A stretch of DNA of 60,523 nt, taken from Oscillospiraceae bacterium. GTDB lineage: Bacteria; Bacillota; Clostridia; Oscillospirales; Oscillospiraceae. Below, one piece after another: positions 1 through 60,523 of the stretch; positions within the stretch are counted from its first letter, which is position 1, and each line of letters starts with the position of its first letter. Position numbers and translations under genes: made by a program. The notes beneath the pieces were generated by a model. It ran no database searches. It was given only the letters and a program-made list of their open reading frames with translations, and had not been told where the DNA came from. The stretch covers positions 1 through 60,523 of the forward strand of contig JAAWDI010000054.1 of assembly GCA_022793685.1 (NCBI GenBank). The letters are read 5' to 3'.

Positions 1-19
1 GAGTCCCTTCGGCCGTACC

Positions 20-59
20 AAGTCGGAGCAAGCTACATATCGCTTGCTCCGACTTTTTT
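20..59 (+). terminator. Rho-independent terminator of an upstream gene
   Basis: A perfect 14-bp stem (20-33 with 42-55) closes an 8-nt loop and runs straight into a T tract at 54-59. It marks the end of a plus-strand transcript whose gene lies before the window. Confidence 0.85.
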
Positions 60-330
60 CAAAAGTCAGAGCGTACTCATTTCGCTGCTCCCCCTTTCCC
101 AAATCGCAACCACTCTCCGTTGGGTTGCGGTTTGGAGCCGTCCTACGGGCGGCTGTTTGGTGGACAGCCTGATGAACTGCATTTTTTGGCGGCACATGAC
201 CAGCCGCTGCAAATGCCATATTCGTGCGCGGCAGTTTTTTGTAAAAATCGCCTCTGCCCATTTTGACGCAATTTTTTCAAATATCAACCGCTGCGATGGG
301 CGGGGACTGAACAGAAAAATCATTTCTTCT
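60..330. other. Intergenic stretch without a confident gene
   Basis: An 85-codon minus-strand frame (66-323) is open, but it has no good ribosome binding site and no recognisable domain. From memory, similar short frames occur beside mobilisation genes of integrative elements in gut Firmicutes, so this may be a mobile-element remnant. That is a weak recollection, and no relaxase, integrase or att site is visible here. I do not call a gene. Confidence 0.3.
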
Positions 331-359
331 AAAAAGACACGCCAGTGGCGTGTCTTTTT
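331..359 (-). terminator. Terminator downstream of the Xre-type regulator (bidirectional)
   Basis: An 8-bp GC stem (336-343 with 347-354) around a 3-nt loop is flanked by five A on the left and five T on the right, so it can stop transcription in both directions. It lies about 50 bp past the stop of the minus-strand regulator. Confidence 0.75.
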
Positions 360-410
360 GAATATGGAAGGTTACCGCTATATGTCAGATGTCTTTTGAA
401 TGATGATACA

Positions 411-716
411 TCACAAAATGGAATCCATCAGAGAAAGGAAAGCCTCTTTTTGGACGGGGGAGAGGCAGTCCCATTTTTTGAGCAGTTCACGCTGTGGGGG
501 AGTAAGGCTCACCGGTTCAGTTCCATCATCAAAAAAACGCGACAATGTCACTCCAAAAGCAGAGCAGATTTTTTCCATGGATGAAAATGACGGAGTCATG
601 CCTTTTTTGTACCAGGAAGATATGGTTGACTGTGGAATCCCTGACCGCTCGGCAAGCTGATACTCCGACCAGCCCCGTGCCTGCCGGTATTTTGTGATGC
701 GCTCAAGAAGGTCCAT
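411..716 (-). CDS. Xre-family (HTH_3) transcriptional regulator, 101 aa
   Basis: Small cytoplasmic DNA-binding protein. The N-terminal ~60 residues form a Cro/CI helix-turn-helix: the recognition region reads QLAERSGIPQSTISSWYKKG, followed by the usual helix around SMEKICSAFGVTLSRFF. The last ~35 residues (LLKKWDCLSPVQKEAFLSLM) resemble the short C-terminal helix found after the HTH in many Firmicutes Xre regulators. A longer start at 725 is possible, but the AAGGAGG ribosome site abuts that ATG, whereas the ATG at 716 lies 9 nt after GGAGG, so I prefer 716. It stands alone, divergent from the giant surface-protein gene, with a terminator behind it. The target is unknown; autoregulation or control of the divergent gene is only a guess. 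Confidence 0.85.
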   Translation of the reverse strand: MDLLERITKYRQARGWSEYQLAERSGIPQSTISSWYKKGMTPSFSSMEKICSAFGVTLSRFFDDGTEPVSLTPPQRELLKKWDCLSPVQKEAFLSLMDSIL

Positions 717-1140
717 GGGTGCCATCCTCCTTTCCTGATTTTTCTCGAATAGTATAATTCAATTAGTCGTTGCATTTTAATATGAAAAGTCGTATTATAT
801 ATTACGATATTACTCTTTTTGGAAAGCCGAGTTATTCAATCAAAATGTATTTTATATGCGTCATAAGAGCGCAGGCTGCCTATGAAAAATTGTGAACAAA
901 TCTTCCGAACGTTATGCTTTGTATCAGTGAAAACAGCACAATATTGTGGGAACCGGATTATTTTACTCCATTTATTGTTGCTCTTTCGGCGTTGTGATGA
1001 TAAAATAAAAATGATTCCTAATATGCTATGTTCGATGAAAACAGGCGGCAAACATTCTCTTGTAGCGCTGGTATCGAAAGCGGCTATACCATGTTGTCGG
1101 CTGGTGTTGTAGATACAGACCCCAAAAGGAGGAACAACCT
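717..1140. other. AT-rich divergent intergenic region
   Basis: About 420 bp lie between the divergent regulator and the giant surface-protein gene. The region is markedly AT-richer than the flanking genes, which fits regulatory DNA. A promoter for the plus strand is annotated separately. Short open frames here (836-1051, 882-1112, 1026-1211) lack ribosome sites and look spurious. Confidence 0.6.
978..1006 (+). promoter_or_regulatory. Sigma-A-type promoter of the giant surface-protein gene
   Basis: TTGCTC (978-983), 17-bp spacer, TAAAAT (1001-1006). The same TTGCTN -35 hexamer recurs at two other promoters in this window (19124 and 25786). Predicted leader is ~130 nt; the gene has an AAAAGGAGG ribosome site at 1124-1132. 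Confidence 0.6.
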
Positions 1141-4100
1141 ATGAAAAAACGTCTGCTTTCCGTGGTGCTTTGCTGTTCTCTGGCCTTTGGCCTAGTGCCG
1201 ACATCGGCCATGGCGGCAGAGGACGACCATCAGGGGACGTTGTATGCCCACGAGGGCTGCGGTACGGCTTTGACGCAGCAAATTGATAGCTATAGTGCAT
1301 TGAAGAACGCAATCGAACGGGGCAGCGGAACGCTGGATTTGGTGCTGCATTCCGGCGGAAGCTGGAGTGCGGCTTCCACCATTACAGTTGGCAGCGGTAA
1401 GACTGTCCACATAACAGTAGCGGCGGGGGACGCTGTAACCATAACCCGAAGAAGCGGTTATACCGGGACGGTGTTCAGCGTGTCAGCCGGAGGAACGCTG
1501 ATTTTAGGCAGCGGCAGAGTGGAATATACCGGAAACAGCCTGACTGACGCGGCGGAACAGGGGAACTACACGGTAAAAGCAGACGCAGCCGGTGGGACGC
1601 TGACCATCGACGGCGGCGCAGTATGGACCAACTCAACAGACTGGGCGCCGGGCGCAACGTTTGGAGACAATTCGGGAAAAAGCGCGGTTCTCTATGATGA
1701 AAACGGAAACCAGAAGCTTTATCAGAACAACGGGCTTGTGTGCAGCGCCGCCCTCATTACCAGTAACGGAACCGTGAACCTCTGGGATGGCGTGGTGTTA
1801 CAGAATAACGTGACTACCGCCGATGCGGGAAGCGCCATTCGGAGTAATTCCGGCTCTGCTTTGAATCTCTATGGCGGAAGAGTCACGGGCTGCGTTGTGG
1901 CAAGCAGCAGCGGAGATACCGGCCGCGGCGCGGTGTTTGTAGGTAATTTTGTGCCGGGCAACTGGAACTCAAAGGTGAGTCCGACCGATACGCACTTTAA
2001 CATGTACGGAGGCAGTATTACCCGAAACGCCGCCAGTGGCAGCGGATACCAAGACGGCGGCGGCGTCAGTGTCGAGCAGGGATATATGGATTTGTATGGC
2101 GGCGAGGTATCCTATAACCACGCCGGCGTATGGTATGACAACAGCGGAAGCGGCGACGGCGGCGGCATCATGGTGCGCAATTATACGCAGTTCCATATGT
2201 GGGGCGGCAGTGTAGACCATAATTTTGCCGGCGGTTACGGGGGAGGTATTGTAGCGTGGAATGCTGCCGTCCATATTCATGGGGGCGAGATATGCCAGAA
2301 TAAGGCAGCCTATGGCGGGGGCCTGGCCATTGCATCCAGCCAGAATGCCAATGCCGAAATTAGCTCCGAGGCCACCATGCATGGTGGATTAATCGCCTCT
2401 AACGAGGCGATTAATGATACTTCTGCAACCGCCTTAAAGGCGGACGCCGGTGTGGGCGGCGGCATCTGCGTAGGCAGCGGCACCAGAACGGAAGGCGCTA
2501 CCCTAAATCTTTCCGGCGGTGAAATTCGCCAGAATACCGCCGCCAATGGCGGCGGCTTGGGTATATACGCCGGAGGTGGGCAGCTTGAGGGGGCGCTTAA
2601 GAATACAGCAGTCTCCCTGTCCGGAGATTTTCGGCTGGTGGGCAACTTTGCCGACCAGAACGGAAACGGAATGTATATCATCAATATGAATCTAAGGAAC
2701 CGCCACTATCTGGTCAAGATGGCGGGCGGCGCCTGTGTGGACACCAACAACCCGGTGTATTTTGCCAATCTGTGTAAGGGCCAAGTTCCGGTGCAGGTGG
2801 CCGAGAACCTGACGAGCGAAGGGACGGCGGCTATTTTCGAGTTTGCCGACAGCTTCTGGCACGGAGAAGAAACAGACTATGACGGCGCGAGTGCAGACCG
2901 GAAGGTAATCGATTTTGCAGCAGGTCAAGACGTGCAGGAAAATAAAATCGCGCTGGAAAGTGCCTCTTGGTGCCTACATAAGGTTGAGCATTCCCTCGCT
3001 TTGCAGGAGCTTTCCAGCACGCCGTTGTACACCATCCGAAACGGTACGCCGGTGACGGTGGACGGCATGGCCTATTACCGTGTTTATGCCCAACTCAGCG
3101 ATGCTTTTCAGGAGGCCGTCAGCGGCGACGTTCTTTACATTTACTACAATACTACCATTGATACCCCTGCTGTTTTACCAATGGGGAAGCACGTTACGGT
3201 AATGGCGGAGAGCACCTCTTCCGCCGGACGGGATGCGTCCGTTTCCGGCAGCGGCCCGACTAAGACCTGCTGGTTGGAGCATACGAGCTATGGCTATGAC
3301 GCCATGCACGGGAATTTCCTTAAATATGTAGGTACCGGCGGAAATTATCACATTGCTTCCGGTGCTGCCGAGGCGGCGGCCGATGGGGAGTATAGGCTGG
3401 ATACCGGAGAGACCGATGCCTATAACATCCGCAACGACTACACCATCACACTGTCCAGCCGGCTCTATTTGGGCGAGGACGGCAAAGGCGGCGGCGCACA
3501 GCCGGGCGCGGTTATCGTAGAAGAGGGCGCTGTGCTTGAGGTCGGCCAGACCGCTACTGCGGGTATGGGCGCAGGAACCCTGACCTTTGACGGAAATTTG
3601 TCCTCCCCCAAGGAGGGCGCGATGTTCCAGAGCGGCGGAACATTAAGACTGCACAGCGGAGTCACGGTGAAAAACCACTCCAACTACTCCAAAGCCCACC
3701 CGGGCGCCCTTGAGGTGCTGAGGGGCGGAAGCCTGACCATGGAAGAGGGCGTGACCGTCACCGGAAACATTTCACCGGTGGCAGGCGCAGTGTATGTGGC
3801 GGAAGGCGGCAGTTTTGAGATGGAGGGCGGCTCCATCACCGACAACCAAGGAGCCATGCCCCGCTATGGATTCTTTACCGCGCAGGGCACCCGCCTGAAT
3901 ACTTACGATACCGCTTACTGGGGACAGGCGAAATACTACTCCGGCGCAGGTGCAGTGTATAATCGGGGCAGCTTTGTGATGAACGGCGGCACAATATCCG
4001 GAAACCGGGGAGAATACGGCGCATTGGCCAATCTGGGCGCTATGACCCTGACAGGCGGCGCTGTTACGGAGAACCATGCCCAGCGGGGCACGGGCAGCGG

Positions 4101-7100
4101 AGCATACAGCCTGTCCGTTACCGGCTACACCGAGCGGGCCAATCCCGCCATTCCGGCGGAAGCCGATTATGCTCCGGACGCGGGCAGCGGCGGAGGCATT
4201 TATCAAGGCTCCGGCACCGTTGCAAATATTGGACGGGGCGTGGTCATTTCGGGCAATACCGCCGTCAACGGCGGCGGCGTTGCTGTGGGCAGCGGCCGTG
4301 ATATGGCGCAGACTGTCACACGCTATACTGATGTAACGAACGGGTATGAAAAGACCACCGGCGGAACGGTGCAGGCCAGAGTGCCGCAGTACGGGAAAGC
4401 GCCCGATACCACGTCCGCCCAAGCGGGGCTTGTGATTTCCGCCGGGGCCAGCCTGACGGAAAACCAGGCGGAGGAATTGGGAGGCGGCCTTTTTGTCACC
4501 GGAACCGGAAACCGTGCCGACGTGGAGCAAAGCGCGGTGCTTCGGCGCAACGGTGCCAAACGGGGCGGCGGCGTTGCGGTTTGCGAGGGGAGCGCAGTCT
4601 CCTTTGCCAATGAGGTTACGGAAAACACGGCAGCTTTCGGCGGCGGCATATATGTTGGCGGCGGCAGTACCGTAACAGCCAAGGGAAGCATTACCTCCAA
4701 TGAGGCTGAGAACGGCGGCGGGGCTTATGTGGACAGTACCGAAGCCGGAGCGGCAGGCCGTCTGCTTCTGGATGGCGCATTGGTGAACAACAACCGCCTG
4801 ACCGGCGGGGTTGGCGGCGGCGTGTACAGCCGGGGCGACCTGGAGCTGACCGCGGAAAGCGGCAGCCAGCCCTCCGTCAGCTATAATGACCGCATTTATC
4901 TGGAAACGGGCCGGGTGGTGACACTCTCAAAGAGCTATGACATTAACCAAAGCAACCAGAGCGAAAACAACAGGCTGACGCTGGAATCCCAGACGACGGA
5001 TAACGGCACCCAGCTGCTTCGAGCCGACAGTGAAAAGCAGGCGTTGGAAACGCTGGTGAGCGGCCGTATTATCCACTATACCCATCCTCTGGCGCAGAAT
5101 CAGGAGGATAAAACGCAGCTTGAGATTAACGCTGTGCCTGTGTACTACTATGACCGTTTTCGAGCGGAAGGCGGCCTGGAAAGCCATCGGGCAGAGGTAC
5201 CCTATGCTCAGGGAAGTACGGTCATTTTCCAGAACTTTACGGTGGGTGAGGAGCAGGGCTTTGTCCTTGCCAGCGGCATGAGCTTTTTGTACTGGGTGAC
5301 AATCGATAAGGACGGCCACTATCTGGACAGCGACGGCCGTCAGGTGGCTACCCCCAAAGAGGCGCAGGCCTATTATGCGGGCAATACCATTCAAAGCATC
5401 TCCCAGCCCATCTATTTGGAAGCGGTGTATGGCAGCGTCACCTATACCGCCACCTTGCAGGTGCTGGACGAAGCGGGGAACGTGGTGCCCGGCGAGAGCA
5501 TCGGCTCCATCGCGTTGAACGGCGCGTCTTATAACAGCGGCACCGGCGAGTACTCCTATGCGATGGGGACGCCTATGACGGTGAGCGCTGCGCCCTCTGA
5601 CGGCTCGCTGTATGGCCAGACCGTGTTGCAGGGTCTGAAGGTGTATCAGGAGGTGCCGCAGCAGAGCAGCAGCGAGGACTTCCAGTTTAACGGAGCATGG
5701 TGGCATCCGGTCGCTTGGGCGAATATGGAGCAGGAGGTCTTGAACGTCCCCGGCGAGGCGCCGGAAACCGTGCTTTCCACAGGCAGAATAACAGGTGTGG
5801 AAGCGGCGGTCGGCACCGCCGCAGGTCTGGACAGCGAAGGACGTTTTACTTACACTGCCTCGAATGCCAGAATTTTGGTGCGGGCGCAGTTCAAGCCCGC
5901 CATGGTGCGCATGGACATGGCGGAGGAAAACAGTCCGGTTTCCTATACCGGTTATTATGATACCATGCACGAGGCTGTTACGGCGGTGGCGGCGCGGGTG
6001 GGGGAAGGCCATAAGACAACGCGCTACACCATCACCCTGCTGCAAGACAACGGTAAGGACGAGCACGGCAACGGCGTTGTGCTGTATTACGGAGAAAAGG
6101 GCAAGGACGCGGATAAATGTCTGGACAACAGAATACCGGACCTGCTGAATGAGAGCGACATTATCCACCTGACCTATGACCTGAACGGCCATACACTGGA
6201 TTATCAAAATTTTGGAGAGCGCAACCTGAAGCAGTATGACATGACCATCCGAAACGGAACGGTGGTCTATCATGGGAATGAGGATAGAACCAATCCTGAC
6301 AGAGACCCCATTCCCAGCGCATTCCGCGTGGCGGAGGGTACCCTGACACTGGAGGGCGTTACCATCCGCACCACCGGAACTCCGAATGGCGGGAATAACG
6401 ACAGGGTATATTCCGCCAAGGTTATGGAAAAGGGCACCCTGAATGTGGGCCGTGGCTGCACTTTGGGCGATGTGTTTATCTATACGGACAGGGACACCAT
6501 CGGAACCGTCGGCCCTGACGGAAGCAGCGAAGGCTCCGGCCATATCACAGTAACCGATACCTTTGTGGAAGGCCGCACGGAATTGGTGGCGACGCTTTGC
6601 CTGCGTTATTGGGATTTTGAAAATCAGGTGCGTAGGGTGCTGATGCTGGATGAGAGCGTGGCCGCCAGAGAGGGCGTGGCCATCCGGCGGATGTTCGCAC
6701 TCAAGGATGTGAGCGAGCCGGCCGACGGGAAAGCGGCTGATAATGCGGACTACTGGTTTATCGGTACAGACGGCAAGCTTTATAAAAAGGCGTGGATGAT
6801 GGTTCCGGAGTTGGAGGCGGCAGACAACTCCAGCCGCCAAGAGCCGCTGACGCGGTACTGGGATTATCAGAACAAAAATAATTTCCCTGAAATCGGATTG
6901 GCAGGCAGCGGCTGGCTGCCGGGAGACAATACGGGCACGGACCCGGCATGGATTAGCGGCATTCCCTTTTTCTACGATTATACCAGCACCTATGGCTTTT
7001 CTGCTGATACAGAGGTCAACCTGACCGCGCAGTTGGTGGACGGGAAAGGGGAGCCGCTGGAGATAGACCGTGGCACCGTCGCCTTTACCGTCAGCCGCTT

Positions 7101-10100
7101 GACGAAAGGCGCGAACGGTACGACCAGCAACCGTCGCAGCTTCAGTGGGACCACCGGCTTGAGTAAAAACGGGTCTGCAAGCCTGGCCTTCTCGTCCCTT
7201 TCCGGTTTGCCTGTGACCGACGAGTTGGATGTGGCGGAACGGCGCGAAGCCCCAGACAGCTCTTATGTAGTCAGCGCGTCGTGGAGCGGGTCGGGCCAAT
7301 ATGCGCCCGCCTATGCGGAATATTGGAACTATGCCCAGGGAACAAGAGATGAGCAGTCCGGAATTTTGGGCGGCACGCTTACGGGCGCTTTGCGGCTGTC
7401 CATCCAGCGCAAGGAGCTGTCTTCCGCCGATATTGAGATTGCCAGCGTAACGCCGTACAGCGCGGAGTACATCGGCCCTGCGGGCCGGGCAAACGGATAC
7501 ACCTCCGCGCCTACAATAGGGCGGGTCATAGACCACAACCTGAGCCGCGCCATGACCCCCGGCGTAGATTACAACATCTATTTTGCGGCCCTTACCACAG
7601 AGCCTGCTTACGGAGTGCGGGACGATGAGGGCCAGCTTCTGGTATGTGAGCATGAGGGAACGACCTATTATTACATAGCGGGAGAAAATGGCGGAAAGCT
7701 CTATTACAGCGCAGGCGGAGCGGGGAAGATGGACGGTTCTTCGCCTGACAATGCCCTCGACCTGAACGGAGCGCCGGCGGGCAGCTATTCTGTGGCGCTG
7801 GAAGCCGAAACGCTGCCCGCTTCCAACTACTCTATTCAATCAGGCTGGAAGGGGACGCTTTTTACCATTCATCCGTACCGCAGTTCCCTTGCCATTCAGG
7901 CGCTGAACCATGTGGTAGCGGCGCCGGGGGAGCATAAGGGCCAGGTCATCACCAACGCTTTTGAAGCGCTGGGAGGCGCGCTGACAGTCACGGACCGTTA
8001 TGGGAACCGGCTGAACCTGAAAAACTGCGCCTTCACATTCCTGCCTGTCAGCGGCAAGGCCGAGCTGGACAGCGATGGCTGGCCCAAGGTGGAAGGACTT
8101 TATAATATCGCAGTTACCGCAGGCAGCCATGGCGACGGCACCATGAAGCTGAACGGCGTGGACGCCGGCGGAACGGCCGACCCCAATTATGCCGAAACCG
8201 CAGCGGGCTATCTCGCCATGCTGGTGACCGACAAGCAGCTTCAGGTGTTCTTCGTGCCCAATACTGTCAATGCGCCCTATACCGGCGAGATATATACCAG
8301 CGATATGCTCAAGGCCATGGACGGGGAAGCCAGGGACCAGTATCAGGTATGGAGAACGGAAGTGGACAGCCAAGGGAGGCCGCTGGACGAAGCAGGGAAT
8401 GTTATTGCCGTGGAGGAGATTCCGACAAAGGGCAAAAACAGGGAGCGGCTTGCAAAGACCAACTACCGCCTTGAAATTGGCTCTCCCCGAAATACGCCGC
8501 GCGAGGTGGGCAGCTACACCATGGTGGTCACCGACGTCAGCGGCGCTTATGTGGGCATTGGAACCCTGAATATCGGCGCAAAGAGCATACATGACTTCAA
8601 GCTCAGCGAAAGCGGCGGTATTTACACCGGCGTGGACCATACGCCTGAAATAACCGTGACGGATGACGAAGGCCGTGTGCTGACCCGAAACCGAGATTAT
8701 ATTATCCATATCACAGATGAAGAAGGGCATGAAGTCGGCGCGCCTATCAACGCCGGAACCTATACCTATACGGCTGTCGGCATCAACAACTTTTCCGGCA
8801 GGCGGGGACTCTCCGCCACCTATACGGTGAGGCCCAAGGACTTGGGGAACACGGACGCCGCCGACGGCGTGCGCGGCGTTATTCTGGACGCGCCCAACTA
8901 TGCCATTCTCATTGGCAATTCTGTGGTGCCGCGGTATTCCCTCTATTATAACGGCGCAACTCTGGTGCGGGGAGATTCGGCCAACGCCGACTATACCCAG
9001 ACCATCACCAAGAGCGGCCAGACTTACGACGTTATCCGTGAGGCGGGCAATTACACCTTTACAATCACGGGAAAGGGGAACTATACGGGAACCGCTTCCT
9101 TTACGTTGGCGGTGACCGAGGCAGGCAGCGGAAAAATTCATGTGACAAACACGGGCCAGTATTCTTACGGCGGCGGGAATTTTGCGTCCTACCGCTGGGA
9201 GCAGAACGCCATCGTGAATTTGGCCGAGGCAGGCGGTACGACGCAATCCCTGGACGCTTACCAGTTCAACATATCTCTCCAGCGTGTGGGAGCGGCTTCC
9301 GCGCTGGAGCAGGTAGACCCCAATGATGTGCTGGACGCAGGCGTTTATGTTCTCACCCTGACCCCCACGGAAGAATATGCCGCGCGCGTCGACGGCCTGG
9401 AAACCAGCGACACCGGTTCCTGCGTGTTTCAGATTGAGCGCAGGGCGGTAACCATACAGGTTGCGCCTTCCGGCAAGGTTTACGGCCAGCGCGACCCGGA
9501 TTGGAGCAGTATCGGCTACACCACGGATTTGACCGGCGCAGAGCCGGATATTGGCTTCTTTGCCCATGACGCAAGCGCTATTTCAGGGCAGTTTGGCCGC
9601 AATACGGGCGAAGATGTGCGCAACGGCGGTTACCGTTATACGCTGGGGAGCTTCAGCGCGGGGGACAACTATGTGCTCACTGTCAGCACACAGAGCGCAT
9701 TTACCATTGAGCCGAAAGACATTACCGCGCCCAACCTGCCGGGTGAAGCAGATGAAATTGCGGTGGAAAAGCGGGACTACATGGCCTATACCGGCTATGG
9801 CTTAAATCCCGTCCGCTCGGTGGTTTACCGCGCCCAGCAGAAGGACATTCCCGTGGCAGAGCAAGCCGGTTACCTGCTGACCTATGAGCGGTGGAGTCCC
9901 GGCAGCACGGAAGGCTGTACGCCCGACTGCGGAGTGGAGGACTGCGGCCACCGGTGGGAGAGCGTCGCTTCTGTTCCCAACGATGTGGCATGGTACCGCG
10001 TGACCATTGACAGCGACGCCTGCGTAACCTCGCCGGACAACTATGTGGGAAAGCGCAGCTTCCTCTTTGAGGTTCGGGTGCAGGGCGGTCCTCTGGACGT

Positions 10101-13100
10101 GGGCGTGGAAGGCAGCGACACGGTCGTTTACAAAAAAGAGGATTTCACGCCGGTGGTAACGGTCAAGAGAGAGGGCTTTGTCCTGTCTCAGGAATATTAC
10201 GCACTCAGCTACAGCTTTGCACCGGCGGACGGCGGGACGACGCAGGCTGCCCCCTTCTTTTCGGGCAAGACCTCTTTCCGGGACGCAGGAGTTTACACCA
10301 TCTATGCTGCCGGAAGCGGGAATTACGCCGGTTCGGCGGGCAGCGCAACCTTTACCATCCTGCCCAAGAATATCGCTTCGGACGATACGGCAGACGGTAC
10401 GGCGCCCGTTACCGCTCAAGTGGCGGAAGGGCAGAGCTTCACTTATAACGGCAAAGCGCAGCAGGCTGCTGTTGCCGCCGCCTATGGAGCAGAGCCGTTG
10501 ACGGAAAAGGATTACAGCCTTTCCTATCAGAACCATGTGGATGCGGGAACCGCCGCCGTGACCATAACCGGCAAAGGCAACTACACCGGAACCAGGACGC
10601 TTACCTATCCGATTGAAAAGCAGCCGCTTATTGTGACGGTGGGGAACGGCGAAAAAATTTATGGCTCGCCCGACCCCAGCTATCAGTACACCGTCAGGGA
10701 CACCGAAGGAAATCAGGCGGCTGTACGCCTGACAGGAGCGGCGGACAGAGCGGACGGAGAAGGGGTAGGAAGCTATCCCTTGGGCATCGGGACGCTGTCC
10801 GCAGGGAACAACTATACGCTGACGTTAGAGGCGGGGTCGTTCCTGACCATCAGCAAAAAGTCCCTTGGTGACGGCGCGCTTCCCGCCGACAATATCAGTC
10901 CCCAGGCGCCCAGCTATGTGGCGGAGGGAGAAACCACCGCGGGGCAGTTAAAAAATCAGATGTCCGTCACCTATTGGTCTCCAGCCTTGGGAGAGATGAA
11001 GCTGACAGCGGGGAATGACTATACCGTTACCGTGACAGATGAAAGCGGAGCTTCCGTAAACGATGACGCCAAGCTGACAGCGGGCGACTACACTCTGACG
11101 GTCAGCGGCATGGGGATAAACTATGCGGGGAGCTTTATCGTCCATGTGACAGCAATCAATGCAGACTCTCTCATCAATCTGGGGACGGGGGAGAGCCTGA
11201 CCTACCGGCTGAACGGCCAGACCAGAACGCTGACGCCCATGGCCAGCGGACATATTCTGCGCGACTGTGCCATTACTGTCACGGCGCATTACAACAGAGG
11301 CGGCTCTCAGACCCTCCATCCCGTACAGAGCGCGGACGGAAGCTTTTCCATCAGCTTGACCAACGCAGGCACCTATACTGTGGTGGTGACCCGCAGCGAG
11401 GGCAGCGGAGCAAGCGAAACGGTGTATTTCGGCACGGTCACCTATGTGGTATTGCCAAAGGACATTTCGGAGGGCAATACGGCGGGTGACGGAGAGGCCT
11501 CGCTGAACGAGCCGGAGGGTGATTTTTCCTACACCGGAAGCGAAGTGTTCCCCACCAATGTCGACCGTCTCCTCCACTATGGCGGGCAGGACGTTCCCGC
11601 CGTAGAGGACGGCTTTACGAACTACATTACCGGCTGCTCCGGAAACGTCAATCCAGGTACGGCAACGGTCACGGTTTATGGACAGGGGAACTATGCAGGC
11701 GCCCGCACGGCCAGCTTCAAGGTGGGAGAAATCCGTTATACCGTGACCTACCGCGGAAACGGCGCTACCGGAGGTACGGTCCCTGTTGACAACGTGCTGT
11801 ATATGACAGGGGACAACGCTACTGTGATGGGCAATGTGGGCAGCCTTACCGGTCCGGAGGGTACGGTATTCCTTGGCTGGAGCGCATCCCAGATGGGTGT
11901 GATTGGCAGCCGGGATGACTTGACGGGGGAAAGCTATGTCAGCGGAAGCCTTTTCTCAATCAAGGAGGACAATGTGACCCTCTATGCTGTTTGGGCCACC
12001 GACGAAAACAGAAACGGCAAGGCGGACTGCGATGAGGATAAGTACAGCGTAAGCTACCGGTATGCGCTTCAGGACAGCTGCACCGGCCTGCTGCCCATCG
12101 ACCCTGTGCCGTACTTGAGCGGCGCGGCCGTTGCGGTGGCGGAGAACGTTGGAGGCCTGGCTCTGGAGGGCTACCTGCTGCTTGGATGGGTACCCCTGTC
12201 TCAGGCGCCCGAGACCCTCAAACTGGAAAACTCCGATGCGTTTTTCCAGTTTGTCAGCGCCAATGACCTCTATGCACCGGACAGAAGCTTTACCATGGGC
12301 AGCAGCGACCTGACCCTTTATGCGGTCTGGGGCGCCGACGCCAACGGAAACGGAACCGTTGACTGGATGGAAAGCAAGGTGCAGTATTTTGTCTCTTACG
12401 ATGCGAACGGAGGCACGGGACTTTTGCCGCCGTCCAAGGTTTTGGAACCGGAGGCGCTCTCGTTTGCCGTGGCCGGAGGATTTGACCCCTCCAAGCTCAG
12501 CTATCCCGGAAATACGCTGCTGGGCTGGAGCACAGAGCTGCTGCCTGTATTGGACGAAGCGCCGGAAAGCAGCTTTTCCGCTGCCGGAGATACTTATACG
12601 ATTCAAGTGGGCGCGTCCAATCCCGTGGTGTTTTACGCGGTATGGGCGGTGGACGAAAATGGAAACGGTATACCGGACTACGAGGAGAACCATTATACCG
12701 TTTCTTACGAAACCATCTGTGACGGCGTGATGGTTCCGGTCGGCTCCCTGCCGGCGGCCGTTGCCGGAAAGGTGGCCGGTATTCCAATCGTTCTGCCGGC
12801 GGCCAGCGGAGTAACCGGCGGCCGGCAAGCCTCGTTCCTGGGCTGGACGATGGACAGGGACGCGGCGAAAAGGCTCTATCTTCGCGGCGAAACGCCGGAC
12901 GGCCTGATGGAGGCGGGAATCAGCTACACTGTTTCCGAGGACGCAGTCCTGTATGCGGTTTGGGGCGAATCCGATTATTATGTGGAGCGCTATACCGTCA
13001 CCGTAACGCCTTCACCCACCGAGGGCGGCACAGCGTCTGCCACGGAAAGCACCGTGTTGAAGGGCGGAGCGTCCACCGTTAAAATCGAAGTCAAGGCGGG

Positions 13101-16100
13101 ATATGCCCTGAGCCAGGTGCTGGTAAACGGCAACGTGCAGACAGGGCTTGCAATGGACGCCACCGGCCGGTTTGCCACACTGAAGCTGGAGAATATCACA
13201 GAAAACCAATCAGTTGTGGTCACGTTTGCCCGTTCCCAGTTCCGGGTGGTCTGGCCCAATGCCGTGACCTACCGCCAGGAACGGCAGGCGCCGGAGCTTC
13301 ATGTCTATAAGAGCGACAACAGCGGGGAAGCGGTGGCTCCTTCCGGATATACCGCTTCGGCGACCTGCGGCGGCGCAGACATGGAGTACGCGGAAGCCTT
13401 TGTCGATGCAGGGAGCTATGTAATTACGGTGACGGGCGCAGAGGGAAGCGAATACGAAGGCAGCATCGTACAGGTTCCCTATACCATCGCCCCTGCCGTT
13501 TTAACAGAGCTGGTACTGAAAGACGGTGCGCGGCCGTACAAGGGGACGGCGTATCAGGACGAGGTCAGCGCGGTCAAGGCAGGGGAGCTGACCGTGCCGA
13601 AGGCCGGCTATACCGTTCTTTACAGCAACAACCTGAATGCGGGTACGGCGACTGTGGCGGTGGCAGGCACCGGAAACTATACCGGAACCTTGACGGACTC
13701 CTTTGAAATTACCGTTGCCGCCGCAGGAAGTCTGACGGTTACATGGGATACGCCGCCAAGCCTGACCTATGACGGGCAGCCGCACAAGCCTGTTCCCACA
13801 GTGAAGCAGGGGACTACCGCCCTGACAGAGCGTGTGGATTATACGTTGTCCTATCCCACGGACGTAACGGCAGCCGGAGAGAAAAGCATTACCGTCACCG
13901 GCGCGGGCAACTTCGCCGGAGCGTCGGCCGCCATTTCCTACACCATCAAGCAAAAATCCCTGGCAGAGAATGACAGGGCGGACGGCACGGCGGCGGTGGC
14001 TGCTCTGGCAATCCCAGACCAGCGCTATACCGGCTCTGCGCTGGAGCCAAGCCTCATTTTGACGTATGGCGTTGAGCCGGTGCTGACGCTGAGCGGCGGC
14101 GCCGACTACACGGCGGCGTACACGGGAAATACCGCGGTGGGTTCTGCGTCTGTTACGGTGACCGGAAAGGGCAATTATACCGGAACACGCACGGCGGCGT
14201 TCCAGATTGTTCCCGCCGGAGGCGCGCTGACGGCGGAAAGCACGGTGACCAAGACCTATAACGGCGGGGCGCAGCTTTTGAGTGAAACGGAGTTGAATGT
14301 CAAGCTGGGCGGAACGCCGCTGAAAAAGGACGCTGATTACACGGTGTCCTATACCCCCATGGCGGGGACAGGCGCAAAGCTGGAAAACGGCGCGCCCAAG
14401 GACGCCGGAACCTATGTGGTTACCATCACGGCACGGGGCAGCTATCATGGCACCGCCCAGACCTTCTTCATCATCACTCCGGTACGGCTGACGGAGCAAA
14501 AGGGAGCCGAGACGGTTTTCGCCTATGACGGAAAGCCCCATGCCCCTGAGGTTGGAACCGTCATGGAGGGGCAGCTTGTCTTGACGGAACAGGACTATAC
14601 GGTGGACTATGTCGCCTATACAGACCTGGATGCAATCAGCGCCGTTACGGCAACGCCGCCGACTCAGGCAGGCAGCTATGGTCTGAGGCTTACCGGACGG
14701 GGGAATTTTACCGGAGAAAAGATTTTCCGCTTTGCAATCGTTGCCGGAACAGTGCTGACTGTGGGCCAGGCATCTGACATGGCTTACGACGGGCTGCCCT
14801 ATATGCCCCATCCCGAAATCAAAGAGGGAGACCGGCTGTTGACGGAAAATGTTGACTACACGCTGGAATACCCGGAGGATGTGGTAAACGCAGGCGTTAA
14901 GACCGTGAAGGTGAGCGGCATCCGCAATTATGACGGGGCCGTCGGCCGGTTCTCTTACAGCATCAACCAAAAGAGCCTTGAGGACAGGACGGCGGTTCAG
15001 ATTGCCGTGTCCGACCAGGTTTATGACGGCACCGAAAAGACCCCAGATGTATCTGTTACCTACCAAACGCCGGACGGCCGCGTGCTGTTCCTGACCAAGG
15101 ACAGCGACTTTACCGTAAGCTATGCGGACAACAGGGAGGCGGGTACGGCCTCCGTTACGGTCACCGGACAGGGGAATTATTCCGGTACGCGCACCGCAAC
15201 CTTCCAAATTGCCGCCACAGGAAAGAGCCTGACGATGGCAGTCACACCCTTTGCCTTTGTTTACAGCGGCACGGAACAGGAGCCGGCTTCCATTGCGGTC
15301 AAGGATGGAACGGCGCTGCTTGTTGCCGGTACCGACTACACGCTGAGCTATCGGGCTGTGACCGGTACGCTGGGCAGCGGCGGAAAGCCCTTGGGCGCAG
15401 GCACTTATGACGTTATCGCTGAGGGCAAGGGGAACTATGCCGGCGCCATAGGCCGGGCCAGTATGGTGATTGCCCCAGCAGCCCTTGGAGACGCGGCGGT
15501 GACAGAGGGCGGCGCCGTTTACGACGGCGCGGCGCAAACGCCTGCCGTGACGGTGAAGAACAAAGCAGGGGAGCCTTTGGCTCTGGATACGGATTACACG
15601 TTGACGTACCAAAATAACGTAAACGCAGGTACTGCAACGGTGACGGTGACCGGAACGGGGAACTATGCAGGCACGCAAACGCTGGATTTCCTGATTGCCA
15701 GAGCAAAGCTGATTGTGACGCCCACAAATACCGGCAAGGAATACGGTACGGCGGATGGAGCGCTGACCTACACTGCGGCGCGGGCGGAATGCCGGTTTGA
15801 GGGCGCGCTTACCCGCCGGGCAGGAGAGGCGGCGGCTGAATATCCCTTCTCTGTGGAGACCCTGAGGGAAACCAGCGGAAATTATGACCTGGAGCTGGCG
15901 GACGGCGCGGTCTTTACCATTGAGCCAAAGAGCATTGAGGCGGACGCGGACGGAGTCAGTCAGGCCCAAAACGTCACCGTAGGCTACACCGGACAGGCCG
16001 TTGACCAAGCGGTTGCCACAGTTTATCAGGCCGTTTGGGGCGAGCTTGTGCTGGCCAAGGGAACGGACTACACTGTGACCTATGAAAAGGACGGCAGTGA

Positions 16101-18906
16101 GGTTTCGGAAGCTGTTGAGCCGGGACGCTATACCGTGACGGTGACGGGGCAAGGCAATTACTCAGGTAGCTATACGTTTGAGTTGACGATTGACGACGGC
16201 ATTCTGGGCGTGGCGTTCCGCGACGTCGGCGGCGATACGGTGACCTATGACGGGACCGACTGGGCTGAAGGGCTGGAAAACAGGCTTGCCGCTTCCTTTG
16301 AAGGCATTCCTGTTGCATTGCGTTCTGACAATCTCACATTCCGGCAGAACGGCGCTGAAGCCGCCGAGCTGAAAAATGCCGGAGTGTACACCGTTGTGGT
16401 GCGTGTAGACGGCTATGAACCGGTTGAACTGCCCTTCCTGATTTTGCCCAAGGATATTGGAGACCCATCCGTGGATGTGTCTGGCCTTGCGGACGAGTAT
16501 GTTTACAGCGGAATGGCGCAGGAGCCTGCCGTGACGGTGATGGACGGAGGAGAGCTGGCGGCAGGAGCCGACTATACTGCCGTTTACCGGAACAACACAA
16601 ACGCGGGAGAAGCCGAGGTGGTTGTGGCCGGTATCGGCAACTATACCGGCGTTCGCACGGAGCACTTTTCCATTGCGGCCAAGGCATTGCCTGACGACGC
16701 GGTGGGCGGCTTGTCTGATGCAGTCTATACCGGATATGCTCAAATGCAGAAGCCTGTTGTAGTCGGCCTTGTGGAAGGGCTGGACTACACGCTGTCGTAC
16801 AGCGGAAGCCTGAGCGATGTGGGTACTGTCACTGTCACAATCGCCGGTATTGGCAACTATGCCGGTACGGTGGAACGCAGCTATCAGATTACCCAAAGCA
16901 CCATTCTGGAAGACTGGCTGACCGTTTCGCCCGACCAGCTTGTTTATACCGGCTTGCCCCAGGAGCCGCTGGTGCTGGTGGCCCACGGCGCTGTCCGGCT
17001 GACAGCCGGAACCGACTATGACTTGACCTATCGGGAGCATACCGACATTGGCACCGCCACCGTGACGGTGACCGGACGCGGCAATTACAAGGGCGAGGTG
17101 GAGAAGACATTCACCATTACCGCCAATGCCGCCTCCATGTCCGCGGGCCTGAGCAGCAGCGAGGCTGTTTACAGCGGCAAGAATCAAAGGCCGGCGCTCA
17201 CGGTGTATGCAAACGGAACAGCCATCAGCGAATATACTGCCGTATATGCCAAGGACGGTGGGGCACAGAGCGCTTTCGACGCCACGGCGGCCTTTGTGGA
17301 CGCTGGCGTTTACACCATCACCATCACGGGGACGGGCAATTATGCCGGAGCCGCCGCCACAGCGGTCTTTGTAATCCGCCCTGGCGGGCTTGTGGTGGAA
17401 CCGGTACCGGAGCAGGACTATACGGGCGGTCCGGTGACGCCCCAGCCAACGGTGAAGGGAGTGGGCGGTGAAACGGTTACGAACGGCGTCGATTACCTGC
17501 TTTCCTATGCCAATAACGTGGCGCTGGGAGACAAGACCGCTTCGGTCACCGTGACTGGTATCGGCAACTATGCCGGAAGCGTTCACACGGAACGTTTTAC
17601 CATCACCGGAGAAAACACCTTGTTTCATGTGGCCTATGACGGCAACGGCGCGGGGGCAGGAGAGCTTCCGGCGGACGGACGCGGTTACCTGTCCGGCGAC
17701 TGGGCCGTTGTCCTGAGCGGGGAAGGCCTTGGACGCGCAGGCGCGGTGTTCCTGGGCTGGAGCAGAACAAAGTCCGCCTTGGTTACAACGCAGGCAGGAC
17801 AGAATGCGCTAACCCTGTTCCAGCCGGGCGACAAGCTGCTGGTGTCGGCAGATGTGACCCTTTATGCGGTTTGGGCGGCAGACAGCGACCACAGCGGCAA
17901 GCCGGATTATGCCGAGCGGGTGACAATCACCGCATCTGCCGGAGAAGGCGGAACCATTTCTCCTGACGGACGGCATACGGTGGACTGGGGCGCTCTGCGG
18001 GTAGAGTACGCCATTACCGTGGACAGCGGCTACACCTTCTCCGGCTTGACGGTAGATGGCCGGCGGGTCAGCGTCAGCACACCGGAAGCGCCTACTGCGC
18101 TCATTCGTACGGAGAGCGGATATACCTATGTCTTTACCGACGTAAAGGCCGACCACGTCATTCTGGCGAGCTTCCGTCAGAATGGCGGCGGCGGTGGAGG
18201 AATAGGGGGCGGAGGCAGCGAGCCTGTGCCACCCTCTGACGATGGGCCCGTATCCCCGTCGGAGAGCGGTGTGGACCGATGGCTGAAAATCGGTGACCAC
18301 ACTGCCTACATGAACGGACGGCCAGACGGGTTCGCACCCAATGAAAACCTGACGCGGGCAGAGGCGGCGATGCTGTTTTATGCGCTGCTGAAGGAAAAGA
18401 ATGTGCCTGTTACGGGCAGCTTTTCCGATGTTCAGGCAGGGGAATGGTATGCCGAAGCTGTTCTGACGCTGGCCTCCGTGGGAATTTTACAGGGGGTAGG
18501 CGGGGGCCGCTTTGAGCCTGACCGCCCCATCACCCGGCCGGAGTTCGCCGCCCTTGTGTGCCGTATGGCCAAGGATGCGGAGAATAAGACGGTTCGGGAA
18601 TATACGGATGTGGATTCGCAGGCATGGTATTATGACGCAGTCCAGCTGGCATACCATTACGGCTGGATGATGGGCTATCCGGACGGCAGCTTTGGCGTGG
18701 AGAGAAACATTACGCGGGCGGAAGCTGCCAAGCTGGTGAACCACATGACCTTCCGCCTGGCAGACCATCAGGCCATCGACCAGGGCGAGGGCGTGCGCTT
18801 TGCAGATGTTTCAAAGGCGCACTGGGCATTCTATGAAATCGTAGAAGCTGCCACGACGCACGGACACGAACAAGTCGGGGGCAAGGAGACGTGGCTCACG
18901 TCCTGA
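1141..18906 (+). CDS. Giant secreted SLH-anchored repeat protein, 5921 aa
   Basis: Exported cell-surface protein, probably an adhesin or stalk-like structure. Residues 1-26 are a signal peptide ending near AMA-A. Residues ~60-600 and ~760-1270 are rich in GGGI/GGGV...GG.I..N rungs typical of right-handed parallel beta-helices. From ~2490 to 3530 and ~4110 to 5490 run YDG/MBG-type Ig-like repeats: about 21 copies of the G.GNY.G strand, with DYT, YS/YQNN and AGTA.VTV signatures. At ~3530-3945 and ~5495-5580 are Listeria-Bacteroides (InlB B) repeats with FLGWS and LYAVWA, each followed by a short D.N.NG..D acidic loop. Divergent InlB-like domains lie near 3955-4030 and 5600-5680. A Gly-rich linker leads to three SLH domains (~5711-5921), which in this family bind pyruvylated wall polymer. 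The frame is unbroken over 17.7 kb. No enzymatic motif was recognised, so the adhesin role is inferred from architecture. Confidence 0.93.
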   Translation: MKKRLLSVVLCCSLAFGLVPTSAMAAEDDHQGTLYAHEGCGTALTQQIDSYSALKNAIERGSGTLDLVLHSGGSWSAASTITVGSGKTVHITVAAGDAVTITRRSGYTGTVFSVSAGGTLILGSGRVEYTGNSLTDAAEQGNYTVKADAAGGTLTIDGGAVWTNSTDWAPGATFGDNSGKSAVLYDENGNQKLYQNNGLVCSAALITSNGTVNLWDGVVLQNNVTTADAGSAIRSNSGSALNLYGGRVTGCVVASSSGDTGRGAVFVGNFVPGNWNSKVSPTDTHFNMYGGSITRNAASGSGYQDGGGVSVEQGYMDLYGGEVSYNHAGVWYDNSGSGDGGGIMVRNYTQFHMWGGSVDHNFAGGYGGGIVAWNAAVHIHGGEICQNKAAYGGGLAIASSQNANAEISSEATMHGGLIASNEAINDTSATALKADAGVGGGICVGSGTRTEGATLNLSGGEIRQNTAANGGGLGIYAGGGQLEGALKNTAVSLSGDFRLVGNFADQNGNGMYIINMNLRNRHYLVKMAGGACVDTNNPVYFANLCKGQVPVQVAENLTSEGTAAIFEFADSFWHGEETDYDGASADRKVIDFAAGQDVQENKIALESASWCLHKVEHSLALQELSSTPLYTIRNGTPVTVDGMAYYRVYAQLSDAFQEAVSGDVLYIYYNTTIDTPAVLPMGKHVTVMAESTSSAGRDASVSGSGPTKTCWLEHTSYGYDAMHGNFLKYVGTGGNYHIASGAAEAAADGEYRLDTGETDAYNIRNDYTITLSSRLYLGEDGKGGGAQPGAVIVEEGAVLEVGQTATAGMGAGTLTFDGNLSSPKEGAMFQSGGTLRLHSGVTVKNHSNYSKAHPGALEVLRGGSLTMEEGVTVTGNISPVAGAVYVAEGGSFEMEGGSITDNQGAMPRYGFFTAQGTRLNTYDTAYWGQAKYYSGAGAVYNRGSFVMNGGTISGNRGEYGALANLGAMTLTGGAVTENHAQRGTGSGAYSLSVTGYTERANPAIPAEADYAPDAGSGGGIYQGSGTVANIGRGVVISGNTAVNGGGVAVGSGRDMAQTVTRYTDVTNGYEKTTGGTVQARVPQYGKAPDTTSAQAGLVISAGASLTENQAEELGGGLFVTGTGNRADVEQSAVLRRNGAKRGGGVAVCEGSAVSFANEVTENTAAFGGGIYVGGGSTVTAKGSITSNEAENGGGAYVDSTEAGAAGRLLLDGALVNNNRLTGGVGGGVYSRGDLELTAESGSQPSVSYNDRIYLETGRVVTLSKSYDINQSNQSENNRLTLESQTTDNGTQLLRADSEKQALETLVSGRIIHYTHPLAQNQEDKTQLEINAVPVYYYDRFRAEGGLESHRAEVPYAQGSTVIFQNFTVGEEQGFVLASGMSFLYWVTIDKDGHYLDSDGRQVATPKEAQAYYAGNTIQSISQPIYLEAVYGSVTYTATLQVLDEAGNVVPGESIGSIALNGASYNSGTGEYSYAMGTPMTVSAAPSDGSLYGQTVLQGLKVYQEVPQQSSSEDFQFNGAWWHPVAWANMEQEVLNVPGEAPETVLSTGRITGVEAAVGTAAGLDSEGRFTYTASNARILVRAQFKPAMVRMDMAEENSPVSYTGYYDTMHEAVTAVAARVGEGHKTTRYTITLLQDNGKDEHGNGVVLYYGEKGKDADKCLDNRIPDLLNESDIIHLTYDLNGHTLDYQNFGERNLKQYDMTIRNGTVVYHGNEDRTNPDRDPIPSAFRVAEGTLTLEGVTIRTTGTPNGGNNDRVYSAKVMEKGTLNVGRGCTLGDVFIYTDRDTIGTVGPDGSSEGSGHITVTDTFVEGRTELVATLCLRYWDFENQVRRVLMLDESVAAREGVAIRRMFALKDVSEPADGKAADNADYWFIGTDGKLYKKAWMMVPELEAADNSSRQEPLTRYWDYQNKNNFPEIGLAGSGWLPGDNTGTDPAWISGIPFFYDYTSTYGFSADTEVNLTAQLVDGKGEPLEIDRGTVAFTVSRLTKGANGTTSNRRSFSGTTGLSKNGSASLAFSSLSGLPVTDELDVAERREAPDSSYVVSASWSGSGQYAPAYAEYWNYAQGTRDEQSGILGGTLTGALRLSIQRKELSSADIEIASVTPYSAEYIGPAGRANGYTSAPTIGRVIDHNLSRAMTPGVDYNIYFAALTTEPAYGVRDDEGQLLVCEHEGTTYYYIAGENGGKLYYSAGGAGKMDGSSPDNALDLNGAPAGSYSVALEAETLPASNYSIQSGWKGTLFTIHPYRSSLAIQALNHVVAAPGEHKGQVITNAFEALGGALTVTDRYGNRLNLKNCAFTFLPVSGKAELDSDGWPKVEGLYNIAVTAGSHGDGTMKLNGVDAGGTADPNYAETAAGYLAMLVTDKQLQVFFVPNTVNAPYTGEIYTSDMLKAMDGEARDQYQVWRTEVDSQGRPLDEAGNVIAVEEIPTKGKNRERLAKTNYRLEIGSPRNTPREVGSYTMVVTDVSGAYVGIGTLNIGAKSIHDFKLSESGGIYTGVDHTPEITVTDDEGRVLTRNRDYIIHITDEEGHEVGAPINAGTYTYTAVGINNFSGRRGLSATYTVRPKDLGNTDAADGVRGVILDAPNYAILIGNSVVPRYSLYYNGATLVRGDSANADYTQTITKSGQTYDVIREAGNYTFTITGKGNYTGTASFTLAVTEAGSGKIHVTNTGQYSYGGGNFASYRWEQNAIVNLAEAGGTTQSLDAYQFNISLQRVGAASALEQVDPNDVLDAGVYVLTLTPTEEYAARVDGLETSDTGSCVFQIERRAVTIQVAPSGKVYGQRDPDWSSIGYTTDLTGAEPDIGFFAHDASAISGQFGRNTGEDVRNGGYRYTLGSFSAGDNYVLTVSTQSAFTIEPKDITAPNLPGEADEIAVEKRDYMAYTGYGLNPVRSVVYRAQQKDIPVAEQAGYLLTYERWSPGSTEGCTPDCGVEDCGHRWESVASVPNDVAWYRVTIDSDACVTSPDNYVGKRSFLFEVRVQGGPLDVGVEGSDTVVYKKEDFTPVVTVKREGFVLSQEYYALSYSFAPADGGTTQAAPFFSGKTSFRDAGVYTIYAAGSGNYAGSAGSATFTILPKNIASDDTADGTAPVTAQVAEGQSFTYNGKAQQAAVAAAYGAEPLTEKDYSLSYQNHVDAGTAAVTITGKGNYTGTRTLTYPIEKQPLIVTVGNGEKIYGSPDPSYQYTVRDTEGNQAAVRLTGAADRADGEGVGSYPLGIGTLSAGNNYTLTLEAGSFLTISKKSLGDGALPADNISPQAPSYVAEGETTAGQLKNQMSVTYWSPALGEMKLTAGNDYTVTVTDESGASVNDDAKLTAGDYTLTVSGMGINYAGSFIVHVTAINADSLINLGTGESLTYRLNGQTRTLTPMASGHILRDCAITVTAHYNRGGSQTLHPVQSADGSFSISLTNAGTYTVVVTRSEGSGASETVYFGTVTYVVLPKDISEGNTAGDGEASLNEPEGDFSYTGSEVFPTNVDRLLHYGGQDVPAVEDGFTNYITGCSGNVNPGTATVTVYGQGNYAGARTASFKVGEIRYTVTYRGNGATGGTVPVDNVLYMTGDNATVMGNVGSLTGPEGTVFLGWSASQMGVIGSRDDLTGESYVSGSLFSIKEDNVTLYAVWATDENRNGKADCDEDKYSVSYRYALQDSCTGLLPIDPVPYLSGAAVAVAENVGGLALEGYLLLGWVPLSQAPETLKLENSDAFFQFVSANDLYAPDRSFTMGSSDLTLYAVWGADANGNGTVDWMESKVQYFVSYDANGGTGLLPPSKVLEPEALSFAVAGGFDPSKLSYPGNTLLGWSTELLPVLDEAPESSFSAAGDTYTIQVGASNPVVFYAVWAVDENGNGIPDYEENHYTVSYETICDGVMVPVGSLPAAVAGKVAGIPIVLPAASGVTGGRQASFLGWTMDRDAAKRLYLRGETPDGLMEAGISYTVSEDAVLYAVWGESDYYVERYTVTVTPSPTEGGTASATESTVLKGGASTVKIEVKAGYALSQVLVNGNVQTGLAMDATGRFATLKLENITENQSVVVTFARSQFRVVWPNAVTYRQERQAPELHVYKSDNSGEAVAPSGYTASATCGGADMEYAEAFVDAGSYVITVTGAEGSEYEGSIVQVPYTIAPAVLTELVLKDGARPYKGTAYQDEVSAVKAGELTVPKAGYTVLYSNNLNAGTATVAVAGTGNYTGTLTDSFEITVAAAGSLTVTWDTPPSLTYDGQPHKPVPTVKQGTTALTERVDYTLSYPTDVTAAGEKSITVTGAGNFAGASAAISYTIKQKSLAENDRADGTAAVAALAIPDQRYTGSALEPSLILTYGVEPVLTLSGGADYTAAYTGNTAVGSASVTVTGKGNYTGTRTAAFQIVPAGGALTAESTVTKTYNGGAQLLSETELNVKLGGTPLKKDADYTVSYTPMAGTGAKLENGAPKDAGTYVVTITARGSYHGTAQTFFIITPVRLTEQKGAETVFAYDGKPHAPEVGTVMEGQLVLTEQDYTVDYVAYTDLDAISAVTATPPTQAGSYGLRLTGRGNFTGEKIFRFAIVAGTVLTVGQASDMAYDGLPYMPHPEIKEGDRLLTENVDYTLEYPEDVVNAGVKTVKVSGIRNYDGAVGRFSYSINQKSLEDRTAVQIAVSDQVYDGTEKTPDVSVTYQTPDGRVLFLTKDSDFTVSYADNREAGTASVTVTGQGNYSGTRTATFQIAATGKSLTMAVTPFAFVYSGTEQEPASIAVKDGTALLVAGTDYTLSYRAVTGTLGSGGKPLGAGTYDVIAEGKGNYAGAIGRASMVIAPAALGDAAVTEGGAVYDGAAQTPAVTVKNKAGEPLALDTDYTLTYQNNVNAGTATVTVTGTGNYAGTQTLDFLIARAKLIVTPTNTGKEYGTADGALTYTAARAECRFEGALTRRAGEAAAEYPFSVETLRETSGNYDLELADGAVFTIEPKSIEADADGVSQAQNVTVGYTGQAVDQAVATVYQAVWGELVLAKGTDYTVTYEKDGSEVSEAVEPGRYTVTVTGQGNYSGSYTFELTIDDGILGVAFRDVGGDTVTYDGTDWAEGLENRLAASFEGIPVALRSDNLTFRQNGAEAAELKNAGVYTVVVRVDGYEPVELPFLILPKDIGDPSVDVSGLADEYVYSGMAQEPAVTVMDGGELAAGADYTAVYRNNTNAGEAEVVVAGIGNYTGVRTEHFSIAAKALPDDAVGGLSDAVYTGYAQMQKPVVVGLVEGLDYTLSYSGSLSDVGTVTVTIAGIGNYAGTVERSYQITQSTILEDWLTVSPDQLVYTGLPQEPLVLVAHGAVRLTAGTDYDLTYREHTDIGTATVTVTGRGNYKGEVEKTFTITANAASMSAGLSSSEAVYSGKNQRPALTVYANGTAISEYTAVYAKDGGAQSAFDATAAFVDAGVYTITITGTGNYAGAAATAVFVIRPGGLVVEPVPEQDYTGGPVTPQPTVKGVGGETVTNGVDYLLSYANNVALGDKTASVTVTGIGNYAGSVHTERFTITGENTLFHVAYDGNGAGAGELPADGRGYLSGDWAVVLSGEGLGRAGAVFLGWSRTKSALVTTQAGQNALTLFQPGDKLLVSADVTLYAVWAADSDHSGKPDYAERVTITASAGEGGTISPDGRHTVDWGALRVEYAITVDSGYTFSGLTVDGRRVSVSTPEAPTALIRTESGYTYVFTDVKADHVILASFRQNGGGGGGIGGGGSEPVPPSDDGPVSPSESGVDRWLKIGDHTAYMNGRPDGFAPNENLTRAEAAMLFYALLKEKNVPVTGSFSDVQAGEWYAEAVLTLASVGILQGVGGGRFEPDRPITRPEFAALVCRMAKDAENKTVREYTDVDSQAWYYDAVQLAYHYGWMMGYPDGSFGVERNITRAEAAKLVNHMTFRLADHQAIDQGEGVRFADVSKAHWAFYEIVEAATTHGHEQVGGKETWLTS
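8616..17613 (+). repeat. Tandem YDG/MBG Ig-like repeat array in the giant protein
   Basis: Roughly 70-95-residue repeats, each ending in a G.GNY[TAS]G.....F.I strand; I count about 21 such endings between these positions. The array is interrupted at ~11731-13470 by Listeria-Bacteroides repeats. The copies have diverged in sequence, so this is not a recent tandem amplification. Confidence 0.8.
11731..13230 (+). repeat. Listeria-Bacteroides (InlB B-type) repeats with acidic loops
   Basis: Four units share Y.V.Y..N/...GLLP....GW....LYAVW, with D.N.NG..D loops separating them (near 12000, 12340, 12650). A divergent InlB-like domain (EGGTASATESTVLKGG) closes the block. A further unit and acidic loop occur at ~17623-17910. 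Confidence 0.75.
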
Positions 18907-18935
18907 CTTGCCTCCTGTGCAGACCGGCACAATGC

Positions 18936-18971
18936 GATGCCGCGCGGTTTTCACCGCGCGGCATCTGCTTT
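18936..18971 (+). terminator. Terminator of the giant surface-protein gene
   Basis: Perfect 13-bp GC stem (18936-18948 with 18953-18965) with a 4-nt loop, followed by a T-rich tail, 30 bp past the stop codon. Confidence 0.85.
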
Positions 18972-19123
18972 TTATGAAGGTTTGGGGCGCATATACGGTG
19001 CTGGGGGCGGTGCTTTGGCGGAAGGCCCTGTTGGGGTGAAATCCCCCAGTCTCTCCGGAGTGGACCGACAGTCAGAAAGAAAACGGACGGGAAACGCATC
19101 TCGTCCGGTGAGGCTGAATGCGT
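18972..19123 (+). other. GC-rich intergenic segment with possible RNA-like structure
   Basis: No gene. Around 19033-19110 there are a GGGG-TGAAAT-CCCC hairpin and later CCGACAGT and CGGACGGGAAAC blocks that loosely recall conserved pieces of the FMN aptamer. The full set and order are not present, and the segment lies upstream of the promoter at 19124. Function unknown. Confidence 0.3.
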
Positions 19124-19152
19124 TTGCTTTTGCAGGCGGGCTATGCTATGAT
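19124..19152 (+). promoter_or_regulatory. Sigma-A-type promoter of the GH5 gene
   Basis: TTGCTT (19124-19129), 17-bp spacer, TATGAT (19147-19152), about 65 bp before the ATG at 19217. Confidence 0.7.
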
Positions 19153-19216
19153 ACTTTTGATTTTTCAGCTGCGCAGGCTTGCGTTTCCCAATCAAAGAAA
19201 GCGGGGAGGGAGCTTC

Positions 19217-20776
19217 ATGGTAAAACGCGGGCGCATACTTTTTGCACTTCTGCTCTGCGGTGTAATGTTGGCGCTTCCCGCCGCTCAAGCGTCCTTTTCG
19301 GATGTGGTGAGAGGAAGCTGGTATAAAGCGGCGGTGGAGGAGATAGCCCGTTCCGGACAGCTTTCCGGCTATCCGGACGGCACCTTTCGGCCTGACGCGC
19401 CCATTACCGCCGCGGAGTTCGTTACCCTTGTGACCCGCTGCGCAGGCCGCAAAGGGGCAACGGGGCAGAACAGCCACTGGGCGGCCAAGGAGATGGAGGC
19501 CGCCCTTCAGGCGGGGTGGTACGATTGGGACGAGATACCCCCTACTGCTGAGACTTACGATAAGCCCATTACCCGCCAGCTTGCGGTGAAGGTGCTGATG
19601 CGGGCGCTGCTGCCCGACGAGCGCGGGGATTACAGCACGGAAGCCGCCAAAATCACCGACCTTGCGGCATTGGACGGCCGCTATTACGAGGCGGTCTTTG
19701 CGGCATACGCCAGCGGAATCGTGCGGGGGGACGCCTCCGGCACCTTCCGCCCCAAAAGCGGCATGAGCCGCGCGGAGACCTGCGTTATCATTCAGCGGGC
19801 CATGGCCAAGACGGGCGGCGGCGTATCCCAGCCAGAGCCGCCGACTCAGCCACCGGAGCAGCCGGTGACCGCCATACGGGGCGGCGCGTCGGAAAACGGC
19901 TGGCTGCAGGTGAAGGGTGTCCAGCTTTGCAGCGAGGCGGGAGAGCCGATGGTACTGCGGGGCATGAGCACCCACGGAATACAGTGGTACGGTCAGTTTG
20001 CGTCTGAACAATCTGTCCGCAATACGGCGGACGCCGGGGCGAACGTGTTCCGTGTGGCCATGTACACGGCGGAGGGCGGCTATTTGAGCCAGCCGGAGGC
20101 CATGAAGCAGAAAGCGGCCGCCGCCGTTGATGCGGCCATTGCCAACGACATGTATGTGATTTTAGACTGGCATATTCTCTCCGACGGCAATCCCATGTCC
20201 CATGTGAACGAGGCCAAGGCGTTTTTCTCCGAAATGGCGGAGCGTTACCGGAACACGCCCAACGTGATTTATGAGATATGCAACGAGCCGAACGGCAACG
20301 TGAGCTGGGGGAAGGACGTCAAGCCCTATGCCCAGCAGGTGGTGGCGGCTATTCGGGCGAAGTCGCCCCGGGCGGTCATCCTCATCGGTAGCGGCACATG
20401 GAGCCAAGATATTCACACGGCGGCTGCCGACCCGGTGGCAGGGGAGAATCTGATGTACACCCTCCACTTTTACGCAGGCACCCACGGCGCGTCCCTGCGC
20501 ACCCGCATTGACGAGGCACGCCAGAAGGGAATCGCGGTATTCGTTTCGGAGTGGGGAACCAGCCGCGCCGACGGGGGCGGAGGAGTTTACCTGAAGGAGT
20601 CCAAGGAGTGGCTGGATTTTCTCGACGAGCGGGACATCAGCTGGTGCAACTGGTCTCTGTGCGACAAGAGGGAAAGCTCTGCCGCCCTGCGGCCCGGCAC
20701 GTCGCCCTTCAAAGCGTGGACGGAAAGCGACCTGAGCGAGTCGGGACGGTTTGTGTTCTCTCGGTTCAAGGCATAA
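19217..20776 (+). CDS. SLH-anchored GH5 cellulase-family glycoside hydrolase, 519 aa
   Basis: Extracellular, wall-attached retaining beta-glycanase, most likely endo-beta-1,4-glucanase-like. Residues 1-25 are a signal peptide (cleavage near AQA). Residues ~26-200 contain three SLH modules (FSDVVRGSWYKAAVEEIA...GYPDGTFRPD; a degenerate second; a third ending GDASGTFRPKSG). A Pro/Gln linker follows, then the GH5 domain from ~226 to the end. Visible GH5 landmarks are LRGMSTHG, ILDWH, YEICNEPNG (acid/base Glu357), HFYAGTH and VFVSEWG (nucleophile Glu445). I chose ATG 19217, not the upstream in-frame 19118, because GGGGAGGGAG precedes it and the signal peptide starts there. SLH modules sit at the N-terminus here, unlike in the two neighbouring SLH proteins. 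Exact substrate is not readable. Confidence 0.92.
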   Translation: MVKRGRILFALLLCGVMLALPAAQASFSDVVRGSWYKAAVEEIARSGQLSGYPDGTFRPDAPITAAEFVTLVTRCAGRKGATGQNSHWAAKEMEAALQAGWYDWDEIPPTAETYDKPITRQLAVKVLMRALLPDERGDYSTEAAKITDLAALDGRYYEAVFAAYASGIVRGDASGTFRPKSGMSRAETCVIIQRAMAKTGGGVSQPEPPTQPPEQPVTAIRGGASENGWLQVKGVQLCSEAGEPMVLRGMSTHGIQWYGQFASEQSVRNTADAGANVFRVAMYTAEGGYLSQPEAMKQKAAAAVDAAIANDMYVILDWHILSDGNPMSHVNEAKAFFSEMAERYRNTPNVIYEICNEPNGNVSWGKDVKPYAQQVVAAIRAKSPRAVILIGSGTWSQDIHTAAADPVAGENLMYTLHFYAGTHGASLRTRIDEARQKGIAVFVSEWGTSRADGGGGVYLKESKEWLDFLDERDISWCNWSLCDKRESSAALRPGTSPFKAWTESDLSESGRFVFSRFKA

Positions 20777-20814
20777 AAACAGGAGGCAGGCCCGCTGTGC
20801 CTGCCTCCTGTTTT
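20776..20814. terminator. Bidirectional terminator between convergent genes
   Basis: A 16-bp stem (20776-20791 with 20799-20814) flanked by AAAA and TTTT serves both the GH5 gene (plus) and the flavoprotein gene (minus), whose stops face each other 45 bp apart. Confidence 0.85.
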
Positions 20815-20820
20815 GACTTT

Positions 20821-21447
20821 TTAGCGGATAAAGTTGGTCTGGGCGGGGGGAAGCGGCGCGGGAAGCGCCACCCCGGCGGCCTTGCCTGCCTCGATGTTCT
20901 TCAGCATCCACGCCATATTGCGCCCCAGCGTCCGCAGGATACGAAGCCCCTCTCCGTCCTGTGGCAGCTCCTCCGGCGTGCGGCCAAAGGCCAAATTCCA
21001 GTAGACGGAGGAGACCACCGGCATTTGGGCGATGGTAAAGTACTTGTTCAGCACGTCCAGCGAGGCGGTATTGCCCGCCCGGCGGGCTACCGTCAGCGCG
21101 GCGGCGGGTTTGTGATGCAGATGAGTTCCGCCCGCGAAAAAGACCCGGTCAAGCACCGTCTGCACCAGCGCAGAGGGGTGGGCAAAGTACACGGGCGAGC
21201 CGACCATCAGACCGTCGCAGGTCTCCATAGTCGCTAAAATTTCATTGACCACGTCGCCGTCAAAGACACAGCGGTTGTCTGTCTTGGCGCAGCTGTGACA
21301 GCCCACACAGTCCCGCAGAGGTTGATTGCCCAGCCAGATGAGCTGTGTGTCCACACCCTCCCCGTGGAGCGCCTCGCCCACCACGTTCAGCGCAGCGTCG
21401 GTGGTGCCGTGCTGATGAGGGCTTCCGTTCAGCAGCAATACTTTCAT
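20821..21447 (-). CDS. Iron-sulfur flavoprotein / NADPH-dependent FMN reductase family, 208 aa
   Basis: Cytosolic flavodoxin-like redox protein. The N-terminus has the FMN phosphate-binding loop LNGSPHQHGTT. A compact cysteine cluster CVGCHSCAKTDNRC (C-x2-C-x2-C-x6-C) is the [4Fe-4S] signature of archaeal/clostridial iron-sulfur flavoproteins. GSPVYFAHPSALVQTVLDR is the conserved second flavin loop and dimer region. Such proteins move electrons from ferredoxin or NAD(P)H to small acceptors; the acceptor cannot be read. The start overlaps the stop of the upstream phosphopantetheinyl transferase by 4 bp, so the two are translationally coupled. Confidence 0.88.
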   Translation of the reverse strand: MKVLLLNGSPHQHGTTDAALNVVGEALHGEGVDTQLIWLGNQPLRDCVGCHSCAKTDNRCVFDGDVVNEILATMETCDGLMVGSPVYFAHPSALVQTVLDRVFFAGGTHLHHKPAAALTVARRAGNTASLDVLNKYFTIAQMPVVSSVYWNLAFGRTPEELPQDGEGLRILRTLGRNMAWMLKNIEAGKAAGVALPAPLPPAQTNFIR

Positions 21448-22004
21448 GTTGATGTATCTCCTTTCAGGTCATTATGTGTAAACCATATAATCTCATCTGT
21501 GGCAACCAGTTCCGCGCACACCGACGCCGTCCAGCCGCCTCCGCTCATGCTGCGGACAAAGGGTGGCCCAGCAGGGTCGCCGGGCAGGGGCGGCGTAATG
21601 TCCCGCACGGGGAAAGTGAGGCCGGTCCCCCGGTATTTGCACAGGGCCTCCTTCCGCGTCCAGAGGGTGAGCAGTGCTTCCGTGGTGCTTCCTTGGGCGT
21701 GATACCATTCCAGCTCTGTTGGAGAGAGAATGTATTCTGCAAGCCCGTCCCGTCGGGGGCGGAGCGCCTCAATGTCCACGCCAACCGGACGGTCGGAGAG
21801 AGCGCAGAGGGCAAAGTTGCCGCTGTGGGAAAGATTGAAGTGCAGCTCCAGCTCTCCGCGAAAGACGGGCTTCCCGGCGGCCAGCTTTACCACGGCGGGC
21901 AGCTTGTGCAGCCCCCAGGTCTCCACCGCACTCCGTGCCAGCAGGGCGGAAGCCTGCGCCTTGTCCGTCATGCCGCGCAGACCGTACAGCTTGAGCATCC
22001 CCAC
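21444..22004 (-). CDS. 4'-phosphopantetheinyl transferase (Sfp/AcpT type)
   Basis: Transfers the phosphopantetheine arm of CoA to carrier-protein serines. Family motifs are in order: HFNLSHSG, VGVDIE (Mg-binding Asp and Glu) and WTRKEALCKYRG. Length (~186 aa) is at the short end of the Sfp group. Start choice: the longest frame begins at 22028, but AAGGAGGTG lies inside it. A GTG at 22004 sits 8 nt after GGAGG and an ATG at 21998 follows two codons later, and the conserved N-terminus (MLKLYGL) fits these. No polyketide or non-ribosomal peptide genes are in the window, so it may serve fatty-acid synthesis. It overlaps the flavoprotein gene by 4 bp. Confidence 0.88.
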   Translation of the reverse strand: MGMLKLYGLRGMTDKAQASALLARSAVETWGLHKLPAVVKLAAGKPVFRGELELHFNLSHSGNFALCALSDRPVGVDIEALRPRRDGLAEYILSPTELEWYHAQGSTTEALLTLWTRKEALCKYRGTGLTFPVRDITPPLPGDPAGPPFVRSMSGGGWTASVCAELVATDEIIWFTHNDLKGDTST

Positions 22005-22061
22005 GGAAAGCACCTCCTTTTTCTCCATTTTACCGCCTCAGGACAGGCAATGCAAGAGACG

Positions 22062-22094
22062 AAAAAATCCCCTCCGCGCCGCGGCGCGGAGGGG
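22062..22094 (-). terminator. Terminator of the DUF6512-like gene
   Basis: On the minus strand a self-complementary GC stem (22069-22080 with 22083-22094) runs into six T (plus-strand A at 22062-22067). Confidence 0.8.
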
Positions 22095-22101
22095 AGGAGA
22101 T

Positions 22102-22620
22102 TCAGCAGGGAAGCACCGACCATGTGTTGGCGCCGGAAAGGTCATAGAACAGCAGGTGGTTCGGCGGGAAAAAGGTGAACAAGACCAGCAGAACGCCCAG
22201 CACGACGGTCAGATAGACAGCGGCGTCCCAGAGCTTGCCTGTCTGCTCGCCGCGGCACAGCGCAGGGAACAGAAGCAGGGCAAAAAACATGAGCAGGACG
22301 TAAAGCGTGATGTCGAACAGCAGGCTGCTGCCGCCCAGCGTGATATGGTACACCCAGCCGACAACCAGCATAAGCGCAGAGGAGAGAAGCAGGCCCAGCA
22401 GCCTTGGGCGGACGCTTTGCCCCTCCTTCTTTTTAAGGACGAGCGCGGCCAGCAGCACCGGCCAGTAAAGGAGCTTCAGGTGCTGGAACAGGCTTTCGTC
22501 TACCGGGGCAAGGACGGCAAAGGGGAGAATCGGCAGGAGGTGGTAGAGAAAGTGGAGCGCCGCGCCGAGCAAGGCCGCTACGGCAAAGATAAGCATGACG
22601 GGTTTGGTGTTTTTTATCAT
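22102..22620 (-). CDS. DUF6512-like integral membrane protein, 172 aa
   Basis: Hydrophobic protein with about five predicted membrane helices. The second-helix region LHFLYHLLPILPFAVLAPVDESLFQHLKLLYWPVLL matches, as I recall it, the DUF6512 family hallmark (a ...PVNES.W.H.K... loop between helices). Function is unknown. Start: the longest frame begins at 22656, but the ATG at 22620 is preceded by GGAGGGTCAACC, so I use that. The gene stands alone with a strong terminator. It is divergent from the phosphodiester glycosidase gene, and their control region is only ~170 bp. Confidence 0.8.
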   Translation of the reverse strand: MIKNTKPVMLIFAVAALLGAALHFLYHLLPILPFAVLAPVDESLFQHLKLLYWPVLLAALVLKKKEGQSVRPRLLGLLLSSALMLVVGWVYHITLGGSSLLFDITLYVLLMFFALLLFPALCRGEQTGKLWDAAVYLTVVLGVLLVLFTFFPPNHLLFYDLSGANTWSVLPC

Positions 22621-22696
22621 GGTTGACCCTCCGTTCCGGTGGTTAGGTTGTTTCACTATATTGCGGCGATTGGAAAAATATGACGAGCTGCTGTCG

Positions 22697-22725
22697 TTTA
22701 CAAATGGGACGGGCTGTGGTAAGAT
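22697..22725 (+). promoter_or_regulatory. Sigma-A-type promoter of the SLH phosphodiester glycosidase gene
   Basis: TTTACA (22697-22702), 17-bp spacer, TAAGAT (22720-22725), 65 bp before the ATG. Confidence 0.65.
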
Positions 22726-22790
22726 GGAGGGCGTAACATCGGTTTTGGATACGCACAGCGTGCGCGCTTTTTTCTGGAGGGATATACCAA

Positions 22791-25124
22791 ATGAAACATT
22801 GGAAGCTACGACTGTCCGCCGCCGCTTTATCGGCGGCGATGCTGTTGTCCGGCGTGCCTGCCGCCTTCGCCTCTGTGGCGCTGGGCAGCGAGGTCACAAA
22901 TGAGGAGACGGGGCTGGCGCCGGGAACGTCCCTTGTCACCAACCGCCTGTGGAGCGCTACATACAGCGACCTGCGCACGGAACACTATATCTCCTTTCAG
23001 CCCTCGGCGGAGGTCACGCCTGTGGTTCATTTCGGGAACTATGTGATTTCCAAGCAAAAGCTGAGCGCCATGGCGTCCTCCCTTTCGGGGCAGGGACAGC
23101 GGGTCATCGGCGGCGTCAACGGCGGCTTTTACAATGTGTCCGCCGGAACGCCCATCGGACTTGTCATCAAGGACGGAGAGCTGTGCTCCTCCGCGTCCTT
23201 CCAGTATGCCATCGGCTTTCGGGCGGACGGCACCGCCATTGTGGGCCAGCCTGTGACCAACATCACCGCCACCTTCCACGGTGAGACGTTGGCGGTTTCC
23301 GGCGGCCTGAACAAGACCAGAACGGCCGCAGGCGGCATCTTTCTCATCAGCGACTGTTATGCCGCCGACACCCAGAACACTGCGGACGGCGTGGACGTGG
23401 TGCTGACGCCCGTGGACGGCCAGCGGCCCATGCTGGGCACCTCCATCCGCTGCACGGTGGACGAGGTGCGCCGCTCTACCGTCAGTAAGACGCTGCCTGC
23501 GGGCAAGCTGATTCTCACCATGAACGCGGAGGGCGATACCGCCACCCTTGCCAAGCTGGAGAGCCTGATTGCTGGGGAGGAGGTTGTGCTGGACTTCACC
23601 TCCAGCGACACGGCGTGGAACGACGTTATCACCGGCATCGGCAGCTCTTACCGTCTGGTGTCTGGCGGCGTGGCCCTGACCGGCCTGCCCACCGGAGCCG
23701 CCCCCCGCACGGCCATTGGGGTCAAGGCGGACGGCGGTGTGGTGCTGTACACCATCGACGGTCGCCAGAGCGGGTACAGCGTGGGCGCCAGCTACACGCA
23801 GGTGGCCCAGCGGCTCATTGAGCTGGGCTGTACGGAAGCGGTGGCGCTGGACGGCGGAGGCTCTACAACCCTGGGCGCATCTCTGCCCGGTTCCAGTACA
23901 TTTTCCCTCCAAAACCGGCCCTCTGACAGCGCGGAGCGCAGTGTCAGCAATGGTATACTGCTCACCTTTGCCGTAACCGAGGCGACCGGCGTGCTTGACC
24001 ATTTCGAGGTCGGCCCCGGCGGGACGGTACTTCTTTCCGGCGCGCAGCTTGCCATGAAAGCGACGGCGGTGGATACCGCCTACCGTACCATGCCCTATGA
24101 CGGTGCGCTTGAATGGAAGGTGGACGGCAAGGGCATGGTAAATGAAGACGGGATATATATGGCGGGCGAAGCGGGTGCGGACACCGTTACCGTGACCAGC
24201 GGCGGAAAGAGCGGAAACGTCAGCGTGGTGGTGGCCGCCACTCCGGACAGTATCACGGTACAGCGGGAGAACACCGCTGCGCCGTTGAGCACCATCACCC
24301 TTCAGGCGGGCGAGACAGTGGACCTGTCCGCGGCGGCAAAGTGGCGCGGCGTGAACATGGTGGCGTCGGACAACAATTTCACATGGAGCGTGGACAGCGC
24401 CGTCGGAACGGTGGACGGGAACGGCGTGCTCACCGCGGGGCAGAACACTGCCAGCGGAACGCTCACCGTGACGGCAGGAGGGAAGAGCGCTTCTGTCAAT
24501 GTAGCGGTGCGCGGCCTGCCCTTTGACGATGTGGCCACCGGCGTGTGGTACTATGACGCGGTGCGCTATGTGTATGACAGCGAGCTGTTCAACGGCGTAA
24601 CGCCCACGACCTTCCAGCCCGACGCGCCCATGTCCCGCGCCATGCTTTGCACGGTGCTGTGGCGCATGGCGGGCAAGCCGGAGCCGGTGCTCTCCACCAC
24701 AGGGAGCCAGACGGACGAGGACGGAACGCCCACGGGGGTCATCGAAGTGGAATTTTCCGACGTGCCGGACGGAGCCTATTATGCCAAGGCGGTGAAGTGG
24801 GCGTCCCAGCAGGGGCTGGTCAAGGGAATGACGGCCACCACCTTCCAGCCTGACACGCCCATTTCCCGCCAGCAGATTGCAACTTTGCTGTGCAGCTACG
24901 CGGAAAAAATCGAAGGCAAAAGCGTTGTGGTACCAGCGGGCGCACCTCAAGTCTCCTCGTTTGCAGACGGGGACAAGGTGGCGGAGTGGGCGCGTGACGG
25001 CATGGCGTGGGCCGTGGGCAACGGCCTGATGAACGGCATGGACGGCGGAAAGCTGAATCCGGATAACGCCACCACCCGCTGCCAGGTGGCCGCTCTGCTG
25101 ATGCGGTACGGTTCCCTGAGCTGA
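22791..25124 (+). CDS. SLH-anchored phosphodiester glycosidase (NAGPA domain) protein, 777 aa
   Basis: Exported surface enzyme. Signal peptide 1-27 (ends AAFA). Residues ~85-395 form a NAGPA-type phosphodiester glycosidase domain: VIGGVNGGFYNVSAGTPIGLVIKDGEL, RTAIGVKADGGVVLYTIDGRQ, and VALDGGGSTTLGA with the Asp-Gly-Gly-Gly-Ser turn. The family cleaves sugar-phosphodiester links; in bacteria it is usually tied to exopolysaccharide or teichoic-type polymers. Residues ~395-575 hold two bacterial Ig-like (Big_2) modules (LTAGQNTASGTLTVTAGGKS). Three SLH modules follow from ~576 to the end (FDDVATGVWYYDAV, FSDVPDGAYYAKAV, then a degenerate FADGDKVAEWARDG). Ribosome site GGAGGGATATACC precedes the ATG. 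It is the third SLH protein in this block; wall-polymer remodelling is an inference. Confidence 0.92.
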   Translation: MKHWKLRLSAAALSAAMLLSGVPAAFASVALGSEVTNEETGLAPGTSLVTNRLWSATYSDLRTEHYISFQPSAEVTPVVHFGNYVISKQKLSAMASSLSGQGQRVIGGVNGGFYNVSAGTPIGLVIKDGELCSSASFQYAIGFRADGTAIVGQPVTNITATFHGETLAVSGGLNKTRTAAGGIFLISDCYAADTQNTADGVDVVLTPVDGQRPMLGTSIRCTVDEVRRSTVSKTLPAGKLILTMNAEGDTATLAKLESLIAGEEVVLDFTSSDTAWNDVITGIGSSYRLVSGGVALTGLPTGAAPRTAIGVKADGGVVLYTIDGRQSGYSVGASYTQVAQRLIELGCTEAVALDGGGSTTLGASLPGSSTFSLQNRPSDSAERSVSNGILLTFAVTEATGVLDHFEVGPGGTVLLSGAQLAMKATAVDTAYRTMPYDGALEWKVDGKGMVNEDGIYMAGEAGADTVTVTSGGKSGNVSVVVAATPDSITVQRENTAAPLSTITLQAGETVDLSAAAKWRGVNMVASDNNFTWSVDSAVGTVDGNGVLTAGQNTASGTLTVTAGGKSASVNVAVRGLPFDDVATGVWYYDAVRYVYDSELFNGVTPTTFQPDAPMSRAMLCTVLWRMAGKPEPVLSTTGSQTDEDGTPTGVIEVEFSDVPDGAYYAKAVKWASQQGLVKGMTATTFQPDTPISRQQIATLLCSYAEKIEGKSVVVPAGAPQVSSFADGDKVAEWARDGMAWAVGNGLMNGMDGGKLNPDNATTRCQVAALLMRYGSLS

Positions 25125-25135
25125 CGCGGCGGCTT

Positions 25136-25164
25136 GGATAATTTTTGAAAGGGCGCAAATACTA
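25136..25164 (+). promoter_or_regulatory. Possible sigma-G (or sigma-F) promoter of spoVAC
   Basis: GGATA (25136-25140), 17-bp spacer, AATACTA (25158-25164), close to the B. subtilis sigma-G pattern GNATR-N17/18-CATNNTA. spoVA genes are forespore (sigma-G) genes in Bacillus, which is why I looked. Only one such site is seen, so this is tentative. Confidence 0.4.
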
Positions 25165-25209
25165 TTCCTCCAGAGGAGCATCACGACTTTCTCGAAGGAG
25201 GGATACGTT

Positions 25210-25653
25210 TTGGACATGACCAATCAAGAGTATGAAAAGTATGTAAATCAGAAGGCAAAGCCGTCCCCCATCGCAAAAAACATGGCGTGGGCCTTTTGCG
25301 TGGGAGGCGCAATCTGCACGGTGGGGCAGGCGCTGCTGAACCTCTATATACAGGCGGGCTTCACCAAGGACGCCGCGGGAACCGCCACCTCGGTCACGCT
25401 GATTTTAGCGGCGGCGGTGTGCACCGGCCTCGGTTTTTTCGACAACATTGCCAAACACGCAGGTGCGGGCACGCTGGTGCCTATCACCGGATTTGCCAAC
25501 GCCATGGTGTCTCCGGCAATGGAGTTCAAAAGCGAGGGCATGATTACCGGCACGGCGGTCAAGTTGTTCACCGTGGCAGGTCCGGTGCTGGTGTACGGTA
25601 TTTCAGCCAGTGTGATTTACGGCATCATTCTCAGCCTGTTCCAGATGGCATAG
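25210..25653 (+). CDS. spoVAC: Stage V sporulation protein AC (SpoVAC), 147 aa
   Basis: Inner spore-membrane protein of the SpoVA channel that moves dipicolinic acid into the forespore and out at germination. It shows the family's four to five hydrophobic helices and conserved stretches: FCVGGAICTVGQALLNLY, GFFDNIAKHAGAGTLVPITGFANA and the tail VYGISASVIYGIILSLF. Length is normal. GGAGGG sits 7 nt before a TTG at 25210; an ATG two codons later (25216) is the alternative start. Unusually, spoVAD and spoVAE, which normally follow, are absent: a strong terminator lies 17 bp past the stop. They may be elsewhere, or this may be an extra copy. Confidence 0.9.
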   Translation: MDMTNQEYEKYVNQKAKPSPIAKNMAWAFCVGGAICTVGQALLNLYIQAGFTKDAAGTATSVTLILAAAVCTGLGFFDNIAKHAGAGTLVPITGFANAMVSPAMEFKSEGMITGTAVKLFTVAGPVLVYGISASVIYGIILSLFQMA

Positions 25654-25669
25654 GCGCGAAAAAGGACAG

Positions 25670-25699
25670 CCCCGAACCGGAGACGGTTCGGGGTTTTTT
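25670..25699 (+). terminator. Terminator of spoVAC
   Basis: 9-bp GC stem (25670-25678 with 25685-25693), 6-nt loop, then six T. Confidence 0.9.
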
Positions 25700-25785
25700 A
25701 CTTATCCGTTCCGTTATATCGCAAAAAGCATAACGAAAAAACGCCAAAAAAGTATAAAACCATTCCAAATAGATAAGGTTGGCAC

Positions 25786-25814
25786 TTGCTTTTCCAACAG
25801 CGCTTTAGTAAAAT
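25786..25814 (+). promoter_or_regulatory. Sigma-A-type promoter of the molybdoenzyme operon
   Basis: TTGCTT (25786-25791), 17-bp spacer, TAAAAT (25809-25814), ~78 bp before the preferred GTG start. An overlapping TGGCACTTGC looks like sigma-54 at first sight but has the wrong -24/-12 spacing. Confidence 0.6.
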
Positions 25815-25891
25815 GTTTCTTAGATTGTTATCTTTTTTTCAACAAAGAATGAGCAATGGGTAAAATGAAAAGGAATCGGAGGTCAAGAAGG

Positions 25892-28570
25892 GTGTTAAAG
25901 TACGATTTTCTCAAAGCGGCTGACATCGCAATCGACGCATCCTCCCTGCAAAAGTACGGCGGATTATCCGTACAGACTGCGGCCGTTTCTCAGGATGCCG
26001 GAGAGGTGCAGAAGATACGCACCACCTGCCGGGCCTGTATCTCCAACTGCGGCGTAATTGCCACAGTGAAGAACGGGCGCGTTGTGAAGCTGGAGGGCGA
26101 CCCCAAGAACAAGATGAGCCGGGGCCGGATGTGCGCCAAGGGACTCAGCGGCATTCAGGCGCTTTACAATCCCAACCGCAACAAGTATCCTTTGGTGCGC
26201 GTGGGCAAGCGCGGCGAAAACAAGTGGAAGCGCATCTCGTGGGACGATGCGCTGACGCAGATTGCAACCAAGCTGCTGGACATTAAGGCTAAGTACGGCG
26301 CCGAAGCCGTCATGTGCTCCACCGGCGGCGGCGGCAACCCCCAGTTCACCAGCCCCGCCCGCTTCTGCAACCTGTTTGGCACCCCCAACTGGTTTGAGCC
26401 GGGCTGCGCCCAGTGCTACCTGCCCCGTCAGGTGGCCTATGGCCTGATGTACGGTGGCACCGACCCCAGCATCGCGGACTCCAATTCGCTGGAAATCTAT
26501 TACGCCGACAGAACGCCCATGAAGTCCCTTTGCCTGTGGGGTACCGACCCGTCCTACTCCTGCCCCGGGCAGGGCGGCGGCGCGCTGGTCGAGCTGCGCG
26601 CCAAGGGCGTGAAAACGGTGGTCATCGACCCCCGCCTGACTCCGGACGCGGCCAAGGCCGACGTGTGGCTGCCCATCCGTCCCGGCACCGACGTGGCGCT
26701 TCAGCTGGCGTGGATTCGCTATATGCTGGAGCACAAGCTCTACAACGAGGAGTTCGTGCTGAAATGGACGAACCTGCCGTATCTTGTCAACGTGGAGACA
26801 GGGGAGTGCTGGCGCGCTGGCAAGAGCACCCATCCCAAGCTGCCTGACACCTTTATGGTGTGGGACAAGAAGACCAATTCCGCACAGCCGTTGGAGTACC
26901 CGTGGAACGACGCCTATGACGTTGCGCTGGAGGGGACTTGGGAAATCGACGGCGTTACATATAAGACCGGCTTCCAGCTTTTGAAGGAGCGCTGCGAGGA
27001 GTGGACGCTTGAAAAGGCGGCGGAGGTCTGCTGGCTTGATGCTGATATGATTGAGAAAGGCATCCGCACCTTCTGTGAGAACACCCCCGGCGGCCTGTGC
27101 ATCGGCGTGGCCACCGACCAGAACCCCAACTCGGTGCAGGCCGGTATGGGCGCTGTTATCATCGACCTGCTGCTGGGCAACGTGGAGCAGCCCGGTTCTC
27201 TGTTGCAGCGCTTCGGCGCCCTTCAGCCCACCGACTTCTCCGTGGTGCCCTTCTGTGAGAGCAAGCTGCCCTATGAGCAGCTTGTCAAGCGTTTGGGCGG
27301 CATCGAGTACAAGGGCCTGCATATGTGGCACGCGGCCCACGCGCCCTCCTGCCTTCAGGCTATCAAGACCGGCAAGCCCTACCCCGTCAAGGCGTGGCTT
27401 GACCGCTCCGGCAACAAGCTGGCGGTGCTGGCAAACGGCACCGAGTGGGTGGAGGCCATGGACAATCTTGACCTGATTGTTCATATGTATATGTATCCCA
27501 CCTCTTTCTCCGCTTACGCAGATTATTTGCTGCCTACCACGGAGTGGCTTGAGACCAACTATCTCCAGCAGGTGTGCAACACCGTGTCCATCCGCCAGCC
27601 GGTGGACCACCTGTATGAGACCATCGACGAGTGCCTTATCTGGTCGCTGCTGACCCAGAAGTGCGCCGAGCTGGGCGACAAGGACTGCGCCCGCGGCTTT
27701 GACGCGGAATATATGGGCAAGGATTTCCCCTGCTGGGACAACATGACCGAGGTCATGGAGCACTTCACCAAGCGCTATCTGAACATGACGTGGGATGAGT
27801 TTAAAGAGGCGTCCAAGGACGGCCCCATCGAGTACATGCCGGAGGAGGACTTCCTGCACTATTATGTGTACAAGGATATCCGTCCTGAGACCGGAAAGCC
27901 CCGCGGTTTCAACACCTCCACCCGCAAGTGCGAGCTTTACGGCGAGTGCTTCATCACCCTGTCCCGCACCGGTATGCCCTTTAGCGGCGAGCCGCTGCCC
28001 CCGGCCTCCCACGATTATGACCCGCTGCCCTATTACATGGAGCCCCACGAGAGCCCGCTACCTGAGTGCGACCTCTCCAAGGAGTATCCGCTGGTTATGA
28101 CCAACGGCCGGATTCCCTTTTATCATCACAGTACCCTGCGGAACATTCCGTGGCTGCGTGAGATTTATCCCGCTCCCGAGCTGTGGATTAACCCAGAGAC
28201 CGCAGAGCAGTACGGCGTTGCCGACGGCGACTGGGTTTGGGTGGAGTCCCTGCGCAACAAGGTGCGGGCCATCGCCAACGTCACGCCGGGCATCGGCAAG
28301 GGTGTGGTGTATATGGAGCGGTTCTGGAACCCGGAGAAGCTCAACACCGAGACCCACGGCTGGAAAGAGATGAACGTCAACCTGCTTTCCAAGTCCGACG
28401 CGCCCTATAACGACGTGGTGGGCACCTACACCCTCCGCGGCTATCAGGTCAAGGTCTCCAAGGCGGACGGCCCTCCGGAGGGCGTGTGGCTGGAGCCGCG
28501 CGACTTCCGTCCGTGGCTGCCTGAGGCGATGGAGCATACCCCGGAGCTTTCCAAAAAGGAGGTGTGGTGA
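25892..28570 (+). CDS. Molybdopterin (Mo/W) oxidoreductase catalytic subunit, DMSO-reductase superfamily, 892 aa
   Basis: Predicted cytoplasmic bis-pterin Mo or W enzyme. Residues 46-53 and a later Cys form a [4Fe-4S] motif (CRACISNC, then Cys in GRMCAKG). Next comes the superfamily core: WKRISWDDAL, FGTPNWFEPG, LCLWGTDPSYS, KTVVIDPRLTPDAAKADVWLPIRPGTD. The C-terminal dinucleotide-binding domain has ELWINPETAEQYGVADGDWVWV. Cys172 and Cys175 in GCAQCYLPRQ sit where the metal ligand is expected; Cys175 is the better candidate. I use GTG 25892 because GGAGG lies 9 nt before it; an ATG at 25856 has no ribosome site. No Tat or Sec signal is seen. Relatives include thiosulfate/polysulfide reductases, acetylene hydratase, transhydroxylase and catechol dehydroxylases, so the substrate is not readable. 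It heads an operon with its own electron-transfer subunits and cofactor genes. Confidence 0.9.
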   Translation: MLKYDFLKAADIAIDASSLQKYGGLSVQTAAVSQDAGEVQKIRTTCRACISNCGVIATVKNGRVVKLEGDPKNKMSRGRMCAKGLSGIQALYNPNRNKYPLVRVGKRGENKWKRISWDDALTQIATKLLDIKAKYGAEAVMCSTGGGGNPQFTSPARFCNLFGTPNWFEPGCAQCYLPRQVAYGLMYGGTDPSIADSNSLEIYYADRTPMKSLCLWGTDPSYSCPGQGGGALVELRAKGVKTVVIDPRLTPDAAKADVWLPIRPGTDVALQLAWIRYMLEHKLYNEEFVLKWTNLPYLVNVETGECWRAGKSTHPKLPDTFMVWDKKTNSAQPLEYPWNDAYDVALEGTWEIDGVTYKTGFQLLKERCEEWTLEKAAEVCWLDADMIEKGIRTFCENTPGGLCIGVATDQNPNSVQAGMGAVIIDLLLGNVEQPGSLLQRFGALQPTDFSVVPFCESKLPYEQLVKRLGGIEYKGLHMWHAAHAPSCLQAIKTGKPYPVKAWLDRSGNKLAVLANGTEWVEAMDNLDLIVHMYMYPTSFSAYADYLLPTTEWLETNYLQQVCNTVSIRQPVDHLYETIDECLIWSLLTQKCAELGDKDCARGFDAEYMGKDFPCWDNMTEVMEHFTKRYLNMTWDEFKEASKDGPIEYMPEEDFLHYYVYKDIRPETGKPRGFNTSTRKCELYGECFITLSRTGMPFSGEPLPPASHDYDPLPYYMEPHESPLPECDLSKEYPLVMTNGRIPFYHHSTLRNIPWLREIYPAPELWINPETAEQYGVADGDWVWVESLRNKVRAIANVTPGIGKGVVYMERFWNPEKLNTETHGWKEMNVNLLSKSDAPYNDVVGTYTLRGYQVKVSKADGPPEGVWLEPRDFRPWLPEAMEHTPELSKKEVW

Positions 28571-28572
28571 AG

Positions 28573-29193
28573 ATGAAGAAATATACCTTCGTCATTGACG
28601 TAGACCGCTGCATTGGCTGCAAGGGCTGTCAGGTCTCCTGCAAGCAGGAGAACGGCGTGGCCCTCGGCGCGTGCCGCAACGCGGTCAAGACGGTCGGCCC
28701 CATGGGGGTCTATCCCAACGTTCAGATGTATTTTCTGCCTTCCCCCTGCCAGCATTGCGACGAGCCGAGCTGCGTAGAGGTCTGCCCCACCGGCGCCTGC
28801 TATAAGGACCCGGAGGACGGCGTTGTGCGCATCGACCGCAACGTGTGCATCGGCTGCAAGAGCTGTGCCGAGGCCTGCCCCTACAAGGTGAACACCTTCA
28901 ATCAGGAGCTTCAGGTCATGGACAAGTGCAACCTGTGCGCCCAGCTCCGCGAGGTGGGCGAGGAGCCTGCCTGCGTGAAGAACTGCTGCGGCCACGCGTT
29001 GCATTTCGGTGACATCAACGACCCGGAGAGCGAGGTCTCCAAGCTGCTGAAGGAGGCGGGTGAGGAGCACGTCCACACCCTGCGCGACTTGGGCAACGCC
29101 CCCGGTGTGCGCTACATTCTGCGCCGCGGCGAGTGGGTGGACGTTCTCCCGCAGGACTGTGAAGAGACGAAAAGGGGGCGTAAAGGATGCTGA
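28573..29193 (+). CDS. Four-cluster [4Fe-4S] ferredoxin subunit (NrfC/PhsB/DmsB type), 206 aa
   Basis: Electron-transfer subunit for the preceding molybdoenzyme. Sixteen cysteines in four groups are visible: CIGCKGCQVSC; CQHCDEPSCVEVCP; CIGCKSCAEACP; and CNLCAQL plus CVKNCC. This matches DmsB/NrfC/PhsB-type subunits carrying four cubane clusters. The GHALHFGDINDPESEVSKLL segment is the usual family tail. I take ATG 28573, 10 nt after AAAGGAGG and 2 bp past the upstream stop; GTG codons at 28564 and 28567 are alternatives. No signal peptide or membrane anchor is present and no membrane subunit gene follows, so the complex is probably soluble. The end overlaps the TorD-AsrA start by 7 bp, indicating coupling. 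Confidence 0.93.
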   Translation: MKKYTFVIDVDRCIGCKGCQVSCKQENGVALGACRNAVKTVGPMGVYPNVQMYFLPSPCQHCDEPSCVEVCPTGACYKDPEDGVVRIDRNVCIGCKSCAEACPYKVNTFNQELQVMDKCNLCAQLREVGEEPACVKNCCGHALHFGDINDPESEVSKLLKEAGEEHVHTLRDLGNAPGVRYILRRGEWVDVLPQDCEETKRGRKGC

Positions 29194-30890
29194 CCGCAAC
29201 GGAATATACCCAGATTATGAAGAACCGCGCAAACTTCTACTCCTTCCTCCAGCGCTTTTATATGCAGGAGGTTTCCGCCGACTTCATGGAGCAGCTCAAG
29301 GGCATGACCTTTCCGCAGGACTGCGGCCAGAGCGAGCTTCAGGCGGGTTATGACCTGCTGGAAAGCGCCCTTGCCGCCCTGCCCGCCGATTGGAACGACG
29401 AGCTGGCCGCCGATTTCGCCAAGGTGTTTCTCGCTGCGGGGGAGCATCAGGGCAAGGCCGCGTTCCCCTATGAGTCGGTTTACACCAGCAAGAAGGGCCT
29501 TGTCATGCAGGAGGCTTGGGAGCAGGTCAAGGCGGTGTATAGCGCTATGAACCTTGCGATGGAAGGCGTCGCCGCCGACATCAAAGAGGACCACATCGCC
29601 ATTGAGCTTCAGTACATGGCCTATCTGAGCGGCCGCAGCGCCGCCACGGCGGAGGAGTCCCTGCTGAAGGAGCAGGCCTCCTTCCTGAAGGAGCACCTGC
29701 TGAACTGGGTTCCCGCCCTCTGCGCCGACATGGAGAAGTACGCCCGCACTGATTTCTACAAGGCGGTGGCAAAGCTGACCGTCGGCTATCTGAAGCTGGA
29801 CGCCGCCATGCTGGACGAGGTGATGGCGGGCGGCACGGACGGCGAAAGCGTAAGCTACACCGTCAGCACCGGCGAGTTCGACAAGATTTTGCAGAAGCTG
29901 TCCAAGGATTATAAGATTTACGCCCCCAAGCTGACCGGAAAACACGGCGCCAAGGGACAGGACATCGTCCGTTACGGCGAGGTCAAGTCCGCAAGTGAAA
30001 TCGTCTATGACCGCCAGTCCGACTTCTCCGCCAAGGAGGCCTATTACCCCGTCATCCAGACGATGATTTACTTCACGGAGAACGATAGCACCGAAAGCCA
30101 GCTGAAGGACGAGCGCGGCATCCTGCTGTTCGCCCACCCCTGCGATGTCAACGCTATGGCGCGGCTGGACAACATCTTCCTGAAGAACGGCGACCACGCC
30201 GACCTGTACTATGCCCGCCTGCGGGATAAGGTCAAGGTGGTGCTGCTGGAGTGCTCCGGAAGCTATGAGAATTGCTACTGCGTCTCTATGGGCACCAACG
30301 TGGCCGAGAAGTACAGCATGGCAGTCCGCATGGGCAAGGACGAAATCAAGGTGCAGGTAAAGGACAGCTTCTTCACCCCCTGCTTCACTGGCGCGAAGGA
30401 GAGCGATTTTGCCCCCAAATTCGTCACGGAGAACGAGCGTAAGGCCACCCTGCCCGTCATCGAGGGCAAGGAGGACGTGAAGCTGGCCACCGGCTTGGAG
30501 TTCTGGAGCGACTATGACGACGCCTGCATCAGCTGCGGCGGCTGTAATGCGGTTTGCCCCACCTGCTCCTGCTTTGACACGGTGGACGTTATCTATGACG
30601 AAAACAGCAAGGACGGCGAACGCCGCCGCAAGTGGTCCTCCTGTATGCTGGACACCTTCACCATGACGGCGGGCGGCGCCAAGGCTCGTAAGACTCCCGG
30701 CGCCAACATGCGCTTTAAGACCCTGCATAAGGTCTATGACTACAAGCAGCGCTTCGGCACGGAAGGCCATATGTGCGTGGGCTGCGGCCGCTGCATCAAC
30801 CGGTGCCCCAAGGACATCGACTTCCTGCTGACCATCAACCGCTTCCACGATGAGCTGAAAGACGCCAAAGCCGGAAAGGAGGGCAAATAA
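29187..30890 (+). CDS. TorD-like chaperone fused to anaerobic sulfite reductase subunit A-like (AsrA) ferredoxin, 567 aa
   Basis: Two-part protein. Residues ~1-215 are all-helical and match TorD/DmsD-type molybdoenzyme maturation chaperones (NFYSFLQRFYM, FAKVFLAAG, AAFPYESVYTS, EDHIAIELQYMAYL). Residues ~220-567 resemble AsrA: GILLFAHPCDVNAMARLD, then two [4Fe-4S] motifs, CISCGGCNAVCPTCSC (from residue ~447) and CVGCGRCINRCPKD (~530). AsrA passes electrons between AsrB and a terminal reductase. The fusion places the maturation function for the molybdoenzyme and the electron relay in one chain. Starts at ATG 29187 inside the end of the ferredoxin gene; its stop overlaps asrB by 1 bp. The functional reading is inference. 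Confidence 0.88.
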   Translation: MLTATEYTQIMKNRANFYSFLQRFYMQEVSADFMEQLKGMTFPQDCGQSELQAGYDLLESALAALPADWNDELAADFAKVFLAAGEHQGKAAFPYESVYTSKKGLVMQEAWEQVKAVYSAMNLAMEGVAADIKEDHIAIELQYMAYLSGRSAATAEESLLKEQASFLKEHLLNWVPALCADMEKYARTDFYKAVAKLTVGYLKLDAAMLDEVMAGGTDGESVSYTVSTGEFDKILQKLSKDYKIYAPKLTGKHGAKGQDIVRYGEVKSASEIVYDRQSDFSAKEAYYPVIQTMIYFTENDSTESQLKDERGILLFAHPCDVNAMARLDNIFLKNGDHADLYYARLRDKVKVVLLECSGSYENCYCVSMGTNVAEKYSMAVRMGKDEIKVQVKDSFFTPCFTGAKESDFAPKFVTENERKATLPVIEGKEDVKLATGLEFWSDYDDACISCGGCNAVCPTCSCFDTVDVIYDENSKDGERRRKWSSCMLDTFTMTAGGAKARKTPGANMRFKTLHKVYDYKQRFGTEGHMCVGCGRCINRCPKDIDFLLTINRFHDELKDAKAGKEGK

Positions 30891-31678
30891 TGGAGAACAT
30901 TATGCTTTCCAAGCCCCATAAGGTCGTAAAAATCATGAAGGAGACGCAGGCGGAGTACACCTTCCGGGTGGAGTACACCGGCGAAGCAAAACACGGCCAG
31001 TTCTTCATGCTGTCCATCCCCAAGGTGGGCGAGGCCCCCATTTCCGTCAGCGGCAAGGGCGACGATTATGTGGAGTTCACCATCCGCAAGGTGGGCCGTC
31101 TGACCGAGGGCATCTTCGGTCTGGCCCCCGGCGAGAACCTGTTCATGCGCGGCCCCTACGGCAACGCGTTCCCCGTGGAGGAGTTCAAGAACAAAGACCT
31201 GCTGGTCATCTGCGGCGGCACCGGTATGGCGCCCGTCCGCACTACCCTGAACTACTTCTACAACCATCCCGACGTGTGCAAGTCGGTGAATCTGATTGCC
31301 GGCTTTAAGGATTTGAACAGCGTGCTGTTCACCGACGAGCTGGAGAAGTGGAAGAGCCGCTTTAACACTTGGTACTGCTTGGACAACATGGAGGCCGACG
31401 GCTTCCATAAGGGCTTTGTCACCGAGTACATCAAAGAGGTGCCCATCTCCTCCTTCGAGGACTACAACATCGTCATCGTCGGCCCTCCGGCCATGATGCG
31501 TTTCTCCGCGCAGGAGTGCATCAAGAACGGCGCAGAGCTGGAGAAAATTTGGGTGTCCTTCGAGCGGAAGATGTCCTGCGCTGTGGGCAAATGCGGTCAC
31601 TGCAAGATAAACGAGACCTATGTTTGTCTCGAAGGCCCGGTGTTCAACTACACCGTGGCCAAAGACCTGCTGGATTAA
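30890..31678 (+). CDS. AsrB-like FAD/NAD(P)H-dependent oxidoreductase subunit with [2Fe-2S] motif, 262 aa
   Basis: NAD(P)H-oxidising flavoprotein of the ferredoxin-reductase fold, as in the anaerobic sulfite reductase B subunit and dihydroorotate dehydrogenase K subunit. Residues ~10-95 are the FAD-binding barrel (APISVSGK, LFMRGPYGNAFP). ICGGTGMAPVRTTL is the nucleotide-binding loop and VIVGPPAMM the conserved substrate-domain strand. The C-terminal SFERKMSCAVGKCGHCKIN plus YVCLEGPVF is the iron-sulfur Cys motif typical of AsrB. Length is normal. It is the fourth gene of the operon (1-bp overlap). No asrC follows: the next feature is the cofactor riboswitch. I infer that it feeds reducing equivalents through AsrA and the ferredoxin to the molybdoenzyme, or the reverse. 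Confidence 0.9.
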   Translation: MENIMLSKPHKVVKIMKETQAEYTFRVEYTGEAKHGQFFMLSIPKVGEAPISVSGKGDDYVEFTIRKVGRLTEGIFGLAPGENLFMRGPYGNAFPVEEFKNKDLLVICGGTGMAPVRTTLNYFYNHPDVCKSVNLIAGFKDLNSVLFTDELEKWKSRFNTWYCLDNMEADGFHKGFVTEYIKEVPISSFEDYNIVIVGPPAMMRFSAQECIKNGAELEKIWVSFERKMSCAVGKCGHCKINETYVCLEGPVFNYTVAKDLLD

Positions 31679-31684
31679 ATCAAA

Positions 31685-31787
31685 AACTGTATCAGCACTC
31701 CGAGCACGGGGGGCTAAAGCCGCAAGGCCATGCCGCCCGGGCCAAGACCTTGAGTCTTCGGGCCGGCGGGGAAACCCGCCGGCCTTC
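31685..31787 (+). promoter_or_regulatory. Molybdenum/tungsten-cofactor (Moco/Tuco) riboswitch
   Basis: The conserved core is plain: CACTCCGAGC (31696-31705), GCCGCAAGGCCATGCCGCC (31719-31737), CGGGCCAAG (31738-31746), then a long GC hairpin with a GAAA tetraloop (31761-31784). These match the Moco RNA motif, which senses molybdenum cofactor. The segment between GAGC and the GCCGCAAGG block is very short, so the P3 stem of classic Moco RNAs seems missing; that shape was linked to tungsten-cofactor (Tuco) versions. It precedes mobA, mobB and moeA, the expected targets. No promoter is seen between asrB and this element. Confidence 0.85.
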
Positions 31788-31834
31788 CCTGTTGAAAAGG
31801 AGCGCACTTTTTACGGCGGGGTCATCGCCGTAGG

Positions 31835-31867
31835 AAAGCCGCGCCCTTTTCAGGGGCGCGGCTTTTT
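31835..31867 (+). terminator. Riboswitch expression-platform terminator
   Basis: A 9-bp GC stem extended by three A-T pairs (31835-31846 with 31854-31865) and followed by T ends 24 nt before the mobA-fusion start. Its place between aptamer and coding sequence fits cofactor-dependent transcription termination. Confidence 0.8.
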
Positions 31868-31890
31868 GCATGAGAAAGGGAGCGTGAACC

Positions 31891-33018
31891 TTGTCTGGAA
31901 ATGTGACGACAATAGCCTGCGGAGCGGGTACGGTGAAAAAGACCTTCCGCAGTACCGTCTCCATGGACAAGGAGCGGGCCGCCCGCGGTGTTGCTGCGCC
32001 CTGCGGCCTTGCGGGGGCAGTCCTCGCCGCGGAAGGGAATACCCTCACAGTGGAAGCGCCGTCCGGCACTCCTTTGACTGCCGCGGCGGATGAAGGCACG
32101 GTGTGGGCGCTGACCGATTGGCTCAAACGCTTTGACGGCGCAGCAAAAAGTGCTTTCGGCAAAAGCGTGGTACTGTCTGATTTTGCATTAGAGCAGTTTT
32201 GCACAACGGGCGGCAAGGTTTTCGGTACGGATTTTGCCGCGTGGCGGTTTGGGGCATCCTATGAGAACCACGCCGCTTTGACAGCTGCCCTGCGTTTGGC
32301 GGGGCGGGCGGAGCTGGCAGACCGCCTTATGGGAGAGGGGGCGCGGCAGTACGGTGTACCGCCGGAGGCGCTGCTCCAAGCGGCGGAGCGGTGGCAGCTG
32401 CATTTCCACCGCAGGGAGACGCGGCGGCCGTTGCTTGACGGCACAACCGCCGTCCTGCTGGCGGGCGGGAAATCCTCCCGCATGGGGCGGCCCAAGCACC
32501 GGCTGGATTGGGAGGGCTATCCCTTTTGGGAGCACATTCTCCATACGGCGCGGCCCTTTTGCCATGCGGCGGCGTCGGTGGCGCGCCGTCAGCCGGAATT
32601 TGAGGGCAGACTGCCCCAGTGGGAGGACGAGCGGCAAGAGGTTGGCCCAGTGGGGGCGCTGAGTACCATATTCCGGCGCGCCGAAACGCCGTTGGCGCTG
32701 ATGCTTTCCTGTGACGCGCCCTTTCTGACAGAGGAGGTATTCTGTCTGCTGCTGGACGCCTTACAGGACGGGGACGACTGCGTCATTCCCAGCGTTGACG
32801 GCCGCAGCAGCCCGCTGCTGGGGCTGTATCGCCGGAAAGCCCTTGCGGCGGCAGACGAGGCGCTGGAGCGCGGCGAGCGCCGCGTTCGAGCGGTGTTAGA
32901 GAAGCTGCGCGTGCGGGAGGTACAGGTGCCGCCAAGCTGTGCGGAGGCTTTGCGGAACATCAACACCCCGGAGGATTATAAAAAGGCCCTCGCTGGGCGG
33001 GAAGGAGGCGCGCCGTGA
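31891..33018 (+). CDS. mobA: MobA molybdenum cofactor guanylyltransferase with an extra N-terminal domain, 375 aa
   Basis: Residues ~185-375 are MobA: AVLLAGGKSSRMGRPK is the GTP-binding loop, and LMLSCDAPFLTEEV and NINTPEDY are conserved later motifs. It attaches GMP to the pterin to make the guanine-dinucleotide cofactor used by DMSO-reductase-family enzymes such as the one upstream. Residues 1-~184 precede a complete MobA and are not recognised. They include CGAGTVKKTFRSTVSMDKERAARG, a VVLSDFALEQFCTTGG segment and a helical FGASYENHAALTAALRLAGRAELADRL part. A link to pterin handling or metal sensing is only a guess. TTG start at 31891 with AAGGGAG 8 nt upstream. The end overlaps mobB by GTGA. 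Confidence 0.85.
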   Translation: MSGNVTTIACGAGTVKKTFRSTVSMDKERAARGVAAPCGLAGAVLAAEGNTLTVEAPSGTPLTAAADEGTVWALTDWLKRFDGAAKSAFGKSVVLSDFALEQFCTTGGKVFGTDFAAWRFGASYENHAALTAALRLAGRAELADRLMGEGARQYGVPPEALLQAAERWQLHFHRRETRRPLLDGTTAVLLAGGKSSRMGRPKHRLDWEGYPFWEHILHTARPFCHAAASVARRQPEFEGRLPQWEDERQEVGPVGALSTIFRRAETPLALMLSCDAPFLTEEVFCLLLDALQDGDDCVIPSVDGRSSPLLGLYRRKALAAADEALERGERRVRAVLEKLRVREVQVPPSCAEALRNINTPEDYKKALAGREGGAP

Positions 33019-33503
33019 TACCTGTCTATTCTGTGGTGGCCTATTCGGGCACCGGAAAGACGACCCTGCTGGAAAAGCTGATACCGGAACTGAGAAAGCT
33101 GGGCCTGCGGGTGGCGGTGCTCAAGCACGACGCCCACGACTTTGAAATAGACCGGGAAGGAAAGGACAGCTACCGTTTCACAGCCGCGGGCGCGGACGTG
33201 ACGGCGCTTGCGTCCGGGCGGAAGGCCGTCGTCATGGAGAACCGTCCGGTGGAACCGGAGGTGTTGCTCGGCATGATACGCGATGTGGACTTGATTTTGA
33301 CCGAAGGCTTCAAATTCGGCGACTGGAAAAAGATACTGGTGGCGCGCGCCGCCGCTGGGACGGGCTTTGCGGTGGAGCCAGACCAATGCTTTGCCGTGGC
33401 GTCCGATATGGCGGTGGAAACGGCCGCGCCGGTGTTTGGGCTGGACGACGCCGCCGGACTGGCGGGGTATATCGCCGCTGACGTGGAAAGGGAGAGCGGG
33501 TGA
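33015..33503 (+). CDS. mobB: MobB molybdopterin-guanine dinucleotide biosynthesis adapter, 162 aa
   Basis: P-loop GTPase that assists MobA and cofactor delivery. AYSGTGKTTLLEKLIPEL is the Walker A region; LKHDAHDFEIDREGKDSYRFTAAGAD is the family signature segment; VDLILTEGFKFGDWKKI carries the Walker B-like and conserved EGFK motif. Length is normal. GTG start overlaps the mobA stop (GTGA), with GGAGG 6 nt before. Its own stop overlaps the moeA start the same way, so mobA-mobB-moeA is a tightly coupled unit below the riboswitch. Confidence 0.93.
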   Translation: MIPVYSVVAYSGTGKTTLLEKLIPELRKLGLRVAVLKHDAHDFEIDREGKDSYRFTAAGADVTALASGRKAVVMENRPVEPEVLLGMIRDVDLILTEGFKFGDWKKILVARAAAGTGFAVEPDQCFAVASDMAVETAAPVFGLDDAAGLAGYIAADVERESG

Positions 33504-34723
33504 GCAGCATGAAAAAGACCGTTACGGCAGACGAGGCGCGGGACATTCTGCTGTCCCTGTCGGTACAGCGTGAAACGGAGACCTTGTCCTTGCGGGCGGC
33601 CCGCGGGCGGGTGCTGGCGGAGAACGTGACTGCCAGTGTGCCCATGCCGCCCTTTGACCGCAGCCCCTTTGACGGCTATGCCGTCCGATGGGAGGACACG
33701 GCAAACGCCGCGCAATCGTTGCCCGCCGTTTTGCGCATTGTGGAGGAGCTTCCCGCGGGGACGGCGCCCACCGAAACGGTGGGGGCGGGTATGGCCGCCA
33801 AAATTTTGACGGGCGCGCCCATTCCGGCGGGGGCGGACTCCGTCATCAAATTTGAAGAAACAGAACGGGACGGCGGCACGGTTCGCATTTTCGCGCCGCT
33901 GAAGCCATGCCAAAATGTGATTTATCGGGGCGAGGAGCTGGAGCAGGGCGCTGTTCTTCTGGAACAGGGCGCGCTGCTGGCCGCGCCGGAGTTGGGAATG
34001 CTGGCCGCCCAAGGGCGGGAGCGGTGCGCCGTATATAAGCGCCCAACGGCGGCGCTGTTCACCACCGGCTCAGAGCTGACGCCGCCGGGGGTGCCGCTGG
34101 AGCCGGGGAAAATCTACGACAGCAACAACGCCATGCTGGCCGCCATGCTGGAGGAGGCAGGTTTTGACTGCCTCGACCTCGGCGCGGTGGAGGACGACGC
34201 GGAACGCATCGCGGCGCGGCTGGAGCAGGCGCTGGAGCAGGCGGATATTGTCATTACCACCGGCGGCGCGTCGGTGGGGGACTATGATTTTGCCCACGCC
34301 GCCGTCGAGCGGGTGGGCGCTGAGGTGCTGTTCCGCAAAATCAGCATGAAGCCAGGCTCCTGCGTGGTGGCGGCTGTCAAGGGGAACAAACATATCCTCA
34401 GCCTGTCGGGCAATCCAGGGGCGGCTGCGGTGTGCCTGCTGCGGGTGGCCATGCCCTACCTGAAGCGGCAGTGCGGCCGCTGTGACGTGCTGCCGGAGGA
34501 AATCGTGCTGCCGCTGAAGGAAGCGGTGCGGAAGGCCAGCCCGGTGACCCGCCTGCTTCGGGGCAGACTGGAAATCACAGACGGGCGGGCCGTCTTTGCG
34601 GAAAATCCCCGGCAGGGCAACGGTATGATTGCCTCTCTGCGGGGCTTTGAGCTGCTGGGAGAGATTCCGGCAGGGTCTCCGCCGTTGGAGGCGGGAACGC
34701 TTATCAAGGCATACCGGTTTTAA
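33500..34723 (+). CDS. moeA: MoeA molybdopterin molybdenumtransferase, 407 aa
   Basis: Inserts molybdate (or tungstate, in MoeA paralogs of W-users) into adenylylated molybdopterin. Landmarks are PPFDRSPFDGYAVR, MAAKILTGAPIPAGADSVIKFEE, IYDSNNAMLAAML, TTGGASVGDYDFA, FRKISMKPG and LSLSGNPGAAAVC, ending with the C-terminal barrel (RGRLEITDGRAVFAENPRQGNGMIASL). Length is normal. GTG start in the mobB stop; an ATG three codons later is an alternative. The riboswitch class upstream hints that tungsten could be the metal, but sequence alone does not separate Mo from W MoeA. Confidence 0.94.
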   Translation: MSSMKKTVTADEARDILLSLSVQRETETLSLRAARGRVLAENVTASVPMPPFDRSPFDGYAVRWEDTANAAQSLPAVLRIVEELPAGTAPTETVGAGMAAKILTGAPIPAGADSVIKFEETERDGGTVRIFAPLKPCQNVIYRGEELEQGAVLLEQGALLAAPELGMLAAQGRERCAVYKRPTAALFTTGSELTPPGVPLEPGKIYDSNNAMLAAMLEEAGFDCLDLGAVEDDAERIAARLEQALEQADIVITTGGASVGDYDFAHAAVERVGAEVLFRKISMKPGSCVVAAVKGNKHILSLSGNPGAAAVCLLRVAMPYLKRQCGRCDVLPEEIVLPLKEAVRKASPVTRLLRGRLEITDGRAVFAENPRQGNGMIASLRGFELLGEIPAGSPPLEAGTLIKAYRF

Positions 34724-34734
34724 GGAGGCGCTAT

Positions 34735-35217
34735 ATGGCGGTTGTGATACGGGCCATGGAGCCGGACGAATACCCTCTGCTTGAAGACTTCCTCTATGAA
34801 GCGATTTTTATCCCGAAGGGCGTAGAGCCGCCGCCCCGGTCCATCGTCAAAAGGCCGGAATTGCAGGTTTATCTGGCGGGCTTTGGGACACAGCCCCACG
34901 ACCGGGCGCTGGTGGCGGAGGTGGACGGAAAGGCGGCGGGGGCCGTGTGGGTGCGCGTCATGGACGATTATGGGCACCTTGACGATGAAACGCCGTCCTT
35001 CGCAATTTCCCTCTACCCAGAGTATCGCGGGCAGGGTATCGGCACGGCCATGATGAAGGAAATGCTTGATGTTCTGAAGGGGTGCGGCTGTGAGAAAGCG
35101 TCCCTTGCGGTGCAGAAGGCCAATTATGCGGTTGGGATGTACCGAAAGCTGGGCTTTGTGGTTGTGGACGAAAACGAAGAAGAATATATCATGGTTCGAT
35201 ATTTGCGGGAATTGTAA
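34735..35217 (+). CDS. GNAT-family N-acetyltransferase, 160 aa
   Basis: Cytosolic acetyl-CoA-dependent acyltransferase of unknown substrate. GNAT motif A is clear (FAISLYPEYRGQGIGTAMMKEML, with the R/Q-x-x-G-x-G pyrophosphate loop). NYAVGMYRKLGFVVVDENEEEYIMVR is motif B and the end strand. It follows moeA by 11 bp with its own AAGGAGG, so it is the last gene of the cofactor unit, perhaps by chance of position. A strong terminator closes the operon. Confidence 0.9.
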   Translation: MAVVIRAMEPDEYPLLEDFLYEAIFIPKGVEPPPRSIVKRPELQVYLAGFGTQPHDRALVAEVDGKAAGAVWVRVMDDYGHLDDETPSFAISLYPEYRGQGIGTAMMKEMLDVLKGCGCEKASLAVQKANYAVGMYRKLGFVVVDENEEEYIMVRYLREL

Positions 35218-35226
35218 GGTAGAGGG

Positions 35227-35252
35227 GAGCGCCCCAGAGGGGCGCTCTTTTT
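35227..35252 (+). terminator. Terminator of the redox/cofactor operon
   Basis: Perfect 9-bp GC stem (35227-35235 with 35239-35247), 3-nt loop, five T. Confidence 0.92.
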
Positions 35253-35286
35253 ATGAAAAAATTTTAGATATTTTTCATAAAAAGTA

Positions 35287-35315
35287 TTGACAAAATGAAG
35301 ATGACGCTGTACAAT
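35287..35315 (+). promoter_or_regulatory. Consensus sigma-A promoter of a candidate non-coding RNA
   Basis: TTGACA (35287-35292), exactly 17 bp, TACAAT (35310-35315): the strongest promoter in the window. No long coding frame follows it before the terminator at 35591. Confidence 0.8.
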
Positions 35316-35342
35316 GCAGACAGAAAAGAGGAGGAGAGTCCA

Positions 35343-35354
35343 ATGGGCAAGTAA
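35343..35354 (+). CDS. Three-codon mini-ORF (MGK) with strong ribosome site
   Basis: ATG-GGC-AAG-TAA preceded by the purine-rich AGAGGAGGAGAG (35327-35338), only ~20 nt from the predicted transcript start. It could be a start-stop regulatory element of the candidate RNA, or chance. Confidence 0.3.
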   Translation: MGK

Positions 35355-35590
35355 AAATCGAATCCCTTTTCCAGCGGCGTCTGCGAGAGGCAAAAACAGG
35401 AGTTCTGAACAGCGACCCGAACATTGGCTCACTGTAGTGAGATGGCACAAGAGGACTGGAAGACAGGTTTCTGTGTGACCCGGCATGTTGCGAAAGTGTT
35501 GCAGAAGAGAGCTCCCCTCTTTTCGGAAGGCGTCAATTCAGAGAAAGCAGAGGTTAACCAAATGGAAGAACCCAAGCAGCATCAGGAGTG

Positions 35591-35628
35591 AACCCCCATC
35601 CGCGCTGGACGGATGGGGGTTGTGCTTT
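35591..35628 (+). terminator. Terminator of the candidate RNA
   Basis: Perfect 12-bp stem (35591-35602 with 35610-35621) with a 7-nt loop, then GTG and six T. Confidence 0.88.
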
Positions 35629-35935
35629 TTTCTGCACTTTTATGCTGCTTGTGACAGGCATAAAATTTGGGAACATCTGACTTCCGCAGCAAGGAAACCA
35701 ATTTTCAGGCAGGCTGATATTTCCGTTTTTTCTTCCAAATTGTGCCGCCCGCCGCAAAGGTAGACCGGTACGGGGAAAGTGAAAGTTTTCCATCCCAAAG
35801 GTGTGTTTCATTGGCAGAAGCCGAGGCGGGTTTTTGCCGCCGAAAGACATATATTAAACAGGCGGGACGTTACGAAACGCGTTGTTCGCGTTTTCGTCGT
35901 TTCGTCTTTTATTGTTTGCAGAGAGGGGTGGTTTC
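35629..35935. other. Intergenic region upstream of spoIVB
   Basis: No gene supported. An imperfect inverted repeat (ACGAAACGCG, 35872-35881, with CGCGTTTTCGT, 35887-35897) lies ~40 bp before the spoIVB start. No clear sigma-A site; a sporulation-sigma promoter is expected but I cannot place it with confidence. Confidence 0.5.
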
Positions 35936-37057
35936 ATGAGAGAAGAAGCAAGCGAGAGACCCCATCACACCATTGACCCACTGCTGTGCGTGCGCATTTT
36001 TGCTGTTTTTTTGATGGCAGTGATGCTTTTACAGGTGCGGGCGGGCGCATGGTTTGCCGCAGGTAACGGCGGAGATGCGGCAAGCAAAGCCGACGCAAGC
36101 GAGCGCAGGGTAGTGGTGCCGTCAGGGCGGGCGGTAGGCATTAAGCTGTTTTCCGACGGCGTTTTGGTAGTCGGCTTGGAGGAGGTCGGCGGCGCTGAGG
36201 AGAAGTCTTCACCTGCCAAGGCGTGCGGTCTGCGGGTGGGCGACGTTATCACCCATGTGGACGGCGATGAGGTCAATACCATTGAAGAAGTGCGGGAGCA
36301 CGTCGAGGAGAGCGGCGGCGGTGAGTTTACCATTCGCGCCGTGCGGGGCGGCAAGCCACTGCAATTCACCGCAGAGGGTACGGAAGACGCCACTGGCAGC
36401 TATAAGCTGGGCGCTTGGCTGCGGGATTCCATGGCAGGCATTGGAACGGTTACGTTTTATGACCCTGAAAGCGGACTTTTTGCCGCCCTGGGCCATGGAA
36501 TCAACGACATTGACACCGCCATGCTTATGCCGCTGGAAGAGGGCGGCATCATGTATGCCGCAGTGTCCGACGTGAAGCGGGGTGAGAGCGGCGCGCCTGG
36601 GGAATTGCACGGGGCATTTCAGGTAAACCGCGATATGGGCGAGCTGTATGCCAACACACCGAGCGGTGTTTTTGGCATTGCGGAGGACGGCTGCAAAGAA
36701 CTGAAGACCATCGGCCGACCCATGGAGGTGGCCACCCGTCAGGAGGTACAGGTGGGTAAGGCTACCATCCTGTCCAACATTGCCGGAGAGAAGACAGAGG
36801 AATACGAGGTGGAGATTACCCGCGTTTACCCCGCTTCTCCGGGAGAGACCCGCAACCTGATGGTAAAGGTAACCGACCAGCGGCTGCTGGACGCCACCGG
36901 CGGCATTGTGCAGGGAATGAGCGGCAGCCCCATCCTTCAGAATGGCAGACTGGTAGGCGCGGTAACCCACGTCCTGGTAGACGACCCGACCACAGGTTAC
37001 GGAATCCTGGCAGAAAATATGCTGAGTGAGGCGGAAACAGCACGGCAAGCGTCGTAG
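35936..37057 (+). CDS. spoIVB: SpoIVB signalling serine peptidase (S55), 373 aa
   Basis: Forespore-made protease that crosses into the intermembrane space and triggers pro-sigma-K processing during sporulation. Residues ~18-40 are a single membrane helix near the N-terminus. Residues ~75-150 form a PDZ domain (CGLRVGDVITHVDGDEVNTIEEVREHV). The S55 peptidase domain follows: FAALGHGIND with the catalytic His, GIVQGMSGSPILQNG with the catalytic Ser, and HVLVDDPTTGYGI with the acidic member. I chose ATG 35936 after GAGAGGGGTGG rather than the longer frame from 35882. It lies directly ahead of spo0A, the conserved order in Bacilli and Clostridia. Confidence 0.95.
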   Translation: MREEASERPHHTIDPLLCVRIFAVFLMAVMLLQVRAGAWFAAGNGGDAASKADASERRVVVPSGRAVGIKLFSDGVLVVGLEEVGGAEEKSSPAKACGLRVGDVITHVDGDEVNTIEEVREHVEESGGGEFTIRAVRGGKPLQFTAEGTEDATGSYKLGAWLRDSMAGIGTVTFYDPESGLFAALGHGINDIDTAMLMPLEEGGIMYAAVSDVKRGESGAPGELHGAFQVNRDMGELYANTPSGVFGIAEDGCKELKTIGRPMEVATRQEVQVGKATILSNIAGEKTEEYEVEITRVYPASPGETRNLMVKVTDQRLLDATGGIVQGMSGSPILQNGRLVGAVTHVLVDDPTTGYGILAENMLSEAETARQAS

Positions 37058-37069
37058 CGCGTCGATAAT

Positions 37070-37076
37070 TGTCGAA
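37070..37076 (+). promoter_or_regulatory. 0A box (Spo0A binding site)
   Basis: Exact TGTCGAA consensus, 30 bp before the -35 of the spo0A promoter, inside a near-palindrome (TCGATAATTGTCGA). It fits autoregulation of spo0A. Confidence 0.6.
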
Positions 37077-37106
37077 CTTTTTGTGACAGAAAATACCAAA
37101 TCCATC

Positions 37107-37135
37107 TTGCGTTTGTTGTCTGAATATGGTAAATT
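37107..37135 (+). promoter_or_regulatory. Sigma-A-type promoter of spo0A
   Basis: TTGCGT (37107-37112), 17-bp spacer ending TATGG, TAAATT (37130-37135), 75 bp before the ATG. No convincing sigma-H site was seen. Confidence 0.55.
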
Positions 37136-37210
37136 AACGGTAACCGGTTCGTTTGTTATCGCGATGAAGTTTAGGTCAGCAAGGTATAAGCTGACGGAAG
37201 GAGTCGCCTC

Positions 37211-37987
37211 ATGGAGAAGAAAAGAATTCTGGTTGCCGACAGCGGAGAGGAATACCGCCGGATTTTAGCGGATGCCCTGAACGCTGAAGCAGATATGGCT
37301 GTTGTGGGTGAGACAGGAGATGGAGAGGAACTGCTCGCCTTGGCGCAAAGCCTCAAGCCTGATGCTGTGGTGATGGAAATGGTACTTTCGGGCGCCGACG
37401 GCCTCGAAGTGCTGGAACGTTTGCACCTGTCTAACGAAAATGGGGAAGAACGCCCGGTGACTCTGGTGCTGTCCGGCTTTGCCCGCGGCAATATGGCCCA
37501 GATGGCAGCGGCCGCCGGTGCGGACTATTATCTGATGAAGCCGTGTAAGCTGACCGCTGTGATTGAGCGTCTGCGCCAGATGATGGGCGGCGCTTCCGGC
37601 GAAGAGGATGAGCCGGAGCGGGAAGAAAACCTGCAAAGCCTGGTGACGGCTATCATCCATGAGATTGGCGTACCCGCCCACATCAAAGGCTATCAATATT
37701 TGCGGGAAGCCATCATTATCGCGGCGGAGGACATGGACGTTATCAATGCGGTAACGAAAATATTATACCCGGAAGTGGCCAAACGCTACCACACCACTGC
37801 ATCCCGTGTGGAACGCGCCATCCGCCACGCCATCGAAGTGGCATGGGACCGGGGCGATTTGGAAATTCTTCAGAAGTATTTTGGCTATACCGTCAGCAAT
37901 GCCAAAGGAAAACCGACCAACAGCGAGTTCATCGCCATGATTGCAGACCGCATTCAGCTTCAGCGCAAGGGCAAGAAGGAAAAGTAA
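37211..37987 (+). CDS. spo0A: Sporulation master regulator Spo0A with Glu at the phospho-acceptor position, 258 aa
   Basis: Response-regulator transcription factor that commits cells to sporulation. Residues 1-~120 are the receiver and ~145-258 the Spo0A DNA-binding domain ([74 protein letters not shown]). The receiver is unusual. Counting against B. subtilis Spo0A, the accepting Asp56 is Glu56 (codon GAA in [12 protein letters not shown]), and the second acidic-pocket residue at 11 is Ser (VADSGEE). Ser in LVLSGF and the Lys of YLMKP are kept. Preceded by AAGGAG, followed by a strong terminator. The substitution suggests phosphorylation-independent or altered activation. Confidence 0.95.
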
Positions 37988-37993
37988 ATCATA

Positions 37994-38025
37994 AAACCCC
38001 CCCGGCCAATCGGCTGGGGGGTTTT
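37994..38025 (+). terminator. Terminator of spo0A
   Basis: AAAACCCCCC...GGGGGGTTTT hairpin with a GC-rich stem and AATC loop, 6 bp past the stop codon. Confidence 0.9.
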
Positions 38026-38167
38026 GTATTTTCGCTTTGACGGCGCAATTTCGTTTGACAGGATATTCATGACAGCACGATACGAAAGGAAATGATAGTG
38101 AAAAAGAAATAAGCCATAGAGAAAAACGGGAAAATCAACGGAGGGGACCAAGCATATTAGAGCGCCT

Positions 38168-38190
38168 TATATCGTAAGATTATAGATATA
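38168..38190 (+). promoter_or_regulatory. Probable LysR-type operator (T-N11-A) upstream of transporter A
   Basis: Perfect inverted repeat TATATC-N11-GATATA ending 1 bp before the -35 hexamer at 38192. This is the geometry of LysR activator sites, and two lysR genes lie nearby. Binding is inferred. Confidence 0.5.
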
Positions 38191-38191
38191 T

Positions 38192-38220
38192 TTCACAAAA
38201 TGAATGGGGTGGGCTACAAT
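38192..38220 (+). promoter_or_regulatory. Sigma-A-type promoter of transporter A
   Basis: TTCACA (38192-38197), 17-bp spacer, TACAAT (38215-38220). The weak -35 fits an activator-dependent promoter. Confidence 0.6.
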
Positions 38221-38318
38221 GATTTTGGAACTATTCCGCAAAGCAGAGCGCTGCGTGGTCGCACCGCATGGGCGGCAATGCGGAGGTATCCGCAAAGCGC
38301 TATGTGAGAGAGGAGAGA

Positions 38319-39737
38319 ATGACTTTGACTGAGAAAAAGATGAAAAACCCCATGTACATGAACATCGTGTACTGCGTGGCGAAGCTGCTGTTCGCCATGC
38401 TGACGTGCTGCGAGCTGTTCTATTTCTCCGCGTTCATGACCGACGCCGCCCTGATGTCGGCCGGTATCGTGGCTATGGTGCTGTCTGTGACAAGCGTTAT
38501 CGACTTCATCGTGTCCTTCTTCCTGGGAACGATTTTGCAGGCATCCCGCCTGCCCTGGGGAAAGTATCGCTCTTGGCTGCTCATTTCGCCCCCCATCGTC
38601 ACCGTGTTCCACATCTTCATGTTCTCCAAGGTGAGCGACAACGAGATGGTATCCGCCGTCGTTATCATCATCGGCTTTGTTATCAGCCACATCGTCTGGA
38701 GCGTCGCAGAGGCGGCATGGAACTCCATGCCTTTGGTCATGACTGAGGACCAGGGCCAGCGTGCCAGCCTGTCTGTGTGGGGTGGCCGCGGCTCTATGGC
38801 CAACACCTTGCTGTTCGGCTTCATCGGTATGCCTATTGTGATGGCCATCTCCGGCCTGTTCAAGGGTAACATGGTTTTGGGCTACTGCGGTCTTGGCGTC
38901 ATACTGTGCATCCTGTACTGGGTGGGTTTCTGGTGGCTGTTCTTTGCCACCAAGGGCTGTGAAGAGACTGCCGCCGACAGGAAGGCCGCCGGTAAGAGCG
39001 AGGTCAAGCAGAAGAGCAATCTGGGCGCCGCGCTGAAGAGCGCCGTCACCAACCCCAACCTGCTGGCTATGATGGTCGGCGTGGCCTGCACCTACTGTAA
39101 CGCCATGATTGGCTCTGCCGCCAACTTCTATCTCTTCAGTTATTCCTTCGAGGTGGGCGCCATCGCCATGATGGGCACCTTCATCTCCATCAACAGCTTG
39201 TCCAAGCTGATTGGCTCGTTCCTGATGCCGGTGTACATGAAGATATTCAAGGGAAGCAAGCGGGCCTGCTATCTGTTTGGCTTCGCCGCTCTGGCTGTGG
39301 TCTATCTGATTGCCTATGTGGCGAACCTGGGCGCGGTAGGTACCATGGCGCTGATTTTGATTGCCAGCTTCCTGTCCGCCACCATTATGTCCATGCAGCT
39401 CGGCCTGTACTTCGATTGTGCCACCTACTCCGAGTGGAAGACAGGCAAAGACGTTAAGGGCTTTGTTATGTCCCTCACCGTTATGCCCATCAAAATTGGC
39501 ATTGTAGTCAAAAACTTCATCTGGTCTGCGGTTTTGGTGGGTATCTCTTACTCCGCCACTGCTACCGATACCTCTGCCTATGACCATGCTTTCCGCTTTG
39601 CTTACTTCCTGATTCCCGTCATCATCTCCGTGGTGGCCATCGCGGTCAACCTGTTGCTGTACCGCCTGAACGAGAGCAAGGTGGCGCAGATGCAGAAGGA
39701 AATCGACGCGCGCAAGGCGGCCGCTGCCGCAGAATAA
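38319..39737 (+). CDS. MelB-type (GPH family, MFS) cation symporter A, 472 aa
   Basis: Inner-membrane importer with about 12 hydrophobic helices. SVIDFIVSFFLGTILQASRLPWGKYRSWLLI corresponds to the MelB helix 2-3 region (D.....G.......R..GK.R.W), and GLYFDCATYSEWKTGKDVKGFVMSLTVMPIKIG is the GPH C-terminal-half signature (CAxYGEWKTG). GPH members couple sugar, glycoside or uronate uptake to cations, but many anaerobe relatives sit beside non-sugar catabolic genes, so the substrate stays open. ATG 38319 is chosen over the frame start at 38268 because AGAGGAG precedes it. It is a clear paralog of the transporter at 43754 on the other side of the glycyl radical enzyme. Confidence 0.9.
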   Translation: MTLTEKKMKNPMYMNIVYCVAKLLFAMLTCCELFYFSAFMTDAALMSAGIVAMVLSVTSVIDFIVSFFLGTILQASRLPWGKYRSWLLISPPIVTVFHIFMFSKVSDNEMVSAVVIIIGFVISHIVWSVAEAAWNSMPLVMTEDQGQRASLSVWGGRGSMANTLLFGFIGMPIVMAISGLFKGNMVLGYCGLGVILCILYWVGFWWLFFATKGCEETAADRKAAGKSEVKQKSNLGAALKSAVTNPNLLAMMVGVACTYCNAMIGSAANFYLFSYSFEVGAIAMMGTFISINSLSKLIGSFLMPVYMKIFKGSKRACYLFGFAALAVVYLIAYVANLGAVGTMALILIASFLSATIMSMQLGLYFDCATYSEWKTGKDVKGFVMSLTVMPIKIGIVVKNFIWSAVLVGISYSATATDTSAYDHAFRFAYFLIPVIISVVAIAVNLLLYRLNESKVAQMQKEIDARKAAAAAE

Positions 39738-39797
39738 GCTTCCAACCGGCTGTGGGAGGGAATTTGGAACCGCCCTCCATACAGTTTGTACTCCCAA

Positions 39798-39840
39798 ACC
39801 GCAGCGGGTCTCTGAATAGAGACCCGCTGCGGTGTTTTCA
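39798..39840 (+). terminator. Terminator of transporter A
   Basis: 15-bp perfect stem (39798-39812 with 39819-39833), 6-nt loop, then GTTTTC. Confidence 0.88.
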
Positions 39841-39934
39841 TGTGGCGCAGAAAATTTTTGTATGGCGCGGAATGCGGAAGATGTGTTAAAATAAAATGAA
39901 ATTAAGATGCAAAACGGCAAGGGGGGAAAAGGCT

Positions 39935-40837
39935 ATGCAGATTGAGCGGCTCAAGGTGTTCATTGACGTAGCGGAATGCCGCAGCTTTACCCGTGCGGCG
40001 GAGCGGGGCTATATTTCCCAGTCTGCCGTCAGCCAACAGATTGCGGCGCTGGAGCGGGAATTGGGCGCTGCCCTGCTGCTGCGGGACCGGAAGGGAAACG
40101 TCTCCCTCACAGCGGAGGGAGAGGTATTTTACCGAGGCTGCGTCAAGGTGGTTGACGCCTATGAAAAGACGGTCATGCAGGTCAGAAACATTCGGGAAGG
40201 GGACAAGGAGGTCATTTTCCTTGGAATGGTGGCCGGGTCGGATGACAAGTGGCTGAGCGAGGTATTGAGCGCCTTTGTGCGGCGCTGCCCCGGTGTGCGG
40301 GTGATGCCGACCTATGACAGCTTTATCGGCCTGCGCCGGGGGCTGGAGAGCGGTCGTCTGGACGCGGCGGTGGCGGTATGCTATGACCTTGAGGACATTG
40401 ACAGCGTAGTGTGCGAGCCGCTGCTGGAGTTACAGTCGGTGGCGCTGGTGTCCAATCAAAGTCCCCTGGCCAGGCAGGAGGAAATGCGTGCCGTTGACTT
40501 GAAGGACGAGTATCTCATCACCACTTCAGAGGCGTATGGTCCAGCCAGCTTTCGCCACTGGATGGAGGAGCGCCGCCGCGAGGGCTATGAGCCGAAGCTG
40601 CGGGAGGCGGTGGACTCTGCTGAAACCCTGCGCCTGTTGGTGGAAATCAATGCGGGCATCGCCATTGTGCCCTCCTATATGCGCCATGATAAAGAGAAGT
40701 GCAGTACTGTGCGGTTGGTGGGAACAGAAGACCGGGTGCCTTATGTGATTGCCCACCGGACGGTGGGTGTGTCGGAGGCGTTGAAGATTTTTATCGCGCT
40801 GACAAAGGAACATTTTGCACATTTTACAGAAGGGTGA
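39935..40837 (+). CDS. LysR-family transcriptional regulator A, 300 aa
   Basis: DNA-binding regulator. Residues 1-60 are the LysR winged HTH (LKVFIDVAECRSFTRAAERGYISQSAVSQQIAALEREL). Residues ~90-300 are the periplasmic-binding-like effector domain. ATG 39935 follows AAGGGGGGAAAAGG; the frame from 39896 lacks a site. It lies between transporter A and the glycyl radical enzyme, all on the same strand but separated by terminators and promoters. It resembles the second LysR at 45332 over its whole length. The likely targets are the two transporters and the enzyme. Confidence 0.92.
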   Translation: MQIERLKVFIDVAECRSFTRAAERGYISQSAVSQQIAALERELGAALLLRDRKGNVSLTAEGEVFYRGCVKVVDAYEKTVMQVRNIREGDKEVIFLGMVAGSDDKWLSEVLSAFVRRCPGVRVMPTYDSFIGLRRGLESGRLDAAVAVCYDLEDIDSVVCEPLLELQSVALVSNQSPLARQEEMRAVDLKDEYLITTSEAYGPASFRHWMEERRREGYEPKLREAVDSAETLRLLVEINAGIAIVPSYMRHDKEKCSTVRLVGTEDRVPYVIAHRTVGVSEALKIFIALTKEHFAHFTEG

Positions 40838-40926
40838 GCAGGCCGAAAAGCCGCCGCAGTAAGGCTGAGGCTTTTTGGGGAAATGCCTAAAGGCTATGAG
40901 AGCTTGACGGAAAGATATTTAACAGA

Positions 40927-40955
40927 TTGACGAAAATGCGGTAAACTGTTATAAA
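40927..40955 (+). promoter_or_regulatory. Sigma-A-type promoter of the glycyl radical enzyme gene
   Basis: TTGACG (40927-40932), 17-bp spacer, TATAAA (40950-40955), ~109 bp before the ATG, which has AGGAGG 12 nt upstream. Confidence 0.7.
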
Positions 40956-41063
40956 GAGAACTGTGGCTTTAGGCGCTTAAACAGCAGGCGCACCCGGCCA
41001 CGGCGGTCTTTGCCGCTGTAACCATGTTGTAAACAGAGAAAGACTGTTAGGAGGAAAGAATAT

Positions 41064-43493
41064 ATGTATCAGCTGAAGCCCATAAGCGAGCGGGTTCAGA
41101 AAATCCGCGAGAAGTACCGCACCACCCGGCCGAAGGTGGACCTCAACCGTTACCGCATCGTGACGGAATTTTACATGAACAACCCCGATATTACTGGCAT
41201 TCTCAAGCGCGCAAAGGTGATGCGCGCCCTGTTTGAGCAGATGCCCACCCTTATCAACGAGGATGAGGTCATCGTGGGCTGGCAGGGCGAGACTTATCGC
41301 TCCTGCGCCCTGTACCCGGAGACCTCCTTCAACTGGTTCATGGCCGAGCTGCGTGCCGGCACCATTCCCAAGCGTGAGCAGGACCCCTATGACATCGACC
41401 CGGAGGACGAGAAGTACCTGCTGGAGACGGGCGATTACTGGGATAAGCACTCCATGAGCGCCATGACCGACGCCTACATGCCCCGTTTCCACCGCGACCA
41501 TATGACAGGCAACGGCGTGCTGTTCTTCGGCCCGAAGAATAACTGCCAGTCTCCTGTCGGCCACTTCACCGCCAACTTCTGGGTTGCCACCCAGAAGGGC
41601 TTCGGCGCCATCGGCAAGGAAGCCCGCGAGAAGATGGAGCAGATGGAGGAAAACGGCATTTTCGGCGACGACATCCACAAATATAACTTCTACCGTGCCA
41701 TCGACATCGTCTGCGGCGGCATCATCACCTGGTCCAAGCGTTACGCCGCCCGCGCCGCCGAGCTGGCCAAGGCGGAGAAAAATCCGGAGCGCAAAGCCGA
41801 GCTGGAGCGCATGGCGGACACGCTGAACTGGATTATGGAGAACCCCTGCCGCGACTTCCGCGACGCTATCCAGTGCATCTATATGTACCAACTGGCCATG
41901 TGCATGGACGGCCAGCAGCACGGTATCTCCTATGGCCGCGTTGACCAGTATCTGGGTCACTACTATGAGCAGGACATTAAGAACGGTACTATCACGCCTG
42001 AATATGCGCAGGAACTGATGGATTTGTTCTACCTGAAGGTGGCCGAGTGCAATAAAATCTGGTCTGAAGGCGCCACCAAGTCCGGCCCAGGCTACACCTC
42101 AGGTCAGCTGATGACCATGGGCGGCGTGGACAAGGACGGCAACGACGCCACCAACGCCGTTACCTACATGATGCTCCAGTCGGCGGGCCGTCTGGTGCTG
42201 CACGACCCCCCGCAGGCGCTGCGTATCCACAAGGGCACGCCTGACGAGCTGTGGGAGGCCGCCATTGAGACGACGAAAATCGCAGGCGGCGTGCCCACCT
42301 TCGAGAATGACGATGTTATCATTGCAGGCCTGATGAAGCGCGGCATTCCCATCGAGGACGCCCGCAACTACTCTCTGGAGGGCTGCGTGGAGCCGTCTGT
42401 GGGCGGCTATGAGTGGGCACAGCCCGGCGGCACCGGCACCGAGTCCTACATGAACATCGCCAACGTGCTGCTGCTGGCCATCAACAACGGCACCAACCCC
42501 CTGCGCTTCCCCGGCGCGCCGGAGCCTCAGCGAACTGGCCCCGCCACCGGCTATCTCTATGACATGAAGAGCATGGACGAGGTGCTGAAGGCCGTCGAGG
42601 TTCAGATGGAGTTCTTCACGCGTTGGCAGTGCACCAACATCAACGCCTGGGAGTCCATGAGCGCGTTCCACTATCCGCTGCCGCTGGCCTCCGCCACCTT
42701 CGTGGGCTGCATGGAGAGCGGCAAGGACGTGCAGGCGGGCGGCGCAAAGTACAACTCCACCGGCAACTCCTGCATCGGTCTGGGCAATCTGGCGGACAGC
42801 CTGAACATCATCGACTATGTCTGCTTTGAGAAGAAGCTGGCCACCACCCGCGAGCTGTACGACGCGGTGATGAACAACTGGGAGGGCCATGAGGAACTGT
42901 ACCGCCTCATCAACAGCGGCGACGTGCCCCACTACGGCAACGGCGACCCGGTGGCCGACAAGTATGTTAACTTCGCCGCCTCCACCTATGCCAACGGCAT
43001 CAACCGCTGCACCGGCCCCCGCGGCAACCATTTCGCCGCAGGCTGCTACCCCGTCACCTGCAACGTGCTGTTCGGCTACTTCACCTCTGCCACTCCGGAC
43101 GGCCGCAAGAGCAGCGAGCCGCTGACCGACGGCATCTCCGGCCGCCAGGGCATGGATAAGAACGGCCCCTTGGCCGCACTGAACTCCGTGCTGAACTTCG
43201 ACCAGAGCGAGTATGGCAACGGTACCCTGCTGAACATGAAGTTCCATCCCACGGCGGTGAACGGCCCGCAGGGCATCCAAAAGCTGAAGGCCGTCATGCA
43301 GACCTACTTTGACCGCGGCGGCATGGAGCTGCAGCTCAACATCGTGTCCAGCGACACCTTGCGCGACGCCCAGAAGAACCCCGACAAGTACAAGGACTTG
43401 GTCGTCCGCGTGGCGGGCTTCTCCGCCTACTTCGTGGAGGTCTTTAAGGACTGCCAGAACGACCTGATTCGCCGCACAGAGCAGGGGCTTTAA
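41064..43493 (+). CDS. Glycyl radical enzyme of the eliminase (dehydratase/lyase) group, 809 aa
   Basis: Oxygen-sensitive radical enzyme of the pyruvate formate-lyase superfamily. Gly785 in RVAGFSAYF is the radical site. Cys441 and Glu443 in NYSLEGCVEP are the thiyl Cys and general base found in glycerol/diol dehydratases, choline lyase, hydroxyproline dehydratase and C-S lyases. This excludes formate-lyase (Cys-Cys) and arylacetate decarboxylase types. The N-terminal PFL domain has INEDEVIVGW and DAIQCIYMYQLAMCMDGQQHGISYGRVDQYL. The substrate cannot be assigned by eye. No activating radical-SAM enzyme is adjacent, which is unusual; it must be supplied in trans. Flanked on each side by a MelB-type transporter and a LysR gene, suggesting a catabolic island for an imported compound. 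Confidence 0.93.
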   Translation: MYQLKPISERVQKIREKYRTTRPKVDLNRYRIVTEFYMNNPDITGILKRAKVMRALFEQMPTLINEDEVIVGWQGETYRSCALYPETSFNWFMAELRAGTIPKREQDPYDIDPEDEKYLLETGDYWDKHSMSAMTDAYMPRFHRDHMTGNGVLFFGPKNNCQSPVGHFTANFWVATQKGFGAIGKEAREKMEQMEENGIFGDDIHKYNFYRAIDIVCGGIITWSKRYAARAAELAKAEKNPERKAELERMADTLNWIMENPCRDFRDAIQCIYMYQLAMCMDGQQHGISYGRVDQYLGHYYEQDIKNGTITPEYAQELMDLFYLKVAECNKIWSEGATKSGPGYTSGQLMTMGGVDKDGNDATNAVTYMMLQSAGRLVLHDPPQALRIHKGTPDELWEAAIETTKIAGGVPTFENDDVIIAGLMKRGIPIEDARNYSLEGCVEPSVGGYEWAQPGGTGTESYMNIANVLLLAINNGTNPLRFPGAPEPQRTGPATGYLYDMKSMDEVLKAVEVQMEFFTRWQCTNINAWESMSAFHYPLPLASATFVGCMESGKDVQAGGAKYNSTGNSCIGLGNLADSLNIIDYVCFEKKLATTRELYDAVMNNWEGHEELYRLINSGDVPHYGNGDPVADKYVNFAASTYANGINRCTGPRGNHFAAGCYPVTCNVLFGYFTSATPDGRKSSEPLTDGISGRQGMDKNGPLAALNSVLNFDQSEYGNGTLLNMKFHPTAVNGPQGIQKLKAVMQTYFDRGGMELQLNIVSSDTLRDAQKNPDKYKDLVVRVAGFSAYFVEVFKDCQNDLIRRTEQGL

Positions 43494-43507
43494 TCCATTT
43501 TGTGAAG

Positions 43508-43543
43508 AAAAGAGCCGGAGGCGTCAGCTTCCGGCTCTTTTTG
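43508..43543 (+). terminator. Terminator of the glycyl radical enzyme gene
   Basis: AAAGAGCCGGAG...TTCCGGCTCTTTTT hairpin, 15 bp after the stop codon. Confidence 0.88.
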
Positions 43544-43639
43544 CACCGGTTGAGCGAAAATGTTTCTGCGGGCGGAGAGAAGTTTCAGAAAAAGCTATGA
43601 AGAAGTCGCGGAGAGGAATGGGGAGGAAGATTTCAGCGG

Positions 43640-43668
43640 TTGCAAATCAGCGCGGGATGGGTTATAAT
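43640..43668 (+). promoter_or_regulatory. Sigma-A-type promoter of transporter B
   Basis: TTGCAA (43640-43645), 17-bp spacer, TATAAT (43663-43668), 86 bp before the ATG. Confidence 0.75.
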
Positions 43669-43753
43669 ATGGTCGAAATGACGAAGGGGAAGCGGTGGAG
43701 CTTCCCCTCTGTTGTTTATATTCACCTAAAATGAAGAGATTGGAAGTGTTACC

Positions 43754-45166
43754 ATGGAAGTCAAACGCATGGCAACCCCCGGCAAGACAAAAGCATTGTA
43801 CTTCATTGGAAAGTTCATGTTTAGTCTGTTCGTGGGCATTGAGATGTATTACTTCTCAGCCTATTTAACAGACGCAGCCCTGCTGCCGGTGGCAATCGTC
43901 GGTCTGGTGCTGAATATCCCTTCAGTGGTCGACTTAATTTTTTCCTTCTTGAACGGCGCTATTCTGGAAAAGCTGCACCTGCCCTTTGGCAAGTACCGCT
44001 TCTGGCTGTATGTAGGCCCTGTTATCGCAACGATTACCTACGCGCTTTGCTTTGTGCGTTTGGACGACGACTGGCACTGCGGCCTTATGATTATCATCTC
44101 CCTGATTGTCGCCCACTTCGTTTGGTCGATGGCGGAGACGGCATATAACGCACTGCCGACTCTTGTGACGGACGATGTGGCCGAGCGTTCGTCCCTGTCC
44201 ATGCTGTTCGGCACGGCGGCCAACTGGTCTGGCGCCCTGATTGGCCTGATTGTCATGCCGGTCATCAGCGCGTTCAATGGCATGACCAATAGCACCACAA
44301 TGGGTTATATGCTGTTTGTCATTGTCAGCGGAATTTTGTACATCATTGCATTCGTACTGCTGGGCATGAATATCAAAGAGGCGGAAGCTGCGGACGCAGC
44401 CCAGAAACTGGCGTCCGGCGGCGCGCAGGCGGCGAAAGGGCCTTCTGTAAAAGCGATGATTTCAAACGTCACCAAAAACGGCCCGTTGATTTGCATCCTG
44501 TTTTACAACCTGTTTTTCTTTACCGGCATTTTTACGCAGTCCTTAACGATGTTCTATTATTTCCAATATACCTTGGGTGCGTTGGCGCTCATGGGCATCA
44601 CCATGACGCTGCGCAGCGTTGCCACCATGGTCACCACCTTTATCTATCCCATTGCAATGAAGCTGTTTAAGGGCAATAAAAAGAATGTGATGATTTTTGC
44701 GGGCGTGGTTAACATCGTGTATATGCTGGCAATGTGGGCGCTTCGCCCCGGCCCTGTCGTTTTCATCGTATGCACCATGATTTCCGCGGTTATCGGCGGA
44801 ATCTCCAACATGCCGGCCATCGCAATTTACGGAGACTGCGCCAGCTATGGCGAGTGGAAAACGGGCGTGGATTGCAAGGCGTTTGTCATGTCCCTCTACA
44901 ATGTGCCCGTCAAGGTGGGCCTGCTGGTCAAGGGCGTGATTGTTGCGGCAATTCTGGGCATTATCAAGTATGACGCCACAATTACCGACCCTGTGATTCT
45001 TGAATCCTATGCTACGGGCTTTAACAACGGGTATATGCTGCTCGGCGCCGTGGTAGGTATCATCAGTCTGCTTATCTTGATTTTCGGCTATCACCTGAAC
45101 GAAGAGAAGGTTGCCCAGTGTGTGGCAGAGACTGAGGCGAGAAAGAGGGGGCAGGCACAGGAATAA
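43754..45166 (+). CDS. MelB-type (GPH family, MFS) cation symporter B, 470 aa
   Basis: Second 12-helix GPH symporter of the island. SVVDLIFSFLNGAILEKLHLPFGKYRFWLYVGP is the MelB helix 2-3 motif; AIYGDCASYGEWKTGVDCKAFVMSLYNVPVKVGLLVKG is the C-half GPH signature, closer to the classical form than in transporter A. The two share the same order of motifs and similar N-termini (YFSA.[LM]TDAALL), so they are paralogs. Start 43754 has only a weak TTGGAAG site; an ATG five codons later (43769) is possible. Own promoter and terminator. The presence of two importers may mean two related substrates or an exchanger pair. Confidence 0.9.
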   Translation: MEVKRMATPGKTKALYFIGKFMFSLFVGIEMYYFSAYLTDAALLPVAIVGLVLNIPSVVDLIFSFLNGAILEKLHLPFGKYRFWLYVGPVIATITYALCFVRLDDDWHCGLMIIISLIVAHFVWSMAETAYNALPTLVTDDVAERSSLSMLFGTAANWSGALIGLIVMPVISAFNGMTNSTTMGYMLFVIVSGILYIIAFVLLGMNIKEAEAADAAQKLASGGAQAAKGPSVKAMISNVTKNGPLICILFYNLFFFTGIFTQSLTMFYYFQYTLGALALMGITMTLRSVATMVTTFIYPIAMKLFKGNKKNVMIFAGVVNIVYMLAMWALRPGPVVFIVCTMISAVIGGISNMPAIAIYGDCASYGEWKTGVDCKAFVMSLYNVPVKVGLLVKGVIVAAILGIIKYDATITDPVILESYATGFNNGYMLLGAVVGIISLLILIFGYHLNEEKVAQCVAETEARKRGQAQE

Positions 45167-45196
45167 CGCAAAGGCTGTACCCTGCAAGGATAAGGG

Positions 45197-45230
45197 AAAG
45201 AGCGTGCACTCAAGGTGCGCGCTCTTTTTC
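45197..45230 (+). terminator. Terminator of transporter B
   Basis: AAAGAGCG-TGCAC...GTGC-GCGCTCTTTTT imperfect hairpin, 31 bp past the stop. Confidence 0.8.
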
Positions 45231-45259
45231 GTCAAAACGGAAAAAATGAGTGGAAGAGA

Positions 45260-45288
45260 GGACAACGGCGGTGGATTGTGTTATAATT
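45260..45288 (+). promoter_or_regulatory. Extended -10 promoter of LysR B
   Basis: TATAAT (45283-45288) preceded by TGT (extended -10), with a weak -35 AGGACA at 45260-45265 and 17-bp spacing. Confidence 0.6.
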
Positions 45289-45331
45289 ATATGCTAATGA
45301 CAATGCAAGCGACCAAAAGGAGGCGTTATCC

Positions 45332-46240
45332 ATGAATATCCTGCGTCTGCGCTATTTCATCGACACGGCGGAGAGCAAGAGCTTCACGAAAGCGGCGCAG
45401 AAAAACTATGTGTCGCAGCCGGTCATCAGCCAGCAGATTGCCGCAATGGAGCGGGAACTGGAGGCCCTCCTTTTTTCACGGGAGAAGGGAAAGGTAGCGC
45501 TGACTCCGGCGGGGGAGAGCTTTTATGGGGACGCCGTCCGTATCGTGGCGCTCTATGACCAAGCGGTGAAGAAGGCGCGGCATATCTACCGGGAAGGCGG
45601 CGGCACCATTCTGCTGGGCCTGGTGACGGGAACGGAAATGGATGAGTTGTTTGACCTGGTGAGCCTTTTTCACAAAAATTGGCCCGATACGGTGATTCAT
45701 CCGGTTCAGGAGACGTTCTCCGGCCTGCGCCGCAAGCTGGAGTCCGGCGAGGTAGATGTGGCTATGGCTCCTGCTTATGACCTGAAGCTGGGCGATGAGT
45801 TTGAAGTTCATTGCCTGCGCAGGTTCAAGATGGGGGTGCTGGTATCGCGGGAAAACCCGCTGTCGAAGCGGGATAGCGTCAGCGCCCGGGAATTGGCCGG
45901 GGAGGACATCGTTATGACAGCTCCGGACTTTGGCAGCGAGACTTATCAGCACATGGTGTCACAGCGGGCGACGGAGGGTTATACGCCCCATATTGTAGAA
46001 ACCGCTCAATCCATGGAATTTTTGCTGATGCTGGTGGAGTTGAATAGAGGAATTGCATTTCTGCCGGAGGGCGTCAACCGCTATAATGAGGAGCGGTGCA
46101 AATTTTTGGAGCTGACCGATACGGACGACCGGCCTGAATTTTCCATTGCCTACCGCAAAAAGAGCCACAATCGGGCGGTGTCGGCCTTTGTCAAAGTGAT
46201 TGTAGATTATTTTGCAGAGCATTATCCCTATGACGGCTAA
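45332..46240 (+). CDS. LysR-family transcriptional regulator B, 302 aa
   Basis: LysR-type regulator with N-terminal winged HTH (LRYFIDTAESKSFTKAAQKNYVSQPVISQQIAAMEREL) and a C-terminal effector-binding domain (TILLGLVTGTEMDELFDLV...). It is a full-length paralog of LysR A (39935). With transporter B it repeats the transporter-then-LysR order seen on the other side of the glycyl radical enzyme. AAAGGAGG lies 9 nt before the ATG. Regulation of transporter B is the simplest inference. Confidence 0.92.
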   Translation: MNILRLRYFIDTAESKSFTKAAQKNYVSQPVISQQIAAMERELEALLFSREKGKVALTPAGESFYGDAVRIVALYDQAVKKARHIYREGGGTILLGLVTGTEMDELFDLVSLFHKNWPDTVIHPVQETFSGLRRKLESGEVDVAMAPAYDLKLGDEFEVHCLRRFKMGVLVSRENPLSKRDSVSARELAGEDIVMTAPDFGSETYQHMVSQRATEGYTPHIVETAQSMEFLLMLVELNRGIAFLPEGVNRYNEERCKFLELTDTDDRPEFSIAYRKKSHNRAVSAFVKVIVDYFAEHYPYDG

Positions 46241-46313
46241 AAACCGCTTGCCTTTTCCAACTGCATCCTCTATCATAGGGGAGACCATATCACAGGAAAG
46301 AGGGAACCAACCC

Positions 46314-46559
46314 ATGACTATTCAATATGTGCCTCAGGGCGTTTGCTCCCGCGCCATGCAAATCGAAGTGGAGGACGGCGTAATTCAGGAGGTGCGCATC
46401 CTCGGCGGCTGCCACGGAAACCTACAAGCGATTTCCAAGCTGCTGGTGGGCATGACGGTGGAGGACGCCATTGAAAAGATGGAGGGTATCCGCTGCGGAA
46501 TGCGCCCAACCTCCTGCCCCGACCAGCTGGCGAAGGCATTGAAGCAGGCCGAAGCGTAA
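46314..46559 (+). CDS. TSCPD-domain protein, 81 aa
   Basis: Small protein made almost wholly of a TSCPD domain (TSCPDQLAKAL at the end; PQGVCSRAMQIEVEDG...VRILGGCHGNLQAISKLLVGM before). The family resembles the C-terminal piece of adenosylcobalamin-dependent ribonucleotide reductases; the role of stand-alone members is unknown. ATG 46314 follows AAAGAGGGAACC; the longer frame from 46212 has no site. Its stop overlaps the next start (TAATG), so both are translated together. Confidence 0.88.
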   Translation: MTIQYVPQGVCSRAMQIEVEDGVIQEVRILGGCHGNLQAISKLLVGMTVEDAIEKMEGIRCGMRPTSCPDQLAKALKQAEA

Positions 46560-48871
46560 TGCCGATGAAAGCAGGACTTATCACCTTCCACTTCGCCCAC
46601 CACTACGGGGCGCAGCTTCAGGCCTATGCCACCATGCGGGCGGTGGAAAAACTGGGGGCGGAGTGTGAAATCATTGATTACCGGTTGCCCCATACCACCA
46701 GAACCAACCAGCTTTTCAAGCAGGACAAGGGCCTGAAGGCCAAGGTGTCCAACGCCCATACCGCCCTGCATTACGGCGCGTTCAAGGCGCGGCATGACCG
46801 CTTTGAGGCGTTTGTGGCGGAGGAAATGCACCTGTCCCCGGTGTGTTATACCACACTGGAGGAGCTGAAGGCCGCCCCGCCGGAATACGATGTGTATTTG
46901 TCGGGCAGCGACCAGATATGGAACCCCCTTATTTTTGAGAACAAGCGGTTTGCCCCAGCCTTTTTTCTGACGTTTACCGAGGGACGCAAGGCGGCGTATG
47001 CCCCCAGCTTCGGGCTCCCTGCGCTGCCGGAAGGTATGGGCGAGGAACTGAAGGGGTATTTGGAGGGTTTTTCCGCCCTGTCCACCAGAGAGAAGCGGGG
47101 AAGGGCCATCATTGAGCAGGTGAGCGACGCGCCCGTCTATGACGTGCTTGACCCCACGTTGCTGCTCACCGGAGAAGAGTGGGGCGGGTTGGCCGAACCT
47201 TCTCAGCAGGGGGGGTATATTCTCTGTTATCTGATTGGCGACCCTTCCGCTATGGCGCCCACCATTCAGCGCCTCCGTGAGGAGACCGGCCTGCCGGTGG
47301 TGCAGCTTGCAGGGGCGCGCCGGGCGGTGGTGAAGGGCGCGAAAATCGTGTTTGATGCAGGGCCGAAGGAATTTTTGGGCCTGTTCCGTGACGCCGCTTA
47401 TGTTTGTACCGACTCCTTCCACGGGACGGTGTTTTCCGTCCAGTTCCAGAAGGATTTCTTTACAACCGTCAGTCCCAAGGAACGGCGCGACCTGTCTGCG
47501 GCGCGGGGCTACAACCTGCTGAAAACGCTGGGCCTCACTGAGCGGGTGGTAGGGCTGTCCGGCTGCGCGGCTCTGACCGACAAGATTGACTACCCTGCGG
47601 TGACGGAACGGCTGGAGAACGCGCGGGAGGAGTCCCTCGCCTATCTCAAAGCAGCGGTATTCGGTCGGCCTTTGCCTGAGCGGAAGCTGCCGGAGGAGGA
47701 GCGCACGAAGCTGTGCAAGCCGTCAGATTGCACCGGATGCGGCGCGTGCGCCGCCGTATGTCCGGTGAGCGCCATCGAAATGGCCGCCGATATGGAAGGG
47801 TTCCTGCGCCCCACAGTGGGAGAGAAGTGCATCGACTGCGGCAAATGTACCGCCGCCTGCCCGTCGCTGCATCCCTATGAGGGGACTTCTGCCAAGTGCG
47901 CCTATGCGGTCTGGCACAACGACCCCGATGTGCGGGAGCAGAGCAGCTCCGGCGGCTTTTGGAGCGTGCTGGCGGAGGATACCGTTGCCAAGGGCGGTGT
48001 TGTGTTCGGCGCAGCCCTTGACGATAGTCTGCATCTGCGCCACACCGGCGCGGAAAAGCGTGAGGAGCTGGCGGCATTCCGCGGCTCCAAGTATCTCCAA
48101 AGCGACATGGGCGATTGCTACCGGCAGGTCAAAGCGGCGCTGGAGGTAGGCAAACAGGTGCTCTTTTCCGGCACCGCCTGCCAGATAGACGGCCTTTACC
48201 GCGTGCTGGGAGGCGACCACGAAAACCTTCTGACGGTCGACTTGGTGTGCATGGGCGTGCCGTCTCCGGCTGTATTCCGTGCAGAGATGGACTATCTGGG
48301 CCAAAAGCACGGCGCAAGAGTGAGAGCAGTCCGTTTTCGGGACAAGCGTCAAGGCTGGCACAAATACAGCTTGGCGGTCACCTATGAGGACGGGCAGGAG
48401 GAGGCGTGGCCCCTCAATGATACGCCCTATGGCCGCGGCTTTGGTATGTCGTTGTTCCTGCGGCCCTGCTGTACGGAGTGCCGCTACTCCCAGCCGCCCC
48501 GGCCTGCCGATTTTACCCTCGGAGACTTCTGGGGCGTGGACATGGCGGCGCTCCCTGTGGACGGTGAGCGGGGCATTTCAATGGTGCTGCCCAACACCGA
48601 GAAGGCGCAGACGCGGTTTGAGGCGCTGTGCGAGGAGTTCCAAGCGGTGCCCCGTCCACTGTCGGAGGCGTGGAAGGGCAACCCCCGTCTGGTGTCGACC
48701 CACCCGGCGTCTCCCAAGCGGGCCGGATTTTTTGCGTCCTTCACGGCGCTGCCCTATGAACAGACCCGCGAAAAATACCTGAAGCTGCCCAGTGCGCCTT
48801 ACCGTTTGGCTTCCAAGCTGTTGACGCCGGAGGTCAAAGAGAAGCTGAAGGGTTTCCTCGGAAAATCATAA
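46559..48871 (+). CDS. Polysaccharide pyruvyl transferase / ferredoxin / FrhB-like fusion protein, 770 aa
   Basis: Three-part protein. Residues ~1-360 are a polysaccharide pyruvyl transferase domain (TFHFAHHYGAQLQAYATMRA, SGSDQIWNP, VCTDSFHGTVFSVQF), the family that adds ketal pyruvate to surface glycans. Residues ~385-440 carry two [4Fe-4S] motifs (CTGCGACAAVCP, CIDCGKCTAACP). Residues ~445-770 resemble the coenzyme F420 hydrogenase/dehydrogenase beta subunit (SSSGGFWSVLAEDTVAKGGVVFGAA, VLFSGTACQIDGLYRVLG, DFTLGDFWG). I recall similar fusions in glycan clusters of gut anaerobes. Pyruvylated wall glycan is the ligand of SLH domains, so a link to the SLH proteins at 1-25 kb is possible but they are far apart. 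Confidence 0.88.
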   Translation: MPMKAGLITFHFAHHYGAQLQAYATMRAVEKLGAECEIIDYRLPHTTRTNQLFKQDKGLKAKVSNAHTALHYGAFKARHDRFEAFVAEEMHLSPVCYTTLEELKAAPPEYDVYLSGSDQIWNPLIFENKRFAPAFFLTFTEGRKAAYAPSFGLPALPEGMGEELKGYLEGFSALSTREKRGRAIIEQVSDAPVYDVLDPTLLLTGEEWGGLAEPSQQGGYILCYLIGDPSAMAPTIQRLREETGLPVVQLAGARRAVVKGAKIVFDAGPKEFLGLFRDAAYVCTDSFHGTVFSVQFQKDFFTTVSPKERRDLSAARGYNLLKTLGLTERVVGLSGCAALTDKIDYPAVTERLENAREESLAYLKAAVFGRPLPERKLPEEERTKLCKPSDCTGCGACAAVCPVSAIEMAADMEGFLRPTVGEKCIDCGKCTAACPSLHPYEGTSAKCAYAVWHNDPDVREQSSSGGFWSVLAEDTVAKGGVVFGAALDDSLHLRHTGAEKREELAAFRGSKYLQSDMGDCYRQVKAALEVGKQVLFSGTACQIDGLYRVLGGDHENLLTVDLVCMGVPSPAVFRAEMDYLGQKHGARVRAVRFRDKRQGWHKYSLAVTYEDGQEEAWPLNDTPYGRGFGMSLFLRPCCTECRYSQPPRPADFTLGDFWGVDMAALPVDGERGISMVLPNTEKAQTRFEALCEEFQAVPRPLSEAWKGNPRLVSTHPASPKRAGFFASFTALPYEQTREKYLKLPSAPYRLASKLLTPEVKEKLKGFLGKS

Positions 48872-48908
48872 AAAACGTCCAACGCAGCTTGTCTGCGTTG
48901 GACGTTTT
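48872..48908. terminator. Bidirectional terminator between convergent genes
   Basis: A 16-bp perfect stem with AAAA on one side and TTTT on the other lies between the fusion gene stop and the carboxypeptidase stop. Confidence 0.9.
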
Positions 48909-48914
48909 CTTTTC

Positions 48915-50279
48915 TTACCGCCGCCGGCGGGTGCCGGTGTAACGTCTGGTGCTTCGCCTGTGGCCGCGCCCATAGCGCCGCTGCGGACGAAGCAGGGTGA
49001 ACCGAAGAATGACGATGGCCAAGATAATCAACACGGCCGCCAAAATGATTTTTGCCCAACCGTGGCCCAAAAGGTCCTTGAAAAAATTGAGGCGGTACAA
49101 CAGCTCAGAGCGTTCCCGCGCTTCGCTGGCGACCAAGTCAATGGTGCCGTAATCCTTGCCCTCATAAGAGAGGGCGACGGTGCCGAGGACTTGTCCCTCT
49201 TGAATGGGAGCCTCCACCGGCTCGGTGGGCAGGCTTTCCGTGAGGGTAAACTGGGAGGGGTCTACGTCTTTGGGTAGGGTGCGTTCCAGATTTCCCGCCG
49301 GTTTGACAATTACATAGTCGTTATCGGCGCAGAGAGAGACGGGCACTTCCCGAAGGAAGGTGGCGCCGTCCAGAATGGCCTTGCGGGAAAAGTTGGAGAA
49401 GCCCCACTGGAAGAGAGTTTTCGTCAGGGAAAAGGACTGCACGTCGGTGGTGCCGTCCGCACGCTTGACCTCCTGCGCGCCCAAAACCACCGAAATAAAG
49501 GTGCGGTCGCCGTCCACGGCGGCGGCGACAAGGCACTGCCCCGCTTCGGGGGTGTGGCCGGTCTTGATGCCGATGGCGTTGGAGTAAGTATAGCCGATAT
49601 ACTTCCAGTTGGTCAGCAGGGCGTTGGTGGTGTAGAAGGTGCGCGCGTCGGACAGGTTGGTGGCGGGGACGGTATAGCGCACCGTAGACACAATTTCCCG
49701 AAACGCCTTGTACTCCATGGCCGCTTTAACAAAACGGTAAATATCGCGGGCGGTGGTGTAGTGGTCGTCCCGATGGAGGCCGTGAGTGTTGGCAAAGTGG
49801 GTGCCGGTGCAGCCCAGCTCTGCGGCGCGGGTGTTCATATGCTCAATGAAGGTGGAAATATCGCCGCAGACCGCCTCGGCCAAAATATTGCACGCCTCGT
49901 TGGCAGAGGCGATGAGCATACAGTGCAGCAGGTCGTTCACCGTCATCTGCTCCCCCGGCTGGATACCCTGCGTGGAACCGTCGGCCGACAGGTCGTAGAG
50001 AATGGCGTTGGTGGGGGTGACCACCGTCTCCAGCGTCAGGTCGCCGCGGGAGATGGCTTCAAAGACCAGCAGGGCGGTCATGACCTTGGTGATGCTGGCC
50101 GGGTACGCCCGCTCGTCAGCCGCCTTTTCATAGAGAACCTCATCGTGGTCGGAGTCCATCAGCAGGGCGTGGGACGCGGGAATATTGGGGGCGTCCACAG
50201 CGTGAGCGGTGAGGGGGGTGAGAAGAGACGCCATCAGTGCAAAGACCAGTGCCAAGCCGCAAAAACGTGTTTTTTTCAT
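48915..50279 (-). CDS. D-alanyl-D-alanine carboxypeptidase (DacF/PBP5 type), 454 aa
   Basis: Exported penicillin-binding protein that trims the terminal D-Ala of peptidoglycan. Signal peptide (MKKTRFCGLALVFALMASLL...AHA). The catalytic set is complete: SITK (Ser and Lys), SAN, and KTGHTP. A C-terminal beta domain follows, then a membrane helix (AKIILAAVLIILAIVILRFTLL) and an Arg-rich tail, so it is probably membrane-attached. I use ATG 50279 (after AAGGGG), not the frame start at 50306. A consensus promoter on this strand (50324-50352) overlaps the divergent comEA start. Whether it is vegetative or a sporulation DacF/DacB cannot be told from sequence. Confidence 0.93.
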   Translation of the reverse strand: MKKTRFCGLALVFALMASLLTPLTAHAVDAPNIPASHALLMDSDHDEVLYEKAADERAYPASITKVMTALLVFEAISRGDLTLETVVTPTNAILYDLSADGSTQGIQPGEQMTVNDLLHCMLIASANEACNILAEAVCGDISTFIEHMNTRAAELGCTGTHFANTHGLHRDDHYTTARDIYRFVKAAMEYKAFREIVSTVRYTVPATNLSDARTFYTTNALLTNWKYIGYTYSNAIGIKTGHTPEAGQCLVAAAVDGDRTFISVVLGAQEVKRADGTTDVQSFSLTKTLFQWGFSNFSRKAILDGATFLREVPVSLCADNDYVIVKPAGNLERTLPKDVDPSQFTLTESLPTEPVEAPIQEGQVLGTVALSYEGKDYGTIDLVASEARERSELLYRLNFFKDLLGHGWAKIILAAVLIILAIVILRFTLLRPQRRYGRGHRRSTRRYTGTRRRR

Positions 50280-50298
50280 AGAAAACCCCTTGCCGATA

Positions 50299-50307
50299 TG
50301 GTACAAT
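50299..50307 (+). promoter_or_regulatory. Possible extended -10 promoter of the comEA operon
   Basis: TGG followed by TACAAT (50302-50307), ~45 bp before the comEA start; no good -35. It faces the minus-strand promoter at 50324-50352. Confidence 0.4.
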
Positions 50308-50323
50308 GTTAATAGATAGTTCC

Positions 50324-50352
50324 ATTATAGACAGAGAATGTGGGATTGACAA
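50324..50352 (-). promoter_or_regulatory. Sigma-A promoter of the D,D-carboxypeptidase gene
   Basis: On the minus strand TTGTCA, 17-bp spacer, TATAAT. It overlaps the start of the divergent comEA gene. Confidence 0.75.
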
Positions 50353-50729
50353 TGAAAAAATTTTTAAGATTTGATTGTGTCCTTCTGATTTTCCTTGCAG
50401 TATTTTGCCTTTCCTGTGCGGCTTTTTTCTTCTATCAGCGTTCTGCGGGCGGCCACTATACGGTTATGACCCAGTCGGGAGGAGCGGCAAGACCGCAGGA
50501 AAGTGCGAGTACGCCGCCGGAGTTGTCCGTTGCGCTGCCCATTGACCTGAACAGCGCGACGAAGGAAGAATTGATGGAGCTGCCGGGCATCGGAGAGACG
50601 AGAGCGGAGGCAGTTCTGGCCTACCGGGAAGCCAACGGCGCTTTCACCGGAGTGGACGAGCTGACGGCGGTGGACGGTATTGGAGAAAAGACGCTGGAAA
50701 AACTGCGGGGTTATGTGACGGTCAAGTGA
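50352..50729 (+). CDS. ComEA-family helix-hairpin-helix protein, 125 aa
   Basis: Single membrane helix at residues ~8-28 (CVLLIFLAVFCLSCAAFFFY), a Ser/Pro linker, then a C-terminal double helix-hairpin-helix (IDLNSATKEELMELPGIGETRAEAVLAYREANG, VDGIGEKTLEKLRGYV). ComEA proteins bind incoming DNA in natural transformation, but many short copies exist outside competence operons. I use ATG 50352; a GTG at 50340 is in frame and neither has a strong ribosome site. First gene of an apparent operon with a response regulator 14 bp downstream; comEB/comEC are not here. Confidence 0.85.
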   Translation: MKKFLRFDCVLLIFLAVFCLSCAAFFFYQRSAGGHYTVMTQSGGAARPQESASTPPELSVALPIDLNSATKEELMELPGIGETRAEAVLAYREANGAFTGVDELTAVDGIGEKTLEKLRGYVTVK

Positions 50730-50743
50730 AAGGGAGCGGGCAA

Positions 50744-51436
50744 ATGGCAAAGATTTTGGTGGTGGACGACGAAAAGGTGCTGCTGAAGGGCATCAAGTTC
50801 AATTTGGAGAACGAGGGCTATGAGGTGGTCACCGGCGGCGACGGCGAAGAGGCGGTAGAGCTTGCCCGAAGCGGCGGCTTTGACCTGATTTTGCTGGATT
50901 TGATGATGCCCAAGATTGACGGCCTGCAGGCCTGTATGCGGATTCGGGAGTTTTCCACCGTGCCCATTATCATGCTCACGGCAAAGGGAGAGGACGCGGA
51001 CAAGCTGATGGGCTTTGAGTGCGGCGCCGACGATTACGTCACAAAGCCCTTCAACATTTTGGAATTGAAGGCCCGTATTCGGGCGCTGCTCCGCCGTTCC
51101 GCCAGCACAGAGCGGCAGGAGGGCGGAGGACGGCTGACCTGCGGCGCCATCGTGCTGGAGCCGGACACCCGCTCTGCATGGAAAAACGGAGAGGCGGTAG
51201 AGCTGACGGCCAAAGAGTTCGACCTGACCGAGCTGCTCATGCGCTCGCCGGGGCGGGTTTACAGCAGGGAGAGCCTGCTCAATATCGTGTGGGGCTACGA
51301 ATACGCGGGAGATTACAGGACGGTAGACGTTCATGTGCGGCGGGTGCGGGAAAAGCTGGAGCCTGACCCGGCCAATCCGGAGTATCTCCGTACCAAGTGG
51401 GGCGTTGGATACTACTTTAAGAGCGAGCGGGCGTAA
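50744..51436 (+). CDS. OmpR/PhoB-family response regulator, 230 aa
   Basis: Two-component DNA-binding regulator. Receiver: VVDDEKVLL (acidic pair), LILLDLMMPKIDG (phospho-Asp), MLTAKGED, DDYVTKPFN (Lys). The C-terminal winged helix has LTAKEFDLTELLMRSPGRVYSRESLLNIVWGYEYAGDYRTVDVHVRRVREKL. ATG 50744 is used (GGGAGCGGGCAA before it) rather than 50726. It pairs with the histidine kinase that starts 34 bp downstream. Confidence 0.95.
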   Translation: MAKILVVDDEKVLLKGIKFNLENEGYEVVTGGDGEEAVELARSGGFDLILLDLMMPKIDGLQACMRIREFSTVPIIMLTAKGEDADKLMGFECGADDYVTKPFNILELKARIRALLRRSASTERQEGGGRLTCGAIVLEPDTRSAWKNGEAVELTAKEFDLTELLMRSPGRVYSRESLLNIVWGYEYAGDYRTVDVHVRRVREKLEPDPANPEYLRTKWGVGYYFKSERA

Positions 51437-51470
51437 CCGTCTGGCAAAAAACGGGGGAGGAGGGAGCGCA

Positions 51471-52967
51471 GTGGAGGAGCAGAACAGCACGGGACGCATT
51501 CCGTTTTTTCGGTCGGTGCGGGGACAGTATGTGGTGGCCTATCTGGTCATCATCGTGGCAATTCTGGCGCTTTTGAACACCTACCCGGTGCTGGCCACCC
51601 AGAATTTGGTCATGCAGCAGTCGAAAAAGAGCGCGCTCCAGAGCCAGACCGCGGTTATGGCCTCCGCGCTGGTGGAGCTGGAATCCCTCACGGCCGACCA
51701 GGTGTCCCGGGTGCTGACGGTACTGGGCAACGTGGGCCTTGACCGGGTACTGGTCACCGACCCGACGGGGCTTGTGCTGTACGACTCCGCTGCAAAGAAA
51801 GGGGATGGGGAGGAGCAGCCGCCCCGGTACGCTCTCTTTCAAGAGGTGTCGGCGGCGTTGATGGGACAGGACGTGTTCCGCTCTGAGTTCCGTGACGGCG
51901 TGATTTTGAGCAGCGCAGCGGAGCCGCTGGTCTACCGCAATGTAGTGATTGGCGCGATATACATCTATGAAACGGACGCCGCAGGCGGCGCGCTGCTCCA
52001 CAGCATCCAAAGCAACCTGCGGACAATTTCCCTTATCATCGGCGCGCTGGCCTTTGCCCTGAGCCTTATTTTCTCACGGGCGCTCACTGCCCGCCTGAAC
52101 GCCCTTTTACGGGCCATCCGCATTGTACGGGAAGGCGAATACAGCCATCGGGTGAGTATCAAGGGTAGGGACGAGATGCACCTGCTGGCGGAGGAGTTCA
52201 ACCAGTTGACCGGACGGCTTCAGACCACGGAGGAGGCCCGCCGCCGGTTTGTCTCCGACGCGTCCCACGAATTAAAAACGCCCCTTGCGTCCATTCGCCT
52301 GCTGACCGACTCCATCCTTCAGAGCGAGCACATGGACGGGGAGACCACAAAGGATTTTGTGTCCGACATCGGCGCGGAGGCAGAGCGCCTCACCCGCATC
52401 ACCGAAGACCTGCTGACCTTGACCCGCATGGACGGCGAAGCGCCGAAGCACCACATGGAAGCGGTAGCTGTTGGGCAGGTGGCGGCACGGGTGAAGAAAA
52501 TGCTTTCGCCTTTGGCGCAGGCGGTGCAGGTGGAGCTGACAGTGGCATGTGAGCCGGATTGTGTGGTGAACGCCACAGAGGACGGCCTCTATAAAATCAT
52601 CTATAATCTGGCCGAGAACGCCGTCAAATACAATTTGCCCGGCGGCACAGTAGAGATAACGGCCCGATTTACCGACGGAGATGGGCTTGTCTGTGACACA
52701 GATACGGCGACCCATGTGGCGCTGCGGGTCACGGATAGCGGCGTGGGCATCCCGGAGGAGGAACTGAGCAAAATTTTCGACCGCTTTTACCGAGTGGACA
52801 AGGCCCGTTCCCGTGCGGCGGGCGGCACGGGGTTGGGGCTTGCTATCGTGCAGGACACCGCAAAGCAATATCGGGGCTGGGTTTCGGTGCAGCGGCGGAA
52901 GGACTGCCAGGGAACGGTATTTACCGTCATGTTCCCGCGGCACAGGGAAGGGGGAGAGGCGCAATGA
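51471..52967 (+). CDS. Sensor histidine kinase with HAMP domain, 498 aa
   Basis: Membrane kinase. Helix 1 at ~20-40 (YVVAYLVIIVAILALL), an extracytoplasmic loop of ~130 residues, helix 2 at ~180-200 (ISLIIGALAFALSLIFS) and a HAMP linker. HisKA carries the phospho-His in FVSDASHELKTPLAS. The ATPase domain has NLAENAVKYN (N box), DSGVGIPEEELSKIFDRFYRVDKARSRAAGGTGLGLAIV (G1, F and G2 boxes). GTG 51471 follows GGAGGAGGGAGCGCA; the frame from 51333 overlaps the response regulator and is rejected. Its stop overlaps the GerMN lipoprotein start by 4 bp (ATGA). Confidence 0.94.
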   Translation: MEEQNSTGRIPFFRSVRGQYVVAYLVIIVAILALLNTYPVLATQNLVMQQSKKSALQSQTAVMASALVELESLTADQVSRVLTVLGNVGLDRVLVTDPTGLVLYDSAAKKGDGEEQPPRYALFQEVSAALMGQDVFRSEFRDGVILSSAAEPLVYRNVVIGAIYIYETDAAGGALLHSIQSNLRTISLIIGALAFALSLIFSRALTARLNALLRAIRIVREGEYSHRVSIKGRDEMHLLAEEFNQLTGRLQTTEEARRRFVSDASHELKTPLASIRLLTDSILQSEHMDGETTKDFVSDIGAEAERLTRITEDLLTLTRMDGEAPKHHMEAVAVGQVAARVKKMLSPLAQAVQVELTVACEPDCVVNATEDGLYKIIYNLAENAVKYNLPGGTVEITARFTDGDGLVCDTDTATHVALRVTDSGVGIPEEELSKIFDRFYRVDKARSRAAGGTGLGLAIVQDTAKQYRGWVSVQRRKDCQGTVFTVMFPRHREGGEAQ

Positions 52968-53464
52968 GGCGAAACCGCGCCATGGCGGCGTTCTCCCTTT
53001 TGCTTGCGGCTCTCATGCTGCTTTCTGCTTGCTCCGGCGGCAGAGGGGAAAAGGACGGCCTGTTACTCTACTACACCCCCGCCGACGTCAGCGGCGGCAG
53101 CGCCTTGGTGGGAGAGCCGAGCGGCCTTTCGGAGGAAGAGGCCACCCCGCAAAGCCTGATGGCCGCGCTGCTGTCAGGGCCGGCGGACGCGGGCCTGCGC
53201 TCTCCCATTCCGCAGGGGGTGGAGTTGTTGGGAACGGTTCAGGACGGCGGCTGCGTGACCGTTGACCTGTCAGAGCGCTACGGCGGCCTCAGCGATATGG
53301 AGCTGACTCTTGCGGACTATGCCATCACCCTGACCCTGTGTCAGCTTCCGGGGGTGGAGTCGGTGCGCATTACGGCGGCGGGCGGGGCGGTTTCCGGACG
53401 CGCGCCGCGGGAGCTGAGACCGGACGACCTGCTGCTGTCCGGTGAGCCGCCGGCGCAAGATTGA
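52964..53464 (+). CDS. GerMN-domain lipoprotein, 166 aa
   Basis: Exported lipoprotein: a signal peptide with lipobox LLSAC (Cys at residue ~23), then a GerMN domain (YYTPADVSGGSALVGE..., ATPQSLMAALLSGPADAGLRSPIPQGVELLG, VTVDLSERYGGLSDMELTLADYAITLTLCQLPGVESVRI). GerM-type proteins act in spore peptidoglycan and germination, and GerMN lipoproteins often follow sensor kinases. Here it is coupled to the kinase by overlap, so it may modulate signal sensing. Confidence 0.9.
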   Translation: MRRNRAMAAFSLLLAALMLLSACSGGRGEKDGLLLYYTPADVSGGSALVGEPSGLSEEEATPQSLMAALLSGPADAGLRSPIPQGVELLGTVQDGGCVTVDLSERYGGLSDMELTLADYAITLTLCQLPGVESVRITAAGGAVSGRAPRELRPDDLLLSGEPPAQD

Positions 53465-53490
53465 CAAATGCCAGATTCCTTTGATAAGAT
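53461..53490 (+). promoter_or_regulatory. Sigma-A promoter of the sulfhydrylase gene
   Basis: TTGACA (53461-53466, overlapping the upstream stop codon), 18-bp spacer, TAAGAT (53485-53490), 32 bp before the ATG. Confidence 0.75.
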
Positions 53491-53522
53491 GAAAAAACCA
53501 ATCAGGACAGGAGACGATTTCC

Positions 53523-54806
53523 ATGAGTGAGAACCATTTTGCCACCGACTGCCTGCACGCGGGCTATATCCCCAAAAGCGGTGAGCCGCGAAACATTCCC
53601 ATCATCCAGTCCACCACCTTCCGCTATGAGAGCGGCGAGGCCATGGGTGCGCTGTTCGATTTGGAGGCGGAGGGCTACTTCTACTCTCGCATTCAGAACC
53701 CCACCTCCGACTGTGTGGCGGCCCGTATTGCCAAGCTGCAAGGCGGCACGGCGGCCATGCTCCTGTCCTCCGGGCAGGCGGCCAACTTCTTCGCCGTGTT
53801 CAACATCTGCTCGGCGGGCGACCATGTGGTGTCCTCCGCCAGCATCTACGGCGGCACCTATAACCTGCTGGCCGTCACCATGAAGCGGATGGGCGTCGAA
53901 TGTACCTTTGTAGACCCGGACTGCACGGAGGAAGAGCTGAACGCCGCCTTCCGCCCCAACACCAAGCTGGTGTTTGGCGAGACCATTGCTAACCCCGCCC
54001 TGACGGTGCTGGACATCGAAAAATTTGCCAAGGCCGCCCACGGCCACGGCGTGCCCCTCATCGTGGACAACACCTTTGCCACTCCATGGGGTTGTAAGGC
54101 TTTTGATTTCGGCGCGGACATCGTGACCCACTCCACCACCAAGTACATGGACGGCCACGCCGCCGCGCTGGGCGGTGCCATCGTGGACGGCGGAAAGTTC
54201 GATTGGAACGCCCACAAGGACAAATTTCCCGGCTTGACCACCCCAGACGAGAGCTATCACGGCGTGGTGTACACCGAGCGGTTCGGGCTGGAGGGAGCCT
54301 ACATCACCAAGGCGGTGGTGCAGCTCATGCGCGACTTCGGCGCGACTCCGGCCCCCATCAACTCGTGGCTGCTGGGCATGGGACTGGAGACCCTCCCCCT
54401 GCGGATGGAGCAGCATTGCGCCAACGCGCTGGCCATCGCCCAGATGCTGCAAAAGCACCCCAAGGCGGCATGGGTGAACTACCCCGGCCTGCCGGACAGC
54501 AAGTACGCCGCCCTGGTGAAAAAGCAGATGCCCCACGGCACCTGCGGCGTGGTGTCCTTCGGGGTGAAGGGCGGCCGCAGCGCGGCGGAGAAGTTCATGG
54601 CGGGACTGAAGGTGGCCTCCATCGCCACCCATGTGGCGGATGCCAAGACCTGCGTTCTGCATCCGGCCTCCACCACCCACCGGCAGATGAACGACCAAGA
54701 ACTCATTGCCGCAGGGGTGTCCGCCGACCTCATTCGCCTGTCCGTGGGCATCGAGGACGTCCGCGACCTGCTGGCCGACGTGGAGAACGCGCTGGCGGAG
54801 GTGTAA
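53523..54806 (+). CDS. O-acetylhomoserine aminocarboxypropyltransferase (sulfhydrylase), 427 aa
   Basis: PLP enzyme of the Cys/Met metabolism family; makes homocysteine (or methionine) from O-acetylhomoserine and sulfide or methanethiol. Landmarks: FATDCLHAGY at the N-terminus, YSRIQNPT, SSGQAANFFA, DNTFATPWGCKAFDFGADIVTHSTTKYMDGH with the PLP-binding Lys, and the C-terminal HPASTTHRQMNDQEL and RLSVGIED. Length and the inserted loop after the Lys fit MetY rather than the shorter cystathionine lyases; methionine gamma-lyase is a less likely alternative. Own promoter; single gene. Confidence 0.92.
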   Translation: MSENHFATDCLHAGYIPKSGEPRNIPIIQSTTFRYESGEAMGALFDLEAEGYFYSRIQNPTSDCVAARIAKLQGGTAAMLLSSGQAANFFAVFNICSAGDHVVSSASIYGGTYNLLAVTMKRMGVECTFVDPDCTEEELNAAFRPNTKLVFGETIANPALTVLDIEKFAKAAHGHGVPLIVDNTFATPWGCKAFDFGADIVTHSTTKYMDGHAAALGGAIVDGGKFDWNAHKDKFPGLTTPDESYHGVVYTERFGLEGAYITKAVVQLMRDFGATPAPINSWLLGMGLETLPLRMEQHCANALAIAQMLQKHPKAAWVNYPGLPDSKYAALVKKQMPHGTCGVVSFGVKGGRSAAEKFMAGLKVASIATHVADAKTCVLHPASTTHRQMNDQELIAAGVSADLIRLSVGIEDVRDLLADVENALAEV

Positions 54807-54848
54807 GCGTTTTTTATACAGCATAATAATGAAGGAGAGAGTTTTGGG

Positions 54849-55448
54849 ATGAAGAAGAGAGCATTTGTGTTTTTGCTATGTATAATCATATGTGTATCCA
54901 TGGTGGGCTGTGGCGGTACAAAGCGTGAATCGGCTGAGACTGTGACAGAAAACGCGCTCAAGGCATTTCAGACGGTGGATGCGGAAGGGATGGCAACCTA
55001 TTGGGGAAGCGACGTTACGGAATCGGGTGATGAGGTACAATCGTCCGATATGATGAAAGCGGTTTTAGCAAACCTTACATATTCTATTATTTCGTCGCAG
55101 GAAGATGAAGCGTCAGGTGTGGCGACTGTTACAGTTGAGCTTACCAATACTGACGTGCGACCAGTGATGGGTCTGTGGCTTCAGGAAATGCTTTCAACTG
55201 CGTTTCAGTATGCTTTTCTTCCGGAAGACCAACAACTGGGAGATGAAGAAATGGAGCAGCTTGCTTATGAGTCCTTTATCAGGCTGCTTGATGAAGGAAA
55301 GGATACGACGGTTACCAATACAGTGGAGGTAAAGCTAAAGCTGGTAGAAGACAAATGGGTGTTGGAGGAACCAACGGAGGAATTGATTGATGCGATACTG
55401 GGTGGTATGTATTCAGCGTTGAATGAATTAGACGATGCGTTCAATTAA
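54849..55448 (+). CDS. Putative lipoprotein of unknown function, 199 aa
   Basis: Signal peptide with lipobox (SMVGCGG, Cys at ~20), then a ~175-residue acidic domain opening SAETVTENALKAFQTVDAEGMATYWG. This resembles the DUF4878/DUF5105-type lipoproteins of Firmicutes, which have a cystatin/NTF2-like fold of unknown role. The base composition is clearly more AT-rich than its neighbours. Ribosome site GAAGGAGAGAG before the ATG. No operon partner; a 17-bp hairpin follows the stop. Confidence 0.8.
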   Translation: MKKRAFVFLLCIIICVSMVGCGGTKRESAETVTENALKAFQTVDAEGMATYWGSDVTESGDEVQSSDMMKAVLANLTYSIISSQEDEASGVATVTVELTNTDVRPVMGLWLQEMLSTAFQYAFLPEDQQLGDEEMEQLAYESFIRLLDEGKDTTVTNTVEVKLKLVEDKWVLEEPTEELIDAILGGMYSALNELDDAFN

Positions 55449-55450
55449 AA

Positions 55451-55491
55451 TAACGCCCTCGGAAAGCAAAGCTTTCCGAGGGCGTTATCAT
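55451..55491. terminator. Long perfect hairpin between convergent genes
   Basis: 17-bp perfect stem (55451-55467 with 55471-55487) with an AAA loop. The T tail is on the minus strand (AAAA upstream), so it may chiefly end the minus-strand ABC-F transcript while also blocking the lipoprotein transcript. Confidence 0.75.
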
Positions 55492-55611
55492 ACTGCTTAC
55501 GGTACGCTTATGTGCTCAAGCTTCCACATGGTGGCTTTTGCCGGTTCGTGGCTAACAGAGAAGTATCCCGCAAATTAAGGCTTTGCCGCGTGTTGGCGGC
55601 GGAGAGCGGCT

Positions 55612-57078
55612 TTATAGCGCGATGGTATGGGTTCCGATTGCGTTCCGAAAGGCTTTGTCATGCTCCACAAAAATCATGGTTGGCGCAAAATCTTTTATCA
55701 ACTGCTCAATCTGCATACGGGAGTAAATGTCTATAAAATTGAGCGGCTCATCCCACACGTATAGGTGTGCTTTCTGGCAAAGGCTTTTTGCTATAAGAAC
55801 CTTTTTCTTTTGGCCGCCGGAAAATTCCTGAACATCTTTTTCAAACTGAATTCGTTCAAAGCCCATTTTCCGAAGGATTGCCTTAAACAGGCTTTCATCA
55901 ATCTGGTGTTTTTCGGAAAATTCGGACAAGGTTCTTTTCAGATGGGACGTGTCCTGAGGTACATAGGAGATGACCAGACCCGAACCGATTTGCAGCGTTC
56001 CGGTATATTCGATTTTCTCGCCGGTCAAGAGCTTCAACAGGCTGCTTTTGCCGCTGCCGTTTTTTCCATCGAGCGCTACTCTGTCGCCTTGTTTTATGGT
56101 AAAAGAAAGAGGCTTACACACAGCGTTGCCGTCATAGTAGAGTACCACGTCTGAAAAGGAGATAAGCGTGTCAGTGTGGTACGGCATGGGGAATAATTTC
56201 AAAGTTTCCGCCGTTTCCACGTTTTTTAAGAGGCCTGCTTTCTGCGCGATGGCCCGTTCTTGCCGTGCCTCCACAGACTTTGAGCGTTTCATCATCTTGG
56301 CGGCTTTGTGTCCCACATAGCCTCTATCGACAGGGCCGTTTCCATATTTGGAGGCTTCTACGCGTTCTGACCATGCCGCTGAACGCTTTGCAGCTTTCTG
56401 TAAATGCTGAATATCCTTCTGAAGGTGTTCGTTTTGAGCCACTTCCGATGCTTGCCGCTGCTCAAAATTGGCAAGCCATGAAGAGAAGTTCCCTTTTTGC
56501 ACTTCAATATCAGCCTTGTTGATAGAGAGAATGTGGTCGACACAGCCATCTAAAAAGCTGCGGTCATGAGAGACTAAAATGAATCCCTTTTTCTTTTTGA
56601 GATAGGCAGATACCAATTCACGCGCTTTGGCGTCTAAATGGTTTGTTGGCTCGTCAATTAAGAGAAAATGCTCTTTGTTGCAAAACAGGGCCGCCAGCAG
56701 CACCTTTGTTTGCTCGCCGTTCGACAGCGTTTCAAACGGGCGGTAGAGCACACCGGCGTCTACGTCCAAATAGGAGAGCTCCCGCACAAGCTCCCATTCC
56801 TCCGCTTCCGGTGCGATTTCAAAAAATATTTTGTTTGCAGGCTTGGCCCTGTCTGCCACTGGGTATGGGAAATAGTCGAACTGTACCGAGGAGAGAATTT
56901 TGCCGCTGTATTCGTACTTTCCAAGCAAAAGATTCAGCAGGGTAGTCTTTCCGCGGCCGTTTCTTCCTACAAAGCCGAGTTTCCAATCTGTGTCGATTTG
57001 AAAGGTTACGTCTTCAAAAATGTTGTGGTAGCTGGCCGGATAGGAAAAGGTGAGATGTTCTATTTTTATCATTGACAT
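55612..57078 (-). CDS. ABC-F ribosomal protection protein (Lsa/CplR-like), 488 aa
   Basis: Soluble twin-ATPase that binds the ribosome and dislodges antibiotics. First ATPase: FVGRNGRGKTTLLNLL (Walker A), LSNGEQTKV (signature), LLIDEPTNHLD (Walker B). Second: LDGKNGSGKSSLLKLL, FSGGQKKKVLIAKSL, VWDEPLNFID. A basic interdomain linker lies between (~225-300). No membrane segments. As I recall, the opening segment EDVTFQIDTDWKLGFVGRNGRGKTT is characteristic of clostridial Lsa/CplR-type proteins that act on lincosamides, pleuromutilins and streptogramin A. ATG 57078 follows GGAGG; the frame running upstream to 57270 crosses the leader and is not coding. Expression is probably controlled by the attenuator described below. 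Confidence 0.92.
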   Translation of the reverse strand: MSMIKIEHLTFSYPASYHNIFEDVTFQIDTDWKLGFVGRNGRGKTTLLNLLLGKYEYSGKILSSVQFDYFPYPVADRAKPANKIFFEIAPEAEEWELVRELSYLDVDAGVLYRPFETLSNGEQTKVLLAALFCNKEHFLLIDEPTNHLDAKARELVSAYLKKKKGFILVSHDRSFLDGCVDHILSINKADIEVQKGNFSSWLANFEQRQASEVAQNEHLQKDIQHLQKAAKRSAAWSERVEASKYGNGPVDRGYVGHKAAKMMKRSKSVEARQERAIAQKAGLLKNVETAETLKLFPMPYHTDTLISFSDVVLYYDGNAVCKPLSFTIKQGDRVALDGKNGSGKSSLLKLLTGEKIEYTGTLQIGSGLVISYVPQDTSHLKRTLSEFSEKHQIDESLFKAILRKMGFERIQFEKDVQEFSGGQKKKVLIAKSLCQKAHLYVWDEPLNFIDIYSRMQIEQLIKDFAPTMIFVEHDKAFRNAIGTHTIAL

Positions 57079-57094
57079 AAATAAGAATCCTCCG

Positions 57095-57136
57095 TAAAAA
57101 AATAACGAGCTGCAAGAAAGTTGATTCTTGCAGCTC
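57095..57136 (-). terminator. Leader attenuator terminator of the ABC-F gene
   Basis: On the minus strand GAGCTGCAAGAA pairs with TTCTTGCAGCTC (12 bp), followed by GTTATTTTTTT just before the GGAGG of the coding sequence. A terminator between promoter and ribosome site of a resistance gene is the classic attenuation layout. Confidence 0.85.
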
Positions 57137-57204
57137 GCTATAGCATGATGATACCACCGTGCAAAGTGGAAACAGCACGTTACAGAGGCGTGAAACAGAT
57201 AGAT

Positions 57205-57218
57205 AACTTTCTTGCAAT
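57205..57218 (-). promoter_or_regulatory. Antiterminator segment in the ABC-F leader
   Basis: Minus-strand TTGCAAGAAAGTT can pair with the leader-peptide segment (57265-57277, ACTTTTCTTGCAA, one bulge) or with the 3' half of the terminator (57111-57122, 12 bp perfect). These pairings are mutually exclusive. Confidence 0.75.
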
Positions 57219-57260
57219 AGGCGCAGAAGTACCGCATCAGGCACTGCCGCATATCCAGTT

Positions 57261-57284
57261 TTACTTGCAAGAAAAGTGAATCAT
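57261..57284 (-). CDS. Attenuator leader peptide MIHFSCK
   Basis: Seven-codon frame with AGAGGTGG 4 nt before the ATG, lying between the promoter and the competing stems. Its codons overlap the first pairing segment, so a ribosome stalled here by drug would free the antiterminator. Function is inferred from layout, as for erm and other ABC-F leaders. Confidence 0.65.
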   Translation of the reverse strand: MIHFSCK

Positions 57285-57313
57285 CTTTCCACCTCTTTCA
57301 TTGATTGGACACC

Positions 57314-57342
57314 ACTATATCATGATTTTGCTGAATAATCAA
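57314..57342 (-). promoter_or_regulatory. Sigma-A promoter of the ABC-F leader
   Basis: On the minus strand TTGATT, 17-bp spacer, TATAGT, ~30 bp before the leader-peptide ATG. Confidence 0.65.
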
Positions 57343-57371
57343 GCGCTTTTATTCCTTTGCCATATGCGGAA

Positions 57372-58262
57372 TCAATCCAGCAGGTAACGCTTCAGACCGG
57401 CAATCATCATGACCTGCGCCTCTTCCATGGCGGTGTCGTCGCAGATGGCACCCTCCATGTCCATGGGCATGGGCATGGAGAAGCCGTGTCCCACGCCGAG
57501 GAACCGCCGGGCGGTCACCTCCACGCTGTTCTGCATCAGGCGGGCGGCATAGGTCTCCGCCTCCGCGCAGAGGGAATCGCCCTCGGCGGTGAGGACGATG
57601 GCGGGTGGCGTCTTTTTAAGTTGCTCGCCGGTGGCGTAGTAGGGGGAGCAGTACACCTCGCCGGACTGCTCGGGGGTACGGTAGCACCGGTCGAACACGT
57701 CGGCCAACTCCGGCGGGATAGCGCCGGGAGGCACCGGCTTGGAGAAGGCGCTGGACTTCATATCCAGCGGGGGATAGTCGAGAACCTGGCAGCGGAAGGA
57801 GCACTTGCCCGTTTCGCCCGCCCAGATGGCCAGACCGGCAGTGAGGGTGCCGCCGGCGCTGTGGCCGCCGATGGCCATGCGCGTGGGGTCGACGCCATAC
57901 TCTGTCGCGTGCTCCTGCACATACAGCACCACGTCGCGAACGTCCTCCACCGCGGCGGGGTATGGGAACTCAGGGGCAAGGCGGTAGTCCACGTTGATGA
58001 CGACAATGCCCAGCTCGTCGCAGGCGCGCTGACAGAAAGCATCGTCAAATTCAGGCATACCCATAATGAAGCCGCCGCCGTGGAAGTTAAAGAAAACGGG
58101 CCGGGGGCCGTCCGCCTTGGGGCGGTTAACGAGCACCCGCACCTTGCCGCCGTTCCGGGCGGGGATGTATTCCTGCTTGCCGTAAATGGTCAGGGCGGGC
58201 AGCTTGTCCACGCCCTCTTGCCGGGTGGCGGCGACGATACCGCGAATTTCTTCCTGTGTCAT
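57372..58262 (-). CDS. Alpha/beta-hydrolase esterase, hormone-sensitive lipase group, 296 aa
   Basis: Cytosolic carboxylesterase. Oxyanion motif HGGGF, VDYRLAPEFPYPAAVEDV (family IV hallmark), nucleophile elbow GHSAGG, Asp in EGDSLC and His in GVGHGF complete the catalytic triad. Length is normal. AAAGGAGG precedes the ATG. It lies 33 bp downstream of the uracil-DNA glycosylase gene and is probably co-transcribed. Substrate unknown; short-chain acyl or aryl esters are usual for the group. Confidence 0.92.
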   Translation of the reverse strand: MTQEEIRGIVAATRQEGVDKLPALTIYGKQEYIPARNGGKVRVLVNRPKADGPRPVFFNFHGGGFIMGMPEFDDAFCQRACDELGIVVINVDYRLAPEFPYPAAVEDVRDVVLYVQEHATEYGVDPTRMAIGGHSAGGTLTAGLAIWAGETGKCSFRCQVLDYPPLDMKSSAFSKPVPPGAIPPELADVFDRCYRTPEQSGEVYCSPYYATGEQLKKTPPAIVLTAEGDSLCAEAETYAARLMQNSVEVTARRFLGVGHGFSMPMPMDMEGAICDDTAMEEAQVMMIAGLKRYLLD

Positions 58263-58295
58263 GAAACGGCCTCCTTTATCGTTGGTGTAACAGGG

Positions 58296-58853
58296 TCACC
58301 CGCAAAGCTCCTTGATTTTCGCTTGAAGGGATTTCAGGTCTACAAAGGTTTCCGGTTTTTTGTTGGGGTCGCGCAGCAGAGCGGCGGGGTGGTAAAGGGC
58401 TGTCATCTGGATGCCGCTTTTCTCAAACCACTGGCCATGTTCCTTGGTTATCTTAAAGTTATCCTTGATGAGCTTCATGGCGGCGATGCGGCCAAGGCAG
58501 ACGATGATTTTCGGCTTCATCAGCCGCACCTGCTCCCGAAGATAGCCGATGCAAGCCTCCTGCTCTGTGTTCAGAGGGTCGCGGTTTCCGGGCGGGCGGC
58601 ACTTGACGATGTTGGCGATGTAATAGCCCGTGCGGTCCAGGCCGATGATGGAGAGCATATCGTCCAGCAGCTTCCCAGCCCGCCCCACAAAGGGGATACC
58701 CTGCAAATCCTCCTGCTCGCCGGGGCCTTCTCCGATAAACAGCACGCCGGAGTCCGGATTGCCGTCGCCAAAGACCACGTTATGGCGGGTCTCGCACAAC
58801 GGGCACTTGCGGCAGGCCAGACATTCGGCCTTCAAGGTTTCCCAAGAGGGCAT
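58296..58853 (-). CDS. Type 4 uracil-DNA glycosylase with [4Fe-4S] cluster, 185 aa
   Basis: Removes uracil from DNA in base-excision repair. Family-4 marks: N-terminal Cys pair (CLACRKCPLC), GEGPGEQEDLQGIPFVGRAGKLLD (motif 1 with the water-activating region), NIVKCRPPGNRDP and EQEACIGYL supplying the other cluster cysteines, and HPAALLRD (motif 2). I use ATG 58853, which has GGAGG 9 nt upstream; the open frame continues to 59234 across the T-box region and is not coding there. Divergent from the T-box transcript. Confidence 0.93.
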   Translation of the reverse strand: MPSWETLKAECLACRKCPLCETRHNVVFGDGNPDSGVLFIGEGPGEQEDLQGIPFVGRAGKLLDDMLSIIGLDRTGYYIANIVKCRPPGNRDPLNTEQEACIGYLREQVRLMKPKIIVCLGRIAAMKLIKDNFKITKEHGQWFEKSGIQMTALYHPAALLRDPNKKPETFVDLKSLQAKIKELCG

Positions 58854-58926
58854 GATTTTTCGCCTCCTTGTATGTTTTTCATAGGAACAGCATACCATAC
58901 CGGCAGAGATTTTGCAAAAATTTCTC

Positions 58927-58955
58927 TTGCATCCCGCAGGGAAATGGGTTAAAAT
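58927..58955 (+). promoter_or_regulatory. Sigma-A promoter of the T-box/aspS transcript
   Basis: TTGCAT (58927-58932), 17-bp spacer, TAAAAT (58950-58955). Confidence 0.7.
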
Positions 58956-58970
58956 ACTGCTAATCTCAAT

Positions 58971-59233
58971 AAAGGCGATGAGAAAGACCGCTCCTTGGGC
59001 GACTGACAGAGAACGCGGGCCACCGACTGAAAGCCCGCTCCGGAGAGAAGAGGAAGCGCAACACTTTCGAGCCGACGGTTCGATACCCGCGTATGCGGAT
59101 GGTAGGGCCGTCCGTCTTACCCGCGTTAAGGGGATTGAGCGGCCATGCGGCTTTGACGCCGCAGGCAACTCGGGTGGTACCACGGAACTTGTTTTCGTCC
59201 CGAGCCTTTCATGAGGCTCGGGACGTTTTTTCA
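58971..59233 (+). promoter_or_regulatory. T-box riboswitch with predicted Asn (AAC) specifier
   Basis: tRNA-sensing leader. Visible parts: a GATGAGAAAGA-like stem I start (58977-58987), CAGAGAACGCGG and ACTGAAAGCCCGC of the stem I loops, a specifier-loop region with AAC at 59060-59062 followed by ACTTTCGAG, and the T-box core ACTCGGGTGGTACCACGG (59168-59185). A terminator closes it (CGTCCCGAGCCT, 59196-59207, with AGGCTCGGGACG, 59214-59225, then T6). Uncharged tRNA would stabilise the antiterminator. The specifier call rests on spacing to the GAG motif and is less certain than the class. Confidence 0.9.
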
Positions 59234-59263
59234 TTCCGGGCTATAACAGAAGGAGTGAAACCC

Positions 59264-60523
59264 ATGGAACAAATCACAGGAACCAAAACCTGCCGGGACG
59301 CACGGCGGAGCGACCTTCCCAGTCTGGCGGGAAGCACCGCCACCCTCCACGGCGCGGTTCATGCTGTCCGCGACCTGGGCGGCGTGACTTTCCTCACCCT
59401 GCGCACGGCCGACGGCGCGGTGCAGTGCGTCTGCGCCAGCGGAATGGAGCTGCCGGCAGAGGAGAGCACCGTTCGGGTGAGGGGTGCCGTCCGCGCGGAG
59501 GAGCGGGCCACCGGCGGCTATGAACTGGCCCTTGAAGCGCTGGAGGTGCTGTCCGTCCCTGCGGAGGGGATGCCGGTGCCGGTGTCCAAGTACAAGCTGA
59601 AGCTGAACCTTGACACGGAGCTGGGCCTGCGTCCGGTGGTGCTGCGCAACCTGCGCAAGCGGAGCGTGTTCAAAATTCAGGAGGGCATCACCCGCGCGTT
59701 CCGGGACTATCTGACGGCGGAGGGCTTTACGGAAGTCCACACCCCCAAAATCGTCCACGCCGGGGCGGAGGGCGGCAGCAACATCTTTAAGCTGGACTAT
59801 TTCGGCAAGAAGGCGTTTCTGGCCCAGTCCCCCCAGTTTTACAAGCAGACCATGGTGGGCGTGTTCGAGCGGGTGTTTGAGGTGGCCCCTGTGTTTCGGG
59901 CGGAGAAGCACTCCACCGCCCGCCACCTGAACGAATACACCGGCCTTGATTTTGAGATGGGCTATATCGATTCCTTTACCGACATTATGGAGGTGGAGAC
60001 CGGCTTCCTTCAGGCGGCTATGGCCCTGCTGGAAAAGGAGTACAGCGAGGACTTGAAGCGCCTCGGCGTGGAGCTGCCCGACCTGTCGAAGGGGATTCCG
60101 GCGGTGCGGTTTGACGAGGCCAAGCGGCTGGCGGCGGAGAAGTACGGCCGTCCCATCCGCGACCCCTACGATTTAGAGCCGGAGGAGGAGGTCAACATCG
60201 GCCGCTATTTCCAAGAGGAGTACGGCAGCGACTTTGTCTTTGTCACGCACTATCCCAGTAAAAAGCGCCCCTTCTATGCCATGGACGACCCGGAAAACCC
60301 CAAGTACACCCTATCCTTTGACCTGCTCTTCCGCGGCATGGAGGTCACCACCGGCGGCCAGCGCGTCCACAGCTATGGCGAGCAGATTGCGAAAATGCTG
60401 GAGCGTGGCATGGAGCCGGACGACTTCCAGAGCTACCTGATGATTCACAAGCACGGGATGCCGCCCCACGGCGGGCTTGGCATTGGCCTGGAGCGCCTGA
60501 CCATGAAGCTGTGCGGGCTGGAC
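59264..60523 (+). CDS. aspS: Aspartyl-tRNA synthetase, archaeal/non-discriminating type (partial, 3' end beyond window)
   Basis: Charges tRNA-Asp and, in organisms lacking AsnRS, mischarges tRNA-Asn for GatCAB amidation. The first 420 codons are in the window. Residues ~20-105 form the OB-fold anticodon domain (ATLHGAVHAVRDLGGVTFLTLR). The class II core has IVHAGAEGGSNIFKLDYFGKKAFLAQSPQFYKQ, motif 2 FRAEKHSTARHLNEYTGLDFEM (~211) and motif 3 GGLGIGLERL near the window edge. FVTHYPSKKRPFYAMDD and the absence of the bacterial insertion domain place it in the archaeal-type AspRS group. AAGGAG precedes ATG 59264. The T-box with an Asn specifier supports a role in making Asn-tRNA. No stop codon in the window. 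Confidence 0.92.
   Translation, partial: MEQITGTKTCRDARRSDLPSLAGSTATLHGAVHAVRDLGGVTFLTLRTADGAVQCVCASGMELPAEESTVRVRGAVRAEERATGGYELALEALEVLSVPAEGMPVPVSKYKLKLNLDTELGLRPVVLRNLRKRSVFKIQEGITRAFRDYLTAEGFTEVHTPKIVHAGAEGGSNIFKLDYFGKKAFLAQSPQFYKQTMVGVFERVFEVAPVFRAEKHSTARHLNEYTGLDFEMGYIDSFTDIMEVETGFLQAAMALLEKEYSEDLKRLGVELPDLSKGIPAVRFDEAKRLAAEKYGRPIRDPYDLEPEEEVNIGRYFQEEYGSDFVFVTHYPSKKRPFYAMDDPENPKYTLSFDLLFRGMEVTTGGQRVHSYGEQIAKMLERGMEPDDFQSYLMIHKHGMPPHGGLGIGLERLTMKLCGLD

Follow-up and report, generated by a model that had tools for sequence, protein, structure and literature searches.

A four-gene operon of an Oscillospiraceae bacterium probably encodes a soluble, NADH-dependent molybdenum oxidoreductase, in which an electron-input module of the AsrA/AsrB type is joined to a Mo/W site; we put the probability of this wiring at roughly 0.7. 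The operon lies in the window, that is, the whole stretch of 60,523 nucleotides that was analysed (contig JAAWDI010000054.1, assembly GCA_022793685.1). Synteny, folds, sequence relatives, tree placement and the lack of Tat or transmembrane signals all bear out the original prediction of a cytoplasmic complex that links NAD(P)H to a Mo/W site and is unlike DmsABC or PhsABC. From these we infer complex formation, the direction of electron flow, the preference for NADH and the nature of the substrate.

The operon consists of a catalytic subunit (CAT), a ferredoxin subunit (FDX), a TorD-AsrA fusion and AsrB (Table 1). This order had been predicted, and open reading frames and domain profiles confirmed each gene. 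According to the ORF calls, all four genes lie on the + strand, and adjacent genes abut or share a few bases. The predicted span of 25892-31678 held for the positions of the genes; at its left end, the CAT frame opens at 25856 and 25892 is an internal GTG. As an alternative start, this GTG fits the N-termini of the homologs equally well or better. On the upstream side, a terminator-like hairpin detected by consensus scan separates the operon from the preceding genes. On the downstream side, a Moco riboswitch that the original prediction had overlooked opens eight bases past the AsrB stop and is followed by mobA-mobB-moeA. The same layout of AsrB, Moco riboswitch and mob genes is repeated at a second locus (L061). 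The alignment of the riboswitch shows a P3-like stem, a feature that in Moco riboswitches leans to Mo over W, which weakly hints at Mo as the metal. CAT is the only PF00384 molybdopterin enzyme found in the window's MAG.

Table 1. Features of the operon and its surroundings in the window.
Feature	Position	Strand	Basis or remark
spoVAC	upstream of operon		domain profiles
Terminator-like hairpin	25668-25695	+	after spoVAC; consensus scan only: 12-bp stem, then T-rich tail
CAT, bis-PGD Mo/W catalytic subunit	25856-28570	+	904 aa; Pfam/NCBIfam
FDX, DmsB/NrfC-type four-cluster ferredoxin subunit	28564-29193	+	Fer4_11 and related models (NrfC/DmsB/TtrB relatives); 16 Cys in four motifs
TorD-AsrA fusion	29187-30890	+	profiles, PDB relatives, fold matches
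AsrB, FAD/NAD(P)H-binding subunit with PyrK-type Fe-S site	30890-31678	+	TIGR02911
Moco riboswitch (RF01055)	31686-31818	+	81 bits against a gathering score of 36
MobA-type guanylyltransferase	31891-33018	+	profiles; ~180-aa unclassified N-terminal region
MobB	33015-33503	+	TIGR00176 above cut-off
MoeA	33500-34723	+	PF03453/PF00994/PF03454

Both subunits of the electron-input module exceeded the curated cut-offs of their models: AsrA scored 392 bits with TIGR02910 (cut-off 323), and AsrB scored 347 bits with TIGR02911 (cut-off 288.6). In the fusion protein, a maturation-chaperone domain (approximately aa 1-210, with Nitrate_red_del at aa 49-180) precedes an AsrA/sulfhydrogenase-beta electron-transfer domain (approximately aa 220-567). 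The AF2 model of this protein (mean pLDDT 75.7) is likewise two-halved: one half matched the beta subunit of sulfhydrogenase I (SHI; 9nf0_B, TMt 0.70) and the other matched YcdY/DmsD chaperones. The fusion, which had been proposed from the letters, is genuine, as these matches and its recurrence in independent assemblies indicate; TorD and AsrA were fused in 14 loci and encoded by separate genes in 13. By sequence, the nearest PDB chains of the AsrA domain and of AsrB were SHI beta and SHI gamma, respectively. The operon therefore holds the components of a sulfhydrogenase-type NAD(P)H input module, i.e. beta and gamma homologs that have sites for FAD, NAD and Fe-S clusters. In the Pyrococcus furiosus enzyme (9nez/9nf0), by contrast, the catalytic half is a NiFe hydrogenase, and the NAD loop of SHI gamma reads Thr-Arg (T-R) where the AsrB proteins have an invariant Asp (L-D). 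Because this acidic residue is invariant in AsrB and replaced by Thr-Arg in SHI gamma, the sequences suggest that AsrB prefers NADH.

CAT belongs to the DMSO reductase superfamily of bis-PGD Mo/W enzymes according to its three Pfam domains (Molybdop_Fe4S4, Molybdopterin and Molydop_binding), its N-terminal [4Fe-4S] motif and its metal-ligand position. Cys58, Cys61, Cys65, Cys93 and Lys95 were invariant in 21 orthologs, and the four cysteines are the predicted ligands of the [4Fe-4S] cluster. In PDB sequence alignments, Cys187 lined up with the ligand Cys of PsrA and acetylene hydratase. In those two enzymes the aligned Cys binds the metal, and Cys187 is the predicted metal ligand of CAT. The AF2 model of CAT was poor (pLDDT 61.6, shallow alignment) and served for the superfamily-level fold only, not for active-site geometry; at that level, all top matches in the fold search were members of the DMSO reductase superfamily.

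The original prediction had named a phylogeny of the catalytic subunit as a check. In a tree of 27 rows, CAT formed one clade (support 100/100), placed together with acetylene hydratase and unlabelled Oscillospiraceae enzymes of 700-800 aa in a larger clade (100/99). One of these unlabelled enzymes, at L053, adjoins a gene with a DAPG-hydrolase domain. A tree constrained to group CAT with Phs/Psr was rejected (p-AU 0.001), so CAT is not a member of PhsA/PsrA; nor did it group with DmsA/YnfE, and it lay outside the formate dehydrogenase branch. Thiosulfate reductase, counted among the relatives in the original prediction, is consequently not a close one, and the nearest characterised relative tested was acetylene hydratase, which was also the best PDB match (2e7z). 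Pairing CAT with acetylene hydratase alone was neither supported nor rejected (p-AU 0.146). In this tree the acetylene hydratase row, like that of PsrA, is a partial sequence from PDB alignments and sits on a long branch. CAT as an acetylene hydratase was rejected on other grounds. Asp13 of acetylene hydratase, a non-redox enzyme, is an active-site residue; this Asp, beside the second cluster Cys, is replaced in CAT by Ile62, invariant in the 21 orthologs.

Overall, the gene order was well conserved. Scanning the named genome contigs yielded 23 loci with CAT orthologs at approximately 60-68% identity, and whole-genome searches added more. The order was counted in the 33 loci readable for at least 3.3 kb beyond CAT, of which 26 kept CAT-FDX-TorD-AsrA-AsrB. 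Four families are represented among them (Oscillospiraceae, Lachnospiraceae, Eubacteriaceae and Clostridiaceae), although the 26 loci include near relatives and are not 26 independent events. This answers the search for genomes with the same order that the original prediction had called for, and the five-module order is not a product of chance. TorD was missing at two of the 33 loci (L044 and L050). Complete AsrAB was missing at five: AsrAB was absent from L045 and L049, for example, while L063 and L065 had TorD-AsrA without the Fe-S domain and no AsrB. Therefore, the catalytic pair is able to work without AsrAB. The CAT clade is rare: with the window's own genome excluded, strong matches occurred in three of 391 class-sampled genomes and in two of 398 genomes of the phylum sample, one of the latter two being merely a distant relative. 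Among the 25 best matches listed, no plasmid-borne CAT relative exceeded 29% identity. The neighbours differed between loci and included regulators of the ROK, LysR, GntR or PucR type, a reductase of the OYE type and a protein resembling vinylphenol reductase. Besides Moco genes, the main neighbour to recur was a ROK regulator, at 7 loci. Neither pathway genes nor transporters that would hint at a substrate were conserved around the operon loci.

The complex encoded in the window appears to be cytoplasmic, as had been predicted from the lack of a membrane anchor and a Tat signal. No subunit contained a TM-like segment (no 19-residue stretch exceeded a mean hydropathy of 1.2), and a twin-Arg leader (RRxFLK) was absent from every AsrAB-wired CAT protein inspected, that of the window included. 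With DmsABC and PhsABC the operon shares a catalytic subunit of the DMSO reductase superfamily, a four-cluster ferredoxin and a TorD-family chaperone. It differs from them in lacking both the DmsC/NrfD-type anchor and the Tat-exported catalytic subunit, and CAT falls outside both clades. In the 26 loci, the place of the anchor is taken by AsrA/AsrB. Many AsrAB-wired CATs keep a short DFLxA-like motif at the position of the RRxFLK of Tat leaders; we infer that it is a Tat remnant, and it is possibly a chaperone recognition site.

One ortholog with 61% identity, at L118, is wired differently. It carries a complete Tat leader (MLNRRDFLKSTAITGAAAAFGG...) and a DmsC-type anchor, assigned by eye and with no NCBIfam match, and it lacks AsrAB; the gene order is CAT-FDX-DmsC-type anchor-TorD. 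In the CAT tree it nests beside an AsrAB-wired Clostridium group, a position that does not settle which of the two wirings came first. With the Tat leader and the DmsC-type anchor of L118 in place of AsrAB, a swap of wiring has occurred within one catalytic clade: judging from these gene sets, AsrAB stands where the quinol module DmsC does. The claim of a soluble wiring thus holds for the operon in the window and fails for the clade as a whole, L118 being of the membrane/Tat type.

In the mechanism that we propose, NADH would give electrons to the FAD and the Fe-S site of AsrB. They would then pass through the two [4Fe-4S] clusters of the AsrA domain and the four of FDX to the [4Fe-4S] cluster of CAT and its bis-PGD Mo, with Cys187 as the ligand, where an acceptor would be reduced in the cytosol. 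A sulfhydrogenase-I/Asr-type NAD(P)H module would in this way feed a DMSO-reductase-superfamily catalytic pair, which replaces the siroheme or NiFe site. Cytosolic loading of the cofactor into CAT would fall to the TorD half, which may recognise DFLxA at the CAT N-terminus, and the complex probably acts as an electron sink that regenerates NAD+. Bifurcation is not proposed, because there is a single flavin-type subunit and no NfnB/GltD-like partner.

As to the acceptor, an oxygenated organic compound is our tentative candidate, at somewhat less than even odds, because CAT lies in the clade of acetylene hydratase, the characterised enzyme that published trees place nearest to catechol dehydroxylases (PMC7028382). 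The kinship of CAT to catechol dehydroxylases, via this shared relation, would be indirect. Some catechol dehydroxylases are soluble enzymes whose partner is a small Fe-S protein (PMC7028382, PMC11585353); in contrast to the operon, the catechol dehydroxylases described in these papers have a membrane anchor or such a partner only and no AsrAB. A phenolic or other hydroxylated acceptor is weakly favoured over S/N-oxides, and both the kinship and the DAPG-hydrolase-domain neighbour at L053 may point to phenolic substrates, as leads and not as proof. The fullest version of the proposal is rather doubtful: a distinct class of cytosolic NADH-driven Mo enzymes that would remove oxygen or hydroxyl groups from organics such as plant phenolics and would give acetogens and gut Clostridia a soluble sink for electrons, with a catalytic clade switching between AsrAB and DmsC and a chaperone fused to the electron-transfer subunit.

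The operon type was already briefly noticed in print in 2017, in Clostridium ljungdahlii (PMC5640608), where CLJU_RS12535-12555 was described as a DMSO-reductase-family enzyme of unknown function with an Asr-like flavoprotein subunit. It was upregulated on H2/CO2 and syngas, unlike asrABC, and on H2/CO2 the two were regulated in opposite directions; the authors proposed sulfoxide metabolism and discussed the operon alongside sulfur-limitation genes. A search on the locus tags of the operon found no other literature. We take L127 to be this operon, as strand, gene count and the ~205-kb spacing to asrC agree. At L127, five separate genes lie on the + strand and asrC lies on the - strand, ~205 kb away; the five modules follow the window's order, with TorD and AsrA as separate genes where the window has them fused.

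One alternative, in keeping with the proposal of those authors, is a soluble equivalent of the Dms/Phs enzymes, which would use NADH to reduce sulfoxides, N-oxides or inorganic sulfur oxyanions. PhsA and DMSO-reductase models did give the top NCBIfam scores for CAT; nevertheless, both fell far under their cut-offs (288 bits against 694 for PhsA). The separation of CAT from Phs/Psr and DmsA/YnfE in the tree, and the lack of sulfur genes recurring beside the operon in the examined loci, make such a reductase unlikely. Running the complex oxidatively is less probable still: CAT would oxidise or hydroxylate its substrate, and AsrAB would pass the electrons to NAD+, yielding NADH. The superfamily includes formate and ethylbenzene dehydrogenases, and an SHI-type module is reversible in principle, but CAT lies outside the formate dehydrogenase branch, the known setting of AsrAB is feeding a reductase, and the DmsC-wired L118 is laid out as a quinol-fed reductase.

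The NADH-dependent Mo oxidoreductase that we favour differs from AsrABC, whose AsrA and AsrB it shares, in having a Mo/W subunit and a DmsB-type ferredoxin and in lacking the siroheme subunit AsrC. As predicted, AsrC was absent from the operon, and the best TIGR02912 score in the MAG (73% complete) was at background (20.9 bits; cut-off 324). Above the cut-off, AsrC occurred in 8 of 38 carrier genomes, always at a separate locus; the tally is made up of three of 31 carrier genomes and five of seven further ones, these five all from the Clostridium-type family f44. Other carriers gave lower-scoring TIGR02912 matches, which, judging from score and frame length, are presumably other siroheme-type reductases. 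In three AsrC-bearing genomes (of the 31), a second asrA lies ~1-2 kb from asrC. In a tree of AsrA proteins, a branch supported at 96/99 separated the 26 rows of Mo operons from the 3 rows of true asrABC. A paper that names AsrA/AsrB and molybdopterin enzymes (PMC10949509) deals with true AsrABC. An asrC elsewhere that is co-regulated with the operon would have contradicted the original prediction; the asrC of C. ljungdahlii is regulated differently (PMC5640608). The occurrence in 8 of 38 genomes, the split of the AsrA branch and this regulation rule out AsrC elsewhere as a general partner. It is highly improbable that AsrA and AsrB lie beside the Mo genes by accident, either as remnants of a former sulfite reductase operon or as partners of an AsrC from another locus: both do score as equivalogs and some carriers do have AsrC, but the gene order kept across four families, the separate AsrA branch, the second asrA beside asrC, the opposite H2/CO2 regulation and the fusion of AsrA to a Mo-enzyme chaperone all speak against it.

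Carriers of the operon will tend to be annotated with "anaerobic sulfite reductase subunit A/B", both subunits passing the curated cut-offs. Sulfite reduction is liable to over-prediction, because AsrA and AsrB pass these cut-offs and yet 30 of the 38 carriers examined have no AsrC above its own. The catalytic clade is a clear case of rewiring between quinol and NADH donors, and the five-part operon recurs in many anaerobes, the acetogen C. ljungdahlii among them. If the proposed function is true, gut Clostridia and C. ljungdahlii would have a direct, membrane-independent route from NADH to molybdenum, and in C. ljungdahlii the operon could offer a genetically tractable redox sink.

Immediately 3' of AsrB in the window lies a Moco riboswitch, followed by mobA-mobB-moeA. 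Searches of Pfam and NCBIfam at the thresholds applied gave no match for the N-terminal ~180 residues of MobA.

Features in the window
Feature	Position	Strand	Basis
SLH-repeat-like N-terminal part, then glycoside-hydrolase-like (cellulase-type) region	19118-20776	+	by eye only
Moco riboswitch RF01055	31686-31818	+	81 bits, strong
MobA	31891-33018	+	

At two loci in other genomes (L063:6310-7692 and L065:5404-6792), the TorD-AsrA fusion ends ahead of the Fe-S domain and has no AsrB downstream; these Oscillospiraceae/Flavonifractor genomes thus carry the operon in reduced form. At L045, L046 and L049, AsrA and AsrB are both absent, and the operon consists of the molybdopterin catalytic subunit (CAT), the four-cluster ferredoxin (FDX) and TorD. 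At L118:9191-15765, a CAT ortholog (61% identity) carries a Tat leader and is accompanied by TorD and a DmsC-type anchor (assigned by eye) in place of AsrAB. Upstream of this ortholog, a Tat flavoprotein related to vinylphenol reductase is read divergently.

A ROK-family regulator, an unexpected neighbour for a redox enzyme, adjoins the operon at L076:6367-7545 and six more loci. In its place, Clostridium loci carry LysR-like regulators.

The loci L119:8945-12717 and L130:1928-5512 encode CAT-like enzymes that are more remote, at 29-32% identity; these lack Tat and are accompanied by FDX and a DmsC-like anchor. At L053:1999-5070, another Mo enzyme of the acetylene hydratase superclade, the broader clade containing CAT, adjoins a DAPG-hydrolase-domain protein, a pairing that suggests phloroglucinol-type metabolism in Oscillospiraceae.
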